Of a DNA stretch of 64,000 nt, positions 1 through 64,000 are shown in pieces. A model generated the notes under the pieces. It was not told the origin of the DNA. It saw only the letters and a program-made list of their open reading frames with translations, and searched no databases. Both the position numbers and the translations under genes were made by a program. Origin of the DNA: Cohaesibacter haloalkalitolerans (GTDB lineage: Bacteria; Pseudomonadota; Alphaproteobacteria; Rhizobiales; Cohaesibacteraceae). The first letter of the stretch is position 1; the number at the start of each line of letters is the position of its first letter. The DNA is taken from contig NZ_QNUM01000002.1 in the NCBI RefSeq assembly GCF_003574655.1, positions 744,001 to 808,000 of the forward strand, in the 5' to 3' direction.

Positions 1-162
1 GAAGACAGCCCGCTGTGGGATCTGCCCAATGTCATCATCACGCCGCATATCGCCGCCGTCAGCGCTCCTTATGCTACAACCAAGGGCATCGTCGAGCAAA
101 TTCTGCGCAATGAAGCGGGCGAGCCGATGGTCGGCATCGTCGATCGGGGTGTGGGCTATTAA
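1..162 (+). CDS. 2-hydroxyacid dehydrogenase, C-terminal end (partial)
   Basis: Only the last 53 codons are present; the frame is open from base 1 to the TAA at 160-162. The peptide contains SPLWDLPNVIITPHIAA, the conserved end of D-isomer-specific 2-hydroxyacid dehydrogenases. In this family the His of TPH is the catalytic acid/base that works with an upstream Glu. The wording resembles the glyoxylate/hydroxypyruvate reductase A (GhrA) branch, which reduces 2-oxoacids with NAD(P)H in the cytoplasm. The NAD-binding domain lies outside the window, so the exact substrate cannot be told. It converges with the NlpC/P60 gene, whose stop codon lies three bases away. Confidence 0.8.
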   Translation, partial: EDSPLWDLPNVIITPHIAAVSAPYATTKGIVEQILRNEAGEPMVGIVDRGVGY

Positions 163-165
163 GCC

Positions 166-1080
166 CTACCCAACCAGACGCCGGATTGCCCTGAGGGCGC
201 CATATTCATTCTGCGCGATGCGCTCGATGGCCCCGGCAAGCGGCTCCCTGGCCACTGCCATGTGATAGCCATTGGCGTGCAGCAGGGTTTCGGCGTCGGT
301 CATGATGCCCACATGGCCCGGCCAGAAGACCAGATCACCGCGCTCGAGCGGGGGGAGACCGGCTGACAAGTCGAGCGCAACCCCTGCTTCCTTTTCCTGC
401 ATTGATGCATCGCGCAGCATCGGGATGCCCGCCAATTCGCAGGAAAGCTGAACAAGACCCGAGCAATCGATGCCGAGGGAGCTCTTGCCGCCCCACAGAT
501 AGGGTGTCCCGACAAGGCTTTCGGCGACGGTGACGAAATCATCCGCCTTGTCTTCAACGTCCTGCACATGCTGGGCAACGACCCAGCCAGCCTCGCCATT
601 GGGCGTTGGCATGTTGAGCAGCTTGCGATAGCGGGTGCCGCGGACTTCCCGCTCTTCCCCAAGGATCAGCCCTGCGCCAAGTGACAGGAACACGGCGGCG
701 GGAAATTTGAGGTCTGGTCCGGGATAGACGAAGGTGCGCACGGCGCTGACCCGGTGGGTCGGTGCCCCGACGACGAATTCGTCATTGAGTGGCCCGCCGA
801 ACGGCCCGAGCGCGTTGGAAGGCATGTAGCCGACATAGCCATCGCCATCAAGCTGCACCCAGCTCCAGCCGTTGGCCCCTTCCTCGAACACCTTCACCAC
901 CTCGCCCAGCATCGCCTGCGTATCCAGCCCGCTGCGCCCGTCAGCGCCGGACTTCAGCGGCGCAATCGGCACCTGCACCCGCTTGATGAGCGGATCGACG
1001 AAGCGTTCAGCCTCGACCTGCCCCATCAGGCGTTTGTCTGCAAGATCGGGGCGAAAGGCGTTGAGAGACGGATTGAGCAT
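166..1080 (-). CDS. NlpC/P60 family cell-wall peptidase with SH3-like domains
   Basis: A 304-residue protein. The N-terminal two thirds hold bacterial SH3-like segments (about residues 55-95 and 105-170, with GWSWVQL and GEAGWV signatures), which usually bind peptidoglycan peptides. The C-terminal domain (about 180-300) is NlpC/P60: DCSGLVQ contains the catalytic Cys206, and GHVGIM gives the likely catalytic His256. Family members cleave gamma-D-glutamyl-meso-diaminopimelate bonds in murein peptides. No signal peptide is visible, so it may act on recycled peptides in the cytoplasm. It lies in the same direction as the MarR and M17 aminopeptidase genes upstream, and a shared role in peptide turnover is an inference. 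Confidence 0.88.
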   Translation of the reverse strand: MLNPSLNAFRPDLADKRLMGQVEAERFVDPLIKRVQVPIAPLKSGADGRSGLDTQAMLGEVVKVFEEGANGWSWVQLDGDGYVGYMPSNALGPFGGPLNDEFVVGAPTHRVSAVRTFVYPGPDLKFPAAVFLSLGAGLILGEEREVRGTRYRKLLNMPTPNGEAGWVVAQHVQDVEDKADDFVTVAESLVGTPYLWGGKSSLGIDCSGLVQLSCELAGIPMLRDASMQEKEAGVALDLSAGLPPLERGDLVFWPGHVGIMTDAETLLHANGYHMAVAREPLAGAIERIAQNEYGALRAIRRLVG

Positions 1081-1215
1081 CAGCTGTTCCTGTTATCGTA
1101 TTCTGTTGACGGACCCGGAGAGAAAAGGGAAAACCTGAGGCGAAGGACCACACTAAGCCGCAGGCAGGCAAGGCAGCCAGCCCCGACGGTGCGTCAAGCT
1201 ATATCCCCTCGCCCT

Positions 1216-1566
1216 TCAGCTCGCAATAAGGCGGGATTGCTCAACGATCTTGTAACCAAGCTTTTCGACATAGAGCGCGCCCTTGACCGTCCGCAGAATG
1301 ACGACATTGCGCTTGTCCTTGTCGTCGCGGCGACGGGTCAGCAAACCGGCCCGGCCCATCGTGTCCAGCGCGCGGGTGATGGCGGGCTTGGTAACGCCCA
1401 GCTTGGCGGCAAGGCCGCGCACGGTATGGGGAGGTGTCTCCATATAAACGGTCAGCAGCACCATCATCTGCCTTGCGGAAAGATCGCTTTCCTCTTCCAG
1501 TACCAGATCATGGGTAACGTTGTGCCATAATTGCAGCGCCTGGCCAGCGCAAATATCCATAGTCAT
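1216..1566 (-). CDS. MarR family transcriptional regulator
   Basis: A 116-residue protein with a winged helix-turn-helix: LAAKLGVTKPAITRALDTM at about residues 52-70, followed by the wing RRRDDKDKRNVVI. That arrangement is diagnostic of MarR-type repressors, which bind palindromes as dimers and are released by small ligands. It sits between the M17 peptidase (upstream) and the NlpC/P60 gene (downstream) on the same strand, so local regulation is possible. A second ATG two codons in (1560) is an alternative start. It is slightly short for MarR (usually 135-150), with a shortened C-terminal dimerisation helix. The ligand is unknown. Confidence 0.85.
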   Translation of the reverse strand: MTMDICAGQALQLWHNVTHDLVLEEESDLSARQMMVLLTVYMETPPHTVRGLAAKLGVTKPAITRALDTMGRAGLLTRRRDDKDKRNVVILRTVKGALYVEKLGYKIVEQSRLIAS

Positions 1567-1752
1567 GAAATAGCATTATCTCCGGGAGCCCTGGCCAATC
1601 TCCTCCCCGAATCCCACAAACAATCCGGGGGTCTCTCATATGGCTCCGTACCGATTAATGCAGATTCATGCAATCGAGGCAAGTCGGGCCTGCGGCGAGG
1701 GTGGCGCAATAGCACCGTTCCCCGCCGAAACCCGACGTGCAGTGGCCCGTTA

Positions 1753-3153
1753 TCAGGACCATCCGATATCGTAGCGATTGCGGATCAGGGTGTAGAGAGC
1801 GCGAATGCCCTGCGCTTCACCACCCTTGGGACGGGCAGCCTGAGCGGCGGGAGCCCAGCCGTAGATGTCGAAATGAGCCCAGCTTCCGGCCTTGGAAACA
1901 AAGCGCCGCAGGAACAGCGCTGCCGTGATGGAGCCAGCAAAGCCGTCTGTGGTGATGTGGTTCACATCGGCAATGTCGGAAGACAGCTTGGCGTCATAGG
2001 CGTCCCACAGCGGCATGTTCCAGAGCGGATCCCACTGCCGCATGCTTTCGCCGGCAAGCGCATGGACCAGCTCATGGTCATCACTGTAGAAAGGGGGCAG
2101 ATCCGGACCGAGGGCCACGCGGGCAGCGCCCGTCAGCGTTGCCATGTCGATCAGCAGTTCCGGCTCTTCCTCGTCCGCGAGAGACAATGCATCGGCCAGA
2201 ATGAGACGCCCTTCGGCATCGGTGTTGCCAATCTCCACCGTCAGGCCCTTGTGGCTCTGCAGCACGTCGCCGGGACGGAAGGCACTGCCGGATACGGAAT
2301 TCTCGACCGCAGGAATGAGCACGCGCAGACGCACGGGCAGATTGGCCGACATGATCATGGACGCAAGGCCGAGCACATTGGCGGCGCCCCCCATGTCCTT
2401 TTTCATCAGCGCCATCGAGCTGCCGGGCTTGAGGTTGAGCCCACCGGTGTCAAAGCACACGCCCTTGCCCACCAGCGTCACCTTGGGGTGGCTTTCCTTG
2501 CCCCAGACGAAGTCGAGCAGGCGCGGTGCACGCGGCGAGGCACGGCCAACGGCGTGGATCATCGGGAAATTCTTCTCAAGCAGTTCGTCTCCCGTGGTCA
2601 CTTCCAGACGGGCACCATGGGTATCGACCAGACCGCGGGTCACCGCTTCCAGCTCGTCCGGCCCCATGTCATTGGACGGGATGTTGATAAGGTCACGCGC
2701 CAGATTGGAGCCCTTGACCTGCCGCAGGACATCTTCGCGATCAACGCCCTCAGGCCAGTCAAGTTCGGGCAGCGGCTTGGCGTTTTCCTTGTAGCGATCG
2801 AATCGGTAGCTGCCCAGATGCCAGGCGAGGGTTGCCAGAAACAGGGACTGCGGATCATCGCCAAGCACTTCTGGGTTGGCAAAATGATAGCGCCCGGCGG
2901 GCAGCTTCACCGGCAGCAGACCCGGCAGCAGCGGAGAGGCGGTTTTACTGCCTTGCTTGCCAAGGCCAAAAAGAACGGCATCGCACTGGCCATCAAGCGC
3001 CGGAACGAGGCATAGCTCGCCTTCCTTGGCGGCGAAGCCTGTTGTCTCGACCCATTGTGTTGCCAGCGCGGAGAGCGCGTTGGGAACCAGAGTCTCGGCA
3101 TCACTGTTTATGAAATAAATTGGGCTGGAATCAACATTTGTCGGCATTGTCAT
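1753..3153 (-). CDS. M17 family leucyl aminopeptidase
   Basis: A 466-residue cytosolic metallopeptidase that removes N-terminal residues from peptides. The C-terminal catalytic half carries the M17 hallmarks: GKGVCFDTGGLNLKP (metal and substrate lysine and Asp), KKDMGGAANV and NTDAEGRLILADAL (metal ligands and catalytic Arg). The N-terminal half is divergent, as is usual. The frame stays open to 3246, but the extra residues look non-coding, so I chose the ATG at 3153; a second ATG lies two codons on at 3147. The gene is transcribed away from tadD. Confidence 0.9.
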   Translation of the reverse strand: MTMPTNVDSSPIYFINSDAETLVPNALSALATQWVETTGFAAKEGELCLVPALDGQCDAVLFGLGKQGSKTASPLLPGLLPVKLPAGRYHFANPEVLGDDPQSLFLATLAWHLGSYRFDRYKENAKPLPELDWPEGVDREDVLRQVKGSNLARDLINIPSNDMGPDELEAVTRGLVDTHGARLEVTTGDELLEKNFPMIHAVGRASPRAPRLLDFVWGKESHPKVTLVGKGVCFDTGGLNLKPGSSMALMKKDMGGAANVLGLASMIMSANLPVRLRVLIPAVENSVSGSAFRPGDVLQSHKGLTVEIGNTDAEGRLILADALSLADEEEPELLIDMATLTGAARVALGPDLPPFYSDDHELVHALAGESMRQWDPLWNMPLWDAYDAKLSSDIADVNHITTDGFAGSITAALFLRRFVSKAGSWAHFDIYGWAPAAQAARPKGGEAQGIRALYTLIRNRYDIGWS

Positions 3154-3458
3154 TCTTTCTCTTTTTTCTTTGATGTTGCCAAGATGGGGCTTCGAACACC
3201 AAGAATCAATCCGCCATCCAGTTGGAATCCTAATGAATCCGGGCAAAAGCGCAATTGCCCTGCTTTCGCTTTCCTCCCTCGCGTGGGGCGGACCTGTGCA
3301 GTGACAAATTCTGCTTTCCGGCGCCGGTGACTGCTTGCAAATTGCACCAGTTAACCAAGCATTAGGGTTAATAGATTATTTCTGGAACAAAGGGATCCTG
3401 CGCCCGCTCCGGGTTTTGCAGACCGCCATTGGCCTTGCCGATTTCAGAGGTTTGATAG
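3154..3458. other. Divergent intergenic region between aminopeptidase and tadD
   Basis: About 305 bases separate two divergently read genes, so promoters for both should lie here. The only element I can name is the CtrA-like box at 3351-3365. I see no convincing small gene or terminator. Confidence 0.6.
3351..3365 (+). promoter_or_regulatory. Near-consensus CtrA box upstream of tadD
   Basis: TTAA-N7-TTAG, one base off the CtrA consensus TTAA-N7-TTAA, lies 94 bases before the tadD start codon. A perfect CtrA box sits upstream of cpaB (12440-12454), so the two arms of the locus may share cell-cycle control. A single-base deviation can occur by chance. Confidence 0.45.
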
Positions 3459-4253
3459 ATGAACGCTCATTTGAATACCAAGCCCACACCGTCCATGCGC
3501 AAGTTCATGCTCGCCGGATCCATCGCGCTGGTGGTTGCCCTTGCCGGTTGCTCGTCGAACAAGAAGAGCGTTTCCTCATCGAGTCATCAAGGCGCCAGCT
3601 ATGCGACTGAAGAGGCACTGCAGGCATCCGTCACCTATTGGGGCAAGCGCTACAACAGCGACAGCAAGGACGTGAAGACCGCCCTCAATTATGGCCAGTC
3701 GCTAAGACTGCTCGGTCGCCATGAGCAGGCGCTGGCGGTGCTCGAGCAGTTGGCTGCCCAGCACCCCAAGGACAGGGTTGTTCTGGCCGCCTATGGCAAG
3801 GCGCTGGCAACCGTCGGCCGCTTCCAGCAGGCGCTGCAGGTGCTGCATACGGCCCAGACGCCAACTACCCCAGACTGGCGGCTGGATTCGGCGATGGGCG
3901 CGATCTACGATCAGGTTGGCGACTTCCAGACCGCCCGCAGCCACTATGACAAGGCGCTGTTGCAGGCGCCCGATGAGCCGAGCGTGCTGAGCAACTATGG
4001 CCTCTCCTATCTGCTGGAAGGGGATCTTGCCTCGGCTGAAGGCTATCTGAGGCAAGCGGCCAAGAACCCGAAGGCCGACAGTCGCGTGCGGCAGAATCTG
4101 GCGCTGGCGCTCGGCCTGCAAGGCAAGTTCCAGGAAGCGGAATCCATCGCCCAGAACGAGCTTTCACCACAGCAGGCCGCCCAAAACATGGCCTATCTCA
4201 AGGAAATGCTGAGCGAGCGCGGCAACTGGGACAAGATCAAGAAGCAGGGTTGA
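3459..4253 (+). CDS. tadD: TadD-like tetratricopeptide-repeat lipoprotein (Flp pilus assembly)
   Basis: A 264-residue protein that begins with a lipoprotein signal (residues 1-29) ending in the lipobox LAGC at 27-30, so Cys30 would be lipidated. The rest is TPR repeats, for example NYGQSLRLLGRHEQALAVL, AYGKALATVGRFQQAL and NYGLSYLLEGDLASAEGYL. TadD in Tad systems is an outer-membrane pilotin-like factor that helps secretin assembly. The gene points toward the cpa/tad operon and converges with tadC, and a shared terminator lies between them. Specific assignment to TadD rests mainly on this location, because TPR lipoproteins are common. Confidence 0.85.
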   Translation: MNAHLNTKPTPSMRKFMLAGSIALVVALAGCSSNKKSVSSSSHQGASYATEEALQASVTYWGKRYNSDSKDVKTALNYGQSLRLLGRHEQALAVLEQLAAQHPKDRVVLAAYGKALATVGRFQQALQVLHTAQTPTTPDWRLDSAMGAIYDQVGDFQTARSHYDKALLQAPDEPSVLSNYGLSYLLEGDLASAEGYLRQAAKNPKADSRVRQNLALALGLQGKFQEAESIAQNELSPQQAAQNMAYLKEMLSERGNWDKIKKQG

Positions 4254-4310
4254 CGCCTTCTCCCTTGCAGCCTCTCACAGGGGGCTCTCTTAGGGCATGA
4301 CCAGACAGAC

Positions 4311-4337
4311 AAAAGGGCCTCAACGGCCCTTTTTCTT
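4311..4337. terminator. Bidirectional terminator between tadD and tadC
   Basis: GGGCC (4315-4319) and GGCCC (4325-4329) form a stem around a TCAAC loop, flanked by AAAA on one side and a T-run on the other. It can therefore end transcripts from tadD (+) and from the convergent tadC (-). Confidence 0.75.
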
Positions 4338-4474
4338 TACCTATATTCAGGGCCAGCATTCCGGTGCGATGCCCCGGTTTGATGTTCAGATGTGCTGATG
4401 TTCTGACGTGCTGGCCAGACCGGACGAAACCACCCCATGGCACCGGTCGAGATGTGTTCAAGCACAATCAGAGA

Positions 4475-5443
4475 TCAGTGCGAGGAGAAATACTGCACGG
4501 CGATCGGCCCCAGCACAATCACGAAGATCGCGGGCAGGAAGAACAGGATCATCGGCACGGTCAGCTTTGGCGGCAGGGCGGCGGCTTTCTTCTCGGCTGC
4601 GGTCAGGCGGGCTGCCCGGTTCTCCTCGGCCATGGTGCGGATGGCGTCCCCGAGTGGAGTACCGTAGCGCTCGGCCTGAATGAGTGAGGTCATGACACCG
4701 CGCACCCCTTCGATACCGGTCCGTTCGGAGATGTTTTCATAGGCCATGCGGCGGTCCTGAAGATAGGACAGCTCGGCGGTCAGGATCGTCAATTCCTCTG
4801 CCAGCTCAACACTGGCGGAGCCGATTTCAGCGGCCACCTTCTGAAAACCGGTTTCCGCCGTCATGCCCGATTCCACGCAAATCAGCAAAAGGTCAAGCGC
4901 ATCCGGCCAGGCTCTGATGATCGAGCCCTGCCGCTTTGAACGCTGATTTTGCAGATAGAGTAGCGGCGCGTAATAGCAGGCATAGGCGAACAGGACGCAG
5001 AAGAACAGATTGACCATAGCCGGATAGTCGGGCTTGATCACGACAAAGACATAGAAGAGCGACACCGCAAGCCCCACGATCGGACCGACTATGCGGGCAA
5101 AAGTATAGGTCATCAGGTGCTTTTCGAGGCGAAAGCCTGCCTGTTTGAGCTTCGCCCGGCTTTCCTTGTCGGTAAAGGCATCGCGCATCTTGAAGCGATC
5201 AACAATACTGATGATCAGCTCCTTGGGCTCCTGACGCAGAGAAACACGGCCACCATTCTTGCCCCCCTGATTGAGTATGGCGCGTTCGCGCTTGCGGATC
5301 CGTTCCCGCTCGCTGGCGACTTCCTTCATGCGATCGCCGAGACGATCCTTTTCAAGGAAAGGCATCGCCACAGCCAGAATCGAGGCCACCACGGCAATGG
5401 CCGTCAACAACGCGAACATGTCCTGTAGCTCAAAGCCTGCCAT
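4475..5443 (-). CDS. tadC: Flp pilus inner-membrane platform protein TadC
   Basis: A 322-residue type II secretion F-domain protein. A hydrophobic segment opens the sequence (about 8-25), two more occur mid-protein (IVGLAVSLFYVFVVI and the following LFFCVLFAYACYY), and one lies at the C-terminus (PMILFFLPAIFVIVLGPIAV). The cytoplasmic F-domain holds ALDLLLICVESGM and the ERYGTPLGDAIR block. TadB and TadC together form the membrane platform moved by the TadA/CpaF ATPase. The ATG at 5443 is preceded by an AGGGA-like site; a TTG nine codons earlier is also possible. It is last in the minus-strand operon. Confidence 0.93.
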   Translation of the reverse strand: MAGFELQDMFALLTAIAVVASILAVAMPFLEKDRLGDRMKEVASERERIRKRERAILNQGGKNGGRVSLRQEPKELIISIVDRFKMRDAFTDKESRAKLKQAGFRLEKHLMTYTFARIVGPIVGLAVSLFYVFVVIKPDYPAMVNLFFCVLFAYACYYAPLLYLQNQRSKRQGSIIRAWPDALDLLLICVESGMTAETGFQKVAAEIGSASVELAEELTILTAELSYLQDRRMAYENISERTGIEGVRGVMTSLIQAERYGTPLGDAIRTMAEENRAARLTAAEKKAAALPPKLTVPMILFFLPAIFVIVLGPIAVQYFSSH

Positions 5444-5528
5444 TTGTTTCCCTAGCCCTTGTTGTTGCAATGCGGAGCAGAACTGCTCCTGTGCCGATGC
5501 CAGCCAGCATCAATCGGAGCCTTTCCCC

Positions 5529-6533
5529 CTACATGTCGAAACTGATCATCTGGCGCATGACGAAGATGCCGATCCCCATCCACACAAGCGTCGCCGAAAG
5601 CAGCATTTGCCCCATGGGTTCTTCGAACATCACGAGAATGAAGGTTTTCTGGGTCAGATAGAGCATGAAGGCGATCACGAAGGGCATGGCCCCGATGATC
5701 GCGGCGGAGGCCTTGGCCTCCATCGACATGGCACTTACCTTTTCCTTCATATGCGCCCTCGAGCGCAGAACGCGCGACAGGTTGCCCAGGGCTTCCGAGA
5801 GCGAGCCACCCGCCTGCGTCTGGATTGCAATGACGATGGCGAAGAAGTTCGTCTCCGGCAAGGGCACGCGCTGATGCAACCGCGGCACGACCTTCGAGAG
5901 AGGCAACCCCATGGCCTGCTCGTCGATCAGGCGCTTGAACTCGCTGCGCACGGGCTCGGCCGTTTCCGTTGCAGCAATTGCCAGACAATCCGCCAATGGA
6001 AGACCTGTCTTGATGCCGCGGACAATAACATCGACCGCATTGGGAAATTCCTTGATGAACTTCGCCATCCGCTTCTTGCGCTTGCGCGCCAACCAGAAAT
6101 GCGGAACACCGAGAAGACCGACAAGACCGAGGCCAATGGCAACCAACATCGACATGCCACCGACAAGCCCGCCAAAGAAAAAGACAACCCCGGAAACCGC
6201 ACTATAGAGCCAGAATTGCTTCGGCGTCATGCTGAGCCCGGCCTGTGTCAGTCGGGCCTTGAGGGACTGCTTCCTTTCCTTGCCCTTCTTCTGGGCATTC
6301 TCGATCTGCTTGAGGTTGGCCTCGATATCCTTGCGCCGATCCAGATTGCCTGCCTTGAGGCGTTTGTCTGCGATCTGGACCCGGCTCATGGCGACGGCCT
6401 GAATACGCTGGTCGCGATTGAAATTCTTGGACAGGCGCGGGTAGAAAAGCCCCCATGCGACGCCCAGCACGGCAAAAACGACCAGTACAAACAGCGCTAT
6501 GGTGAAAACCAGATCATTGCCGATGAAGTCCAT
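5529..6533 (-). CDS. tadB: Flp pilus inner-membrane platform protein TadB
   Basis: A 334-residue protein with an N-terminal membrane segment (about 10-30), a charged linker, paired transmembrane segments (about 108-150) and a C-terminal type II secretion F-domain containing FPNAVDVIVRGIKTGLPLADCL and the typical GGSLSEALGNLSRVLR block. Two further membrane segments close the protein. It pairs with TadC as the platform for pilin polymerisation. It starts 12 bases after cpaF, consistent with one transcript. Confidence 0.94.
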   Translation of the reverse strand: MDFIGNDLVFTIALFVLVVFAVLGVAWGLFYPRLSKNFNRDQRIQAVAMSRVQIADKRLKAGNLDRRKDIEANLKQIENAQKKGKERKQSLKARLTQAGLSMTPKQFWLYSAVSGVVFFFGGLVGGMSMLVAIGLGLVGLLGVPHFWLARKRKKRMAKFIKEFPNAVDVIVRGIKTGLPLADCLAIAATETAEPVRSEFKRLIDEQAMGLPLSKVVPRLHQRVPLPETNFFAIVIAIQTQAGGSLSEALGNLSRVLRSRAHMKEKVSAMSMEAKASAAIIGAMPFVIAFMLYLTQKTFILVMFEEPMGQMLLSATLVWMGIGIFVMRQMISFDM

Positions 6534-6545
6534 GCCTGCTCCCCG

Positions 6546-8015
6546 CTATGCAAAAGTGGCCGGTTCGACATTGGCTGCATCAAGCGCCGCTGCCAGATTG
6601 GTTTCTTCGTTGTAGTAACGAGCCCGTTCCCAGAATGCCGGCCGGCCAATGCCGGTGGACCGGTGAACGCCGAGGATCTTGCCCGAAGCGTCTTCACCCG
6701 TGATGTCATAGACAAACAGATCCTGGGTGGTGATGACATCGCCTTCCATACCCGTCACTTCCGTGATGTGGGTGATACGGCGCGAACCGTCGCGCAGGCG
6801 GCTGGCCTGAATGATCACATCCACCGATCCGACGATCATTTCGCGGATGGTCTTGGTGGGAAGGCTATAGCCGCCCATGGTGATCATGGCTTCCAGACGG
6901 GACAGGGCTTCACGCGGCGAGTTGGCGTGCAGCGTGCCCATCGAGCCGTCATGGCCGGTGTTCATGGCCTGCAAAAGGTCGAAAGCCTCAAAGCCACGCA
7001 CCTCGCCGACGATGATCCGCTCGGGGCGCATACGCAGACAGTTACGGACCAGATCCGTCATGGTGATCTGACCTTCGCCCTCAAGGTTGGGCGGACGGGT
7101 TTCCAGGCGGACCACATGGGGCTGCTGCAGCTGCAGTTCGGCAGCGTCCTCACAGGTAACGATACGCTCGTCCCCTTCGATATAGTTGGTCAGGCAGTTG
7201 AGCAGCGTCGTCTTGCCCGAACCGGTACCACCCGAGATGACCACGTTGCAGCGGACCCGCCCGATGATCTTGAGGATCTGGGCACCTTCCGGCGAGATGG
7301 AACCAAACCGGACCAGCTGGTCCAGTGTCAGCTTGTCCTTCTTGAATTTACGAATGGTCAGGGTCGGGCCGTCGATGGCCAGCGGCGGCGCGATCACGTT
7401 GACACGGGACCCGTCGGGAAGACGCGCGTCGCAGATGGGGCTCGATTCATCAACGCGGCGGCCAACCTGCGAAACGATCCGCTGGCAGATATTCATCAAC
7501 TGGGTATTGTCGCGGAAGCGGACGTTGGTCAGATAGACCTTGCCCTGAGTTTCAATATAGGTCTTCTCCGCCCCATTGACCATGATGTCGGCGATATCGT
7601 CACGGGCGAGAAGCGGCTCCAGCGGTCCGTAGCCAAGCACATCGTTGCAGATGTCATCAAGCAGGTCTTCCTGCTCGGCGATCGAGAGAACGATATTCTT
7701 GAGCGCAATGATCTCGGACACGATGTCGCGAATTTCCTCGCGGGCGGAATCAGCGTCAAGGCGCGCCATCTGCGCCAGATCAATGGTGTCGATCAAAGAG
7801 CCAAATACGGAGGTCTTGATATCGAAATACTGCTCTGAGCGGTTGGATGCAGCACCGTCGTCGATCGGCTGATAGTTCACCTCCACCGCCTGCTTGTAAG
7901 CGTCATCCTCTTTCTTGGGAGACGGCTTCGCAGACGCCGGCTTTGAAGGACCAGCCTTGGCCTTGCTCACTGGCGCCGGGATCTTGACGCTCTCTGTTCC
8001 ACGTTTTCCGAACAT
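6546..8015 (-). CDS. cpaF: Flp pilus assembly ATPase CpaF/TadA
   Basis: A 489-residue secretion ATPase of the type II/IV (PulE/VirB11) superfamily. Walker A is GGTGSGKTT at about residues 262-270, the Asp/Walker B region is [14 protein letters not shown], and the His box is [16 protein letters not shown] shortened here as [11 protein letters not shown]. The first 60 residues are Lys/Ala/Pro-rich and probably disordered. It powers pilin extrusion, and in Caulobacter-like systems retraction too, through TadB and TadC. The length is normal for alphaproteobacterial CpaF. Confidence 0.97.
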
Positions 8016-8032
8016 CGTTTACCAACCAGATA

Positions 8033-9340
8033 CTATTTCGATTTCTTCAGTTTTCCCAACAGCGGAGCGAAAAGAGACTTGCTTGCCTTGGGCGCTTCGG
8101 AGCGTCCGGTAATATCGGAGGCCAGCCGGTCGAACAACTCGATCAGCTTGCCGTTGGAGCCCAGTTCGCTGATCATCTGGCCATTGTTGGCCGCAAGGCC
8201 AAAGGTGGCCGGATCGAACGGCACCTCGACGAACACATCGCGTTCGAGAGCGGCAGCAAAATCCTTGGCCTTGATTTCGGGCCGCTTCTGCATGCCGGTC
8301 TGGTTGATGATGAGATGAGGCGGACGGTCGCCACGCCGCTCCTGATCAATCATGTCGAACAGATTCTTGACATTGCGCAGGTTGGCCAGATCCGGCACGG
8401 CCGTGATGACAATCTCGTCGGCGCCCAGCAGCAGATGCTTGCTCCAGTCCGTCCAGACATGGGGCAGATCGAGCACCGTATAGGGGGCACTGTTCTGCAG
8501 CAGATCAACCATCTGGCTGAAGAATTCGCCCTCATAATCGCACGTGTTGTCCAGCACCGCCGGAGCCGTCAAAAGGCTGAGCCGCTCGCCACAACGGGTC
8601 AGCAGGCGTTCCAGATACTGGTCGTCCAGCCGCTCCCCGGCCTTGATCGCGTCGGCGATCGTCTGTGGAGGGTCTTGATTGAAATCCAGTCCGGTGGTGC
8701 CAAAGGCAACATCGAAATCGGAGATGATCACATCCTGCTGGTTGCTCGTACTGATCGACCAGCCGATATTATGCGCCATGGTGGACGACCCGACACCACC
8801 TTTGGCGCCCATGAAGGCGATCGTCTTGCCCAGAGGCTCAGCACCCGGATTGGCGAAAAGATCACTCAGGGCCTGGATCAGTTCGATCTGCCCGACAGGC
8901 GCGACGATATATTCGGAGACACCCCGCCGCACGAGGTCGCGATACATCTGCACATCATTGACGTGACCGATCAGCACCACCTTGGTGCCCACATCGCAGA
9001 CCTCGGCCAATCGGTCGAGATCTGAAACCAGTTCATCGTAGCTCTGATTGGCTTCCATCAGGATGAGGTTCGGCGTCGGCGTATCCGAGAAAAACTCGAT
9101 AGCCGACTTGATGCCTCCGGAGACGGATTTCAAATGCACGCGCGCCAGACGTCTGTCATTGCCGATGGCGTCAAGAACCAGTTGGATTTGCGGCGTTTCG
9201 CAAAAGGCGGTGATGGAAACGCGCGGAAGTGGCCGGATGTCAGTCAATCCGTCGGTCAAACCATCAGACAGTTCCTGCTTGAAGGCCTGCAGTTCAAGGT
9301 CTTCTTCAAAACCAACAGCAGGGATCTGTTGCTCACTCAT
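8033..9340 (-). CDS. cpaE: Pilus assembly/localisation protein CpaE (TadZ)
   Basis: A 435-residue protein with an N-terminal receiver-like domain (about 45-155) and a ParA/MinD-type ATPase domain starting at KTIAFMGAKGGVGSSTMAHN (about 173-192). This deviant Walker A is GAKGGVGSS, with Ser where ParA ATPases have Lys/Thr. TadZ/CpaE proteins direct the pilus machine to a cell pole. Its start overlaps the cpaD stop codon by four bases (ATGA), implying translational coupling. Confidence 0.93.
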   Translation of the reverse strand: MSEQQIPAVGFEEDLELQAFKQELSDGLTDGLTDIRPLPRVSITAFCETPQIQLVLDAIGNDRRLARVHLKSVSGGIKSAIEFFSDTPTPNLILMEANQSYDELVSDLDRLAEVCDVGTKVVLIGHVNDVQMYRDLVRRGVSEYIVAPVGQIELIQALSDLFANPGAEPLGKTIAFMGAKGGVGSSTMAHNIGWSISTSNQQDVIISDFDVAFGTTGLDFNQDPPQTIADAIKAGERLDDQYLERLLTRCGERLSLLTAPAVLDNTCDYEGEFFSQMVDLLQNSAPYTVLDLPHVWTDWSKHLLLGADEIVITAVPDLANLRNVKNLFDMIDQERRGDRPPHLIINQTGMQKRPEIKAKDFAAALERDVFVEVPFDPATFGLAANNGQMISELGSNGKLIELFDRLASDITGRSEAPKASKSLFAPLLGKLKKSK

Positions 9341-10077
9341 TTGTTGACCTCCGAGCTCGTACCGGAGTTTGATGCAAGATCTTCAGACCAGGTCGGATCG
9401 CCGTTGCGATAGCTTTCGGTCACGGACGACCGGCGCATGGCATCGCGAGCCTCCCAGCCGCGTGGCTGGATCAGGTCCTGAGGATTGGCAACGGCTACCG
9501 CGAGATTCTGCTGGGTGGTGCAGCCGAAGTCGAAGTTCTGCAGATTTTCATATCCATTTGTCAGCGTTTCCGGCTGGGTGCCACAAGCCAGCGTCTTTGC
9601 CTCGACCCGCGGGTAGGCCAGACGGATCGGCGCGTCGGTCGCAGCCGCTGCCGTGTAAGGGAACAGATCGATCTGCGCAGGCTTTACACCCTCACGCATC
9701 AAGCTGGTGCGGATTTCTCTCGCCATGTAGCTGGCGTTCATTTCATTGTTGGCCCCCGAGGGCACCATGACCTGCACCACGGCCGCCCGGTCGCGACGAA
9801 AATCGCGCGCGAAGGAGGCGATCGCCGATTGGGACGACGGGGTCAGTTTTTCGCTGTGCATGCCAACGGGAACATCAATCACCCGCGCGGACTGCTGCAG
9901 GGTGATCGGATGGCGCTGGCGATAGTCCTGCGAGACCGATCCGGTTATTTCCTTCTTGGACTCACAGCCCACCAGCACGAGGGCGCAAGCGGCCAGAGCC
10001 GCCCCCCTGAGCAGAAGCCCCGCCTTGCCATGTTGTCTTGTCTGATGCATTGGCTTGATCCGCGTCTGTTTAACCAT
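9337..10077 (-). CDS. cpaD: CpaD family pilus assembly lipoprotein
   Basis: A 246-residue protein with an N-terminal signal and lipobox VLVGC before ESKKE. It then shows the CpaD family pattern: a periplasmic domain of about 180 residues ending in a segment with FGCTTQQNLAVAVANPQDLIQPR. CpaD is thought to help the CpaC secretin in the outer membrane. The ATG at 10077 has a good upstream GAGGGCAGGG site, so I rejected the longer reading from 10155. It lies 10 bases after cpaC. Confidence 0.92.
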   Translation of the reverse strand: MVKQTRIKPMHQTRQHGKAGLLLRGAALAACALVLVGCESKKEITGSVSQDYRQRHPITLQQSARVIDVPVGMHSEKLTPSSQSAIASFARDFRRDRAAVVQVMVPSGANNEMNASYMAREIRTSLMREGVKPAQIDLFPYTAAAATDAPIRLAYPRVEAKTLACGTQPETLTNGYENLQNFDFGCTTQQNLAVAVANPQDLIQPRGWEARDAMRRSSVTESYRNGDPTWSEDLASNSGTSSEVNK

Positions 10078-10087
10078 TGCCCTGCCC

Positions 10088-11566
10088 TCACTCATAGCTG
10101 TAGCCAAAGCGGCCGTTGTATTTGATCCCGCGTCGACCGCCGCCCGACATGTCATAACGACGGGTCAGGGCACCAAGGAAAATGTCATTCATGTCCGATG
10201 AAGGCTGGACATTCTGGGTAGGCAACGCCGTCTTTGATTTGGCGACAGGCTTTACGATGTAAGGCGTTACGAAGAACACCAGTTCCGTCTGGTTGCGTTT
10301 GTAGTCGCGTGAACGGAACAGGGCACCAAGAACAGGCAGGTCCTTGAGATAGGGGAAACCGTCGATATTCTTGCGCACGTCGTCACGCAGCAGACCGGCC
10401 ATGGCCATTGTGCCGCCGGAAGGCAGCTCCAGAGTGGTCGAGGACCGGCGGGTTCTCAGGCCCGGAACAGTAATCTGATAGTCGGCAGACCCAAGAGTGA
10501 CGGTCTGATCGGACGAGATTTCGGAGACCTCGGACTTGATCTGCAGACTGATGCGGTTTTCCGATATGACAATGGGCCGGAAGGAAAGGGCAACGCCATA
10601 GGGCTTGTATTCAATCGAGATATTACCGTTCTCATATCCCGAAGGAATCGGATATTCACCACCGGCCAGAAAGTCGGCCTTCTCACCGGAGATCGCAGTG
10701 AGGTTCGGTTCGGCCAATGTCCGGACAAGTCCGTTTCGCTCCATGGCTTCCAGCGTTCCGGTAAAATTGTTTGACGTCCCCCCCAAGGTCATTTTGAGAG
10801 AGCTATCCGAAAGATTCTGCAAGGCGACAGAGAATGGATTGCTGATGGTTCCGGATGTCGAGAAGATGCCTCGCTGCAAGGACCCTCCAATGTTGATCCC
10901 CAACTGCTTGACCACCGAGCGCTCGACCTCTGCAACGGTCACACGGATCTGCACCTGCTCACCGGCCTGTACCGAGATGTAATTGTTGACTTTCTTGCGA
11001 TCACCCACGTAGCTCGCAGCCAGATCCATGGCCCTTTCCGCATCTCCGGGCTTCTCGACCGTACCAGACAGGGCCACGCCCTCGCCAACCCCGTCAACAC
11101 GGATGTCGGAGGATGGGATCATGCGGCGAAGAAGAGCGGCAAGAGAGGCATTGTCGCGCGCGACATTGACATCGAAGCTGGCGATCTGGTTGCCATCGCC
11201 GTCAAACAGAATGACGTTGGCCTGACCGATCTGCATGCCCAGCACATAGACTCTGCGCGGCGTCCGCACGACAGCGTCAGCGATTGTTGGGCTGGAAACC
11301 AGCACATCGCGGACATCACGCGGCGTCTCGATGACGACGGATTTGTTAAGCCCCACCTCGATGGCGCGCCCGTTGGCACTGGCGGCCTTGATGCTCATCT
11401 CAGAGCCGGCAAAGGCCTCGGATCCTGGAGCCACCAGAGCAACAGCCGTCAGACAGGCAATTGCAATTGCCCCGGCAACCGCGCTTCGCGCAAGGTGCTT
11501 TCCGCAACGCACAAAGGATCTGAGAGGTGTTCCGACCATTTTCCAGTCTTTCGAAACGCTGATCAT
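10088..11566 (-). CDS. cpaC: Outer-membrane secretin CpaC (RcpA)
   Basis: A 492-residue secretin. A signal peptide (about 25-53, ending AFAGS) is followed by a secretin N-domain (GRAIEVGLNKSVVIETPRDV), a BON-like domain (VALSGTVEKPGDAERAMDLA) and the C-terminal type II/III secretin domain (RTLAEPNLTAISGEKADFLAGGEYPIP and LRTRRSSTTLELPSGGTMAMAGLL, each split here for reading). It forms the outer-membrane pore for the Flp pilus. It starts inside the cpaB stop codon (ATGA overlap). Confidence 0.96.
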   Translation of the reverse strand: MISVSKDWKMVGTPLRSFVRCGKHLARSAVAGAIAIACLTAVALVAPGSEAFAGSEMSIKAASANGRAIEVGLNKSVVIETPRDVRDVLVSSPTIADAVVRTPRRVYVLGMQIGQANVILFDGDGNQIASFDVNVARDNASLAALLRRMIPSSDIRVDGVGEGVALSGTVEKPGDAERAMDLAASYVGDRKKVNNYISVQAGEQVQIRVTVAEVERSVVKQLGINIGGSLQRGIFSTSGTISNPFSVALQNLSDSSLKMTLGGTSNNFTGTLEAMERNGLVRTLAEPNLTAISGEKADFLAGGEYPIPSGYENGNISIEYKPYGVALSFRPIVISENRISLQIKSEVSEISSDQTVTLGSADYQITVPGLRTRRSSTTLELPSGGTMAMAGLLRDDVRKNIDGFPYLKDLPVLGALFRSRDYKRNQTELVFFVTPYIVKPVAKSKTALPTQNVQPSSDMNDIFLGALTRRYDMSGGGRRGIKYNGRFGYSYE

Positions 11567-12336
11567 TGCTTCACCGTCCTCTTCGTCATCGTGCCGGAGC
11601 GGACCAGAATGATCGTGCCGCTATTGGCGTCGGAAACCTCGGTATTGTCATCCGCATCCTCCAGCGAGCGCAGCACCAGCGAGATGCTTCCTTCGGCTTG
11701 CGCCGCAGTCAGCGTTTCCACCTGCTGGGGCAGAAGCTCCAGAGTGGCGGTTTCGCCGACGACGACCTTGACCCCGTCTTTTTCCTCGGTGGTCTGGTCG
11801 ATGGCGAGAACGCGAACATTGGTCAGAATTGTTTCAGAGGAGACATTCTTGTTGCTCTGCTGGGTAAGGATCACGTCCACCTTGTCCTTGGGCAGAATGA
11901 ACCCCCCGGCGCTGGTCGCTGCGGAAATGGGCGTAGCGGCTGCGCGATAACCTTTGGGCAGCACAGAAGACATCATGCCCTTGCCGCCAATTGCCAGCTT
12001 GCCCTCGTTGATCGGCTCACCTTCCAGAAAGGACCCACGCGCAACGGCGCCAACCAGTTTACTATCGGCATCGGGCCGGGCATCGCGGGTGATATAGCCC
12101 GGAGCCGTGCTCGCCTTGGGCCATTTGCGCCAGACGAACAGATCAGCCGTGAAACTTTCGCCCAGTGACACATTTCTGGATGCAGTCAGCACTTCGGTGA
12201 GATCAATTGTCTCGGCCGGTGCTGCGGGCTGAACTTCTACGATCTCTGTTTTGGTGCCGAGCGATTTGGCCAGAACCAGAGCGAACAGTCCTGCGACCAG
12301 TGCAACAACAATGACAGCAATACGCGCTAGTTTCAT
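11563..12336 (-). CDS. cpaB: Flp pilus assembly protein CpaB (RcpC)
   Basis: A 257-residue protein starting with one membrane anchor (about 2-22), then a periplasmic SAF/CpaB domain with VSLGESFTADLFVWRKWP and YRAAATPISAATSAGGFILPKDKVDVILTQ (each split here for reading). CpaB/RcpC supports the secretin and may contact peptidoglycan. It is the first gene of the cpaB-tadC operon. The ATG at 12336 starts right before the membrane segment; an upstream start at 12366 would add ten residues without a clear ribosome site. Confidence 0.93.
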   Translation of the reverse strand: MKLARIAVIVVALVAGLFALVLAKSLGTKTEIVEVQPAAPAETIDLTEVLTASRNVSLGESFTADLFVWRKWPKASTAPGYITRDARPDADSKLVGAVARGSFLEGEPINEGKLAIGGKGMMSSVLPKGYRAAATPISAATSAGGFILPKDKVDVILTQQSNKNVSSETILTNVRVLAIDQTTEEKDGVKVVVGETATLELLPQQVETLTAAQAEGSISLVLRSLEDADDNTEVSDANSGTIILVRSGTMTKRTVKQ

Positions 12337-12633
12337 GTCCTGGTTCCCATGCGTTTCAGGCATCAAATGGTTTACGGGCGCAAAAGCGCTCGTGGCCAGT
12401 GTCCATCACTTATGGTTAACGACAGGTAAGCGTCTTTGCTTAATATGACCTTAATTTCGCAAAAAACGTCAGTCTCGCGCCCGCTATGCCGCTTTGGGCA
12501 GGCGTTGGTTAGCCGCATGGCAAGAGCCAGACAGCAAAACGCACGCCTTGATGACGTGCGCCTATCTTTGGAAGACATGATATCACGGGATACGCCCCGC
12601 CCGGCTCAAGCCAAAGCCGACACCGAACCCGGT
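12337..12633. other. cpaA-cpaB intergenic region
   Basis: About 297 bases between cpaA (upstream on the minus strand) and cpaB. It holds the CtrA box at 12440-12454, and I infer the operon promoter is here. No small coding region is supported. Confidence 0.6.
12440..12454 (-). promoter_or_regulatory. Perfect CtrA box upstream of the cpaB operon
   Basis: TTAATATGACCTTAA matches TTAA-N7-TTAA exactly and lies 104 bases before the cpaB start codon. CtrA is known to activate pilus genes in Caulobacter; its role here is inferred from the site. Confidence 0.65.
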
Positions 12634-13158
12634 TCAGGAGACCGCAAGCTTGATTCCGGCATCCATCCAGCCCGACATGGAATAGATCTGCAGTCCAGCC
12701 GCGCCGAGAGCAAGGCCATAAGGAATGCGCTTGACCGTATGCAGACGCATCACCCAATCCATCTTGACCATAAAGCCGGGCAGAAAGCGCGACCGCATCA
12801 GGATGAAGGCAATGGCCATGATGGCGCCATAGATCGAGGTAAGCGAGAAAAACAGGAGCATGAATTCCGGCCCCATCCAGACTGCGGCCACGGCTGCGAA
12901 TTTGGCATCGCCGCCACCGATGCATTTGGACATCCAGAGCACATAGACAATGACAAACGTCAGAAGACCAACGCCCAGATGTCCAGCCGCATCTTCCCAG
13001 CTCATGCCAGCTCCATAAGCAAAGAGCGGGAATGCGGCAAGAAAGGTCAGCGCCAGCCGGTTGGAAATGCGCATGCTAAACAAATCGGAACTGGCAGCAT
13101 AGGCAAACACAAGGGGAGCAAACAATATGAGGCCCCAGCCAAACAAGGTGTTCATCAT
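12634..13158 (-). CDS. cpaA: A24 family prepilin peptidase CpaA (TadV)
   Basis: A 174-residue polytopic membrane aspartic protease. The two catalytic aspartates are visible: Asp25 in SSDLFSMRISNRL and Asp84 in the GxGD-type motif GGGDAKF. It cleaves the leader of Flp pilin and the TadE-like pseudopilins, which are encoded nearby. It lacks the N-methylation domain, as is normal for the short TadV/CpaA type. The ATG at 13158 follows AAGGATCGAGAT; the open frame to 13275 has no better start. It lies about 215 bases downstream of the pilin gene on the same strand. Confidence 0.94.
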   Translation of the reverse strand: MMNTLFGWGLILFAPLVFAYAASSDLFSMRISNRLALTFLAAFPLFAYGAGMSWEDAAGHLGVGLLTFVIVYVLWMSKCIGGGDAKFAAVAAVWMGPEFMLLFFSLTSIYGAIMAIAFILMRSRFLPGFMVKMDWVMRLHTVKRIPYGLALGAAGLQIYSMSGWMDAGIKLAVS

Positions 13159-13300
13159 ATCTCGATCCTTCCCCTTTTCAATCGAATGAGGCTCTACCGC
13201 CCCTTCCTCATAGCCAAGCTGGCCCATTCCAAGCCACTTCCAGACACACGAATTGTCACTCAGAAAGGTTACCAAACCTTTGAATTATTTCATAAAATTC

Positions 13301-13330
13301 AAAAAAAAGGCCGCCTCTAGGACAGCCTTT
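13301..13330 (-). terminator. Stem-loop after the Flp pilin gene
   Basis: AAAGGC (13306-13311) pairs with GCCTTT (13325-13330). On the minus strand the stem runs into a run of Ts (complement of the A-run at 13301-13308). It lies 44 bases past the pilin stop and would make pilin mRNA more abundant than cpaA mRNA. Confidence 0.65.
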
Positions 13331-13373
13331 CATTGCAAGATCGTTCATTCCTGAAAGACCATGAAACCCGCAA

Positions 13374-13547
13374 TCAAACAACAGCTGCCTTAAGGGCTGC
13401 TTCGATACGGCCAAACAGGGCAACGATTTCACCCTTCAGAGTGGTTGCTGCAGTAACGATGCCCACACCGATCAGGCCAGCGAGAAGAGCGTATTCGATA
13501 GCGGTTGCACCGGATTCGTCTTTAAGAAAGTGAGAAAACTTTTTCAT
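13374..13547 (-). CDS. pilA: Flp family type IVb pilin
   Basis: A 57-residue protein, the major pilin of this Tad pilus. It has a short basic leader (MKKFSHFLKDESG) and then the conserved ATAIEYALLAGLIGVGIV. Cleavage by CpaA would occur between Gly13 and Ala14, leaving Glu at +5 and Tyr at +6, the Flp signature. The ribosome site AGGAG lies seven to eight bases upstream of the ATG. It is followed by a stem-loop and then cpaA, the usual Flp order. The AT-rich upstream region probably holds its promoter. Confidence 0.95.
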   Translation of the reverse strand: MKKFSHFLKDESGATAIEYALLAGLIGVGIVTAATTLKGEIVALFGRIEAALKAAVV

Positions 13548-14025
13548 GATGGACTCCTAAATTCCACATTTTGACAGCTCAATGCTCTCGGGTCAGCGCT
13601 TTTCGCGATCTTGTTGTACCCTTCGAACAATGACACTTTTATCCAGCAAGTCTTTCCATCAAGTTAAATCCAAAGACAAAATGACCCTTAAGTCACATAG
13701 CTAAAAGTTTTGGTTAAAAAACTGCTACAAAATTTCCATCCAATATATAATATATATTCACAAAACGACTATTATAAATTTCAAAAATATAAAATATTTC
13801 TTAGAAATAAATGGATAACAATATATTAATACATAAATTCATTCCAACGACAGTCAATTTTCGTTATATATTCACCGATCGCAATAGCTCCAGTACTTTG
13901 CCACCCCGGTGCTCCATGCTTGCAAAAACCTGCCCTTAAGGCTTCCTTCACCATTTTTGTCCAGTCTATTGCAGTGATGCGGTGCCTTGAGAAAAGTCAC
14001 GACACCCTGCCCATGGAGATGAAAC
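13548..14025. other. AT-rich divergent intergenic region between pilin and secretin-N gene
   Basis: About 480 bases, of which roughly 13660-13870 is strikingly AT-rich compared with the rest of the window, including runs such as AATATATAATATATATT. It lies between the divergent pilin and 14026 genes, so it should hold both promoters. I found no exact CtrA box here. Curvature or H-NS/MucR-type silencing is possible but not shown. Confidence 0.6.
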
Positions 14026-14505
14026 ATGAAATTCGCCAAAGCAGTCTATGCATTATTTGCAGTCGGCTTTTTTACAGTGGTTCATTCCGCTCTGGCAGAA
14101 CAGTCCTATCCGATGATCGACGTCAAGCTCGACAGGGCCAAGGTCATGCGTGTTTCGCGGCCCGCCGCCATGGTTATCATCGGCAACCCGTCCATTGCGG
14201 ATGCCACCATCAAGGACAGCCAAACCCTGATCATCACCGGCAAGCAATATGGAACGACCAATCTCATCGTTCTGGATTCTGCGGGCGAACCCATCGCCGA
14301 TGAATTGCTCAGCGTGTCCTCGGCACTGGAAAGCACGGTTACTGTCTATAAGGGAGCAGATCGCGTTACCCTTCACTGCAATCCCGATTGTGAGCCGGTC
14401 TACAGGATTGGAGACAAGGCTGAAAGATTGAACGAACTGGCGCAATCAGTCAGTGTTTACAACAAGGGGGCTCAGGAGCAGCCGGTTTCACCGGAACTCA
14501 AATAG
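14026..14505 (+). CDS. Stand-alone pilus-assembly secretin N-domain protein
   Basis: A 159-residue exported protein. A signal peptide (about 1-24, ending ALAEQ) is followed by one copy of the secretin N-terminal domain also found in CpaC: LDRAKVMRVSRPAAMVIIGN, then KQYGTTNLIVLDSAGEPI. No pore-forming domain follows. Such stand-alone proteins occur beside Tad loci and may assist or cap the CpaC secretin, but the role is not established. A pair of cysteines in LHCNPDCEP (about residues 118-122) could form a disulfide. It is divergent from pilin and followed by two TadE-like genes on the same strand. Confidence 0.85.
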   Translation: MKFAKAVYALFAVGFFTVVHSALAEQSYPMIDVKLDRAKVMRVSRPAAMVIIGNPSIADATIKDSQTLIITGKQYGTTNLIVLDSAGEPIADELLSVSSALESTVTVYKGADRVTLHCNPDCEPVYRIGDKAERLNELAQSVSVYNKGAQEQPVSPELK

Positions 14506-14781
14506 TCCGTTCGTGATTCATAGTTGGGGACTGATCGGCCCAAAGCTCGGCCCGTGGACTGGTGCCCGGTTTGAAGATGGGCCTGTGCCGATCTGGTTGG
14601 CAGCTATCTCACCTGGCCTGATCCGGCGCAATTAACCAGTTTCACCAATTATTCATAAAGGCTTTTCTGTCATTCTTTTGCGGAGCTTTAAAGGGATAGC
14701 CCGATTGCTCCCAGAGATCCATTGCCACGGTGCCATCAGCCTGTCCTTTTCGACCCCGGGTCGAGACGAGAGGGAGTAACC

Positions 14782-15357
14782 ATGAAACCTTTCTCCGCAA
14801 TCGCATCATGCAGACAGTGGCAGGCTTTGCGCGCCATTTCGCAAAAGCCTCGCAGCCCCTTCCTGCGTGACACAAGCGGCGCCACGGCCATTGAATTTGC
14901 CATGTTGGCACTTCCCTTTTTCGCCTTTCTCTATGCCTTGTTGGGTATCGGGTATATCTATATCACCTCGAACACGCTCGAGGACGGCGCCCAGATGGCA
15001 GGACGGCAGATCCGCATCGGGGAAGTCGATGCATCCGATATGACCAAGGACCAGTTCAAGAGCCTGATCTGTGATTCCGTGATTGTTCCCACACAGACAT
15101 GCCTTGCGGACATAGTGGTGGATGTGACCAGTGATCCGGATATTTCCAACCTTGATACCAAGGCTCCGGTCACCAATGGTGTCCTCGACCCGACAAAAGA
15201 ACAATATGACCCCGGGATTGGCGGCGACTATGTCATCGTCAAGGCCTATTTGCCCATGTCATCGATCAACAGCCTGTTTGCCTTGCTTGATGCCGCCAAT
15301 GGGCCACAGTTTGTCATATCGGCGGTGATGGTCTTTCGCAGTGAACCTTATTCATAG
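14782..15357 (+). CDS. TadE-like pseudopilin
   Basis: A 191-residue protein with a basic leader and then the pseudopilin motif SGATAIEFAMLALPFFAFLYALL (residues about 33-55, split when read: GATAIEFAM then LALPFF). CpaA would cleave after Gly. The remainder is periplasmic, with two cysteines (LICDS and QTCLAD). TadE and TadF pseudopilins are needed for Flp pilus assembly and may prime or anchor the fibre. The ATG at 14782 follows GAGAGGGAGTAACC; the frame opens 20 codons earlier without a ribosome site. Confidence 0.9.
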   Translation: MKPFSAIASCRQWQALRAISQKPRSPFLRDTSGATAIEFAMLALPFFAFLYALLGIGYIYITSNTLEDGAQMAGRQIRIGEVDASDMTKDQFKSLICDSVIVPTQTCLADIVVDVTSDPDISNLDTKAPVTNGVLDPTKEQYDPGIGGDYVIVKAYLPMSSINSLFALLDAANGPQFVISAVMVFRSEPYS

Positions 15358-15423
15358 GGCCTCCGCATATCAAAGTCCGAGCCGCTCCCTGAGCCCGTTT
15401 TCCGTATCACACAGGCAAGCAAG

Positions 15424-15975
15424 ATGACCCTTCTTTCCACTTTACGCTCACATCTCGATCGCTTCCGCCGGGATGAGCACGGGGTAGTCTCGATTGAATT
15501 CATATTGGTTCTGCCGCTGATGGCTGTGCTGCTGCTCGGAACATGGGAACTGAACAATGCCCTTCTGACCAAACGGAAATCCTCCCATCTGGCCTCTACC
15601 ATAGCCAATCTGGCAGCTCAGGATGACAATATCACCGCATCGGACTGGGATACATTTGGAGACATCGCCGACCGAATACTGTTCCCCTATGACGGGTTTA
15701 CGCACCGTATCGGACTGATCGGGGTTCGGATCGACGGTGCGGGTCGGGTGAATCTTGAGTGTTCCTTCGGCACCGCCGTGATCGATCCGTCCTCCCTGCC
15801 CGATGGCCTCAAGATCGCCAACACCTTCTACGTCATGACTGCCAGCGAAGTGGACTATGAGGCCTTTACCAAGAATTCCAGCCTGTATGGCAGCAGTGGT
15901 GGCCTCATGGACATGACCTTCCGGGATACCGCAATCTTTGCCCCCCGCAATGCCGATGCCGTGAGCTGCAGATAG
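15424..15975 (+). CDS. TadE/TadG-like pilus assembly protein
   Basis: A 183-residue protein with the motif DEHGVVSIEFILVLPLMAVL near residues 17-36: a Gly cleavage site, Glu at +5 and a hydrophobic helix. This is the second minor pseudopilin next to the tad operon, 66 bases after the first, so the two are probably cotranscribed. No large TadG with a von Willebrand domain is present in the window. Whether this is TadE, TadF or a short TadG needs phylogeny. Confidence 0.88.
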   Translation: MTLLSTLRSHLDRFRRDEHGVVSIEFILVLPLMAVLLLGTWELNNALLTKRKSSHLASTIANLAAQDDNITASDWDTFGDIADRILFPYDGFTHRIGLIGVRIDGAGRVNLECSFGTAVIDPSSLPDGLKIANTFYVMTASEVDYEAFTKNSSLYGSSGGLMDMTFRDTAIFAPRNADAVSCR

Positions 15976-15999
15976 GGTCTACTGCAGGTTCAGTATGAC

Positions 16000-17154
16000 T
16001 CAGCGTTTGGTGGCAATCTCGATCAACGGCTCGTAATCCTTCAACTCCACGCTTCTGAACCCACCATCATAACGCCGCTCAACCGCGTCGTAGGCGGCAG
16101 GATCAAGCTTGTTCATGTCCTTGAGAGCATTGATCAGCTCCGCCCGATCCTGCTTTGAGACCTCATTATGAATGACATGGGGGCCTGCCGGGATGGCAGG
16201 TGAATGCCAGATCGAGAGAAAATCCGGGTTCGTGGCCTCGTCCCTGCGGTCATTGCGGCTCTGATTGTGGCTTTGGACATAGGCTGAAATGGCCCCGTCG
16301 CTGGTGAACAGGGATTGGTTGTAGGGGGTGGTCGACCAGACCAGCGCGGCGTCCACCGTGCCATCCTCCAACAGGGCCAGAGCATCGCCCGGATTATCCC
16401 TGCCGACCAGCGACGCCAGATCCCGCTCGGGGTTGAGGCCGGACTTCTTCAGCTCATTCATCGCCATGTAGAAGGGTATTGCCCCATTCTTTGAGGAAAG
16501 TGCCATGGACCGGCCGGAGAGATCGGCCAGACTCTTGATGCCGCTTGCCCCGCGCACCACAAGCACCATGTAGACGCCATCAGGCGCTTCTCGCGAAACA
16601 GGGGCCACCATGGGGGTCAGGCAGCCGCAGGAAGCATAGGCCATGGAGAAAATGCTGGCAGGATAGATCGAGTAGTCGACCTGATGGCTGATATGGGCGG
16701 CCATCAGGGTGGTCATCGAGTTGAAGGCAATGACTTCCACCGGTCGCGACAGGCTATCCTGCATATAGGATCTGAAGGGCTCGATCTGCGCCTGCAGATA
16801 GCTGGCACCGCGTTCGGCAACAAGGCCGATGCGCAGGGGTGGCTTGTTGTCGAGAAGCTCGATCGTGTTGGCCGGGTCCGGTGCCGTCCGGTCGATGATT
16901 GAGCCGCTATCGGGCGGCGGGGTCGCATCGGTTGCAGGAAACTGCGATGGCAGGGCACTCCTTGTCGCATCATCCAGCGCTTCGAGCGCATGACGTTCCA
17001 CCCCTTCCTGAGCCAGCAGGCCACCAGAGGGGACAAGCCCTGCTCCAGCAGTCAGAAGCATCGCCAGAAGTGCCTTCGTCAATTTGCCAGAAAGCCGCTG
17101 ATATGCGCCACTTACGCCATGTGCGACCAAACAGCCAGAAACCGCCTTGAACAT
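16000..17154 (-). CDS. PhnD/SsuA-type periplasmic binding protein
   Basis: A 384-residue protein with a signal peptide (about 25-49, ending LLAQ) and a PhnD-like binding fold: PLRIGLVAERGASYLQAQIEPF, YSIYPASIFSMAYASCG, SLADLSGRSMALSSKNG and DAALVWSTTPYN (long pieces split here for reading). PhnD proteins bind phosphonate or phosphite for ABC import, but no permease or ATPase gene is adjacent. It could be an orphan receptor or serve a signalling or sensing role. A Pro/Asp-rich linker precedes the domain (about 70-95). Its end is 24 bases from the convergent TadE/G-like gene, so a pilus link is only positional. Confidence 0.8.
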   Translation of the reverse strand: MFKAVSGCLVAHGVSGAYQRLSGKLTKALLAMLLTAGAGLVPSGGLLAQEGVERHALEALDDATRSALPSQFPATDATPPPDSGSIIDRTAPDPANTIELLDNKPPLRIGLVAERGASYLQAQIEPFRSYMQDSLSRPVEVIAFNSMTTLMAAHISHQVDYSIYPASIFSMAYASCGCLTPMVAPVSREAPDGVYMVLVVRGASGIKSLADLSGRSMALSSKNGAIPFYMAMNELKKSGLNPERDLASLVGRDNPGDALALLEDGTVDAALVWSTTPYNQSLFTSDGAISAYVQSHNQSRNDRRDEATNPDFLSIWHSPAIPAGPHVIHNEVSKQDRAELINALKDMNKLDPAAYDAVERRYDGGFRSVELKDYEPLIEIATKR

Positions 17155-17279
17155 ATAAATTTGGTATCCCCCAGCAAAGGATTGTGCGAATCATATAATG
17201 GACATCTTGGGATGTTACGCCACCCGGATCAAATCAATAACCTTGGCTATATTACACCTGATCGAATAGCGAGCCCCTC

Positions 17280-17894
17280 ATGACAAAAAATCCATCGATT
17301 GTTGTTTTCGATATCGGCAATGTACTCATCCGTTGGGACATGCATTTTCTTTATGAGTCCTATTTCGCCAGCAAGGAAGAGATTGACCGCTTTACGGAAG
17401 AAACAGGCTTGCATGACTGGAACCTGCAACAGGATCTTGGCCGTGATTGGGCAGAAGCCATCGAAATGCTCGTCAAGGCGCATCCCAACTATGAAAAGGA
17501 AATCCGGGCCTATCGCAGTCGCTGGCACGACATGGTGCCCGGTGTCATCGCAGGCACCGTGCTGATCAAGGAACGGCTACAGGAAATGAATGTGCCGATC
17601 TACGCGATCACGAATTTCGCCGCTGACACCTTCCGGGAATGTCAGGAGCGGTTCCCCACCCTCAAGCAGTTCCGCGATATCGTGGTCTCAGCGGATGAAA
17701 AGATCGTCAAGCCGGATGCTGCCATTTTCCAGTGCCTGCTGGAACGCAACACTCTCGAGGCGTCCGATTGTCTGTTCATTGATGACAGTCTGCCCAATGT
17801 GGAAGCCGCACGCGCGGTGGGAATGTTTGCCCATCACTTCAAGAGCCCGTTCGGGCTTGCCGAAGACCTCCGGGCCCACGGCTTCGCAATCTGA
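17280..17894 (+). CDS. HAD-IA family phosphatase
   Basis: A 204-residue haloacid-dehalogenase-like hydrolase. Motif I is VVFDIGNVLIRWD with nucleophile Asp11, motif II is in YAITNFA, motif III is the Lys of KIVKPDAAIF, and motif IV is CLFIDDSLPNVEAA. The DxGNV form of motif I resembles YihX-like sugar-phosphate phosphatases and 2-haloacid dehalogenases; a phosphatase is more likely, but the substrate is unknown. It diverges from the PhnD-like gene across 125 bases and converges with the aspartic protease gene. Confidence 0.87.
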   Translation: MTKNPSIVVFDIGNVLIRWDMHFLYESYFASKEEIDRFTEETGLHDWNLQQDLGRDWAEAIEMLVKAHPNYEKEIRAYRSRWHDMVPGVIAGTVLIKERLQEMNVPIYAITNFAADTFRECQERFPTLKQFRDIVVSADEKIVKPDAAIFQCLLERNTLEASDCLFIDDSLPNVEAARAVGMFAHHFKSPFGLAEDLRAHGFAI

Positions 17895-17930
17895 CCGCAC
17901 GATCACAGGATCTGAGCCATGCCGGGCGTC

Positions 17931-18488
17931 TCAGCTTTCCAGCACGAGGCGCCCGCGCTCCATGCGGAAGGTCTTGAGCTTGCCAAGAAAGCCCATGCCG
18001 ATGAGGGTCATGCCAAGGGCTCCTTTCGGGGCCACTATGACATCCAGATTCTTCACCTCGACCTGATCAATCCGGATGGAGCGGATGCGCGTGCGGGCAT
18101 ACCGGACTGTGCCGTTGGCTGTCTGGACACCAAACCGGAAATCCTGTCTGTCCAGCCGCAGGCCCAGCCTTTTTGCGTCCTCATAGGTCAGTGCCACCAT
18201 GGTAGCGCCGGTGTCGATCACTGCCCTGACGACCTTGTTGTTGATATGGGCCTTGGCGAAGAAATGCCCGCCGGGACCGGATTTCAGCACGGCACGGCGC
18301 ACGCCGTTGTAGTTGGCATGGGTTGGAGTGGCAGTCCGGGTGTTGCCTTCGGTGGATTGAGCGCTGAGCAGGGTTCCTTCATTGCTGCGCACCATATAGC
18401 CGCGGGCGACGAGCCAATCGGTTGCCATGCCGGGCAGCATGGTGAAGGCGACGACAGCCGCCAGAGCGATGAGAATGAGGCGTGCCAT
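17931..18488 (-). CDS. Retropepsin-like (clan AA) aspartic protease
   Basis: A 185-residue protein with one N-terminal membrane anchor (about 3-22) and a single retropepsin-like domain at about 72-180. The catalytic motif is AVIDTGATMVALTYEDAKRLGL (split when read; Asp92 in DTGAT), with the flap and hydrophobic-Gly motif GMTLIGMGFLGKL near the end. These TIGR02281-type proteases are common in alphaproteobacteria and should dimerise in the periplasm; the substrate is unknown. It follows the upp terminator on the same strand. Confidence 0.88.
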   Translation of the reverse strand: MARLILIALAAVVAFTMLPGMATDWLVARGYMVRSNEGTLLSAQSTEGNTRTATPTHANYNGVRRAVLKSGPGGHFFAKAHINNKVVRAVIDTGATMVALTYEDAKRLGLRLDRQDFRFGVQTANGTVRYARTRIRSIRIDQVEVKNLDVIVAPKGALGMTLIGMGFLGKLKTFRMERGRLVLES

Positions 18489-18590
18489 GCATCAGGTCTC
18501 CGGTTGTCCAGACCTCATCATTGATGCCGCCGATTGCCCTACCTCCGGTTAAGAAGAGGGCCCGTGCACGCTTTTTTCAGCACCAATGGT

Positions 18591-18615
18591 AAACAAGGCC
18601 TGAAGACAGGCCTTG
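18591..18615 (-). terminator. Terminator after upp
   Basis: CAAGGCCTG (18594-18602), an AAGA tetraloop and CAGGCCTTG (18607-18615) form a perfect nine-pair stem, followed on the minus strand by TTTACC. It lies 41 bases past the upp stop and closes the nucleoside cluster. Confidence 0.75.
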
Positions 18616-18655
18616 CTATCGTCGTCTCAGAACCGGGGCAAAACCCCAGCGGTAG

Positions 18656-19285
18656 CTACTTCGTGCCATACATGCGGTCGCCGGCATCGCCGAGACCTGG
18701 CAGGATGTAGTTCTTCTCGTTCAGCTTCTTGTCGATGGCAGCGGTGATCACCGGCACGTCAGGATGGGCGGTCGTGAAGGCCTTGATGCCTTCCGGTGCG
18801 GCCAAAAGGGAAACGAAGCGGATATTCTGAGCGCCGCGTTCCTTGAGCTTGTTGATGGCCAGAACGGCCGAATTGGCGGTGGCCAGCATCGGGTCGACAG
18901 CAATGACCAGACGATCTTCCAGATCGTCCGGAGCCTTGAAGTAATATTCGACGGCCTCGAAGGTCACCGGGTCGCGATAGAGGCCGACATGAGCCACGCG
19001 GGCGGACGGCACCAGATCAAGCATCCCTTCCAGCAGGCCGTTGCCTGCGCGCAGGATCGAGGCAAACACCAGTTTCTTGCCAGCAAGGGTCGGCGCTCTC
19101 ATTTCCATGAGGGGCGTTTCGATCAGCTTGCTGGTCATTTCCAGTTCGCGCGTTGCTTCATAGCACAACAGATGGGAAATCTCCCGCAGCAACTGACGAA
19201 ATGACGCGGTGGACGTGTCCTTGTCGCGCATGATGGTGAGCTTGTGCTGGACAAGCGGATGATCGACGACTGTTACCTGCTGCAT
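18656..19285 (-). CDS. upp: Uracil phosphoribosyltransferase
   Basis: A 209-residue enzyme, the usual length, that joins uracil to PRPP to give UMP. Visible family signatures are [38 protein letters not shown], the PRPP loop [17 protein letters not shown] (read in parts) and the C-terminal [10 protein letters not shown]. The PRPP loop has ATANS where many family members have ATGGS or ATGNS. It is the last gene of the salvage cluster and recovers uracil released from nucleosides. Confidence 0.96.
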
Positions 19286-19462
19286 GGCCCGATTCCTTTG
19301 TTCTATGGTGCAATTTCGCCTCTTTTAGCCCAAGCAGCGCGCAGAGGGCAAGCAAAGGGCCAAAAGCATGCGGATTGATGAACCGGTTTCTGGGCATAAT
19401 CCTAACAGATCCACCTTTTGGGGCTGGGCTCGCGGGCCATGCCCTGCGGGTGGGCGACCCGG

Positions 19463-20482
19463 TCAGCTGCGGTCAAGACGGTCCAGCAGCTGCGCTCTTG
19501 TTGCCTCGTCCAGAAAGGCCGCTTCCAGCGACCGACGGGTAAAGCCTTTCATGGTTTCCCGGTCCCAGCCGTTCGTTGCCGCCATCGCGTCGTATTCCTT
19601 GCCGACCGAAGTGGAGAAGAAGGGCGGATCATCCGACGACAGGGTCGTCAGCACACCGGCCTCGATCAAGATTGGCAGCGGATGCTCGGCAAGGGTCGGA
19701 TAGAGGCCGAGCGCCACGTTGGAATGGGGGCAGACTTCCAGCACGATGGCCTCATCGACCAGCCGGCGGACAAGATCCGGATCCTCGACCGAACGCACGC
19801 CATGGCCAATGCGGGTCACCGGCAGATGATCCAGCGCATCAATCACGCTCAACGGATTGCCGAACTCTCCGGCATGGGTTGTGCAGGCAAGCCCGGCGTC
19901 GTGGGCAATCCTGAAGGCCGGGGCAAACGCCCGCTGGCTGTAGAGGCGTTCGTCGCCGCCCATGCCGAAACCGGTAACCAACGGATGCGGCCGGGCTGCC
20001 ACGCGCCTTGCCACGTCGATGGCGGCTTCAGGCCCCATGTGGCGCAGACAGGTGACGATGAAGCGAGCCTCAAGGGGGAAGCCCTGCGCACTGCTCTTGG
20101 CCTTTGCCCGCTCATAGCCTTCCGAAATGCCCTCAAGCAGATTGTCGTAGCTCATGCCCATCAGTGCGACATGATCGGGCGAGAGGAAAAACTCGGTATA
20201 GATGCAGCCCTCTTCAGCATTGCGCAGGAGATAGTCCTCAGTCAGATCGGCATAGTCTTCCGGCGTGCAGATGACCGCAGCCACCTTGTCGTAGCATTCG
20301 AGGAAATTGGTGAAATCGGACCAGATATAGGTGCCGTCATCGCGCATGAAGGCATCGAGATTCTTGCCATGGCGTTCGGCCAGACGGTGCACCAGTTCGG
20401 GGTGAGCCGCCCCTTCGATGTGGACATGAAGTTCGGCCTTCAGAAGGCTCTGGCCGGAAGCTGCGGGATTGGTGTTCTGCAT
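19463..20482 (-). CDS. add: Adenosine deaminase
   Basis: A 339-residue zinc enzyme that converts (deoxy)adenosine to (deoxy)inosine. Metal and catalytic motifs are visible: AELHVHIEGA (His-x-His), the CTTHAGEFG region with catalytic Glu, RIGHGVR, and LSSDDPPFF with the zinc-binding Asp. The bacterial adenosine/adenine deaminase families are similar; the PNP and DeoB neighbours favour adenosine. It starts 12 bases after the small exported protein gene. Confidence 0.9.
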   Translation of the reverse strand: MQNTNPAASGQSLLKAELHVHIEGAAHPELVHRLAERHGKNLDAFMRDDGTYIWSDFTNFLECYDKVAAVICTPEDYADLTEDYLLRNAEEGCIYTEFFLSPDHVALMGMSYDNLLEGISEGYERAKAKSSAQGFPLEARFIVTCLRHMGPEAAIDVARRVAARPHPLVTGFGMGGDERLYSQRAFAPAFRIAHDAGLACTTHAGEFGNPLSVIDALDHLPVTRIGHGVRSVEDPDLVRRLVDEAIVLEVCPHSNVALGLYPTLAEHPLPILIEAGVLTTLSSDDPPFFSTSVGKEYDAMAATNGWDRETMKGFTRRSLEAAFLDEATRAQLLDRLDRS

Positions 20483-20494
20483 TGCTTTTCTTGT

Positions 20495-20842
20495 TCAATT
20501 GCCTTGAGGCGCGTTGCTCTTCGGGGCATTTCGATGGTCAGCCTGCCATTGGCAGCGCCAGCCTCTGGCCGGGAAACCGCGGTCGCATTGGAGCCACTGG
20601 CCGCAGGCGTGCTTGCCCCTCAGGCGGGTCATGCGCGGCCCGAAGGTTGCAGCCATCGGCCAAAGGTCTCTTGCGGCCTGTTGCGGATCGTCCGGGCAGT
20701 TGGCTGCCGCTGGCAAAAGCGGCTTGCGATCCATGGCGCCTGCCTTAGGCCCGCCTGGTTCGCCGCCCGCATGAGCCTGCGTGGCGGCAAGAAGCGCAAG
20801 GAAGACCACGGCACGATAGGATAATTGCATAAGTCTGGTCAT
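20495..20842 (-). CDS. Unknown small exported protein with four cysteines
   Basis: A 115-residue frame packed 15 bases after deoB and 12 bases before add, so probably a real operon member. It begins with a signal peptide (hydrophobic AVVFLALLAATQAHA, cleavage expected after AHA near residue 24). The mature part is Pro/Ala-rich and then has four cysteines (ANCPDD, KHACGQW, WLQCDR, GWRCQW), enough for two disulfides, in a Trp- and Arg-rich tail. I do not recognise the family. Why a periplasmic protein lies inside a cytosolic salvage operon is unclear. An internal ATG at 20830 is another possible start. Confidence 0.55.
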   Translation of the reverse strand: MTRLMQLSYRAVVFLALLAATQAHAGGEPGGPKAGAMDRKPLLPAAANCPDDPQQAARDLWPMAATFGPRMTRLRGKHACGQWLQCDRGFPARGWRCQWQADHRNAPKSNAPQGN

Positions 20843-20857
20843 ACTCCGTTTCTTCGG

Positions 20858-22096
20858 TCAGTCCTTGAGAAAGGAGGTTCCATGTTTTCCGGGCGCAAGG
20901 CCGAGGTGATCGGCGACCGTCTCGCCAATGTCGGCAAAGGTCAGGCGCTGACCGGCGTATCGCCCCTTGATGCCGGGCCCGAACATCAGAACGGGCACCT
21001 GCTCGCGGGTGTGGTCGGTGCCCTGCCAGGTGGGATCGCAGCCATGGTCAGCGGTGAGGATCACCAGATCACCGGGCTTTAGCACGGCTTCCAGTTCAGG
21101 GAGGCGGGCGTCGAAATATTCAAGCGCCGCAGCATAGCCCGGCACATCGCGCCGATGGCCGAAATGCATATCAAAATCGACGAGATTCGAGAAGACAAGA
21201 TCGCCATCCTTTGCCTCGCCAATAGCCTTCAGCGTTTCATCGAAGATGGCCGGGTTACCAGTTGCCTTGATCTTTTTCGTCACGCCCTGAGCGGCGAAGA
21301 TATCGGAGATCTTGCCAACGGCCAGCACCTGCCGACCGGCATCCTTGGCACGATCCAGCAGGGTCGGCTCCGGCGGCAAAACGGAATAGTCGTGGCGGTT
21401 GCCGGTGCGTTCGAAATCGGCGGGGGTTTCGCCAATGAATGGACGGGCGATGACACGGCCGATGTTGTAGGGGGCGACCAGATCGAAGGCGATCTCGCAA
21501 ATCTCGTAGAGGCGATCCAGCCCGAAATGCTCTTCATGAGCGGCAATCTGATAGACAGAATCCGCACTGGTGTAGCAGATCGGCATGCCGGTGCGGATGC
21601 TCTCCTCCCCCAGTTCATTGATGATCACCGTGCCAGAGGCGTGCTTGTCACCAAGAATGCCCGGCAGACCGGTTTTCTCCAGGAAGGCCTTTGTCATTTC
21701 CGGCGGGAAGGTTGGCTGGGTATCGGGGAAATAACCCCAGTCGAACGGCACCGGCACCCCGGCAATCTCCCAGTGGCCCGAAGGCGTGTCCTTGCCGATC
21801 GAGACTTCCACCGCATTGGCGCAGAGGCCTTCCGGTTCGCCCGCATAGGCAAGATTGGCCGGGCGGTTGCCGGTTGCCTTTTCGGCGATCAGCCCCAGCC
21901 CCAGACGATCCATGTTCGGCAGTTTGAGTGGCCCTGATCTGAGGCCTCCCTTGTCGCCCTTGCCCGCTGCACAGGCAGCCGCGATATGGCCCAGCGTGTC
22001 CGAGCCCTTGTCTGATGTCGGCTTGCCAAACTTGTCGGCGTCCGGCGCATTGCCGATGCCGAAGGAGTCAAGAACGAGTAGAAATGCGCGTGCCAT
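20858..22096 (-). CDS. deoB: Phosphopentomutase
   Basis: A 412-residue enzyme of the alkaline phosphatase superfamily that interconverts (deoxy)ribose 1- and 5-phosphates. Markers are [15 protein letters not shown] at the N-terminus, [18 protein letters not shown] with metal His residues, [13 protein letters not shown] and [11 protein letters not shown] with metal-binding Asp-His. It links the phosphorolysis reactions of PunA and DeoA to DeoC. The length is typical (about 405). Confidence 0.97.
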
Positions 22097-22181
22097 GGGG
22101 CACCCCCTTTATCTGAAAATTGTCTGCAAGGGAGCAACAGGTCTGGTCCCTGCCGCTCGACCCAGACGATTGGTCAATCGA

Positions 22182-23492
22182 TCACTGATCGATGATGTCA
22201 TAGATGGTCCTGCTCTGGGTGCCCGCCTCGCCGATGCGATAGGCGGCCCTGATACGGGCGGTTGCCCTGGTGACCTGATCGTCACTGTTGGCATAAACAC
22301 GGGCGATCGGCGTGTTGCTGTCCACCGGCTGACCAAGCCCGGCCAGCCCGTCAAAGCCGACGGAATGATCAATTGGATCTGCTGCCCGGATGCGGCCACC
22401 GCCCAGTTCGACAACGGCGATGCCGACCTCGCGGGTGTCAATGGCCTCAACCAGACCCGCCTTTTCAGCATAGATATCGACCACCATCGGGGCCAGCTTG
22501 AGGTAGTCTTCCATATTCTCGATGCAATCGGTGGGGCCACCCAGAGCGGCAACCATTTCAGCGAATTTCTCGGCCGCCCTTCCTGACCGGAAGGCATCCT
22601 CGATCTTTTCGGTTCCCTCGTCACGGCTTGCAACGACGCCGCCGATCAGCAGCATTTCAGCGCACAGCGCAACGGTGATCTCCCAGTTGCGCGGATCGAT
22701 GGCGTCGCCGGTCAGAAACTGCACCGCGTTTTTCATTTCGATGGCGTTGCCCGCCGCCGTGGCGAGCGGCTCGTTCATGTCGGTGATGAGGGCTGCGGTC
22801 TTCACACCCGCCCCATTGGCGACGGTCACAAGGCTTTTGGCCAGTTCGATGCTTTCCTGATGGGTTGGCATGAAGGCACCCGAGCCGGACTTGACGTCGA
22901 GCACCAGCCCCTGCAGGCCGGCGGCCAGCTTTTTGGACAGGATCGAGGCGGTGATGAGATGGATGCTCTCCACAGTCGCGGTAACATCGCGGATGCCATA
23001 GAAGCGCTTGTCGGCCGGGGCAAGGTCTGCTGTCTGGCCGATGACGGCGCAACCGACCTCCCTTGTCACCTTGCGGAACAGGGCGTTGTCTGGCTGGGTG
23101 ATGTAGCCGGGAATGGAATCGAACTTGTCGAGTGTGCCGCCGGTGTGGCCAAGGCCACGCCCCGAGATCATCGGTACAAATGCCCCGCAGGCCGCCAGCG
23201 CCGGGGCCAGCATCAGCGAGGTATTGTCGCCGACACCGCCGGTCGAGTGCTTGTCGACGACCGGGCCATTGAGCTCAGACCAGTCCAGCACCGAGCCGGA
23301 ATCGCGCATGGCCAGCGTCAGGGCAACCCGTTCATCCAGTTCCATGCCGCGAAAGAAGACGGCCATGGCCAGCGCCGAGATCTGCCCCTCGGTTACCGAT
23401 CCATCGGTGATGCCCTTGACGAAGAACTGGATTTCCTCGGCACTCAGGGTGCCGCCGTCGCGTTTCTTGCGAATGATTTCCTGTGGCAGCAT
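22182..23492 (-). CDS. deoA: Thymidine phosphorylase
   Basis: A 436-residue enzyme that splits thymidine or deoxyuridine with phosphate. It opens with the family pattern [21 protein letters not shown] (read in parts), holds [20 protein letters not shown] for phosphate and base binding, and [20 protein letters not shown]. The C-terminal PYNP domain is present. Its ATG shares one base with the deoC stop (TGATG), so translation is coupled. Confidence 0.97.
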
Positions 23493-24250
23493 CAGTAACC
23501 CTCTCCGGCCTTTGCGGTTTCGCCCTTTATTTCCGCCAGCAGCGCGTCGAGCACGCCCGATGCGCCAAAGCGGAAGGTTTCAGGCGTCGCCCAATCCGAG
23601 CCCATGTATTTTGCGGCGATTGCCAGATAGGTCCCGGCATCGTCCAGCGTTCTTACACCACCGGCAGGCTTGAAGCCAACCGCTTTACCACTCTCGGCAA
23701 TGGCTTCCATCATGATTTCCGCCGCCTCCGGTGTGGCATTGACGGCAACCTTGCCGGTCGAGGTCTTGATGAAATCCGCCCCGGCGTCAATCGCCATGTC
23801 GGCTGCCGCGCGGATCAGCGCAGGGTCCTTCAATTCGCCGGTTTCGAGAATGGTTTTGAGTTTCGTCGGAGCAGGAACTGCCGCCCTTACCCTCTCCACC
23901 ATCGTCTCGGCAAAGCCGCGCCGCCCCTCCATGAAGGCATGATAGGGGATGACCAGATCGATCTCATCGGCTCCATCGGCAAGCGCCAGTTCGGTTTCTG
24001 CAAGGGTGACGAAAAGGTCTTCACCACCATGAGGGAAATTGACCACCGTGGCAACGCGGATCGTGGTGCCCTTGAGGCATTCCCTTGCCTTGGCAACAAA
24101 GCGCGGCCAGACGCAAACGGCGGCCGTGTTGCCATAAAAGGTCCGGGCGCGTTTGCACAGCGCCTCGATGGCGGCATCATCACAGGTATCGGTAAGGTCA
24201 GTCAGATCGAGCAGAGAGATGGCTTTTTGTGCCAGATTCTTGTTGTCCAT
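23492..24250 (-). CDS. deoC: Deoxyribose-phosphate aldolase
   Basis: A 252-residue class I aldolase that splits 2-deoxyribose 5-phosphate into glyceraldehyde 3-phosphate and acetaldehyde. The Schiff-base lysine lies in [10 protein letters not shown], with VCVWPRFV and the second lysine/Gly-rich motif [10 protein letters not shown]. The ATG at 24250 was preferred over an upstream GTG at 24292 because the added residues look non-coding. It lies between punA and deoA. Confidence 0.96.
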
Positions 24251-24340
24251 TGTTTTTCTCTTTTTTTGAAGAATACCCGAAAAAGCAGCCACAGAAGGGA
24301 GGCTCCGAGCGAGCAGACAGAAAGCCCCCCTGCTCGGCGG

Positions 24341-25156
24341 TCAGTCCGCCATTGCCTTCAGATAGGCGCGGATCACCCCGATCAGCTTCTGTGCGCCGAC
24401 CGGGCCCATTTCCTTGGTCTCTTCATGGGACAGTTCGTTGCCGGTCATGCCGGCACCAAAATTGGTAATCGTCGAAATGGCTGCAACCCGCAGCCCCATC
24501 CAGCGGGCGAGGATGACTTCCGGCACGGTGGACATACCGACAGCATCGGCTCCCAGAATGCGGGCAGCGCGGATTTCCGCCGGGGTTTCGAAATTGGGGC
24601 CGGAGAACCAGGCATAGACGCCGGATTTGAGGGCCACATCGGCAGCTTCAGCCGCCTTGGCAAGATCGGCCCGGATCGACGCATCATAGGCCTCGGTGAG
24701 GCCGACAAAGCGATCATCGCTCTCCACCCCGATCAGCGGCGACCGACCGGACCAGTTGATGTGATCATCGATCAGCATAAGCTCGCCGGGCGCAATGTCT
24801 TCGCGTAGCGACCCGGCTGCATTGGTCAACAGGACCTGGTCGCAGCCAAGCGCCTTGAGGGTTGCCAGCGGCTGTTTCATGACCGTTGCGTCGCCATGTT
24901 CATAATAGTGGGCCCGGCCAGCCAGAATGGCGACCTGAACGCCCATCAACGAGCCGACAACCAGTTCGGACGCATGGGACGAGACGGACGACACCGGAAA
25001 GCCCGGCAGGGACTGATAGGGAAAACGCTGGGCATTCTCTACCTCATCGGCCAGAGCCCCAAGGCCCGAGCCAAGCACCATTCCCACCCGGGCAGGGCCA
25101 TCCACTTTGTCCAAAATCCGTTTGGCGGCATCCTTGGCGAGACCTGTAATGGTCAT
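24341..25156 (-). CDS. punA: Purine-nucleoside phosphorylase
   Basis: A 271-residue trimeric-type (PNP/MTAP family) enzyme. Signatures are VGMVLGSGLGALAD (phosphate loop), SSHASELVVG, LAGRAHYYEHGD, LLTNAAGSL and the NAEvGMST-like DAVGMSTVPEVILA region. It releases purine base from (deoxy)inosine and (deoxy)guanosine. The order cdd-punA-deoC-deoA-deoB-add-upp forms a full salvage route. Confidence 0.95.
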   Translation of the reverse strand: MTITGLAKDAAKRILDKVDGPARVGMVLGSGLGALADEVENAQRFPYQSLPGFPVSSVSSHASELVVGSLMGVQVAILAGRAHYYEHGDATVMKQPLATLKALGCDQVLLTNAAGSLREDIAPGELMLIDDHINWSGRSPLIGVESDDRFVGLTEAYDASIRADLAKAAEAADVALKSGVYAWFSGPNFETPAEIRAARILGADAVGMSTVPEVILARWMGLRVAAISTITNFGAGMTGNELSHEETKEMGPVGAQKLIGVIRAYLKAMAD

Positions 25157-25303
25157 GAGCGCTTCTCCCTCTCAAGCGTATGGATCTTTTATCCTTATCG
25201 CCTTGTTATGGCGACTTTTTGTCAGTTTGGTGAGACCAGCCGGAGCGCTGTCTCTCGCAGGGCTCCGGTGTCTATCGATATTGATCGCTGGTCTTTTGCG
25301 ACT

Positions 25304-25741
25304 CTAGCGATTTTCTTCCAGATCGAAGGCGGCGGGCAGCAGGGCTCCCAGAGTGAAGCTCTGCCTGATGCCGCCCAGATCGGCCGCATGCACAACGGTT
25401 TCCGGGCTGCCGAATTCCCGAATGCGCTGGCGGCAGCCACCACATGGGGTAATCGGCGGCGTGTGGTCGGCGATGACCACCAGTTCCTCAATGGCGCGGC
25501 TGTCGGCCACGTCGCTGCTCGCCATGATCATGGCAGAGATGGCCGAGGTTTCTGCACACCAGCCTTCCGGGTAGGAGGCGTTTTCGATGTTGCAGCCGGT
25601 GTGGATGGTGCCCGAACGCGTGCGCAGGGCGACCCCGACAGGAAAGCGCGAATAGGGCACATGGGCCTTCTTGCGCGCTTCAGTTGCCAGAGCCAGCAGC
25701 TTCAGCGTCTCTTCGGTCACAGCGATGGTGGTGGTGCTCAT
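25304..25741 (-). CDS. cdd: Cytidine deaminase
   Basis: A 145-residue homotetrameric-type zinc enzyme that converts (deoxy)cytidine to (deoxy)uridine. The zinc and catalytic motifs are CAETSAI (Cys-Ala-Glu) and TPCGGCRQRIREF (Pro-Cys-x-x-Cys). The NIENASYPEG substrate motif is also present. It begins 9 bases after the second permease gene. Confidence 0.96.
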   Translation of the reverse strand: MSTTTIAVTEETLKLLALATEARKKAHVPYSRFPVGVALRTRSGTIHTGCNIENASYPEGWCAETSAISAMIMASSDVADSRAIEELVVIADHTPPITPCGGCRQRIREFGSPETVVHAADLGGIRQSFTLGALLPAAFDLEENR

Positions 25742-25750
25742 GGGCTGCTC

Positions 25751-26722
25751 CTAGCGTTCCTTGGTGTAAGGCACACCATCCGCCTTGGGCGGAATGGACT
25801 TGCCGATGAAGCCAGCCAGCAGGATGACCGTGAGAATATAGGGCAAGGCCTGCATGGCCTGCACCGGCACCTCACCGACAACCGGCAACGCGGTGCCCTG
25901 CATGCGGATAGCGACCGCATCAAGGAAGCCGAACAGGAAACAAGCGCCAAGGGCGTTAAGCGGCTTCCATTTGGCAAAGACCAGAGCGGCCAGCGCGATG
26001 AAGCCCTTACCTGCGGTCATGTCCTTGGAGAAGCCTGCCGACTGGGCAATCGAAAGATAGGCCCCGGCAAAGCCGCACAGGATGCCCGCGATGATCACAG
26101 CCCGGTAGCGCATCCAGGCAACCGAGATGCCTGCGGTGTCGACAGCGCCGGGGTTTTCCCCCACGGCCCTCAGACGCAGGCCGAAACGGGTGCGGTAAAG
26201 GATCCACCATGTCAGCGGAATGGCGATGAAGGCAGCATAGACCAGCAGGGAATGGCCCGAGATGATATCGGAATAGATCCGCCCGATGACCGGCACATTC
26301 CGCATGGGTTCAGCAAAGGGCAAGGTGATCTCGGTGAAGCGGGCGGTGTTGGGCAATTGCGGTGTCTTGCCGCCGCGTCCGAACCATGCCTGCCCGAGCA
26401 GCGCCGTCAGACCGCTGGCAACAAAGTTGATGGCAACGCCCGAGACGATCTGGTTGCCGCGCTGGGTGATGGAGGCATAGCCGTGCACCAGCGCCAGCCC
26501 GATGGAAACCAGAATGGCGGCCAAGAGGCCAAGCCATGCCGAGCCGGTAATCGCGGCAACGCAGCCCGCCGCAAAGGCACCGCCGAGCATCTTGCCTTCA
26601 AGGCCGATGTCGACCACGCCGGAGCGTTCGGAATAGAGCCCGGCAAGGCAGGCAAAGAGCAGCGGCACGGAAAGACGCACTGCGGAGTCTGTCGTCAGAA
26701 TGAGTGTCTGCAGGAAATCCAT
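25751..26722 (-). CDS. Nucleoside-type ABC transporter permease (second subunit)
   Basis: A 323-residue polytopic inner-membrane protein of the branched-chain amino acid/BMP permease family (BPD_transp_2). Typical segments are LFACLAGLYSERSGVVDIGLEGKML (read in parts), GEVPVQAMQALPYILTVILLAG and RAVGENPGAVDTAGI. The IGLEG and GENP patterns mark the subunit often called NupQ or YufQ. It partners the larger permease, the double ATPase and the BMP binding protein just upstream. Nucleoside specificity is inferred from the salvage genes. Confidence 0.9.
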   Translation of the reverse strand: MDFLQTLILTTDSAVRLSVPLLFACLAGLYSERSGVVDIGLEGKMLGGAFAAGCVAAITGSAWLGLLAAILVSIGLALVHGYASITQRGNQIVSGVAINFVASGLTALLGQAWFGRGGKTPQLPNTARFTEITLPFAEPMRNVPVIGRIYSDIISGHSLLVYAAFIAIPLTWWILYRTRFGLRLRAVGENPGAVDTAGISVAWMRYRAVIIAGILCGFAGAYLSIAQSAGFSKDMTAGKGFIALAALVFAKWKPLNALGACFLFGFLDAVAIRMQGTALPVVGEVPVQAMQALPYILTVILLAGFIGKSIPPKADGVPYTKER

Positions 26723-26734
26723 GGTCAGCCTCCC

Positions 26735-27853
26735 CTACGCTTCCTGTCCGAGATCATCGGACCGGGATGTGAAGATCCGCACGAGAGCGGGCCGGAACAT
26801 ATGCTCCATGGCACCGGCAAACAGGATCACCAGACCCTGAATGGAAATGATCATGTCGCGGGTGATCTTGGGCATTTCAAACGCCAGCTCAGCACCGCCC
26901 TGATAGAGCATGCCGAACAGGATCGAGGCCATGATGATACCCACCGGATGGGAGCGTCCCATCAATGCCACTGCGATACCGACGAAGCCATAGCCGGTGA
27001 CATAGTCGAGCAGCAGACGGTTCTGGGCGCCCATGACCTCGTTGAGTGCCATGAGACCGGCAAGGCCACCGGAAATCATCATGGTGATGATGATGATCCG
27101 CGACAGGTTCATGCCCGCATAGACGGCTGCATCGGGGTTGGTGCCGAAGGTGCGGATGGCATAGCCAAGACGGGTACGCCAGATCAGCGCCCAGACGAAG
27201 ACACAGGCCAGCAATGCCACCACGAAGGACAGGTTGAGCGGCGAGGACGCCATCTTGATACCGAACCAGCCAGCCACATCATGGATGAAGGGCAGTCGCC
27301 CACCTTCAAGGAAGGTGCGGCTTTCAGGCTGCATCGATCCGGGCTGTTTGAAGACCTCCACCAGAAGGTAGGCCATCAGCGAATAGGAGATGAAGTTGAA
27401 CATGATCGTCGTGATCACGATGTGACTGCCGCGCTTGGCCTGCAGATAGGCTGGAATGGCCGCCCAGGCGGCACCGAACAGCACCGCGCCAAGCAGCGCG
27501 AAGGGGAAGGTCACATACCATGGCACATAGTGATCGAGGGCCAGACAGGCAAGCGTGACGCCAAGACCGCCGACATAGGCCTGTCCCTCGCCACCAATGT
27601 TGAACATGCCCGCATGGGCCGCCACCGCAACGGCAAGGCCGGTGAAAATGAAGTTGGTGGTGTAGTAGAGCGTGAAGCCCACACCCTCGCTATAGCCAAG
27701 CGATCCCTGCACCAGCCAGTAGACGGCCTCAAGCGGGTTCTCGCCGATCAGCAGCACCACCAGACCGGAGACCAGCAGGGCCGCCGTCAGATTGAGCAGC
27801 GGGATCAGGCCATAGTCGACCCAGCGGGGCAATTTTGCATTCTGTGCACTCAT
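26735..27853 (-). CDS. Nucleoside-type ABC transporter permease (first subunit)
   Basis: A 372-residue membrane protein of the same permease family (NupP/YufP-like). Identifiable parts are MFNIGGEGQAYVGGLG, ANIVITTIMFNF-like HIVITTIMFNFISYS, RTFGTNPDAAVYAGMN and GYGFVGIAVALMGRSHPVGI. About eight to ten hydrophobic segments are seen. The chosen ATG (27853) is directly after the ATPase stop codon; an upstream start at 27907 would overlap the ATPase gene. Confidence 0.9.
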   Translation of the reverse strand: MSAQNAKLPRWVDYGLIPLLNLTAALLVSGLVVLLIGENPLEAVYWLVQGSLGYSEGVGFTLYYTTNFIFTGLAVAVAAHAGMFNIGGEGQAYVGGLGVTLACLALDHYVPWYVTFPFALLGAVLFGAAWAAIPAYLQAKRGSHIVITTIMFNFISYSLMAYLLVEVFKQPGSMQPESRTFLEGGRLPFIHDVAGWFGIKMASSPLNLSFVVALLACVFVWALIWRTRLGYAIRTFGTNPDAAVYAGMNLSRIIIITMMISGGLAGLMALNEVMGAQNRLLLDYVTGYGFVGIAVALMGRSHPVGIIMASILFGMLYQGGAELAFEMPKITRDMIISIQGLVILFAGAMEHMFRPALVRIFTSRSDDLGQEA

Positions 27854-27854
27854 T

Positions 27855-29558
27855 CTATTCAGCCCCCACAGTGTCCGCAGATGGCGTTGCGGCTTTGTCT
27901 GCAACACCGGATGTATCGGCGATACCGGCCATCATCAGGCCGAGCTCCTGTTCGCTGGCCCCTGCCGGGCGTTCCCCAACGATGGTGCCGTCGAACATCA
28001 CCAGAATGCGGTCGGACAGGGAGCGGATCTCGTCGAGCTCGACAGAGACCAGCAAAATGGCCTTGCCCGCATCGCGCATCTCGATGAGGCGCTTGTGAAT
28101 GAATTCGATGGCGCCGATGTCCACGCCACGGGTTGGCTGGCCGACGATCAGAATGTCTGGATTGCGCTCCATTTCGCGCGCCAGCACCAGCTTCTGCTGG
28201 TTACCGCCGGAGAAATTGGCAGCCTTCAGGTTCGGATCAGGCGGGCGCACATCGAAATCGACCATGAACTCCTCGGTCTCTTTCAGAATGGCCCCAAGAT
28301 CAAGAAACGTGCCCTGACCATATTTCTTCTGGTCCTGATAGCCTAGGATCATGTTTTCTCTTGCCGGAAACTTGGTCACCAGCCCCGTGCGATGCCGGTC
28401 TTCGGGCACATGGGCCATGCCGCGATGGCGGCGCTCCAGCGCATCGGCCTTGCTCGTCACATCGACCGCCTCGCCGTTGATCCGGACCGTGCCATTGCTG
28501 GCGGTGATCATGCCCGCAACAGCCTCCATCAGTTCGCTCTGGCCATTGCCGGAAACACCGGCGATACCGACAATCTCACCGGCATGCACGGAGAAGGACA
28601 CGTCCTTGACCCGCTTGACGCCGCGCTTGTCGATCACTGTGAGATGCTCGACCGACAGAATCTCGTCACCCGGCTTGCTCTCGGTCTTCTCGACATTGAG
28701 CAGCACATGACGTCCAACCATCATCTCGGCAAGCTGCTCGACCGATGTTTCGGCCGTATGGACGGACCCAACCATTTCGCCGCGGCGCATGACCGACACC
28801 CGGTCGGTGATGGCCATGATCTCGCGCAGCTTGTGGGTGATCAGCAGAATGGTTTTGCCCTGATCCCTGAGTTGCCCCAGAATGCGGAACAGGTGGTCGG
28901 CTTCGGCCGGGGTCAGAACGCCGGTTGGTTCGTCCAGAATGAGGATATCGGCGCCACGATAGAGCGCCTTGAGGATCTCGACCCGCTGCTGCAAGCCAAC
29001 AGGAAGCTCCTCGACAATCGCTTCGGGATCGATCCGGAGGTCATATTCCTCCGCCAGCCGCTTCAGCTCCGAGCGCGCCTTGTCCATGCCCTTGCCGAGC
29101 AAGGCGCCACCCTCGACCCCGAGCACGACATTCTCCAGAACCGAGAAATTCTCTACCAGCATGAAATGCTGATGCACCATGCCGATCCCGATGGCGATGG
29201 CCTTCTGGCTATCGGGGATTTTCTGGCGTTTGCCATTGACGTAGATATCGCCACTGTCGGCCTGATAGAAGCCGTAGAGAATGGACATCAGAGTGGATTT
29301 GCCTGCGCCGTTTTCGCCGATGATCCCGTGGATCGATCCCTTGGCGACCGTCAGGTCAATGTTCCTGTTGGCGAAGACCGGGCCAAACCGCTTTTCGATT
29401 CCGACCAGTCGAATGGCGGGCACATCTGCGGATTGCCCAGTGCCGGAGCCATTCGCTCCTGAGCCATCGCCGCCTCGCGCTGTTGCTTGCTCGTCCAGAT
29501 GCAAAATAAAGTCCCCATTTATCAGCCCCTCCCGCCTATTCCATCCGCCTCGCATCAC
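27855..29558 (-). CDS. Nucleoside-type ABC transporter double ATPase
   Basis: A 567-residue protein with two ABC ATPase halves, as in NupO/YufO and sugar importers. Half 1 has [20 protein letters not shown] and [17 protein letters not shown]; half 2 has [19 protein letters not shown] and signature [19 protein letters not shown]. The second Walker A is degenerate (Gln for Lys), which is normal for this family. The start is uncertain: GTG 29558 is followed by ATG 29555, and a TTG at residue 19 has a GGGGA site. Confidence 0.93.
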
Positions 29559-29714
29559 GCTTCTGATGGCGCGATATCCGGGCGGGGAAACCGGGACCCG
29601 CTGCGCTTTGGGCGCAAACGGTATGGGTGGGCCTGTTCCAACGGACCGTCCACGACAGTCCGGCTGGCCGACATCATCCGGCCCTGCGACCGGACCGGAT
29701 TTCCCGAATATAAA

Positions 29715-29748
29715 ATGTACCCCATCCTGAGAAGGGGACGGGGTACAT
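29715..29748 (-). terminator. Stem-loop between binding-protein and ATPase genes
   Basis: ATGTACCCC (29715-29723) pairs with GGGGTACAT (29740-29748). On the minus strand the stem is followed by TTTTATATT. It lies 20 bases past the binding-protein stop and probably attenuates transcription or protects the 3' end, giving more binding protein than transporter. Confidence 0.7.
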
Positions 29749-29768
29749 CTTGCAATATCTACAACTGC

Positions 29769-30767
29769 TCAGAACGGGCAGCTGTTGTCTGCACGGTAAT
29801 CATGAACAACAATCTTGCCGTCGATGATATCCTTGGAAGCCTGATCGACAGCTGCGCGCATGTCGGCGGTGATCAGGTCCTTGTTGTTTTCGTCGTCAGC
29901 CCAGGCCACGCCGTTTTCAGCAAGGCCAAGAACATAGATGCCCGAAGACCAGTTGTCGGAAGACAGGTCCTTGAAAGCATTGTAAACGGCGGTATCAACA
30001 CGCTTGACCATGGAGGTCAGCACGTTACCCGGATGCAGGCCGTTCTGGTTGGAGTCAACACCGATGCCCAGCTTGCCAGCATCAGCGGCTGCCTGTAGCA
30101 CGCCAGCGCCCGAACCACCGGCTGCGTGATAGATCACGTCTGCGCCACGGTCGATCTGGGATTTGGTCAGCTCGCCACCCTTCACAGGATCGTTCCATGC
30201 AGCACCGGTGGTGCCGATCATGTTTTCATAGATCTCGATGTCCGGATTGGCAGCCTTGGCACCCTGCTTGTAGCCGCAGGCGAAGGCACGGATGAGCGGA
30301 ATGTCCATGCCGCCGACAAAGCCGACCTTGGCGGTCTTGGAAGCCTTGGCAGCCAGCAGGCCAACCAGGAAGGAGCCTTCATGTTCCTTGAAGACGATGG
30401 AGCGCACGTTTGGCAAGTCTACTACCATGTCAACGATCGCAAATTTGGTTTCCGGGAATTCCGGAGCAACCTTCTTGAGGGCTTCAGCCTGAGAGAAACC
30501 GATTGCGACGATCGGATCATAGCCTCTTTCGGCGAAACGGCGCAGGGCCTGTTCACGCTGGGTGTCGTTCTGGATTTCGAAATCACGATAGTCGGTACCA
30601 GTGTCCTTCTTGTAGGCTTCAGCGCCATGGAAAGCAGACTGGTTGAAGGACTGGTCGTTTTTGCCGCCCAGGTCATAAACCACGGCAGGCTTGACTTCAG
30701 CAGCGAGTGCTGGTGCTGCAACCATAATGGTTGCGAGTGCAGCGGCACCGAAAAATTGACGCAACAT
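29769..30767 (-). CDS. BMP family nucleoside-binding protein of ABC importer
   Basis: A 332-residue periplasmic protein with a signal peptide (residues 1-22, ending ALAAE). Its Med/BMP fold is marked by VVYDLGGKNDQSFNQSAFHGAE (read in parts), GSFLVGLLAAKASKTAKVGFVGGMDIP and DVIYHAAGGSGAGVLQAA. BMP proteins such as PnrA and BmpA bind purine nucleosides. It has no lipobox, unlike the Gram-positive relatives. It heads the importer operon and is preceded by clustered operator-like repeats. Confidence 0.93.
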   Translation of the reverse strand: MLRQFFGAAALATIMVAAPALAAEVKPAVVYDLGGKNDQSFNQSAFHGAEAYKKDTGTDYRDFEIQNDTQREQALRRFAERGYDPIVAIGFSQAEALKKVAPEFPETKFAIVDMVVDLPNVRSIVFKEHEGSFLVGLLAAKASKTAKVGFVGGMDIPLIRAFACGYKQGAKAANPDIEIYENMIGTTGAAWNDPVKGGELTKSQIDRGADVIYHAAGGSGAGVLQAAADAGKLGIGVDSNQNGLHPGNVLTSMVKRVDTAVYNAFKDLSSDNWSSGIYVLGLAENGVAWADDENNKDLITADMRAAVDQASKDIIDGKIVVHDYRADNSCPF

Positions 30768-30795
30768 GTCTAACCCCTTTTAATTGGTATGCTGT

Positions 30796-30826
30796 ATCGA
30801 TTGCTTAATCGATCGCTTCAACGATC
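30796..30826. promoter_or_regulatory. Operator-like ATCGAT repeats before the BMP gene
   Basis: ATCGATT-GCTT-AATCGAT (30796-30813) is a perfect inverted repeat. The segment ATCGATTGCTT is also repeated directly as ATCGATCGCTT 12 bases later, and ACGATC follows. It lies 29 bases before the start codon, where a repressor would block transcription. Confidence 0.5.
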
Positions 30827-31143
30827 TGTTGTTCTAACATGCTTTGCCAGGTTCTTATTGGGCGACATGCCCTGGTGACAATTCGATTACAGGTCTCAAA
30901 CTGTCGGCAAGCGCAGACCCCGTGCAACACATTGGCGACAGTCTTGCATGGTCTGGCGCGCTTTGCAGCCAGAATTTTCGCTTTTCACCATCGGCATGAT
31001 GGCTTTTGTTGCAAAAAACCGTTACCGCACGCAAAAACTGTTTCTGCCCTATCTGCCGGAAAGCCACTCCCGATACAAACATGTACGAATCCGAAAAAAT
31101 CCTGATACGAAATTCTGCAAATCAAGTTATTTTTTTCATTTTT

Positions 31144-31160
31144 GTTCGCATATTGCGAAC
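31144..31160. promoter_or_regulatory. Perfect inverted repeat GTTCGCA-TAT-TGCGAAC
   Basis: A 17-base element with seven-base arms, typical of a dimeric regulator site, 377 bases upstream of the BMP gene and 142 bases past hrpB. The cognate regulator is not in the neighbourhood. Confidence 0.45.
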
Positions 31161-31164
31161 GGAT

Positions 31165-31187
31165 CAAATTGCACTGATGTCAATTTG
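31165..31187. promoter_or_regulatory. Perfect inverted repeat CAAATTG-N9-CAATTTG
   Basis: Seven-base arms separated by nine bases, starting four bases after the GTTCGCA repeat. The pair looks like one composite control site, though chance AT-rich pairing is possible. Confidence 0.35.
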
Positions 31188-31301
31188 CGACAAGAGGAAG
31201 TGTTGATAACTTACCGGGCAGCGGCATCGGGGCGACGGGTCCTGCTTCGGCAGTGGCTCGATCCGGCCAGTCAGGAGCCCGTCAGGAGCCCGACAGATGC
31301 G

Positions 31302-33794
31302 TCATTTGCGCGGTTTGGCCCGGCGGGTGGCTTCGGTGTTGATCGGATCTTCGGGCCAGACATGCTTGGGATACTGGCCGCGCATGTCGGCGCGGACATC
31401 CTTCCATGAGCCGCGCCAGAAGCCGGGCAGATCCCGCGTGACCTGAATGGGGCGATGGGCCGGTGAGAGCAGATGCAACAGCAGCGGCAGCTTGCCCCCC
31501 ATGATCGCGGGATGCTGATCGAGCCCGAACAGTTCCTGCACCCGCACCGCCAGAACCGGGCCGTTTTCGGCGGCATAGTCGATGGGAATGCGCGAGCCGG
31601 TGGGCACTTCAAAATGGGTGGGCAGATCGGCTTCCAGTGTTGCCAGCCGGTCATAGGGCACCATTGCCCGAAGCGCTGCGGACAGATCGGCGGCGGAAAT
31701 ATCCGACAGCGCCATCTTGCCCGCAAGGAAAGGGGCAAGCCAGTCTTCCAGACCATCGAGCAGGCCCTGATCGGAGAGATCAGGCCAGCCCTCCTCACGC
31801 TCGGCGGCATAGCAGACGCGACCGCGCCAGCGTTCGATCTCCTTGGTGAAGGGCAACAGACGCAGACCGCCCTTGCGAATAGCCGCAAGCAGAGCGCTGG
31901 CGATGGCTTCGGGTGAGGGTTGTTTCAGTCTCTTCTCGGCCAGCACAATACGCCCCAACAGGGTTTGCAGTCTGGCAGAGACGGTGCCACTGTCGCGGTC
32001 AAAGCTGATCGCTTCCTCCTCGGTGATGAGATCTGCGAAGTCGTCTTCGATGACCTTGCGGGCGATGGGGGCGGCAAGCGTGATACGGGCATTGGCCGCC
32101 GCACCCTGCAGATCGGCCACAACAAGGAACTGCTCTGCATTGAGCGGATCGTCGGGTTGCAGAACTCCGCCCCGGCCAGACGCCAGCAGATAGCGCCCCT
32201 CGGCCCCGCGGCGCATGGCAATCCGGTCCGGATAGGCCAGCGCCAGAATGCGGCCAGCCTCCTCGGGGTTGGGGCGCTCTTCGGAGCGGCTGCCGATCCA
32301 GCGACGGCTGAGGGCCTTGATTTCCTTGGCGCGGGGCAGCTTGCCTGCAATCAGGTCCTGCAACAGGCGACGCATGTCATTGTGGCGCAGTCGCCCGCCC
32401 TCACTCAACAGCGCGGCCATCATGGCGGCAAGGCTCTCGGCACCGAATGCCCGAGCCCGCACCAGCATATGCGCCAGACGCGGCGGCAGTGGCAGTTGCG
32501 CAAGCTCCCTGCCGTGCTCTGTCAAGGCTCCGGCCGGGTCCAGCGCACCAAAGGACTGCAACAGCCGGACCGCCTCGGCCCAACCCGCAGCGGGTGGCTC
32601 ATCAAGCCATTTGAGCCGGGACGGCTCGCTTTCGCCCCATAGCGCGAGATCCAGCACGAGACGGGAAAGATCCGTCTCAAGAATTTCCGGCGGCTCGAAG
32701 GCGGGCAGCGCGGCGGTCTGGCCCTTGTCCCATAGGCGATAGCAGACGCCCGGTTCCGTGCGCCCGGCACGACCCTGACGCTGGTCGGCGCTGGCGCGGG
32801 AGACCCGCACTGTTTCCAGCCGCGAGATGCCAAGGTTCGGTTCGAAACGGGGGCGGCGGACAAGACCTGCATCGATGATGACGCGCACGCCATCGATGGT
32901 CAGCGAGGTTTCGGCGATTGAGGTGGCCAACACGATCTTGCGCTTGCCCTGAGGCGGCGAGGCGATCGCGCGGTCCTGATCCCGGCCCTCCATCGCGCCA
33001 TAGAGCGGGGCAAGAATGATGTCCTTGTCGAGGCTGCTTTTCAGCCGCTGGGCGAGGCGTTCCTCAACCCGATGGATTTCGGCCTGACCGGGCAGGAAGA
33101 CCAGCAGCGAACCCTGATCGTCCCGCAGGGCCTGCATGACCGCATCGGTGACAGCCTCTTCCAGCCGGTCTTGCGGTTTGCGCGGCAGATGACGGGTCTC
33201 GACCGGAAAGGCCCGGCCCATGCTCTCGATGACCGGGGCCCCATCGAGGATAGTGGCGACACGGCCACCATCGAGGGTCGCGGACATGACAATGAGGCGC
33301 AGGTCATCACGCAGGACTGCCTGTGCCTCGAGCACGAAGGCCAGTGACATGTCGGCGTCGAGACTGCGCTCGTGGAATTCATCGAACAGCACCGCCGCAA
33401 TGCCTTCAAGGCTCGGGTCATCGACGATCATCCGGGCAAAGACGCCCTCAGTCACCACCTCGATGACGGTTTCCTTGGAAACGCGGCTTTCCATGCGCAC
33501 TCGATAGCCGACGCGCTTGCCGACCGGCTCGCCGATGAGCTGAGCCATGCGGCGGGCGGCCGCCTTGGCTGCAAGGCGGCGGGGCTCCAGCATAATAATC
33601 CGGCCATTGCCCGCGGCGGTCATGGTTTTGAGCCAGCCCTGATCGAGCAGCGCCAGCGGCACGCAGGTGGTCTTGCCCGCGCCGGGTGGCGCGATCAGAA
33701 CCGCGCGCGTCCCTTTGGCCATGGCGGCCAGCAGGCCCGGCAGCGCCTCGCGGATGGGCAGATCAGGCAAGGATATGGATGTCGTTTCGGTCAT
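31302..33794 (-). CDS. hrpB: ATP-dependent helicase HrpB
   Basis: An 830-residue DEAH-box helicase. In order: Walker A APPGAGKTTCVPLAL (about 35-50), DEFHERSLDAD (DEAH-type box), SATLDGG, helicase C domain with ATSIAETSLTIDGV and QRQGRAGRTEPG, then HA2/OB regions and the C-terminal HrpB-specific domain. HrpB is widespread in proteobacteria; its RNA substrate is not well defined. The ATG at 33794 begins the conserved region; the longer frame to 34202 runs opposite the ATPase gene of the ynj cluster and is not credible. Confidence 0.96.
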   Translation of the reverse strand: MTETTSISLPDLPIREALPGLLAAMAKGTRAVLIAPPGAGKTTCVPLALLDQGWLKTMTAAGNGRIIMLEPRRLAAKAAARRMAQLIGEPVGKRVGYRVRMESRVSKETVIEVVTEGVFARMIVDDPSLEGIAAVLFDEFHERSLDADMSLAFVLEAQAVLRDDLRLIVMSATLDGGRVATILDGAPVIESMGRAFPVETRHLPRKPQDRLEEAVTDAVMQALRDDQGSLLVFLPGQAEIHRVEERLAQRLKSSLDKDIILAPLYGAMEGRDQDRAIASPPQGKRKIVLATSIAETSLTIDGVRVIIDAGLVRRPRFEPNLGISRLETVRVSRASADQRQGRAGRTEPGVCYRLWDKGQTAALPAFEPPEILETDLSRLVLDLALWGESEPSRLKWLDEPPAAGWAEAVRLLQSFGALDPAGALTEHGRELAQLPLPPRLAHMLVRARAFGAESLAAMMAALLSEGGRLRHNDMRRLLQDLIAGKLPRAKEIKALSRRWIGSRSEERPNPEEAGRILALAYPDRIAMRRGAEGRYLLASGRGGVLQPDDPLNAEQFLVVADLQGAAANARITLAAPIARKVIEDDFADLITEEEAISFDRDSGTVSARLQTLLGRIVLAEKRLKQPSPEAIASALLAAIRKGGLRLLPFTKEIERWRGRVCYAAEREEGWPDLSDQGLLDGLEDWLAPFLAGKMALSDISAADLSAALRAMVPYDRLATLEADLPTHFEVPTGSRIPIDYAAENGPVLAVRVQELFGLDQHPAIMGGKLPLLLHLLSPAHRPIQVTRDLPGFWRGSWKDVRADMRGQYPKHVWPEDPINTEATRRAKPRK

Positions 33795-33834
33795 GCCCTG
33801 CCCTAGCGTTTCGGCGCTGCGAAGGCAAGAGCTT

Positions 33835-34563
33835 TCATCCCTGCCCACCCCTCTGTGCAAGGCGAATGATCGGGCCAGCCGCCGCAGTTGCATCCTCTTC
33901 ATCGTGGGTGACAAGCAAAGTCGGCAGACCTTTGGACCGTGCCCGGTCAAAGACATGCTGACGCATCTGAGCCTTGAGGTCCGCGTCCAGCTTGGAGAAG
34001 GGCTCGTCCAGCAGCAGGGCACAGGGTTCGGACAACAGGACGCGGGCGAGCGCCACCCGTGCCTTCTGCCCACCGGACAGAGTTTCCGGGTCGCGGGCTT
34101 CATAGCCGCCAAGATTGATGCTTTCCAGCGCCTCGGCAACCCTTCGGGCCCGCTCTGCCCTGCCCTTGATGCGGCGGGACAGGCCGAAGGCGAGATTGCC
34201 ACCGACCGAGAGATGGGGAAACAGCAACGGATCCTGAAACAGGATGCCGATATGGCGTTGTTCGGCTGGCAGACCTGTCACCTCCTGCCCACCGAGCAGG
34301 ACACGGCCCGTAGCTGCAAAACCCGGTGCCAGAAAGCCGCCGACAAAGGCCAGCAGCGAGGATTTGCCCGAGCCTGACGGCCCCATGACGGTGACGATCT
34401 CTCCGGCCCGGATAGTCAGAGACAAGTCAATGAGGCAGGCATCGTGCAAGCGGATCTGCACCTTCTCAAGGGTCAGGTCGCGCGACGCGGCGTCATATGG
34501 AGTCATATCCTGCATCGGACCATTCTTCCTTTTCATCGGTCTTTCTTCAGATCGTTGTTGCAT
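33835..34563 (-). CDS. ynjD: YnjD-like ABC transporter ATPase
   Basis: A 242-residue ATPase. Walker A is MGPSGSGKSSLLAF, the Q-loop follows at HIGILFQDPLLFPHLSV, the signature is LSGGQKARVALARVLL and Walker B is CALLLDEPFSKLD. It lies 12 bases after the fused permease and belongs to a YnjB-YnjC-YnjD set, whose substrate is not established. A thiamine or ion-type (ThiQ-like) ATPase was the alternative, but the permease and binding protein fit Ynj. GAGGAAGCG precedes the chosen start. Confidence 0.85.
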   Translation of the reverse strand: MQQRSEERPMKRKNGPMQDMTPYDAASRDLTLEKVQIRLHDACLIDLSLTIRAGEIVTVMGPSGSGKSSLLAFVGGFLAPGFAATGRVLLGGQEVTGLPAEQRHIGILFQDPLLFPHLSVGGNLAFGLSRRIKGRAERARRVAEALESINLGGYEARDPETLSGGQKARVALARVLLSEPCALLLDEPFSKLDADLKAQMRQHVFDRARSKGLPTLLVTHDEEDATAAAGPIIRLAQRGGQG

Positions 34564-34575
34564 CGCTTCCTCGCC

Positions 34576-36276
34576 TCATCGGGTGGTCGTCGGGGCCATG
34601 CCACGCCGGTTTCTGAACAGCAGGGCCGGAAGCCCCATGGCGATGAGAAAGGCGCAGAAGGGCAGCAGCATCTGCATCAGGGCATAGATCCCAATCAGCC
34701 GCCGGTTACCCCCGGCACTGAGGGCCACTGCTTCAGTGGTGATGGTTTCCCAACGGCCGCCACCAATCAGCAGCGTTGGCAGATATTGCCCGATCGATAC
34801 CGCAAAGCCAACTGCGGCGGCGGTGAGGATCGGCCTTGTCAGCAACGGCAGGCGCAGACACCAGAAGGTCGTCCACGCAGAATGGCCGAGCGAAGCCGCC
34901 ATCCGGGCATAGCGTGGATCGAGCGCGCGCCATTGGTCGCCAAGCGACAGGAAGACATAGGGCAGCACAAAGACCAGATGCCCCAGCACCATCGCCCAGA
35001 GCGAATAGGCCCCGCCGGAAGACAGGATGATCAGTTGCAGGCCAAACAGGAACGCCACCTGCGGCACGATCAGAGGCAGATAGACAAGCAGTTGCGACCA
35101 GCGCCCGGCCCGCTCCCCAAGGCGGATTTCGGCTTCTAGAACGGACAGGGTTAGGACGAGGCCGATGGCAGTTGCCAGGCCGCCAATCAGAACCGCGTTG
35201 CGAAGCGGCTCGATCAGCATGCCCCCCTGCATCTGCCAGATCTTGAGAGAAAGCGCTGAAGGCAAGGCTTCGGGGAAGCGCCAGAGACCGGCAAACGACC
35301 ACAGGACCAGCCCGGCAAGGCCCCAAAGCATGACCGCGACGACGACCATGTTGAGAAGCGCAGCCAGGCGCCGTAGCCAGTCATCACGCTGGAAGCGAAC
35401 GCCGGACAGCACAAGACAGCCAGTCAACCACCCGGCCAGACGTTCGCCTCCCCACCAAAGAGCCAGTGCAGCCAGTGTGACGACAAGCTGGAGAATGGCC
35501 CCCGCGGACGCCAGAAAGCGCATGGCCAGATCCGGGTCGCTCATCCAGCGGGTCAACTGGACAGCGAGCGGCGGCGGGTTGGTCGGCCCGAGAATGAGCG
35601 CCACATCAACTGCCGACGAAGCATAGGCGATGACCGCGAACACCGGCAGACGGATCTGGCGATAAAGGCGCGGCCAAACTGCATGCAGCCAGCCCATGAC
35701 GGGACCATAGCCAAGGCTGCGGGCAACTTCGGTCATGGTGCGCGGATTGATCTGGGGCAGAGCGGCGAGGCTGACCAGCAGCAGAAAGGGGATTTCCTTG
35801 ATCGTCAGCCCGGCAATCATCGCAAGGCCATAGGGATCATGCGGGAACAGCCAGTCTGGCGGTCGAGACCAGCCCGTGAGCTGTGGCGAGACCATGCGCA
35901 CCAGCCAGCCAGAAGGCGCAAACAGGAAGGCAAGCCCCAACGCCGCCGCCGCATGGGGAATGGACAGAAGCGGCGAAATCAGCCGCTCCATCCAGCGAAA
36001 CAGGCGCGTACCCGACCAGCCTGCGAGCAGCCCGATAACCATCAGAAGGGCCAGCAGCGTCGTCACCAGCCCGCTGGCAAGGCTGAGCAACACAGAGCGG
36101 CCAAGTCCCGGCGTGTCCAGAAGCGCCCGTATCGGAGCAAGGGAAACCTGTTCACCACCCAGCACCGGCAGCCAGCCAAAGGCTGGCAGCAGCGCTCCCG
36201 TCAATCCGGCGATCACCGGACCGACCATCACCATGCCGGCAAGCATCGGAACAAGATGAAGGGGGCGCAGGCGCAT
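34576..36276 (-). CDS. ynjC: YnjC-like fused ABC transporter permease
   Basis: A 566-residue inner-membrane protein with about twelve hydrophobic segments in two binding-protein-dependent permease domains. EAA-like loops occur at EVARSLGYGPVMGWLHAVWP in the first half and RMAASLGHSAWTTFWCLRLP in the second. The fused two-domain layout is that of YnjC and ThiP/FbpB. The ATG at 36276 starts just before the first membrane segment; a GTG at 36306 is less likely. Confidence 0.86.
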   Translation of the reverse strand: MRLRPLHLVPMLAGMVMVGPVIAGLTGALLPAFGWLPVLGGEQVSLAPIRALLDTPGLGRSVLLSLASGLVTTLLALLMVIGLLAGWSGTRLFRWMERLISPLLSIPHAAAALGLAFLFAPSGWLVRMVSPQLTGWSRPPDWLFPHDPYGLAMIAGLTIKEIPFLLLVSLAALPQINPRTMTEVARSLGYGPVMGWLHAVWPRLYRQIRLPVFAVIAYASSAVDVALILGPTNPPPLAVQLTRWMSDPDLAMRFLASAGAILQLVVTLAALALWWGGERLAGWLTGCLVLSGVRFQRDDWLRRLAALLNMVVVAVMLWGLAGLVLWSFAGLWRFPEALPSALSLKIWQMQGGMLIEPLRNAVLIGGLATAIGLVLTLSVLEAEIRLGERAGRWSQLLVYLPLIVPQVAFLFGLQLIILSSGGAYSLWAMVLGHLVFVLPYVFLSLGDQWRALDPRYARMAASLGHSAWTTFWCLRLPLLTRPILTAAAVGFAVSIGQYLPTLLIGGGRWETITTEAVALSAGGNRRLIGIYALMQMLLPFCAFLIAMGLPALLFRNRRGMAPTTTR

Positions 36277-36354
36277 GATAGGGCTTTCGTCTTCAGGAAG
36301 GTTCACGCAAGGCGGGATCGCGTATCTGGACCGATCCTCGCCTTGAGACCCAGC

Positions 36355-37722
36355 TTATTGCACGCCGTAGTGGTCGGTCCAGTCCTTCTCGAGCCGTTCC
36401 ATCCATGAGGCGTGCGGTTCCGGCAGGGCGGGGCCGAAGTCTTCCGGCTTCAGCGTTGCCACACCAAGGTCCAGAGCCTCGAAACGGTCCTTGTCCTCAT
36501 CGGAGAGGCTGGCGATGTCGAGCACAGTCGGGTCGCCCCAGATCGCCGGGTCCTGCTTGCGGGCCTGTGCCTCCGGAGACAGCAGGAAGTCGGCCAGAAC
36601 CATGGCCCCTTCCGGGGCATTGGCATTGAAGGGAATGGCCACAAAGTGGCTGTTGCCGATGGTGCCGCCACTGAAGGTGAAGGAACGGACCGTATCCGGC
36701 AGTTCGTTGTTGGCTATCGCCGAGGAGGCATCACCGGGATTGAAGGTGAAGGCAATCTCTATTTCCCCATCGGCCAGCAGGTTCCTGAGACTGGAGACAT
36801 TGTCCGGGAAGGCCTTGGCCTCATGCCAGAGATAGGGGTGCAGGGCATCGAGATAGGCAAAGAGCTTTTGCGAAACACCCTCGTAGCTCTCCTCGTTCAC
36901 CGGACTGGCGAGCACGGCGGGATCATCGGCCAATTCGAGCGCCAGCTGCTTGAGGAAGGTGGAGCCGAGAAAATCCGGCGGCTTGGGATAGGCAAACCGG
37001 CCCGGATGGGCCTTTGCCCAATCGAGAAGTGCGGCTGCCGATTTGGGCACATCGTGGGTGATGGCGCTATCGTAGAAGAAGGACAACTGCGCCATGCCCC
37101 AGGGGCTTTCAAGACCATCGGTGGGCACGGTGAAGTCGGTGGTCAGCGTCGGTTTGCCCTTGATGTCGGCAAATCTGTAGTTGGGCAAATCCGGTGCCCA
37201 GCTCATGGGCAGTAGCAACCCCTGTCGTTTGAGGGCGGCAAAATTCTCGCCATTGATCCAGACCAGATCAACGGCGCCGCCCGCCTCCTTGCCTGCCGCC
37301 TTTTCGGCTATGATCTGGGAGACGACGTTGGCGGTATCACTGACCTTCACATGCTTGACGGTCACGTCGTAGCGCTTCCCGACGGAATCGGCTGCCCAGC
37401 CGATATAGGCGTTGATGCGATCAGCCCCGCCCCACGCGTGGAAATAGACGGTCTGACCCTTTGCCTTTTCGAGCACCGCCGACCAATCCTTGCCATCACT
37501 CATTCCGGCTCTTGCCATGTGCGGCGCCAAGGTGAACGAGACGGCAACCATGGCCAGGCCGGTGAGCGCTGCCTTGAGCGTGCTGTCGGACAGGCGTGCC
37601 AGACTCCTTGACTGCACCTTTGGTAATTGGGACTGAGTGCATTGTGCTTGAGGCAACTGTGTGTGCGGGAACTGTGTGTGCGGGAACTGAGCGTGCGGGA
37701 ACTGAGCGTGCGGGGTGATCAT
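36355..37722 (-). CDS. ynjB: YnjB-like ABC transporter binding protein with repeat leader
   Basis: A 455-residue protein. The ATG at 37722 is well supported by AGGAGACCC upstream. Residues 3-30 are an odd run of PHAQF-type five-residue repeats, then a signal-like hydrophobic segment ending APHMARAG, then a type 1/2 binding fold: TVYFHAWGGADRINAYIGWA, DLVWINGENFAALKRQGLL, PYPKPPDF-like AYPKPPDFLGST. The match is to YnjB rather than to thiamine or iron binding proteins. The leader implies a longer-than-usual region before the signal segment, which may be removed or may be non-functional. Confidence 0.85.
   Translation of the reverse strand: MITPHAQFPHAQFPHTQFPHTQLPQAQCTQSQLPKVQSRSLARLSDSTLKAALTGLAMVAVSFTLAPHMARAGMSDGKDWSAVLEKAKGQTVYFHAWGGADRINAYIGWAADSVGKRYDVTVKHVKVSDTANVVSQIIAEKAAGKEAGGAVDLVWINGENFAALKRQGLLLPMSWAPDLPNYRFADIKGKPTLTTDFTVPTDGLESPWGMAQLSFFYDSAITHDVPKSAAALLDWAKAHPGRFAYPKPPDFLGSTFLKQLALELADDPAVLASPVNEESYEGVSQKLFAYLDALHPYLWHEAKAFPDNVSSLRNLLADGEIEIAFTFNPGDASSAIANNELPDTVRSFTFSGGTIGNSHFVAIPFNANAPEGAMVLADFLLSPEAQARKQDPAIWGDPTVLDIASLSDEDKDRFEALDLGVATLKPEDFGPALPEPHASWMERLEKDWTDHYGVQ
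37655..37714 (-). repeat. Four tandem 15-base repeats encoding PHAQF/PHTQF
   Basis: Four consecutive units at 37655-37669, 37670-37684, 37685-37699 and 37700-37714 read AACTGNGNGTGCGGG. Two decayed units follow at 37625-37654. The unit length keeps the reading frame, adding five residues each. Confidence 0.9.
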
Positions 37723-38039
37723 GGCCGGGTCTCCTCTCCTCGTCCGCGCGGATTGATGTCTCATTGTCCTGAGGGCCTGCCTCAAGAGGGTTGAGCTTCC
37801 CAAACGCGGAGGGACATGATGTAACGCCGCATTTGTTCCAGTTTCCACGCCACACGGTCAATTCACAACTGGTTGAGCCGCGTTTGATTGTCCCCGCATT
37901 TTGCAGACCAAAGGACAAAAAGCTCCCGCGGCGATCATGGTTCCGTCCAAGGAACGCGAGGGCCTTGTAGGCAAATCACATACAGCGCCATCCAGCCTCA
38001 GCCAAAAAACCGAAGGCCGGAGTGAGCGTCAAGGTGGGG
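37723..38039. other. Intergenic region between bfr and ynjB
   Basis: About 317 bases upstream of ynjB on the minus strand and downstream of bfr. I see the ribosome site of ynjB but no clear terminator, small gene or inverted repeat. Confidence 0.5.
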
Positions 38040-38528
38040 TCAGTCTTCGCCAGCGCCTGCGTCTTCAGCCTGCAATTGGGCGTATTTGGTCTTGCCAAGG
38101 GTTGCCAACAGATTGAGCTGGGTCTCGAGGAAGTCGATATGGCCCTCCTCGTCGGCCATCAACTCTTCAAAAAGCTTCATGCTGATATAGTCGCCAGCCT
38201 CGTTGCAGGCATCGCGCCCTTCCTTGTAGAGCGCGCGAGCCGAAATTTCGCCCTTGAGGTCGCTTTCAAGGATTTCCTCGATGGTCTGGCCGATCATCAG
38301 CGGATCAAGCGTTTGCAGATTGGGATGGCCTTCCAGAAAGAGAATGCGCGTGATGAACTTGTCGGCGTGGTGCATTTCCTCGATGGATTCCTCGCGCCAT
38401 TTGGCTGCCATCTTGGAGAAACCCCAGTCATCCAGCAGCCGGTAATGCAGCCAGTATTGATTGACCGCCGTCAGCTCGCTGCGCAAACCCTTGTTGAGAT
38501 ATTCAATGACAGTTTCATTACCCTTCAT
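38040..38528 (-). CDS. bfr: Bacterioferritin
   Basis: A 162-residue ferritin-like protein that stores iron in a 24-subunit haem-containing shell. Ferroxidase ligands are visible in [17 protein letters not shown] (Glu), [14 protein letters not shown] (Glu-x-x-His), and [13 protein letters not shown] (Glu-x-x-His). The expected haem-ligand Met near residue 52 (FSKMAAKW or EEMHHAD) is present. GGGAG precedes the ATG at 38528. It forms a pair with the ferredoxin gene upstream. Control by iron is likely but no exact operator was found. Confidence 0.97.
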
Positions 38529-38670
38529 GATGGTCTCCCTGAATGTGTAATTGCCATGCTTGAATTCTGGATCAACTTTTCGCTGATCCAGTAGAACACA
38601 GCACACCCATCGGGTCAAAAGCAGACGGACCGGGACGATGTAGACATAAAGGCTAGAAGGGCAGCGCTTT

Positions 38671-38943
38671 TCACGAGAAGCCGGGACAATCGTTCGGCGC
38701 CCCGTGAAAATGCGGGTGTTTGGCCTTGGCGATTTCATGGGTTCTTGCGATAGCAACATCATGGCCGTCACGCAACAGCAATGCTTCGATCATCGGGCGG
38801 CAGCATCCGCATTTGGCCTTGCATCCCCGCCCCTGATAGATCTGATTGGAGTGGATCGGAGCGTCCGGGTTCTCCTGTGCGATCCTGTCGCCAATTTCGA
38901 GGATTTCCTTGTCCGTAATTTTGTTGCAGTGGCAGATGATCAT
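38671..38943 (-). CDS. bfd: Bacterioferritin-associated ferredoxin
   Basis: A 90-residue [2Fe-2S] protein whose cysteines are in [12 protein letters not shown] and GCKAKCGCC, the BFD-like domain that donates electrons to bacterioferritin to release iron. The C-terminal tail past the domain ([13 protein letters not shown]) is His-rich. The ATG at 38943 starts the conserved domain directly. It diverges from the SDR gene and lies 142 bases before bfr on the same strand. Confidence 0.94.
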
Positions 38944-39079
38944 CAAAAAGCCGTTAGTTGCTGGCAGACTGGCTGCATTGGAAGCGCACCTTCTCATATA
39001 GGCGCGCCAGAGGCCATTGGCAAATAGCCCCGCAATCCATATCTTTCAAGAACAGACTTTCATGGGGAGAGATAGCATC

Positions 39080-39826
39080 ATGGAGCCTTTGGAAAAAAGA
39101 ACGCTTCTGCTGACCGGTGCCAGCCGCGGCATTGGCCACGCCACCGTCAAACGCTTTTCGGACGCCGGATGGCGGGTATTCAGTTGCTCTCGTCAGGCTT
39201 TCTCCGACAAATGCCCATGGCCGATGGGCGAGGAGAACCACATTCAGGTGGACCTTGCCGATCCGGAAACCATCGAAGACGCCATTGCGCTGATCAAGAA
39301 GCGGCTAAAGGCCCATGGCGGCAAGCTGCATGCATTGGTCAACAATGCGGCCATCAGCCCCAAGGACGCGGCAGGCCAGCGGCTGGACAGTCTGGCGACC
39401 CCGCTCGAGCTATGGCACAAGGTATTTGCGGTCAATTTCTTCGCCCCCATCATGCTTGCTCGTGGCCTCATTGATGAGCTGAAGGCAACGGAGGGTTCCA
39501 TCGTCAACGTGACCTCGATCGCTGGCATGCGTGTGCATCCCTATGCCGGGGCGGCCTATGCCACCTCGAAAGCGGCACTGGCCTCGCTCACCCGCGAAAT
39601 GGCCGCCGACTTCGGCCCGCATGGCATCCGGGTCAACGCCATCGCACCGGGGGAGATCGATACCTCCATCCTGTCTCCGGGCACGGAAAAGATCGTCAGG
39701 ACCATTCCCATGCGCCGTCTGGGCAAGCCTTCCGAGGTGGCAGACACCATCTACTACCTGTGCACGGAAGCCAGTTCCTATGTTTCCGGCGCAGAGATTC
39801 ACATCAACGGCGGTCAGCACGTCTGA
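39080..39826 (+). CDS. Short-chain dehydrogenase/reductase
   Basis: A 248-residue classical SDR with cofactor motif LLTGASRGIGHATV, NNAA structural motif, catalytic Ser in VNVTSIAGM and Tyr-x-x-x-Lys in YAGAAYATSKAALASL. The C-terminal GAEIHINGGQHV matches the FabG-like group. The substrate is unknown. The ATG at 39080 follows GGGGAGA at good spacing; two other in-frame ATGs occur upstream at 39017 and 39062. It diverges from the bfd gene. Confidence 0.88.
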   Translation: MEPLEKRTLLLTGASRGIGHATVKRFSDAGWRVFSCSRQAFSDKCPWPMGEENHIQVDLADPETIEDAIALIKKRLKAHGGKLHALVNNAAISPKDAAGQRLDSLATPLELWHKVFAVNFFAPIMLARGLIDELKATEGSIVNVTSIAGMRVHPYAGAAYATSKAALASLTREMAADFGPHGIRVNAIAPGEIDTSILSPGTEKIVRTIPMRRLGKPSEVADTIYYLCTEASSYVSGAEIHINGGQHV

Positions 39827-40119
39827 CCCCGCTGGCGGCTTTGCCTCCTGAAACCGGTGAAGAGCACGCCGTTCTGACCGCCTTGCGATAAACTCTTCGT
39901 GAGGCATCACGCTGTCCGTTTCAGCTCAAGGTTGCCAAACATTCGGAATTTTCAATATTTAACAACCCCTTGAAACGTCCCGCCGGAAACCGGACCGTGT
40001 TACCGTTTGCGCCTTGTTCATTCTAGAACCAATTGCGACTTTCTGTCGCACCCATTCCGGGTTACTCTCTTCTTCCAAGCATGAACGGATGGCGGGACGA
40101 GACTGGCTCGAAGTCAAGC

Positions 40120-41013
40120 ATGTCAGACCTGCCAGCATCAAGCGGGAGGACAGACTTGACCGACATTGCCCAGACCTATTCCCCCCAGAACGGAGCCTCG
40201 CTGTCGTCGCCCGATGCTGCCAATGGCAAAGCCGCAGCAAAGCCTGTGGTGCAGGCGCTCTCCATGGATGATCTGTCTGAAGCACTGAGTGCGGGCCTGC
40301 ACGATTTTCGTCAAAGCGCGCCCTATGGCCTGTTCTTTGGCGGCTTCTATGCGGTTGGCGGCTGGTTTCTGGTCTGGCTGCTGTTCGCCTACAACATGCC
40401 CTATCTGGTCTATCCGCTGGCCTCCGGCTTTGCGCTGATTGCCCCGTTTGTGGCTGCCGGTCTTTATGAGATCAGTCGACGGCGCGAGAGTGGCGAGGCT
40501 CTTTCAGTGCAGTCGGTTCTTGGGGCGATCTTTGGCGAGCGGTCGAAAGAGTTGCGCTGGATGGCGCTCATCACCGGCTTTGCCTTCATTATCTGGATCG
40601 ATATCGCGATCTTTCTGTATGTGATCTTTTTCGGGCTGCATCCGGTCAATCCGACAGCGCTGGTCAACACCATCCTGCTGACGCCACAAGGGGCGATGTT
40701 CCTGCTGGCGGGCAATCTGATCGGTGCCTTCATGAGCCTTGCGGTCTTCTCCATAACGGCGGTTTCCTTCCCGATGCTGCTGCACAAGGATGTCGACTTC
40801 ATCACCGCGATGATCACCTCGATCAAATGCGTCGTGCAAAACCGCAAGCCAATGCTCAGTTGGGCGATTTTCATCGGATTCATGATGTTGATCAGTCTGG
40901 CCTCTTTCCTGCTCGGGCTGGTGGTAATCCTGCCGCTGCTCGGCCATGCCACCTGGCACCTTTATCGCCGGGCCATCCGCTTTGAAGAAGGAGAAACTGC
41001 CGCGACCCCATAG
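40120..41013 (+). CDS. DUF2189 multi-pass membrane protein
   Basis: A 297-residue protein with an N-terminal soluble part of about 50 residues and about six hydrophobic segments (for example GWFLVWLLFAYNMPYLVYPLA and LISLASFLLGLVVILPLLG, read in parts). Matching pieces such as LHDFRQSAPYGLFFGGFYAVGGW belong to the DUF2189 family, whose function is unknown. The start is uncertain: ATGs at 40033, 40081 and 40120 are all in frame; 40120 begins the plausible soluble domain. A strong terminator follows. Confidence 0.8.
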   Translation: MSDLPASSGRTDLTDIAQTYSPQNGASLSSPDAANGKAAAKPVVQALSMDDLSEALSAGLHDFRQSAPYGLFFGGFYAVGGWFLVWLLFAYNMPYLVYPLASGFALIAPFVAAGLYEISRRRESGEALSVQSVLGAIFGERSKELRWMALITGFAFIIWIDIAIFLYVIFFGLHPVNPTALVNTILLTPQGAMFLLAGNLIGAFMSLAVFSITAVSFPMLLHKDVDFITAMITSIKCVVQNRKPMLSWAIFIGFMMLISLASFLLGLVVILPLLGHATWHLYRRAIRFEEGETAATP

Positions 41014-41130
41014 GTCCACGCACCCGGCTTACTAAACTGGCTAGCCCTGTCCCTTGCACTGCCCTCCATGTCCCCAAAATGCAGCGCAAGATTCCGCTAC
41101 CCGAACGGAAGCAGAGCACATGAGCCAGCG

Positions 41131-41168
41131 GCGCGACGGTCAGCCCCATCTGACCGGCGCGCTTTTTT
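41131..41168 (+). terminator. Terminator after the DUF2189 gene
   Basis: GCGCG-A-CGGTCAG (41131-41143) pairs with CTGACCG-GCGCGC (41150-41162) around a CCCCAT loop, followed by six Ts at 41163-41168. Confidence 0.85.
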
Positions 41169-41216
41169 GTTCAGGGGCCGGCTGCGACCTGCCCCCTTCT
41201 TTCCATCAGATGCCAA

Positions 41217-44200
41217 TCACTCTGCAGGTGTCTGTTGCCGCAGATGGCGATTGCCGTGCAGAAGATAGGTCAAGGCACGACGGATATCGCCGCCAACACC
41301 GAACAGGCTTGGCACCAGAAACAGCACAAACAGCGTCGCCACCGACAGACCGAAGACAATGGTGATGGCCATCGGTTTCAGGAACTGGGCCTGAGGCGAG
41401 GCTTCAAACAGCATCGGTAACAACCCGCCAACCGTTGTCAGCGAGGTCAGCAGAACCGCCCGCAAGCGGTCGCAGCTGGCGCCAATCGCCGCGTCCTTCA
41501 GAGGCTGGCCATGGGCGATGCGCTCATCGAGACGGCTGACCAGAATGATCGAGTCATTGACCAGAATCCCCGCCAACCCCAACAGGCCAATGAGCGACAG
41601 GATGGTGAGCTGGAAACCGAGCAGATAGTGCCCGACAACGGCTCCGATCAGCCCGAAGGGAATGATCATCATGATCGCGAAGGGGCGGGTGTAGGACGCG
41701 AAGATCCAAGCCAGAATGATATAGATGGCAGCCAGTGCGATGATCAGCCCGACGCGCAGATCGGCAAAGGCATCCATCCGCTCTTCGTTGCGTCCTGCAA
41801 AGCGATAGCCGATGCCATACTGATTTGCGATTTCCGGCATCAGGGTCTCACCGAGATTGGCCACCAGCTCGCTGGCCGTTACCACTGCGGCATCGACATC
41901 AGCCGTCACGGCAACGGTGGTCTTGCCATCTAGCCGCTGGATGGAGGAAAAACCCTGCCGGTCGCTGATGTCCACCACTTCGGACAGCGGCACAAAGGTG
42001 CCTTGCGGGCTTTTCAGCCACAGGCTCCTGAGGCTGTCCATGTCGGGCCGGGCCAATCGCTGAAGACGGACCTTGACCTCTTCATCCAGTATGGCCAGCT
42101 TGCGAGCGGTGCGCCCTTCCACCAGATCGCGGATCTGTTCGCCAACGGACTGGGCCGTGAAGCCAAGGCTGCGTCCCCTCGGGGTCAGAGACAGGGTCAG
42201 CTCGGGTTTGCCATAGGGCATGTTGTCATCGAGCTCGCTGACGCCGGGATAGGCCGAGAGCCGCGCCTGCAAGTCGATGGAGGCCCGTTTGAGGACGTCC
42301 GGTGTTGCACCGGTGAGGCGGATATCGAGGTCCGCCCCGGGAGGGCCGCCGCGCTGGCCGCGAATGGAGGCGCTGCTGAGGCCAGCCATCTCGGGCATGT
42401 TCCTGTTGAGGGCGCGGATGAAGTCGGGCGTTCGTATCGAACGCTGTTCCGATGGCGTCAGGCGCAGGCGCAGGGACGCGACATTGTCCGCAGTCGTCCG
42501 GCCCGACTGGCCAAGAGTGATGAAAGAGGCAGTCACCAGCTTTTCGCCCTTGCCGATCTGCGCCTCGGTCTCATAGACGATGTCATCCACTTTGTTGGCG
42601 ATGGCCTCTGCGTCCGCGTCCAGAATGCCGACATTGAAGGTCATGGCGATGGTGATCGTTTCAGCTTCTGCCGAGGGAAAGAAGACAAAACCGACACGCC
42701 CACCAGCAACAAGGCCGCCCGCCATTGCCATGGCGGCAATGCAGAGCGCCAGCGTCGTGTAGCGCCAGTTGTAGGACAGGGTCACAAGGGCGTGGAAAGG
42801 TCCGTCCCGGAAGGCGGCGAAGCCCCTGTCGAAGCCCTTGCGGAAGGCGCTTTCACTGTGGCGTCCGTGGTGGGCGCGCGGATCAATGCGCCGCAACTGG
42901 CGTACATGCAGGGCCTCGATGACCAGAGAAATGACGGACGCAACCGCAATCATCGCCAGAAGCGCCATGATGCTGCCATCGGCAAACAGGCCATGCAGCG
43001 CATGCCAGACCCACTCGGTGGAGCCGCCAAACTTGGCGACCAGCTGCGGCGACAGGCCATAGAACAGCACCAGCGGCAACAGGATGATGAGTCCGACCAT
43101 GATGACCCGGCGCACGCTCCAGCCCCGATCATGGCTCGGCGTCATGGAATGGGAGAGATGGCCGGGCAGGATGAAGAAGCATTCCACAAAGCTTGCCGTC
43201 AGCACGGCGATAACGACAATCGGCAACACGCCCATCATCTGGCCGATGACGCCACCAATCAGCAGGATGGGCGCAAAGGCGGCGATGGTCGTCAGTGACG
43301 CAGCGGTAACCGGCAACAGCATGCGCCGTCCGCCCCCCTCTGCGGCCACAGGCCCCGGATCGCCAGCCTGATAGCGGGTTGTGGTCTCCTCCCCCACCAC
43401 AATGGCATCATCGACGATGACACCAAGCATCATGATGAAGGAGAATAGCGACATCATGTTGATGCTTTGGCCGAGCGCCAGCAGGGCAACACAGGAGGCC
43501 AGCATCGAAATGGGAATGCCGGCCGTCACCCACAGTGCGGTGCGCAGATTGAGAAACAGCGCCAGAATGATCATCACCAGAAGGATGCCCGACACCGCGT
43601 TCTTGACCAGCAGCAGGATGCGATCGACCAGCGCTTCGGCAAGCGCATCATACTGGGTGATTTTCAGGGTTGGCGGGAAGACGCCCTCGATGGAGGCGAG
43701 ATAGTCGTTGACGATGGCTGAGGCATCCAGCGAGTCGGCATTTGGTGCCCGACGGACAATCAGCTGGATGGCAGACTCGCCGCGCATGATGCCGCGCACC
43801 TGATCAGGGTCAAGCCGCCGCTCTACACGGGCGATATCGCCCAGCGCCACGCTCGATCCGTCGATGCCGGACTTGATCTTGATTGCTGACAGGCTCTCGG
43901 GCGTTTCCTCGGCAGCCAGCGTCCGAACCTGTTTCTCGAAGCCGTCCTTGACATTGCCCGAGGGCAGATCACGAGTGTTGTTGGAAATCTGCCCGGCGAT
44001 GTCCTGCACGGTCAGCCCCAGACGCCTGAGGTCATAGTCCGACAGGCCGACATGATATTCCTCGTCACGCAAACCGGTGAAGTCAACGGTGTCGATGCCC
44101 CGGTCGATGAGATCGTCGCGGATTTCCTTGGCAAAGCCCCGCAAGGACGCCTCATCGAAAGGACCGGACAGGATCAACCGCGCCACATCGTCACGAAACT

Positions 44201-44618
44201 GGCGATAGGAGACAACCGGATCGTCGGCAAGATCGGGCAGGGTCGTGATCATGTCGATAGCCGATTCCACATCCCTCAGGGCCTGAGACATGTCGACACC
44301 CTGCTGGAACTCCAGAATGATGAAGGCGCCGCCCTCCCGCGCATAGGAGGAAACCTGATCAATCCCGTCGATAAAGCGCACCTTGGGCTCGATGATCTCC
44401 AGAATATTCGCTTCGACATCCTCGGCGCTGGCACCGGTCCAGCTGACGGAAATCTCGATGGTGTCGGAGTCTATGGTCGGGAAGAACTGGCTGTTCATCC
44501 GCGACAGAGCGAACACCCCTGCGACCAGCAGGATGATCATCAGCAGATTGGCGGCATTGGGATGATGGACGAAGAAGGCGACGGCCCCGCCATCTGATTT
44601 TCTGTCAGACCGGCTCAT
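41217..44618 (-). CDS. RND efflux pump, inner-membrane transporter
   Basis: A 1133-residue AcrB-type transporter of the RND superfamily. It shows the N-terminal membrane segment, two large periplasmic loops, and paired transmembrane blocks: ALWVTAGIPISML, IMMLGVIVDDAIVVGEETTT and the later LAGILVNDSIILVSRLDE. These are hydrophobe/amphiphile-efflux style proton-coupled motifs. It starts inside the stop codon of the adaptor gene (ATGA overlap). Substrates cannot be read from sequence; no outer-membrane factor is next to it. It is somewhat longer than AcrB (1049) because the central cytoplasmic/periplasmic linker is extended. Confidence 0.93.
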   Translation of the reverse strand: MSRSDRKSDGGAVAFFVHHPNAANLLMIILLVAGVFALSRMNSQFFPTIDSDTIEISVSWTGASAEDVEANILEIIEPKVRFIDGIDQVSSYAREGGAFIILEFQQGVDMSQALRDVESAIDMITTLPDLADDPVVSYRQFRDDVARLILSGPFDEASLRGFAKEIRDDLIDRGIDTVDFTGLRDEEYHVGLSDYDLRRLGLTVQDIAGQISNNTRDLPSGNVKDGFEKQVRTLAAEETPESLSAIKIKSGIDGSSVALGDIARVERRLDPDQVRGIMRGESAIQLIVRRAPNADSLDASAIVNDYLASIEGVFPPTLKITQYDALAEALVDRILLLVKNAVSGILLVMIILALFLNLRTALWVTAGIPISMLASCVALLALGQSINMMSLFSFIMMLGVIVDDAIVVGEETTTRYQAGDPGPVAAEGGGRRMLLPVTAASLTTIAAFAPILLIGGVIGQMMGVLPIVVIAVLTASFVECFFILPGHLSHSMTPSHDRGWSVRRVIMVGLIILLPLVLFYGLSPQLVAKFGGSTEWVWHALHGLFADGSIMALLAMIAVASVISLVIEALHVRQLRRIDPRAHHGRHSESAFRKGFDRGFAAFRDGPFHALVTLSYNWRYTTLALCIAAMAMAGGLVAGGRVGFVFFPSAEAETITIAMTFNVGILDADAEAIANKVDDIVYETEAQIGKGEKLVTASFITLGQSGRTTADNVASLRLRLTPSEQRSIRTPDFIRALNRNMPEMAGLSSASIRGQRGGPPGADLDIRLTGATPDVLKRASIDLQARLSAYPGVSELDDNMPYGKPELTLSLTPRGRSLGFTAQSVGEQIRDLVEGRTARKLAILDEEVKVRLQRLARPDMDSLRSLWLKSPQGTFVPLSEVVDISDRQGFSSIQRLDGKTTVAVTADVDAAVVTASELVANLGETLMPEIANQYGIGYRFAGRNEERMDAFADLRVGLIIALAAIYIILAWIFASYTRPFAIMMIIPFGLIGAVVGHYLLGFQLTILSLIGLLGLAGILVNDSIILVSRLDERIAHGQPLKDAAIGASCDRLRAVLLTSLTTVGGLLPMLFEASPQAQFLKPMAITIVFGLSVATLFVLFLVPSLFGVGGDIRRALTYLLHGNRHLRQQTPAE

Positions 44619-46069
44619 TGCGGTGCCCCCCGCTTACCGTCCTGCTTACCGTCCTTCTGGGGCCCCTCCCGGCCTGTGTCAGCATCCGTTGCACTCTCGG
44701 CTCCGGGCACCACCAGCTTGAGGCCGGGGCCTGCTTCTGCAAGGCGGGTCGTGACAATCTCTTCGCCTGCGGCGAACCCTTCGCCATCGATCAGTGCATT
44801 GTCACCCAGATAGGCGAGCACCTTGACCTTGTGCGGGGCCATGCGGCCATCCTTGCTAGTGTAGACAAGGTCGCCGCCATAGATCGCCGCCTGCGGGATG
44901 GAAATGGCATGATCATAGACCTTGTCCGGCACATTGAGCGCCACGAAGGCCCCTGTTCTGAGGTTCGAATCCGCGTCCAGTCGCGCATAGACCTCGACAC
45001 CACCATTGGCCGCATTGATTTCCGGGGTGACCCGATCGATCACCGCCCTGAACTGGCGGCCCTGCTCGCCAAGCTGCCAGTGAACGGTAATGGCGCGTCC
45101 GATCAGTTCGCTGCCGCCCAGCGTCAGACGGCCATACTGGCTGTCAGAGAGGGTAAAGCGCACATCCATGGCATCGGGATCATAAAGCGAGACGAGGGTG
45201 TCACTGCCAGACACGGAACGGCCGAGTTCGACCGACTTGGCCTTCACAACGCCCTTGAAGGGCGCAGTCAGGGTGGTGTCGGACAGATTGCGACGGGCCT
45301 GTTCCAGCTTCCAGTCGAGACGAGCGACATTGGCCTTCTGCTGCTCGATCTGTGAGGACAGGATCTCAAGATTATATTGTCGGCCCTCAACGGTCTGTTG
45401 CCGCTGGGAGAGGGTCAGCTTGCGGTTTTCCAGCGCCTGCTGCGTGAGGCTGCCACTGTTGGCAAGGGTCTCTGCCCGGTTGAAATCATTCTGCGCGAGG
45501 ATCAACTGCTCCTGAAGCCGCTCAACGGCCTTCTGATCACTAACAAGGGAGACTTCGCTCGCCGTCAGCTTGGCCCGGGCTTCGGCCAGATTGGCTTCCG
45601 CCTCGCGCACCGCGCCTTCATAGTCAAAAGGATCGATACGGACGAGGGCATCGCCGCCACCAACCTCCTGCCCTTCTGCAACAGCCGGGTTCACCCAGAT
45701 CACTTCCCCGCTGACCAGAGCGCGCAAATCCACCTGACGCGAGGCCTCGACGGTTCCATAAAGGGTAAGTGAGGGCTGGATCGATGTGGGCTCCGCCTTG
45801 CGAATTTCCACCGCATAGGTCTTTTCGCGCGGGGGCCGCCGGTCGACCTCCGGCTTGGTGACGACCATCTTCCAGGCGGCAAAGCCACCTGCTGCGATGA
45901 CCACCACCGGCAGGGCCAGCCGCAGGACACCGCGCAGAAGGCCGGAAACAGACCGAGCCCCCCTTGCCTTGTCGACCTCCCTCAGCGGAGCATCCTGTGT
46001 GCTGTGAACTGACAGGCTCGGCGTTTCTTCGTTGAAGGACGGTTTTATGTCGTTGCTGTGGTCGTTCAT
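44615..46069 (-). CDS. RND efflux pump, periplasmic adaptor
   Basis: A 484-residue membrane-fusion protein. One N-terminal membrane anchor (about 48-70) is followed by a lipoyl-like/hairpin part (VDLRALVSGEVIWVNPAVAEGQEVG, read in parts), a long coiled hairpin (about 140-250, EAEANLAEARAKLTASEVSL) and a beta-barrel with GVVKAKSVELGRSVSGSD. It bridges the inner transporter and an outer-membrane channel. The C-terminal Asp/Lys/Gly-rich tail (TGREGPQKDGKQDGKRG) is low-complexity. It is the first gene of the two-gene operon. Confidence 0.93.
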   Translation of the reverse strand: MNDHSNDIKPSFNEETPSLSVHSTQDAPLREVDKARGARSVSGLLRGVLRLALPVVVIAAGGFAAWKMVVTKPEVDRRPPREKTYAVEIRKAEPTSIQPSLTLYGTVEASRQVDLRALVSGEVIWVNPAVAEGQEVGGGDALVRIDPFDYEGAVREAEANLAEARAKLTASEVSLVSDQKAVERLQEQLILAQNDFNRAETLANSGSLTQQALENRKLTLSQRQQTVEGRQYNLEILSSQIEQQKANVARLDWKLEQARRNLSDTTLTAPFKGVVKAKSVELGRSVSGSDTLVSLYDPDAMDVRFTLSDSQYGRLTLGGSELIGRAITVHWQLGEQGRQFRAVIDRVTPEINAANGGVEVYARLDADSNLRTGAFVALNVPDKVYDHAISIPQAAIYGGDLVYTSKDGRMAPHKVKVLAYLGDNALIDGEGFAAGEEIVTTRLAEAGPGLKLVVPGAESATDADTGREGPQKDGKQDGKRGAPQ

Positions 46070-46379
46070 GATCTCGGGTCAAGGGTTGCTGCCGGAGCAG
46101 ATGCGGTAGCCTGCGCCGCTCTCGGCAAGGAAACATGGCGCCGGGTTTTCCGCCTGCGCAATCTGGCAGACGGCCACCAGAGGCCCCGCAGAAAATCTCA
46201 AGCAAACATGGCCGGAGCAACAGGAGGACGCAGCTGTCGGCCCGGCAGATCAATCAAGAAAAGAATTCCCCTCTCAAAGCATGGCGTGCGCCTGCCCTCT
46301 CACCCCCATCTGCCTTGTACCACACCTGGGACTGATGGCCCCGTGGAAACATGGATAGGACATACCGCATTTATCTCAA

Positions 46380-46424
46380 TGATACATCGTCAGTGCAATG
46401 GAAGATTTGCATAATAATGTATCA
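46380..46424. promoter_or_regulatory. Inverted repeat TGATACAT/ATGTATCA upstream of RND operon
   Basis: Perfect eight-base arms at 46380-46387 and 46417-46424 are separated by 29 bases. The whole element is 45 bases and lies 311 bases before the adaptor gene. It could be two half-sites of a TetR- or MarR-type regulator or a hairpin; no regulator gene is nearby. Confidence 0.4.
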
Positions 46425-46444
46425 GACAGAAATACTCAGAAATA

Positions 46445-46474
46445 AAAAACCGCCCGAAATCAGGCGGCTTTTTC
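46445..46474 (-). terminator. Terminator downstream of hslO
   Basis: CCGCC (46451-46455) and GGCGG (46464-46468) form a stem; on the minus strand it is followed by six Ts. It lies 69 bases past the hslO stop. The stem also has Ts on the plus side. Confidence 0.75.
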
Positions 46475-46542
46475 GTTTGTTAATCAGCGATTGTTTCCAG
46501 AGCACCGAAACCATGTCCCTTGTCTCCAAAGAGACAAGAACA

Positions 46543-47538
46543 TCAATCGGCTTCCGGTTTGGCAACCTCGGCGGGATCGAATTCATAGTGCGTGCTGCAG
46601 AATTCGCACGTCACCTCGATCTTGCCGTCGACAACCATCTCCTTGACCTCATCAGGATCGAAGGTCTTGAACATGTCTCCAATCCGCTCACGGCTGCATG
46701 TGCAGCGGTCAACAATCGGCATGGCCTCGAAGACCCGCGGGCCATTTTCATGAAACAGCCGGTAGAGCAGGGTTTCGGCAGGCACCGCGGGATCCGTCAG
46801 TTCATGATCGTCAATGGTATTGACCAGCGCTTCGCATTCCCGCCAGACATCAACCTCATCGGCATGATAGGTCTTCTGCATTTCCGGATCTGGGTGATCA
46901 CCCGGATGCAGGTCGCGGTGCGGGATGTCTGCGGAGGACTGCGGCAGATATTGCACCAACAGCCCGCCGGCGATCCACTCGCTCTTGGGAGCGCCGTCTT
47001 CCTGCTTGGATACCATCTCGGTGACCGCAAGGCGCACCCGTGTCGGCAGCTGTTCCGATTGCATGAAATAGCTGTGCGCCGCTTCCTCAAGGCTCTTGCC
47101 GTCGAGCACGACAACCCCCTGATAGCGGTTCATGTATTGCCCCTGATCGATGGTCATGACCAGATGCCCCTCGCCCAGCAGGTCTTCCGGGCGGGTCTTG
47201 CCAGCGGCAATCAGCTCCTGCAACGCCTCTTCATCAAAGCGCACATAGGCCCGCACGGCATCCGGCGCGTTGAAATCAACCACCATCATGTTAACAGCAC
47301 CTTTGGACTGCACCTGCAGGATGAACTTGCCCTCGAACTTGAGGGAAGAGCCCAGCAGGGCGGTCAGGGCAATGGCTTCGGCCAACAGGCGGTTGACCGC
47401 ATCGGGATAGTTGTGACGCTGGATGATCCGGGTGACGGTCTCGTTCAGATGCACCATGCGTCCGCGCACGTCCAACCCGTCCACCTGAAAGGGCAGAACG
47501 CGATCCAGCGGCGAAACACTCTTGCTTTGTTCAGTCAT
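46543..47538 (-). CDS. hslO: Hsp33 redox-regulated chaperone
   Basis: A 331-residue holdase activated by oxidation. The C-terminal zinc redox switch is intact: RCTCSRERIG and VTCEFCSTHYEF give the Cys-x-Cys and Cys-x-x-Cys pairs. The N-terminal domain has the VRGRMVHLNETV and SLKFEGKFILQVQ family motifs. The ATG at 47538 is preferred over the GTG at 47547. It is slightly longer than the E. coli protein (292). It follows argF and argD on the same strand, separated by a hairpin. Confidence 0.95.
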   Translation of the reverse strand: MTEQSKSVSPLDRVLPFQVDGLDVRGRMVHLNETVTRIIQRHNYPDAVNRLLAEAIALTALLGSSLKFEGKFILQVQSKGAVNMMVVDFNAPDAVRAYVRFDEEALQELIAAGKTRPEDLLGEGHLVMTIDQGQYMNRYQGVVVLDGKSLEEAAHSYFMQSEQLPTRVRLAVTEMVSKQEDGAPKSEWIAGGLLVQYLPQSSADIPHRDLHPGDHPDPEMQKTYHADEVDVWRECEALVNTIDDHELTDPAVPAETLLYRLFHENGPRVFEAMPIVDRCTCSRERIGDMFKTFDPDEVKEMVVDGKIEVTCEFCSTHYEFDPAEVAKPEAD

Positions 47539-47713
47539 CAGCTTCACTTTCTCTGGCCCCTTCCTCTGGCCTCTTCATTCCCTTCGATCAGGGTGGGACA
47601 ATTCTGTCGAGGCTTGCCCTTTTCGGGTTCGAAGAAGGTCCGGCACACAGTTGGAGGCGATACTCCGGTTGCGCATTCGGTTCATGTTCAATAGCGGCAC
47701 ATACTCAAAGGCA

Positions 47714-47746
47714 AAGGGCGGATACGCCTTGTATCCACCCTTTGTC
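47714..47746 (-). other. Hairpin between argF and hslO
   Basis: CAAAGGG-C-GGATAC, loop GCCTT, then GTATCC-A-CCCTTTG: thirteen pairs and one mismatch. There is no T-run on the minus side, so it looks more like an RNA-stabilising or processing hairpin than a standard terminator. It lies 89 bases past the argF stop. Confidence 0.6.
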
Positions 47747-47835
47747 CCCTGTTTCAGTTGCGTGCGTCAAGGCCCAGAGCGCCACAAGCCGCACCCTTGT
47801 GCGTCCTGCCGCAAGGCCTTGCTTGCCGCCAATTC

Positions 47836-48768
47836 CTAGTCACCAATGGCCTTGTGAAAACACCAGGCCATGACACCCTTCTGTGCGTGCAGGCGGTTTT
47901 CCGCTTCGTCGAAGACAACGGATTGCGGGCCGTCGATCACTTCATCCGTCACCTCCTCGCCACGATGGGCAGGCAGGCAATGCATGAACAGGGCGTCATC
48001 CTTGGCAAGCCCCATCAATCTGGTGTTGACCTGATAGGGTTTCAAGAGATTGTGACGATGTTCCGCATCCTCATCGCCCATCGACACCCAGGTGTCGGTG
48101 ATGATGAGGTCGGACTGGCTGGCGGCTTCGTCAGCGGTGTCGCACATTTCGATGCGCACGCCACGGCCACGCAGCCGATCGATTACGGCATGGTCGGTCA
48201 TAAGTTCATCGGGCACGGCAACACGCATGGTGAAGTCGAAATGCTCGGCAGCATGCAGCCAGGAAGCCAGCACGTTGTTGTAATCCCCGACCCAGGTCAC
48301 GGTCTTGCCCTGCAGCGAGCCGCGATGTTCCTCATAGGTCATGATGTCTGCCATGATCTGGCAGGGATGGGAATAATAGGTCAAGCCATTGATCACCGGG
48401 ACTGTGGCATATTCTGCCAGCTCGGCGACAGCCTGATGGTCGAGCATGCGGATCATGATGCCATCGACAAAGCGCGACAGAACCCGCGCCGTGTCGGGAA
48501 TGCTCTCGCCGCGCCCCAACTGCATTTCTGCACCGGTCAGCATCAATGGCGTTCCGCCCAGCTCGCGCACACCGACATCGAAGGAAACGCGGGTCCGCGT
48601 CGACGGCTTGTCGAACACAAGGGCAATGACCTTGTCTTCGAGCATGTCGGTCCGGCGCTTGACCTTGCGGGCTTCCTTGATCTTGTGTGCGGTCGCCAGA
48701 ATGGTCTTCAGGTCTTCGGTCTTCTGGGTCTCCAAATCGACGAAATGGCGCATGGCATCATTCGACAT
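47836..48768 (-). CDS. argF: Ornithine carbamoyltransferase
   Basis: A 310-residue trimeric enzyme that makes citrulline from ornithine and carbamoyl phosphate. Signature motifs are [15 protein letters not shown] (carbamoyl phosphate site), [21 protein letters not shown] and the ornithine-binding [13 protein letters not shown]. It begins 18 bases after argD. Together these catalyse consecutive arginine biosynthesis steps. Confidence 0.98.
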
Positions 48769-48786
48769 GGCTGCAATCCCCCCTGT

Positions 48787-49989
48787 CTATTCACTGTCTG
48801 CCTTTGCAGCGCGCAAGGTATCGAGCGCCCGCTCCAAAGCCTGGAGTGCAAAATCAATTTCTTCCTGACCGATGGTCAGGGGTGGCGCCAACCGCAAAAC
48901 ATTGTCTCCGGCCCCAACGGTCAAAAGACCCTCGTTGCGGAGTTCGGCAACCAGCTCTGCCGGTGGCATTTTCAACTTGAGCCCGACCAGAAGGCCACGA
49001 CCCCTTATGTCTTCAATCAGATCCGGATAGGCATCCTTCAGCCCGGCCAGCCGCTGCTTGAGGATCAACCCGGTTTTGGCAACATTCTCTAGGAAACCCT
49101 CCTCCAGCACCACATCCAGTACCGCATTGCCAACCGCCATGGCAAGCGGATTGCCACCATAGGTTGATCCATGCGTCCCCGGCACCATCCCCTTGGCAGC
49201 CTCTGCGGTTGCAAGGCAGGCCCCCATCGGGAAGCCACCACCGATACCCTTGGCGATTGCCATGATGTCCGGCGTGATGCCGGCTTCTTCATGGGCAAAG
49301 AGATGGCCGGTTCTGCCGACGCCAGTCTGGACTTCGTCAAGAATTAACAGGATGTTGGTTTCGTCGCACAAATTTCTAAGCGCTTTGAGGAATGACGGCG
49401 AGATTTCCCTGATGCCGCCCTCGCCCTGAATGGGTTCGATCAGAATGCCTGCGGTGGTCTCGTTGATCGATTGTTTCACCAAGTCGATGTCCAGAGCCGA
49501 CAGACTCTCGAAACCGGGCGCTTTCGGACCAAAGCCCTCAAGATACTTGGGCTGGCCACCTGCTGCGATGGTCGCAAGGGTCCGGCCATGGAAGGCACCC
49601 TCGAAGGTCAAGATCGTGAACCGCTCCGGCTCGCCCCTGTCATAATGATAGCGGCGGGCGGTCTTGATGGCACATTCGACGGCTTCGGCGCCGGAGTTGG
49701 TGAAGAAGACCTTGTCGGCGAAGGTCACCGCGCAGAGGCGTTCAGCCAGCTTGTGCTGTCCCGGGATGTCATAGAGGTTGGACACATGCCACAGCTTATC
49801 TGCCTGATTTTTCAGGGCTTCCACCAAGTGGGGGTGGGCATGTCCAAGGCTGTTGACAGCAATCCCCGCGGCGAAATCCAGATAGCGTCGGTTATCCCGC
49901 GTCGTAAGCCAGGCGCCTTCTCCCTTTTCGAATTCCAGGTTGGCTCTTGCATAAGTGGCATACAGCGAAGATTGCGTCATCTTATTCAT
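48787..49989 (-). CDS. argD: Acetylornithine aminotransferase
   Basis: A 400-residue PLP enzyme (class III aminotransferase). PLP motifs: [33 protein letters not shown] with the conserved Asp, and the lysine in [16 protein letters not shown]. It starts the argD-argF pair. The ATG at 49989 is chosen; a second ATG at 49980 has a GAGG at better spacing, and the 20 residues upstream to 50049 lack conservation. Confidence 0.95.
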
Positions 49990-50185
49990 CCTCGTCCCAA
50001 GACAAAGGTCTCCTGTTCTCATCCGCCATCCGACAGGCCTATTAAGCATGTCTGTCGAAATGCCGTCTACCGGCCTTGCACAGCAAAAATGCTTGAACGG
50101 GGCTTTATGGCTTCCAATCGCCTAGCCCTAGCAAGTTTCTGCGGCAAGATCAGCAAAAACCCAGCAAGAATGGCAGGATTACAAC

Positions 50186-50209
50186 AAAAAAAGCCGCCCC
50201 AACGGCGGC
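50186..50209 (-). terminator. Orphan terminator upstream of argD
   Basis: GCCGCC (50193-50198), loop CCAAC, GGCGGC (50204-50209), followed on the minus strand by seven Ts (complement of 50186-50192). It lies about 197 bases before argD with no coding gene ending in front of it. Confidence 0.75.
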
Positions 50210-50620
50210 CGGTGAAGGCCCTTCTATTGCAAGAACGGTCCCTGCTTGTCAATCAGAGACTTCACATAACGCACGGAATTTTATGCTACCAAACAATAAA
50301 TCCACAAAATTTTATAGGCCAACTACAATTCTTGCACAAAATAACTGTTACCGGAATTTCTCAACCGACCCTCTGGACATTAATCTTGTTGTGAGAGAGA
50401 TGGGACTTGCCGACACGAAAGGGCTGGCCCAGCCATGCCGTTCGTGCTTCATACCTACGCATGACCAAAAAAATGTTTCACGGACTCCACCCACAAAAGA
50501 TGAACAAGGATTGGGCAGGAGAAGCACGAAAAGGCAGCACCCTCGGCGAAAGCGCAAAGGAAATGGGCAACGGCAGGTAAAAGGACGTAAAGACAAGGAT
50601 ATTCAACACTTGGCCACAGT

Positions 50621-50629
50621 TTATCCACA
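50621..50629 (+). promoter_or_regulatory. Perfect DnaA box upstream of gcrA
   Basis: TTATCCACA, the strongest DnaA consensus, lies 275 bases before the gcrA ATG. In Caulobacter, DnaA activates gcrA transcription, so this fits; function here is inferred. Confidence 0.7.
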
Positions 50630-50695
50630 GGCAATTAACAGTTGAATGAGGATAAATTCAAAAAGCCGTTGTCAAGCGTTTTTTGGACATTCGTT

Positions 50696-50753
50696 GATTC
50701 GATTAGTTGGGGAAAAGGGCTGATTTGCCCCCTCATCCAGTTGCAGCGGACTC
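50696..50753. promoter_or_regulatory. Two GANTC (CcrM) sites upstream of gcrA
   Basis: GATTC at 50696-50700 and GACTC at 50749-50753 match the CcrM methylation site GANTC and lie 151-208 bases before the gcrA ATG. GcrA acts at methylated GANTC promoters, suggesting feedback. Confidence 0.6.
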
Positions 50754-50903
50754 ACGGCGTATAGTAGTTTACAATTTATTAACGAATAACTATCGTGCGG
50801 CAAAATTCTAATTCACTGAAGAAGGTCAAACCTTTGGTTGTACATACACGACCAAAAGCGGCGTTGGTTTGCCTTCTGCAACAGTCTAGACGGAGGCTCA
50901 AAT

Positions 50904-51428
50904 ATGTCTTGGACTGACGAACGCGTAGAACTCTTGAAAAAGCTCTGGTCCGAAGGCCTGAGTGCAAGCCAGGTAGCGGCAGAACTTGGCGGTGTCACTC
51001 GTAATGCGGTTATCGGCAAAGTGCATCGGCTGGGCCTCTCTGGCCGCGCCAAAACAACCACAACGGCCCCACGGGCCCGTCGCCCTCGCACCCAGCAGAC
51101 CAACCGTCCGGCTCGTCCGAGCACCGGCACGTCTGCACCAAGCGTTGGCGCGACGGCTCTCAAGGTCGACAGTCAGCCACAGGTTGCCCCGCAGCCCAAG
51201 GCTGAGAAGCGTCCTGAAGCAGATCCGGTTGTCGTGCCCATTTCCAAGCGCGCATCCATCCTGACTCTGACGGAAAACACCTGCAAATGGCCAATTGGCG
51301 ATCCGGGCGATACCGACTTCCACTTCTGTGGTCACAAGTCCGAATCCGGCTCTCCCTATTGCAAATATCATTCTGAAATTGCCTACAACACCGGTGCCGA
51401 TCGTCGCCGGTCGAAAAAGGCAAGCTGA
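50904..51428 (+). CDS. gcrA: GcrA cell-cycle regulator
   Basis: A 174-residue member of the alphaproteobacteria-specific GcrA family. The N-terminal DNA-binding domain is unmistakable: MSWTDERVELLKKLWSEGLS, then QVAAELGGVTRNAVIGKVHRLGLSGR (split when read). A Pro/Thr/Ala-rich linker follows and the C-terminal RNA-polymerase sigma70-binding part has TENTCKWPIGDPGD and FHFCGHKSESGSPYCKYH with paired cysteines. It activates promoters with methylated GANTC. GGAGG lies seven bases upstream of the ATG; a longer frame from 50838 is less likely. Confidence 0.98.
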   Translation: MSWTDERVELLKKLWSEGLSASQVAAELGGVTRNAVIGKVHRLGLSGRAKTTTTAPRARRPRTQQTNRPARPSTGTSAPSVGATALKVDSQPQVAPQPKAEKRPEADPVVVPISKRASILTLTENTCKWPIGDPGDTDFHFCGHKSESGSPYCKYHSEIAYNTGADRRRSKKAS

Positions 51429-51452
51429 TACGGCCAACACTATTGTGGTTTC

Positions 51453-51485
51453 AAAAGCCGTCCTGAGCAATCAGGACGGCTTTTT
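51453..51485 (+). terminator. Strong terminator after gcrA
   Basis: AAAAGCCGTCCTGA (51453-51466), loop GCAA, TCAGGACGGCTTTT (51471-51484): a perfect 14-pair stem followed by a T-run. Confidence 0.93.
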
Positions 51486-51754
51486 GTTGGCCATGCACTC
51501 GACAAGCCCCACAGTTTGGCCAATTTTCCGGCTCAAAGCCCCTGAACCTGCCCTCATTTCGGTGAAACCTTCACTGTTGGGCAAACTTTTCAAACCCCGA
51601 TATCTGGCCTCGCGACACCTGTCCCGTTCCTTGCCACAGCTACAAGGCGCTGACTTTGCTGCCCTTTTCAACAGCAGAGACTGCAAAGAAACTCTCTCCC
51701 GGCCAGCTCTGGCCGCCGCAACGGATGCCTGGCTTCGTCTGATCGATGTTTGAC

Positions 51755-51783
51755 CTTGAAGCCTGCCACGAATAGCCCCATAT
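51755..51783 (+). promoter_or_regulatory. RpoH (sigma-32)-type promoter for hsp20
   Basis: CTTGAA (51755-51760), 15 bases, then CCCCATAT (51776-51783), matching the heat-shock consensus CTTGAAA-N-CCCCATNT. Transcription would start near 51790. Confidence 0.75.
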
Positions 51784-51970
51784 TATTCACATGTCGAATG
51801 CTTGGATTGAGGTTTGACATGAGGTGTGGCGAAAAGCCTGCCGTGTCTTGGGTTGTGATACAGCCAATCGCTGATGATCACCCAGGGAAATTCACCGTGG
51901 AGCTGCTCGGCACCGAGGCCATCGCGTCGGCTCTGCATTTTGGGGGAACCAGAGCTTGCAAGGTTCAAAG

Positions 51971-52000
51971 TCCCTTTTGCGTGTCGCTTACGAAGAAGGA
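51971..52000 (+). promoter_or_regulatory. Candidate RNA thermometer covering the hsp20 ribosome site
   Basis: TCCCTTTTGCG (51971-51981) can pair with CGAAGAAGGA (51991-52000), with one bulged C and a G-A mismatch, around a nine-base loop. The masked AAGAAGGA is the ribosome site, six bases before the ATG at 52007. An imperfect stem with a G-U pair would melt on warming. It is not the exact ROSE consensus. Confidence 0.55.
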
Positions 52001-52006
52001 CCGCCT

Positions 52007-52459
52007 ATGTCTCGAATGTCTGCCTTTTCCAGCCCTTTTCTGCTCGGCTTCGATGAAGTCGAGCGGGTGCTTGACCGCGTCGCCAAAGGCGCCAACGAGG
52101 GCTACCCTCCCTACAATATCGAGAGACTGGACCCCACCGAGAGCAAACTGCTCGAAGGAAACGGGGGCACCGGGGATGTGCTGCGCATAACCCTCGCCGT
52201 GGCCGGCTTCACCCGCGATCAGCTTGATGTGACACTGGAAGAAAGCCAGCTTGTCATTCGCGGTCGCCAGGTGGATGATCAGAGCCGCCAGTATCTCCAT
52301 CGTGGTATCGCCGCCCGCCAGTTCCAGCGCTCGTTCGTGCTGGCCGAGGGCATTGAAATTCTTGGTGCCGAACTGAAAGATGGGCTATTGTCCATTGATC
52401 TGGCTCGGCCGGAACCCGAGAAAGTCGTCCGCAAAATAGCCATCGACGTAAAAGAGTAA
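52007..52459 (+). CDS. Hsp20 family small heat-shock protein
   Basis: A 150-residue alpha-crystallin-domain chaperone (IbpA type). The N-terminal PFLLGFDEVERVLDRVAKG leads to the domain with YNIERLDPTE, LRITLAVAGFTRDQLDVTLEE and the hydrophobic DGLLSIDLARPEPE; the expected Arg-x-Phe motif region QFQRSFVLAEG is present. It binds unfolded proteins under heat stress. Its control region carries a RpoH promoter and possible thermometer. DUF1150 follows 67 bases later, a common rhizobial pairing. The ATG at 52007 was chosen because GAAGGA is correctly spaced. Confidence 0.95.
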   Translation: MSRMSAFSSPFLLGFDEVERVLDRVAKGANEGYPPYNIERLDPTESKLLEGNGGTGDVLRITLAVAGFTRDQLDVTLEESQLVIRGRQVDDQSRQYLHRGIAARQFQRSFVLAEGIEILGAELKDGLLSIDLARPEPEKVVRKIAIDVKE

Positions 52460-52526
52460 GCGTGTGTTCCACCCAGGTTGTCAGTCTGCCTTATCCTCCC
52501 AATTGCGGGCGATTTGACAGCCAAAC

Positions 52527-52802
52527 ATGAAAGCAGATGCCATGAATGAAGAAGAAATGTATGACGACGAGATGGAAGACGGTCTGGAATCCATCATGTT
52601 GGAACGTCGTATGGCCTATGTGCGTCAGGTGAGCATGGAAGAAGTCATGGATATGTTCCCCGAAGCGCCGGATCTTCCGCAGCATCAGGAATTGTGGGCG
52701 CTGCTGGATGTCCAGGGACAGCCGATTGCCTTGGCCGGATCAGAATCCGCCGTCAAGCTCAGCGCCATGCGTCACGACATCGAAACCGTGAGCGTCCACT
52801 AG
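52527..52802 (+). CDS. DUF1150 family protein
   Basis: A 91-residue acidic-then-basic protein with the family pattern LERRMAYVRQVSMEEVM, LWALLDVQGQPIALAGSESAVKLSA (split when read) and a short C-terminal tail. DUF1150 is restricted to alphaproteobacteria and often follows hsp20, which hints at a stress role, but its function is unknown. The internal ATG at 52542 is an alternative start with no clear ribosome site for either. Confidence 0.85.
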   Translation: MKADAMNEEEMYDDEMEDGLESIMLERRMAYVRQVSMEEVMDMFPEAPDLPQHQELWALLDVQGQPIALAGSESAVKLSAMRHDIETVSVH

Positions 52803-52815
52803 GCATCCTTCCGTT

Positions 52816-52836
52816 CAGGGCCTTTTGTGGGCCCTG
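52816..52836 (+). other. Stem-loop after DUF1150
   Basis: CAGGGCC and GGCCCTG pair around TTTTGTG, 13 bases past the stop. No T-run follows, so it may only protect the transcript end. Confidence 0.5.
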
Positions 52837-52857
52837 CTCCCAGGAAATATGATGGCT

Positions 52858-52915
52858 CGGTCTGAGTCTGCTTCAGACCGACGCCCTTTTATTGGCCCCG
52901 TTTTCGGGGCTTTTT
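52858..52915. terminator. Hairpin and terminator between DUF1150 and chrA
   Basis: CGGTCTGA (52858-52865) pairs with TCAGACCG (52873-52880). GCCCCG (52895-52900), loop TTTT and CGGGGC (52905-52910) are followed by five Ts at 52911-52915. The second hairpin is a classic terminator for hsp20-DUF1150 transcripts and faces the convergent chrA. Confidence 0.8.
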
Positions 52916-52930
52916 CGTGTCGGCAGGCCA

Positions 52931-54289
52931 TCAAAACAGCCCCCAGAGCACGCCGAGACCCGCAGACAGTGAAAGGCTTGTCAGGACAGACAGCTTGCGC
53001 ACATGCAGGCAATAGCCGGCAATCACCGTGAGGGCAAAGAGCACCGGCTCGAAGCTTGCCCAGTGCGGCAGGGTCAGCGTCATTAGCCCCCACTGGTGTT
53101 TGCTCACATCCGCAAACAGCACATGCAGGGCGAACCAGACCGACAGATTGAGAATGACGCCGACCACGGCAGCGGTGATCGCCCGCAGGGCTTCGCGCAG
53201 AGATGGCCGTTCGCCGATCCATTCGATATAGGGCGCTCCGGCAAAGACCCAGAGGAAGCAGGGGGCAAAGGTCGCCCACAGCGTCACGCCCGCTCCGGCC
53301 AGTCCGAGCCACAGGCTGACACCACCATCAGCGCGCGCCGCAGCCAGAAAGCCGACAAACTCGGTCACCAGAATGAGTGGCCCCGGCGTTGTTTCGGCCA
53401 GCCCCAGCCCGTCGAGCATCTCGCGGGCATCCAGCCAGCCATGCAGCGACACCGCGTCCTGTGCCATATAGGCAAGCACAGCGTAGGCACCACCAAAGGT
53501 AACCGTTGCCAGTTTGGAGAAAAAAAGTCCGATTGTGCCAAAGACCGCCATGGGGGAGAGTTGCAGAACCAGCATCAACGGCACCAGCCAGATGCAAAGC
53601 CAGATTGCTATGGTCCTGACCGTCTGACCGAGCGGCACCAACAGGTCCGATTGCTGCCCTGACGCAACCAGATCGCCACGCACCACTCCGCCAGCATCTT
53701 CGCCTTGCCTGCCAAGACAGAATCCATGCCAGGCACCATAAAGGCCCGCGCAGAGGATGATCAGCGGGAACGGGGCCGAGAAAAAGAAGATCGCGATAAA
53801 GGCGAGCGCGGCAATCAGCCAGTGGGCCAAACCATCGAGCGCCTTTCTGCTGACCCGGAACAGCGCTTCCAGCACGATGACCAGCACCGCAGCCTTGATG
53901 CCCATGAACAGCGAGGCGGCAAGCGGTGCTTCCCCAAACAGGGCATAGGCACCAGAGAGCAGCAACACGACCAGCGCGCCGGGCAGCACAAAGGCCAGAC
54001 CTGCGACGAGCCCACCCACCACTCCGTGCAGGCGCCAACCGGCATAGGTGGCCAGCTGCATCGCCTCGGGGCCGGGCAGCATCATGCAGAAGGAAAGGGC
54101 ATTGAGGAACTGACGCTCCGAAAGCCAGCCCTTTTCATCGACGATCATCCGGTGCATCAGGGCAATCTGGGCCGCCGGTCCACCAAATGACAGCACACCA
54201 ATGCGCCACCAGACGGCTGAGGCCTCGCCAAGTGTCGGCTGTAAAGGGGGTCCCTTTGGCCCATCTGCTCGGATGTCTGCTTCCATCAT
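52931..54289 (-). CDS. chrA: Chromate efflux transporter
   Basis: A 452-residue, two-domain CHR family membrane protein. The first domain carries SFGGPAAQIALMHRMIVDEKGW and LPGPEAMQLATYAGWRLHG; the second repeats the pattern in FGGAYAVLAYMAQDAV and TTPGPLILVTEFVGFLAA. About ten to twelve hydrophobic segments are seen. CHR proteins expel chromate in exchange for protons or couple to sulfate status; no ChrB-type regulator is nearby, so resistance is inferred from family only. It converges with DUF1150 across the terminator. Confidence 0.93.
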   Translation of the reverse strand: MMEADIRADGPKGPPLQPTLGEASAVWWRIGVLSFGGPAAQIALMHRMIVDEKGWLSERQFLNALSFCMMLPGPEAMQLATYAGWRLHGVVGGLVAGLAFVLPGALVVLLLSGAYALFGEAPLAASLFMGIKAAVLVIVLEALFRVSRKALDGLAHWLIAALAFIAIFFFSAPFPLIILCAGLYGAWHGFCLGRQGEDAGGVVRGDLVASGQQSDLLVPLGQTVRTIAIWLCIWLVPLMLVLQLSPMAVFGTIGLFFSKLATVTFGGAYAVLAYMAQDAVSLHGWLDAREMLDGLGLAETTPGPLILVTEFVGFLAAARADGGVSLWLGLAGAGVTLWATFAPCFLWVFAGAPYIEWIGERPSLREALRAITAAVVGVILNLSVWFALHVLFADVSKHQWGLMTLTLPHWASFEPVLFALTVIAGYCLHVRKLSVLTSLSLSAGLGVLWGLF

Positions 54290-54466
54290 CTCTTTTTCTC
54301 AATGCCAACCGCAGTCAGGCCACCCCCTGCAGAGTCCTTTGCGAGGGGGCTCCGTCTGTCGCAGGGCAGCGAAACAGCCTTATTGCGTGTCGAACTTGAC
54401 AGGCAGATTACAGAATGCAGCAAAAATGAGGGATCGGGCAGATTTTTTGCGGATCAGGCCATGAGG

Positions 54467-54931
54467 TCAGGCTGCGTCGGATTCCGGCAGATGGCAGAGA
54501 ACGGCACGAATGGCATCACCATCCGTCGCAGAGCGCAGCTTTTTCAAGGTGTCCTCATTGCGCAGAACGCGGGCAATGCGGGCCAGTGCCTTGAGATGAT
54601 CAGCGCCAGCGCCTTCAGGAGCCAGCAGCAGAAAGACAATATCGACAGGCTTGTCGTCCATGGCATCGAAATTCACAGGCTTGTCCAGGAGCGCGAAGAT
54701 GCCATAGATCTTCTCCAGCTCTTCCAGCTTGCCGTGCGGAATCGCAACGCCCTGCCCGACGCCGGTGGAGCCCAGCCGTTCACGCTGCAACAGTTTTTCG
54801 AAAATCTGACGCTGTGGTAGCCCGGTCAGTTTGGCCGCGCGCTCCGACAACTCCTGAATTACCTGCTTTTTGCTGCTCGCCTTGAGCAGCGGGACGATCG
54901 CTTCAGGAGCGAGTAGATCGTTCAGTTCCAT
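54467..54931 (-). CDS. ptsN: PTS-type nitrogen regulatory protein EIIA-Ntr
   Basis: A 154-residue protein of the EIIA fructose-type fold. The phosphorylated histidine is His66 in GVAIPHGKLEELEKIYGIF (read in parts). PtsN is phosphorylated by PtsP and NPr and controls potassium, nitrogen and stress functions. It is the last gene of the rpoN-hpf-ptsN order, 249 bases after hpf. Confidence 0.96.
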   Translation of the reverse strand: MELNDLLAPEAIVPLLKASSKKQVIQELSERAAKLTGLPQRQIFEKLLQRERLGSTGVGQGVAIPHGKLEELEKIYGIFALLDKPVNFDAMDDKPVDIVFLLLAPEGAGADHLKALARIARVLRNEDTLKKLRSATDGDAIRAVLCHLPESDAA

Positions 54932-55000
54932 GAAACTCTCATGTATCGAGTATCTTGCTTTAAGGTCCGGTCAAAGCAGGATACCCCGGTTTCTTGAAAT

Positions 55001-55042
55001 GATCAAAGCCTTCAGGAGGTCTCACCTGAAGGCCATTTGATC
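55001..55042 (-). other. Large hairpin in the hpf-ptsN intergenic region
   Basis: GATCAAA-GCCTTCAGG (55001-55016) pairs with CCTGAAGGC-CA-TTTGATC (55025-55042): 16 pairs with a CA bulge. There is no T-run on the minus side. It lies 70 bases before the ptsN start and could slow transcription or mark an RNA-processing site. Confidence 0.65.
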
Positions 55043-55081
55043 TTGAGCGAACACCAACGGCCGTGTGCCTGGTTGGCTAAA

Positions 55082-55155
55082 GCGCACCCCGATCAACCGG
55101 AATTCCAATTGTTGGGGCGCGCCCTCGTTATGCTTTGATGGTTTCACGAACCATC
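55082..55155 (-). other. Two further hairpins between hpf and ptsN
   Basis: GCGC-A-CCCC (55082-55090) pairs with GGGG-C-GCGC (55114-55122), and GATGGTT (55137-55143) with AACCATC (55149-55155). With the hairpin at 55001 they fill most of the 249-base gap. Confidence 0.5.
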
Positions 55156-55180
55156 AGTCTTTTGTGGCGTTCCTAAGTGC

Positions 55181-55759
55181 TTACTTGTCAGCCAGGGAAG
55201 GGCTTACCCATCCGATGTGGCCGTCCTTGCGTTTGTAAACAACGTTGACAGCATCATCACCGGCATTGCGGAAGACCACGACAGGTTCGTCAGTCAGATC
55301 GAGAGCAACCACAGCGTCGCCAACCGTCATGGTACGGAGGGGTTTGCTGGTGCTTTCGGCGATAACGACCGGCGTGAAATCTTCGGGCACTTCTTCCTGA
55401 ACTGCAGGGTTCTGCAGCACGCCATACGCGATCTCGATGCCCTCAGGGCTCTCGTGGAAATCATTGCGATGGCTTTTCAGGCGTCTTTTATAGCGACGCA
55501 AGCGCTTGTCGATATGCTCAACAGCATTGTCAAAGCTCTTCTGAGCGTCAACATCAGAGCCGCTAGCTTGCATCACCATCCCGGTATCGAGATGAATCAC
55601 AAGGTCACTCTTGAAGCCGATGCCTTCCTTTTCCAAAGTCATCTGGCCACCGAAGCCACCATCGAAATATTTCTCGACTGCTTCAGCAACACGATCCTCT
55701 GCATAGGCGCGAAGTGAATCGCCAACATCAACTTGTTTGCCTGATACTCGAAGCGTCAT
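55181..55759 (-). CDS. hpf: Ribosome hibernation-promoting factor (long form)
   Basis: A 192-residue protein: N-terminal HPF/RaiA domain (MTLRVSGKQVDVGDSLRAYA, FDNAVEHIDKRLRRYKRRLKSH, split when read), a linker, and a C-terminal dimerisation domain (TMTVGDAVVALDLTDEPVVVFRN and GHIGWVSPSL). The long form can dimerise 70S ribosomes into 100S on its own. It lies between rpoN and ptsN. GGGGG precedes the ATG at 55759; the extra five codons upstream are unlikely. Confidence 0.95.
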   Translation of the reverse strand: MTLRVSGKQVDVGDSLRAYAEDRVAEAVEKYFDGGFGGQMTLEKEGIGFKSDLVIHLDTGMVMQASGSDVDAQKSFDNAVEHIDKRLRRYKRRLKSHRNDFHESPEGIEIAYGVLQNPAVQEEVPEDFTPVVIAESTSKPLRTMTVGDAVVALDLTDEPVVVFRNAGDDAVNVVYKRKDGHIGWVSPSLADK

Positions 55760-56385
55760 GGAACCCCCTATCAATTATGGGCCTATAGAATGACCGACTT
55801 TAAGTCTTTCTCTTTTAATGACGTTCGCAAATGTGGCCTGAAGATGTGGCCTCGATCTGCGCGTATCATCAACACATCGAAAGCCCGGTCGGCCATACGC
55901 ATGGAGTCATCCCACGGACCGCATCGACGTCTGCACGGGCCGCGCACAAATAGGCGCTTCGGTTGCAAATGTCAATGTTATGGGACAGTCTCTTATGCAT
56001 GCTATCAGTGTGCCAAAATTAATGGGCTTTGACCAGCAGACTTGACAGGAATGGACTGGAAACACGCATCTTTACGTATTTATCCACTGTCCAATGGGCG
56101 ATAGAACGATGCACCATTCATCGACACAAATATTTAATTATGTTTCGCAAGAGAAAATAAATTTGAAATAATATTTCAATTCAAAACGGCACTCGACCGA
56201 GGCCTGCAAACGACCACCACTTCTCCCAGCTCAGCCAATGAGAAGACGTCTGCTCGGATGTGGTGGAATGATGGCAACAACAGACGCCGCCAGAGCGCGT
56301 AGGTTATACCCGCCTTTTTTCGGGCGTTCGGCAGGAAGACGCCCCAGCACACAGTCGATTTATGCCCTCTGTCAACCGCTTCCGG
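55760..56385. other. rpoN-hpf intergenic region
   Basis: About 626 bases, unusually long for this gene pair. It is AT-rich near 56100-56190 and has a perfect inverted repeat TTGAAAT-AAT-ATTTCAA at 56163-56179. No small gene is supported. It likely carries a separate hpf promoter. Confidence 0.55.
56163..56179. promoter_or_regulatory. Inverted repeat TTGAAAT-AAT-ATTTCAA
   Basis: Seven-base perfect arms around three bases in the rpoN-hpf gap, 404 bases before hpf. It is operator-like, with no known match. Confidence 0.35.
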
Positions 56386-57987
56386 CTAGCCGCGGGCGGC
56401 CTTCTTTTCCCGTCTGCGCTGGACAGACGAAGGGATGTGCATGGCCTCGCGATATTTGGCGACGGTGCGGCGGGCGATGTCTATGCCCGAATCCCGCAGC
56501 AGCTTGACCAGCGCGTCATCGGACAGAACGTCCTTCGCGGTTTCCCCATCGATCGCCTGTCGGATGCGGTGCTTGACGGCCTCGGCGGAATGACTGTCGC
56601 CACCGCCGGTGGCCGAAATCGCCGAGGTGAAGAAGTATTTCATCTCGAAGGTGCCACGATTGGTGGCGATGTATTTGTTGGACGTCACCCGACTCACAGT
56701 ACTTTCGTGCATCTGGATGGCATCGGCAATGGTGCGCAGATTGAGCGGCTTGAGATGCGTGACGCCATAGGCGAAGAAGGCATCCTGCTGTTTGACGATT
56801 TCAGTTGCCACCTTGAGGATGGTCTGGGCTCGCTGATCAAGGCTTTTGACCAGCCAGTTGGCGCTCTGCAGGCAATCGACCAGAAATTCCTTTTCCTTCT
56901 TGCCGGAGGCCGTTTCGTTGATCTGGGCATAGTAGCTGCGATTGACGAGAACGCGCGGCAAGGTTTCGCTGTTGAGCTCCAGACGCCAGCCACCATCGGA
57001 GGCTTGCCGGACGAACACATCCGGCACCACGGGCTGCACGGTCAGATGGCCAAAGGCACTGCCCGGTCGCGGGTTGAGCGCCCGGATCTCGTTGATCATG
57101 TCGGCAAGGTCGTCTTCATCAACGGCGCAGAGCTTGCGCAGCTGGATGAAATCACGTTTGGCCAGCAGCTCCAGATTGTCGAGCAACACGGCAATGGCAG
57201 GATCGTAGCGGTTGAGGTCCTTTAGCTGCAGCGCCAGACATTCCGACAGGGTGCGCGCAAACACGCCCGAGGGCTCGAACCCCTGCAGGATTTCAAGCAC
57301 TCCGGCCACCTCGGCTTCCTCCACCCCCAAACGGTTGGCAACCATCGCCAGATCGGTCTGCAGATAGCCGAATTCATCCAGCTCGTTGATCAGAAACTGA
57401 CCAATGATCCGCTTGCGTTCGTCCAGAATCGCCGTCATCAGCTGCTGTTCGAGATGATCGGACAGGGAAATCTCTCCCGCCAGAACTGCTTCCAGATCAT
57501 AGTCGGGATTGGCCCCGCCATCGCGCATCGGCGTCGACATCCAGGGATCGTTGAGACTTGGACCAGCCTGCTCGGTCTGGCCGTTGTCATCGGGAAACAC
57601 ATTGTCCAGACGCGCATCAAGATCGTTGGAGATCGCGTCCATCTGTTCGGGACGCTCGCCGGAAAACTGCTCAGAAAGATCGGGGCCGGACGCACCATCG
57701 CCATAGTCGTCCTGAGCTGAGGTCTCGGCATCCCCTGCCCGCTCGCTATTCCGCTCTGTTGGTGGCTCGGACTCAAGTCCCTCACGGTCTGCTGCTTCGG
57801 CAGGCGAGGCATCGCCAGCATAATCCTCGGTCACGGCTTCCAGAAGCGGATTGCTCTCCAGCTCCTGCTGGACATAGGCGACAAGGTCGAGATTGGACAT
57901 CTGCAACAACTGGATGGCCTGCATCAGTTGCGGCGTCATCACCAGAGATTGGCTCTGGCGCATGTCCAGTCTGGGTGTCAAAGCCAT
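56386..57987 (-). CDS. rpoN: RNA polymerase sigma-54 factor
   Basis: A 533-residue sigma factor for -24/-12 promoters. Region I starts with MALTPRLDMRQSQSLVMTPQ and QAIQLLQMSNLDL, an acidic region II follows (about 60-130), the core-binding part is mid-protein, and the C-terminus has the helix-turn-helix and the RpoN box ARRTVAKYREAMHIPSSVQRR (read in parts). The ATG at 57987 begins region I exactly; an ATG at 58047 would add 20 non-conserved residues. It directs nitrogen and carbon genes with PtsN and enhancer-binding proteins. Confidence 0.97.
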   Translation of the reverse strand: MALTPRLDMRQSQSLVMTPQLMQAIQLLQMSNLDLVAYVQQELESNPLLEAVTEDYAGDASPAEAADREGLESEPPTERNSERAGDAETSAQDDYGDGASGPDLSEQFSGERPEQMDAISNDLDARLDNVFPDDNGQTEQAGPSLNDPWMSTPMRDGGANPDYDLEAVLAGEISLSDHLEQQLMTAILDERKRIIGQFLINELDEFGYLQTDLAMVANRLGVEEAEVAGVLEILQGFEPSGVFARTLSECLALQLKDLNRYDPAIAVLLDNLELLAKRDFIQLRKLCAVDEDDLADMINEIRALNPRPGSAFGHLTVQPVVPDVFVRQASDGGWRLELNSETLPRVLVNRSYYAQINETASGKKEKEFLVDCLQSANWLVKSLDQRAQTILKVATEIVKQQDAFFAYGVTHLKPLNLRTIADAIQMHESTVSRVTSNKYIATNRGTFEMKYFFTSAISATGGGDSHSAEAVKHRIRQAIDGETAKDVLSDDALVKLLRDSGIDIARRTVAKYREAMHIPSSVQRRREKKAARG

Positions 57988-58476
57988 GTGATCGTCTGTC
58001 CTTACCTCTGCCGCACCTGCCAGCAGAGTGTCTGCGGCAAGTTCCATCCCAGTTCACGTCGGGTTTCAGATATGAGCATTTCGCCAACAGACCGGCTGCA
58101 CACTCCTGAAACACTTCACCACACCCACCAAACCCGGACGCATCACCCAAAGGTTTCTGCGCCTGTTACCATTTTCTTAGCCCAAACAGGCCAAGTTGGT
58201 ACAAGTTTTGCTTGTTAGATATAGCAGGAATGCGCCCACTTGCACAATTCAATTCTGCTATTTGATATAAAACGAATATTTATCAAAAGCTTATCCTCAG
58301 AATTGTGCCGTCTGACCAGAATCTGATCATTTCTCTTCTGTCTTTTCGACAGGCATTGATCAATTATTTGGCATTTTTCGAAAACTGCAAGCCTCAAATG
58401 GTCTTTGCGCCCAAATCTGACGCGCTTTTCCGTAATTTCACGGATTAATGGAGCAATTCCGGCCCAATCCAGCCTG
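57988..58476. other. lptB-rpoN intergenic region
   Basis: About 489 bases between lptB (upstream on the minus strand) and rpoN. It is relatively AT-rich in its second half and probably holds a separate rpoN promoter. CCGT/ACGG at 58431-58444 makes a weak stem. No gene is supported. Confidence 0.5.
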
Positions 58477-59280
58477 TTACATCGAGAAGCTTTCGCCCAG
58501 ATAGAGCCTGCGCACGTCCGGGTTGGCGATGATTTCGCCAGGTGTTCCGTTGGTCAGAACATTGCCGGAGTGGATGATATAGGCCCGATCGATCAAGCTG
58601 AGGGTTTCACGCACATTGTGGTCGGTGATCAAAACGCCGATGCCACGCGCCGTCAGATGGCGCACCAGCTGCTGGATGTCACCCACGGCAATCGGGTCAA
58701 CACCGGCGAAAGGCTCGTCAAGCAGCATGAAGGAGGGCCGGGACGCCAGCGCGCGGGCGATTTCAAGGCGCCGCCGCTCACCACCAGACAGGGCGATGGC
58801 CATGGACTTGCGCAAATGGGTGATGGAGAACTCCTCCAGCAGCTCATCAAGCTGCTCCTTGCGCTTCTTGCGATTTGGCTCGACCAGTTCCAACACGGCC
58901 ATGATGTTCTGTTCGACATTCAGACCGCGAAAAATCGAAGCTTCCTGCGGTAGATAGCCGATGCCAAGGCGAGCGCGGCGGTACATAGGCATCTTGGTGA
59001 TGTCAAAGCCATCCAGCGAAATGTAGCCCTTGTCCGGGCGAACAAGCCCAGTGATCATGTAGAATACGGTGGTCTTGCCCGCGCCGTTCGGCCCAAGAAG
59101 TCCAACGGCCTCGCCGCGCTTCACGGCCAGTGAGGCAGATGTGACCACCGTCCGCTTCTTGTAGCTCTTGCCGATATCATGCACGACCATCCAGCCCATG
59201 CCATCCTGTTCGAGTGGATCGAACGGATCTTGCGGGGCGTCGGTCTCCGAAACAGAGAGGGGATGATCTAGTTGCTGCAT
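58477..59280 (-). CDS. lptB: LPS export ABC transporter ATPase LptB
   Basis: A 267-residue ATPase. Walker A is GLLGPNGAGKTTVFYMITG, the Q-loop is GIGYLPQEASIFRGL, the signature is LSGGERRRLEIARAL and Walker B is FMLLDEPFAGVDPIA. It powers lipopolysaccharide export with LptF/G, LptC and LptA. About 30 residues before the domain start are longer than in E. coli. It lies 304 bases after lptA. Confidence 0.96.
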   Translation of the reverse strand: MQQLDHPLSVSETDAPQDPFDPLEQDGMGWMVVHDIGKSYKKRTVVTSASLAVKRGEAVGLLGPNGAGKTTVFYMITGLVRPDKGYISLDGFDITKMPMYRRARLGIGYLPQEASIFRGLNVEQNIMAVLELVEPNRKKRKEQLDELLEEFSITHLRKSMAIALSGGERRRLEIARALASRPSFMLLDEPFAGVDPIAVGDIQQLVRHLTARGIGVLITDHNVRETLSLIDRAYIIHSGNVLTNGTPGEIIANPDVRRLYLGESFSM

Positions 59281-59584
59281 ATGCGGGTGTGCACCTGATT
59301 ATTGATAGCCACCATCTGGCAATTGTTGTCTTTACAGCCCGTTCGGTTTGCACCGCCACCTTCCCGGGCCAGTATGTGGCGATCTGCGCGCTACCCTAGC
59401 CCGGTTCCGGGATAGTTCAGGCGTCAGCTCAGGGTCATTCGGCGCTGCTTTCAAGCTGCAGCCAGAGGATACCAGACCATATCGGCCCATTGGCTCCGGA
59501 TTTCACACCAATGAAGCGAGGATTTTCCACGAATTGCTCATAAATGCAATTGGCATGATTGTCGAGTTCCTTTGCCTTTGGCGG
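59281..59584. other. lptA-lptB gap
   Basis: About 304 bases where many relatives have adjacent genes. No promoter motif, terminator or gene can be named. Confidence 0.5.
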
Positions 59585-60226
59585 CTAGTTTTTCGGCTTG
59601 CGGTTTGGGATAAACAACCCCTGAACGCGCCCAGACTTGCCATTGGAGCCACTTGATGCGCCCGAGGATGCCAATTGAGCCGCACCGGAACGCATGTTGA
59701 TCGTCAGCTTCGATCCCCTCAGCACGTTCTTGCCTTGAGTTAGAACCACGTTGCCGCTGAGGATAATGATTTCACTGGCCATATCAACCGAAGCCGCGCT
59801 GCCCGTGGCCTTCTGATCCTTCTGACTGACGGTCACGCCACCTTGCGCTTCCAGCCGGGTAATGGATTGCGCCGTACCGGCTCCCCCCCCTGCATAATGA
59901 ATGGTCAGGGTTGCGGTCTGCAGGGTGGTTTCTCCCTGTTTTGCCCGCACACTGCCCTTGAAGACAGCGATCTTGTCCTTGTCGAAGATATCGAGCTGGT
60001 CGGCCTCGATTTCAATGGGCGCATCAGGATTGGTGCGCAGCCCGGAGGCAACATCGGCCATGCCCTGCGCCATCGCCGGCCTTGGGGCGATCAGCGTGAG
60101 GCCGGAGGCAAACACACAGACCAGCAAGGCTATCATTGCCAGAAAGCCCCAAGGCCTGACCAACAGACGGGCCATTCTAAGGGCAAAATCATCAAGTGAC
60201 CTCAGATTGATCGAGATCGGCATCAT
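59585..60226 (-). CDS. lptA: LPS transport periplasmic protein LptA
   Basis: A 213-residue OstA-like protein. A signal-like hydrophobic segment (about 26-52, ending AMAQG) precedes the beta-jellyroll: PIEIEADQLDIFDKDKIAVFKG and KGSVRAKQGETTLQTATLTIHY (split when read), then VLRGSKLTINMRSG. It forms the periplasmic bridge for lipopolysaccharide. It overlaps the lptC stop by four bases. Confidence 0.94.
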   Translation of the reverse strand: MMPISINLRSLDDFALRMARLLVRPWGFLAMIALLVCVFASGLTLIAPRPAMAQGMADVASGLRTNPDAPIEIEADQLDIFDKDKIAVFKGSVRAKQGETTLQTATLTIHYAGGGAGTAQSITRLEAQGGVTVSQKDQKATGSAASVDMASEIIILSGNVVLTQGKNVLRGSKLTINMRSGAAQLASSGASSGSNGKSGRVQGLFIPNRKPKN

Positions 60227-61047
60227 GGCGTTTCTTCCTGTTGCGGGGTCTTTTCACCCTGTTGGGCATTCTGCTGTTGGGCATTCTGGCCTTGCGCGGG
60301 TTCTTTTTGAATCGGGTTCTTGTTCAGCAGAGCAGCATCAATATTGAGGCGCACATTGCCGCTGAAACGGAACTGCTCCCCGTTGTTGATCGCTTCCAGC
60401 TGGTTCGATGAAAGCCGGATGTCGCGGGAGGTGATGGTCACCGGGCTGATCGTCTTCATGTAGCCCTTGGGCATGTCGACCGCAACCTCGTCGGTGTCGA
60501 GCTTGTAGCCGAGGGACGAATCCACCTTCACGCTGCCATTGAGGCCCAGCGTCTCTTCCTTCTGGTTGAACACCCCAGTCTCGGCATTGATGGTAACCCA
60601 CTGCTGCTTTTCGTCGGTAATCCGGGCCTGAACGGCCGTGAGATTGATGACATTGGGGGTTTCCACCTTCTGGATCGCCTCGTTGGCTGTCACTTCATAG
60701 GCGCGTCCGTCCCGGAAGCCATTGAGGTTCGGGTTCTGCATCACCAGCTCATCCTGCTTGAAGCCGCCCTCTTCGATCTGCACCTGCAGCGGTGCTTCGG
60801 TGGGCGTGTTGCGACTGACCCAGCCGATGAACCCGGCAACAATGGCCAGCGTGATGACCGGCAAGCTCCATTTGAGAACCGTCACACGCCTTGAGTGACG
60901 GTGGGCCAGGCGGAAGGCTCGTTTCTGCTCCTGCGAGGAGATGATCCGGGTGTTATGCCGCATTCTTTCTGTGCCATCGGATAGCGCATCCTCAGCCGCC
61001 CCGGCGGGTGGAGAGTGAAACTGATCCTGTGGTGTCCGGTCTTCCAT
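60223..61047 (-). CDS. lptC: LPS export protein LptC
   Basis: A 274-residue bitopic protein: a soluble N-terminus, one membrane segment (VLKWSLPVITLAIVAGFIGW, about 58-77) and a periplasmic LptC domain with LNGFRDGRAYEVTANEAIQK and GYKLDTDEVAVDMPKGYMKT. A Gln-rich C-terminal tail (PAQGQNAQQQNAQQGEKTPQQ, read in parts) is unusual and probably disordered. The ATG at 61047 is preferred over the GTG at 61065. Confidence 0.92.
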   Translation of the reverse strand: MEDRTPQDQFHSPPAGAAEDALSDGTERMRHNTRIISSQEQKRAFRLAHRHSRRVTVLKWSLPVITLAIVAGFIGWVSRNTPTEAPLQVQIEEGGFKQDELVMQNPNLNGFRDGRAYEVTANEAIQKVETPNVINLTAVQARITDEKQQWVTINAETGVFNQKEETLGLNGSVKVDSSLGYKLDTDEVAVDMPKGYMKTISPVTITSRDIRLSSNQLEAINNGEQFRFSGNVRLNIDAALLNKNPIQKEPAQGQNAQQQNAQQGEKTPQQEETP

Positions 61048-61361
61048 CGTCCATCGTCCAATCACGTCAGGCGTGATGCTGCTAGTGCGGCCTCTGGCTC
61101 AACGACTGATCCGACATTTCGGCTCCACCGCGATCCGGGCATGCATTTTCTACAAAGGAAAAAGGCGAAATTAAGCACGAAGGCCCCTTCCCCGTCTGTC
61201 ATGACATTCTTGTGAAAAGCCCGTCATGCAAGCAGCATGGCAGGCTTGTCAAAAGAACGAAGGGAGCGCACGCGGATGGCTTCCGGCGGCTCCCCTTCTG
61301 CGGGCGTCGGGCAGACACAGAACCTGCCTGCCGCCCCTGCGTTTCAGTCCCGTTGCCGGTT

Positions 61362-61982
61362 TCAGCTATGGGCGAAGATGTCAGTTTCTTCCCAACCGGC
61401 CAGATCGAGCTTTGCCCGCGTCGGCAGGAAGTCGAAACAGGACTGGGCAATTTCCTTGCGCCCTTCCCGCGACAGGCGAGCCCGGAAAATGCCCATCAGG
61501 CCATGCAGATGCAGGACATCGGTTGCCGCATATTTCTTCTGCGCCTCGCTGAGCATGTCTGCTCCCCAGTCCGAGCTCTGCTGCTGCTTTGAAATATCGA
61601 CATCGAGAAACTCGCGGCAGACATCCTTGAGGCCATGACGGTCGGTATAGGTGCGCGTCAGCTTGGAGGCGATCTTGGTGCAGAATACCGGCTCCGGCAT
61701 CACACCGAAGGTGTGGTAGAGCACTGCGATGTCAAAACGGGCGTAGTGGAAGATCTTGGTGATCTTGTCATTGCCCAGCAGGGTGCAGAGATTGGGGGCC
61801 TCGGTCTGGCCTTTTGCGATCTGAACGAGATCGGCGCTGCCATCGCCGGGCGACAGCTGGACCAGACAGAGCCTGTCCCTGTGCGGGTGAAGCCCCATTG
61901 TCTCGGTATCGATAGCCACTGCGGAGATGTTGTCATAGTGATTGAGATTGGGGAGATCTCCCTGATGCAGTCTGATGGTCAT
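61362..61982 (-). CDS. Ribonuclease D-type 3'-5' exonuclease
   Basis: A 206-residue DEDDy exonuclease: exo I is VAIDTETMGLHPHRDRLCLVQ (read in parts; Asp-x-Glu), exo II is IFHYARFDIAVLYHTFG (Asp), exo III is KKYAATDVLHLHGLM (Tyr-x-x-x-Asp). It lacks the HRDC domains of full RNase D, a short form common in alphaproteobacteria before lptC. It would trim structured RNA 3' ends. Confidence 0.92.
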   Translation of the reverse strand: MTIRLHQGDLPNLNHYDNISAVAIDTETMGLHPHRDRLCLVQLSPGDGSADLVQIAKGQTEAPNLCTLLGNDKITKIFHYARFDIAVLYHTFGVMPEPVFCTKIASKLTRTYTDRHGLKDVCREFLDVDISKQQQSSDWGADMLSEAQKKYAATDVLHLHGLMGIFRARLSREGRKEIAQSCFDFLPTRAKLDLAGWEETDIFAHS

Positions 61983-62318
61983 CGATCAAAAACTTCCTGG
62001 ATATTTGGGGGAACCAATGAATCTGGTTCGCAGAACTGGAAATGAAAAGCGATTTCTTGCGAATATCTGCCAGTGATCGAAGCAGCATAGATTGTTCGTT
62101 TCCTCGCTTCAAGACTTGCGATGGAATTCGCACACGCATCCGGTCTTTGCCGCGCGCTTACTCACATAAGGGCTAACAAGGGCTTACCGTGGCTTACCTG
62201 CCGGGCGGCGCGTGTTCAGGCAGTTTTGCCAAACCGCTTCCTTCTCGTCATCCCTGACCGGAATGCGTGCATCTGACGGGTGAGCGCGCGGACCTTGGTT
62301 TACCGATCCACATTTAAC

Positions 62319-62335
62319 TTGAATAATTTATTCAA
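62319..62335 (+). promoter_or_regulatory. RirA-type iron box 1
   Basis: TTGAATAATTTATTCAA is a perfect palindrome with TGA-N9-TCA at 62320-62334, the iron-responsive operator bound by RirA in rhizobia. It lies 251 bases before the receptor ATG. Confidence 0.65.
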
Positions 62336-62502
62336 TAATTAAATTGCCCGCTCAGGACAATTAAGGTATTCTACTTATTCGCTCAAAACCCCAGAAAACG
62401 GGCCATCGTGCATTCTAATTGCTGCCAGCGGCAGCTCTTGTTGGAGAAGAAAAATTCATGCCATCCACTCCGGAACCGGGAAACATTACGAAGAGTTAAA
62501 TA

Positions 62503-62517
62503 TGAATCTTTTATTCA
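62503..62517 (+). promoter_or_regulatory. RirA-type iron box 2
   Basis: TGAATCTTTTATTCA, also TGA-N9-TCA, differs from box 1 at two core positions and lies 68 bases before the receptor ATG, where it would overlap the promoter. Confidence 0.65.
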
Positions 62518-62585
62518 TGAATTAGTATCCACTGCGGACCCGGACCCTGGACTAGAACAATAATTGAAACTAGGCGTGGATGCGG

Positions 62586-64000
62586 ATGACAAAGAACCTC
62601 ACTCCCGAAATCAAGAGAATCAACTACCGTGGCAAGCATTTGACACAGATGCTGTTGGCTGGCTTTGCTGTGTTTGCCAGTGCTCAGCCAATCCTGGCGC
62701 AAGAGGCTAGGTCCTCGCAAAATGGTGCTTCAGATGAGGAGGATTACTACGCAACTCTCATCAATCTGGATGCAATAACCGTTTTTGGAACAAGGCAAAC
62801 GAGCCAGCTCACGGACATTGCCAAGAATATTACGGTCGTCACCGGTGATGAGCTGGATGACCAGTTCATCGGCGATATGGGGCAGCTGACGCGCTACACC
62901 CCCGGCGTGTTTGCAAACCGGCAAACCACATCGACAGATCCCTTTGACAGCTTTGGTGGTTTTACCATTCGAGGTGTCGGAGGGAACCGTGTCCAGATGC
63001 TCGTTGATGGCACCCGTGTCCCCGAGCGGATCACGGACGGCACCAGGGATTATCTGGACTTCAACTTTACCAAACAGGTCGACATCGTCCATGGCCCGGG
63101 ATCGGTGCTTTGGGGCGCCGATGCTCTGGGGGGCATTGTTGCCATGGAGACGATCGATCCTGAAGACATTCTGTCCGATGGGAAAGAGAAGGGCGGAGAG
63201 CTTGAGTTGAGCTACGACAGCTTCGACAACAGGTTCAACAATTCCGGCACCTACGCACAGCGGATCAACGACAGCTTCAGCCTGCTTGCTGGCCTGTCCT
63301 ACACGCATGCAAATGAGCCTGAGCTGTCCAACGCCCGCGCCGACGGCGGGGCCTATGGCTGCACCCGCAACATCGGTAGCGGCGCAACGCCGTGCAATGA
63401 ACTCAATCCAACCGGCAAGAATACCTATCGCGGTCTGGTGAAAGCCGTTGTTACACCCAACGAGGACAGCCGTTTTGAAATCGCTGCCGACTATATGCGG
63501 CGACGGGTTGGGGTTGATTTCAACTCCATTCTGGGCATGCAATATTCAACGATGACGGGCTTGCCGACCGGTGAGGTTGTCGATGGCTACAAACGGGATC
63601 TCGACCTGTACCGGGGCCGATTTGCCATTGAGCATGACCTGACTCTCGACAACAGATTTGTCGACGACATCAAATGGTCGCTCGCCTATTCCCCGAACGG
63701 CTATGAGCGCACCGGCACAAAAGAGCTTGTCAATACGCTCGGTGAGAATGTCAGAGAAGAGGATACGCTCAAGCTCAGCGAGGACTTCTTCGAATTCGAC
63801 ATGCAGATGACCTCTCGCGTCGATAGAGGGGCGCTTGGGCATACAATCACATGGGGCTTTGATGGCGACAGAACCCTGACGGACTATGAGCGCAAGGACG
63901 TGACCCACAATCTGACGACCGGCACACGCACCGAAGAAAGAGGTGGCGGGTTCAATTTCGCCAACGCAACCACCACGCGGGCGGATCTGTATGTTCAGGA
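62586..64000 (+). CDS. TonB-dependent haem/haemoglobin-type receptor (5' part)
   Basis: The first 471 codons are present and the frame is open to the window end. It has a signal peptide (about 1-38, ending PILAQ), a TonB box LDAITVFG (62-69), a plug domain (GDELDDQFIGDMGQLTRYTPGV; GFTIRGVGGNRVQMLVDGTRVPE, split when read) and the start of the beta barrel. A close-set motif pattern VDIVHGPGSVLWGADALGG matches the haemoglobin/transferrin/lactoferrin receptor family of outer-membrane importers. The iron boxes upstream support iron or haem uptake. The exact ligand cannot be settled from the fragment. Confidence 0.88.
   Translation, partial: MTKNLTPEIKRINYRGKHLTQMLLAGFAVFASAQPILAQEARSSQNGASDEEDYYATLINLDAITVFGTRQTSQLTDIAKNITVVTGDELDDQFIGDMGQLTRYTPGVFANRQTTSTDPFDSFGGFTIRGVGGNRVQMLVDGTRVPERITDGTRDYLDFNFTKQVDIVHGPGSVLWGADALGGIVAMETIDPEDILSDGKEKGGELELSYDSFDNRFNNSGTYAQRINDSFSLLAGLSYTHANEPELSNARADGGAYGCTRNIGSGATPCNELNPTGKNTYRGLVKAVVTPNEDSRFEIAADYMRRRVGVDFNSILGMQYSTMTGLPTGEVVDGYKRDLDLYRGRFAIEHDLTLDNRFVDDIKWSLAYSPNGYERTGTKELVNTLGENVREEDTLKLSEDFFEFDMQMTSRVDRGALGHTITWGFDGDRTLTDYERKDVTHNLTTGTRTEERGGGFNFANATTTRADLYVQ

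Follow-up and report, generated by a model that had tools for sequence, protein, structure and literature searches.

The window, the whole stretch of 64,000 nucleotides of Cohaesibacter haloalkalitolerans DNA that was analysed, contains a small heat-shock gene, hsp20, preceded by a long leader, and this raises the question of whether heat acts on the gene through transcription alone or also through the folding of its mRNA. An earlier note, made from the letters of the window, proposed control at two levels, by an RpoH promoter and by a possible RNA thermometer. Comparison with related genomes supported both the RpoH site and a thermometer in the leader well, but not the particular stem that had been drawn. 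As judged from sequence comparison, the leader is very probably a ROSE-type RNA thermometer gating hsp20, the first gene of an hsp20-larA operon, after transcription started by RpoH. The features discussed below are collected in Table 1.

Table 1. Genes and predicted regulatory features around hsp20 (positions in the window).
Feature	Position	Strand	Description or basis
gcrA-family gene	50838-51428		PF07750
RpoH (sigma-32) promoter	51755..51783	+	CTTGAA (51755-51760)-N15-CCCCATAT (51776-51783)
5' hairpin H1	51791..51820	+	AUGUCGAA-U-(G51800 bulge)-CUU, loop, G-AGG-UUUGACAU
Hairpin-like block between H1 and H2	51823..51842	+	GGUGUGGCGAAAAGCCUGCC; recognisable by eye in 14 of 18 genus members
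Stem of the earlier note, alternative pairing mutually exclusive with H2	about 51970-52001	+	computed fold only
ROSE-type hairpin H2	51979..52004	+	GCG(51979-51981)-U-GUC(51983-51985)-(G51986 bulge)-CUU(51987-51989), loop 51990-51995, AAG(51996-51998)-GAC(51999-52001)-CGC(52002-52004)
ROSE motif, anti-Shine-Dalgarno strand	51984..51988	+	UCGCU (U(U/C)GCU); sequence
Shine-Dalgarno sequence	51996..52000	+	AAGGA, 6 bases before ATG; sequence
hsp20	52007..52459	+	150 aa, alpha-crystallin family; Pfam PF00011, E 1.1e-15
larA	52527..52802	+	91 aa from ATG 52527, DUF1150 family; Pfam PF06620, E 6e-19
Terminator-like hairpin 3' of larA	52894..52911	+	weak, because 2 such sites occur in the region against 1.7 expected (shuffles)

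The gene downstream of hsp20 starts 67 bases beyond its end (an alternative start, ATG at 52542, is possible) and encodes a protein with the C-terminus VSVH. The DUF1150 domain, the position after a small heat-shock gene and the C-terminal V-x-V-H identify the product, at the level of sequence, as the Lon activator LarA. The parts of the Caulobacter study that concern this protein describe LarA as a Lon activator with V86, V88 and the terminal histidine as critical residues, encoded in a predicted sigma-32-dependent operon with shsp2, so that the Caulobacter locus resembles the window in gene order, sigma-32 control and C-terminus (PMC10665427). The word "thermometer" is absent from the main text of that paper, and the two loci were compared by its description of the operon (PMC10665427). 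In the window, hsp20 and larA would likewise share one transcript. Among the 153 genomes of the class that were sampled, an hsp20 match (of either kind) was found in 114 and a DUF1150 match in 84; when the two listings were compared side by side, 74 of the 84 DUF1150 places lay within about 1 kb downstream of a listed hsp20 place, i.e. the order hsp20-larA occurs in about half of the sampled genomes (74/153). The nearest named relatives are Roseibium, Labrenzia, Stappia and Pannonibacter.

The promoter (CTTGAA-N15-CCCCATAT) and the leader of about 215 bases described in the earlier note were both confirmed. Of the 117 orthologues in the first set, which covers the order and close relatives as well as the window's genus, 113 have a site of the form CTTGNN-N14/15-NNCCATAT upstream, whereas only 11 of the 85 orthologues from the rest of the class do; in total 124 of 202 leaders have one, versus an average of 0.14 per 202 shuffled leaders. 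Judged by this conservation, the RpoH promoter at 51755-51783 is real and conserved. The end of its -10 box is separated from the ATG of hsp20 by 223 bases, and the length of the leader (approximately 215 nt) assumes a predicted transcription start about 7 bases past the box. The distance from the -10 box to the ATG is 107-232 nt in 18 members of the genus, versus a median of 85 in 106 others. The segment 51821-51978, between the two hairpins, is a fast-evolving extra sequence of the genus and is absent from most relatives outside it.

When the leaders were lined up, most relatives were found to have GTCGCTT...AAGGAC, or a sequence close to it, upstream of the ATG, i.e. the two strands of hairpin H2. 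Within the genus (18 species, 16 distinct rows), the pair cells of H2 are filled in 144 of 144 cases, versus 40.3–60.6% in slid controls. One pair changes on both sides (from G-C to A-U), and slid versions score similarly on covariation; the covariation within the genus is weak because 7 of the 9 pairs never vary. Class-wide, in an alignment of 75 model matches (A3, which was fitted to the model and so leans towards the structure), 80.8% of the cells are paired, versus 49.3–59.8% when slid, and both sides are changed in 133 cells, versus 74.1 in shuffles. At the pair outside the motif, 42 of the 75 matches have C-G and 26 have G-C. For H2 alone, two counts did not rise above the shuffles: pairs altered on both sides (7) and pair types (28). 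The matches come from a search with model R1 of 100 sources, of which 73 had a match at E up to 1 and 27 (some of these training loci) had none; three of the 75 lie elsewhere in L017 and L156, one (L139) is the other hsp20 of the window's own genome, and all 75 were counted.

An anchor-based count points in the same direction. Removal of 52 of the 202 leaders as redundant (more than 0.92 similar over the last 42 bases) left 150, of which 138 contain the motif YGCY...RGG. In three of the 12 leaders without it (L204, L206 and L207) the model does find the hairpin, the motif search having missed it because of the start codon chosen. The first pair flanking the motif, which played no part in choosing the 138 leaders, is a standard pair in 120 of them (G-C in 68, C-G in 48), versus 9–94 when slid; neither the flanks farther out nor the motif's own pairs were clearly above slid controls in this count. 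A MAFFT alignment of these leaders (A2, with nine of the 138 rows left out as poorly anchored: L061, L078, L169, L185, L208, L210, L217, L219 and L226) put some genus rows one base out, and the counts for H2 were for this reason taken from A3, A5 (the plain genus alignment) and A6 (see below). The folding program picks the core of H2 in 17 of the 18 genus members (stretches of 62+12 bases), the exception being the window's own sequence. A model of H2 alone is too short to be distinctive genome-wide: in the window's own genome the leader is its third-best match (E 1.6), and of the 10 other matches up to E 10, three lie near the start of an open frame of at least 60 codons. Taken as a prediction from aligned sequences, H2 is well supported as a conserved, covarying structure at the ribosome site, which it would hide.

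The second conserved hairpin, H1, is located at or beside the predicted transcription start. Within the genus (18 members), 83.7% of its cells are paired, versus 17.5–45.3% when slid, and 6 of its 13 pairs are changed on both sides, with 20 such cells versus 9.6 in shuffles; pair types are no more numerous than in the shuffles. A counterpart (the same bulged-G motif with at least 4 outer pairs) is present in 106 of the 138 leaders, versus about 2.3 expected from mononucleotide shuffles. The first pattern searched (YGCC...GGG with 3 outer pairs) was found in 43/52 and 54/74 leaders elsewhere and in 0/12 of the window's genus, which it missed because the genus has UGCU...AGG; the wider pattern, which required 4 outer pairs, was found in 10/12 leaders of the window's genus and in 46/52 and 50/74 elsewhere. 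The first hairpin carries a second copy of the bulged-G motif (YGCY/RGG) that marks the Shine-Dalgarno hairpin, and it does so in the leaders of Alphaproteobacteria as well as in E. coli ibpA and the consensus structures of RF00435 and RF02523. Shared in this way, the covarying 5' hairpin calls for a function. In the computed fold of the window's leader H1 is lost to long-range pairing once the first ten codons are included (pair probability 0.00). The GACAU of H1 (51816-51820) could pair with the start-codon region AUGUC (52007-52011) instead of AUGUC (51791-51795), and this is probably chance, since GACAU is missing at this place from most other members of the genus.

The two hairpins were also analysed together. 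In alignment A6 (45 alphaproteobacterial leaders), 94.9% of the cells of H1 and H2 are paired, 13 of 18 pairs are changed on both sides, and on all five measures used the real alignment lies above every one of 500 shuffles. This alignment comprises 45 of 74 candidate leaders, those with a short spacer, the other 29 having been left out for clearer spacing; the candidates had been preselected for a spacer no longer than 40 and for an H1 with 4 or more outer pairs, and selection thus accounts in part for the paired percentage of H1. The shuffle comparison of H1 counterparts given above (106 of 138 versus about 2.3) serves as the control for this preselection. The two-hairpin model R2, run on 120 genomes of the order, matched 48 places, spread over 46 genomes, at E up to 0.05. 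The best 30 of these 48 all lie 2–7 bases before an orthologous hsp20, and 25 of these 30 are in genomes without a training row (one of the 25 is near-identical to such a row, and some matched species may be shared with training contigs). Under stricter filters, no match was obtained in 74 of the 120 genomes, including the window's own and two others of its genus; in the window's own genome the model finds nothing at this leader, its best match (E 0.41) lying elsewhere. The sequence inserted between the hairpins presumably breaks the model in this genus.

The class to which the leader belongs follows from these features. The U(U/C)GCU motif is a major mark of ROSE-like elements, according to a passage in PMC3669281. 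In the window, UCGCU pairs with AAGGA around a bulged G (G51986) in the leader of a small heat-shock gene, a 5' hairpin is present (ROSE leaders have two to four hairpins), and the Shine-Dalgarno hairpin covaries. The earlier note had overlooked both the motif in GUCGCUU and the hairpin at 51791-51820, and had stated that the leader does not match ROSE. As regards the motif this was mistaken, since the UCGCU in GUCGCUU (51983-51989) pairs with AAGGAC (51996-52001), and it is right only for scoring by Rfam. The suggestion of a possible new type found no support, since U(U/C)GCU, the ROSE motif, is part of the conserved hairpin; the leader is ROSE-type because relatives keep hairpins with this motif before hsp20. 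Its motif, architecture, gene and promoter place it in the ROSE class, with the short two-hairpin form as its closest counterpart; Rfam scores assign it to none of the listed families.

The window leader had no match to any Rfam family at E up to 10. No hsp20-larA leader was matched by a ROSE model in scans of 16 loci and of 20 loci, and another scan placed ROSE_3 at such a leader in 2 of 20 loci, below the cut-off of 43 (L258, 29.5 bits; L246, 24.2 bits). Over the 120 genomes of the order, RF02523 gave many weak matches and none over its cut-off, the only one listed for the window's own genome lying elsewhere; at least 4 of the listed matches coincide with places found by R2 (G219, G217, G288 and G278) and most do not. 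RF00435 exceeded its cut-off nowhere in the window's own genome. The other hsp20 found in this genome (G000:C19:372834-372941; L139 535-642, minus strand) is preceded, as recognised by eye, by an RpoH-like CTTGAA-N15-TTCCATAT and has an Rfam ROSE (RF00435) match directly upstream at 27.0 bits, below the cut-off of 45; both hsp20 genes found in the genome thus appear to be under RpoH and ROSE.

Among known elements, RF02523 (ROSE_3), which we take to be the Pseudomonas ibpA element of PMC3669281, shares with the window its two hairpins, the first (GGAUGCC...GGGUCC) with a bulged G and the second with UCGCU paired to AGGAG, but it occurs in a gene context other than hsp20-larA and its model gives the window no score. 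The RF00435 consensus likewise has a bulged-G first hairpin and a last hairpin of UUGCUC/GAGGA, but extends over 94 positions with further sequence between the hairpins, and the window leader does not match it. The E. coli ibpA element (NC_000913.3, read and folded) has a bulged-G first hairpin and UCGCU...AGGA in the last one, whereas its computed fold contains three hairpins and its operon is ibpAB. The P. putida element, as described in part of its report, combines a small heat-shock gene with a sigma-32 promoter, as the window does, but its leader is 62 nt long, whereas in the window's genus the hairpins lie far apart in the longer leaders given above (PMC3669281).

A mechanism can be proposed on this basis. 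RpoH would start the transcript and H1 would fold first at its 5' end, as a regular part of the element. At normal temperature GUC-G-CUU would pair with AAG-GAC and hide the Shine-Dalgarno sequence AAGGA, while the bulged G and the short interrupted helices would keep H2 weak; on heating, H2 would open, ribosomes would bind and hsp20 would be translated. The opening on heating and the effect on translation are what the resemblance to the ROSE family suggests. Translation of larA might follow that of hsp20 by coupling, or larA might just be carried on the same mRNA.

Computed melting curves decide nothing here, since a known element, E. coli ibpA, hardly melts either: between 20 and 46 °C the unpaired fraction of the Shine-Dalgarno sequence rises from 0.02 to 0.14 in the window and from 0.01 to 0.05 in ibpA. 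In one leader (L096) the computed opening increases from 0.22 to 0.61 on heating. The leader of Roseibium aggregatum (L003, before 2001) stands apart from the rest of the folded hsp20-larA leaders: in its computed fold the Shine-Dalgarno sequence is open throughout (0.93 unpaired at 20 °C and 0.79 at 46 °C).

Three other explanations of the leader were weighed. First, the hairpins might be a binding site for the small heat-shock protein, which would repress its own translation, so that temperature would act via titration of the chaperone and not via RNA melting. The E. coli protein IbpA has been reported to repress its own translation. The conservation not only of H2 but also of H1, which leaves the ribosome site uncovered, would suit such a role, and autorepression would be compatible with a thermometer; however, hairpins with the U(U/C)GCU motif melt locally in in vitro probing, as stated in a passage of PMC3669281, and we consider this explanation very unlikely.

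Second, only transcription might be controlled by heat, the leader structure setting a constant low rate of translation or protecting the mRNA. For Caulobacter, the relevant part of the LarA study explains the transient rise of LarA by sigma-32-dependent transcription and Lon proteolysis alone (PMC10665427). The class-wide covariation around a retained bulged G beside the Shine-Dalgarno sequence, on the other hand, is the appearance of a ROSE element, and it makes purely transcriptional control highly improbable. As reported in part of the M. loti paper, four of eight small heat-shock genes of this bacterium are not induced by heat (two unaltered and two lowered); one of these could be the orthologue of the window's hsp20, and this would count against a thermometer.

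Third, the stem drawn in the earlier note (TCCCTTTTGCG, covering the ribosome site) might be the thermometer that operates in this species and those nearest to it, having replaced the ROSE hairpin locally or competing with it. In this stem the Shine-Dalgarno sequence pairs with the strand at 51971-51978 (UCCCUUUU). It does form as a computed fold: in the window its energy at 37 °C is -10.0 kcal/mol, versus -8.3 kcal/mol for the ROSE hairpin, the window sequence favours it over H2 by 1.4–2.2 kcal/mol, and in all four stretches folded, at every temperature tried, its mean pair probability is 0.52–0.63, versus 0.00–0.10 for H2. It is not conserved in relatives, however. In the genus (18 members, 16 distinct rows) 51.5% of its cells are filled, near the 32.9–49.3% of slid controls, and as a conserved structure it was rejected; its 5' strand is recognisable by eye in only 3 of the 18 members (L001, L087 and L093). 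In one of these three (L087) the last 36 leader bases are identical to those of the window, yet the folding program picks the ROSE hairpin (62+12-base stretch). Covariation across relatives, which the earlier note had itself set as the test, speaks for the ROSE hairpins H1 and H2 and not for this stem, and that it acts as the thermometer is hardly credible. A fourU element was also rejected, as UUUU (51975-51978) pairs with AAGA (51993-51996) in this stem only, whose pairs are not conserved. A chance motif is ruled out by the motif count, the H1 counterparts, the filling of H2 in the genus, the A6 shuffles and the positions of the R2 matches.

In the papers searched, no thermometer was found to be named for hsp20-larA, though some hsp20-larA leader may already be listed among the more than 40 ROSE candidates of 2005. 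Waldminghaus and colleagues reportedly gave a list of over 40 such candidates in that year. The word "thermometer" is absent from the main text of a Caulobacter review that names sHSP2. A Caulobacter ROSE element is mentioned, the gene not being named in the passage concerned (PMC3669281), and part of the M. loti paper describes ROSE elements for all class-A genes of that bacterium.

With the ROSE-type reading of the leader, the hsp20-larA operon joins the genes preceded by a ROSE-type leader, though Rfam models miss or under-score such leaders. A wider generalisation can be put forward tentatively, and is in our view rather doubtful: that throughout the Alphaproteobacteria ROSE gates the small-heat-shock/LarA operon, so that heat, besides sigma-32, would permit synthesis of the Lon activator, and that H1 would be a second temperature-sensitive or strand-exchanging unit and not an inert clamp. 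Translational temperature control of LarA is directly testable in Caulobacter. The findings suggest that translation, and not transcription alone, may link production of the Lon activator to temperature.
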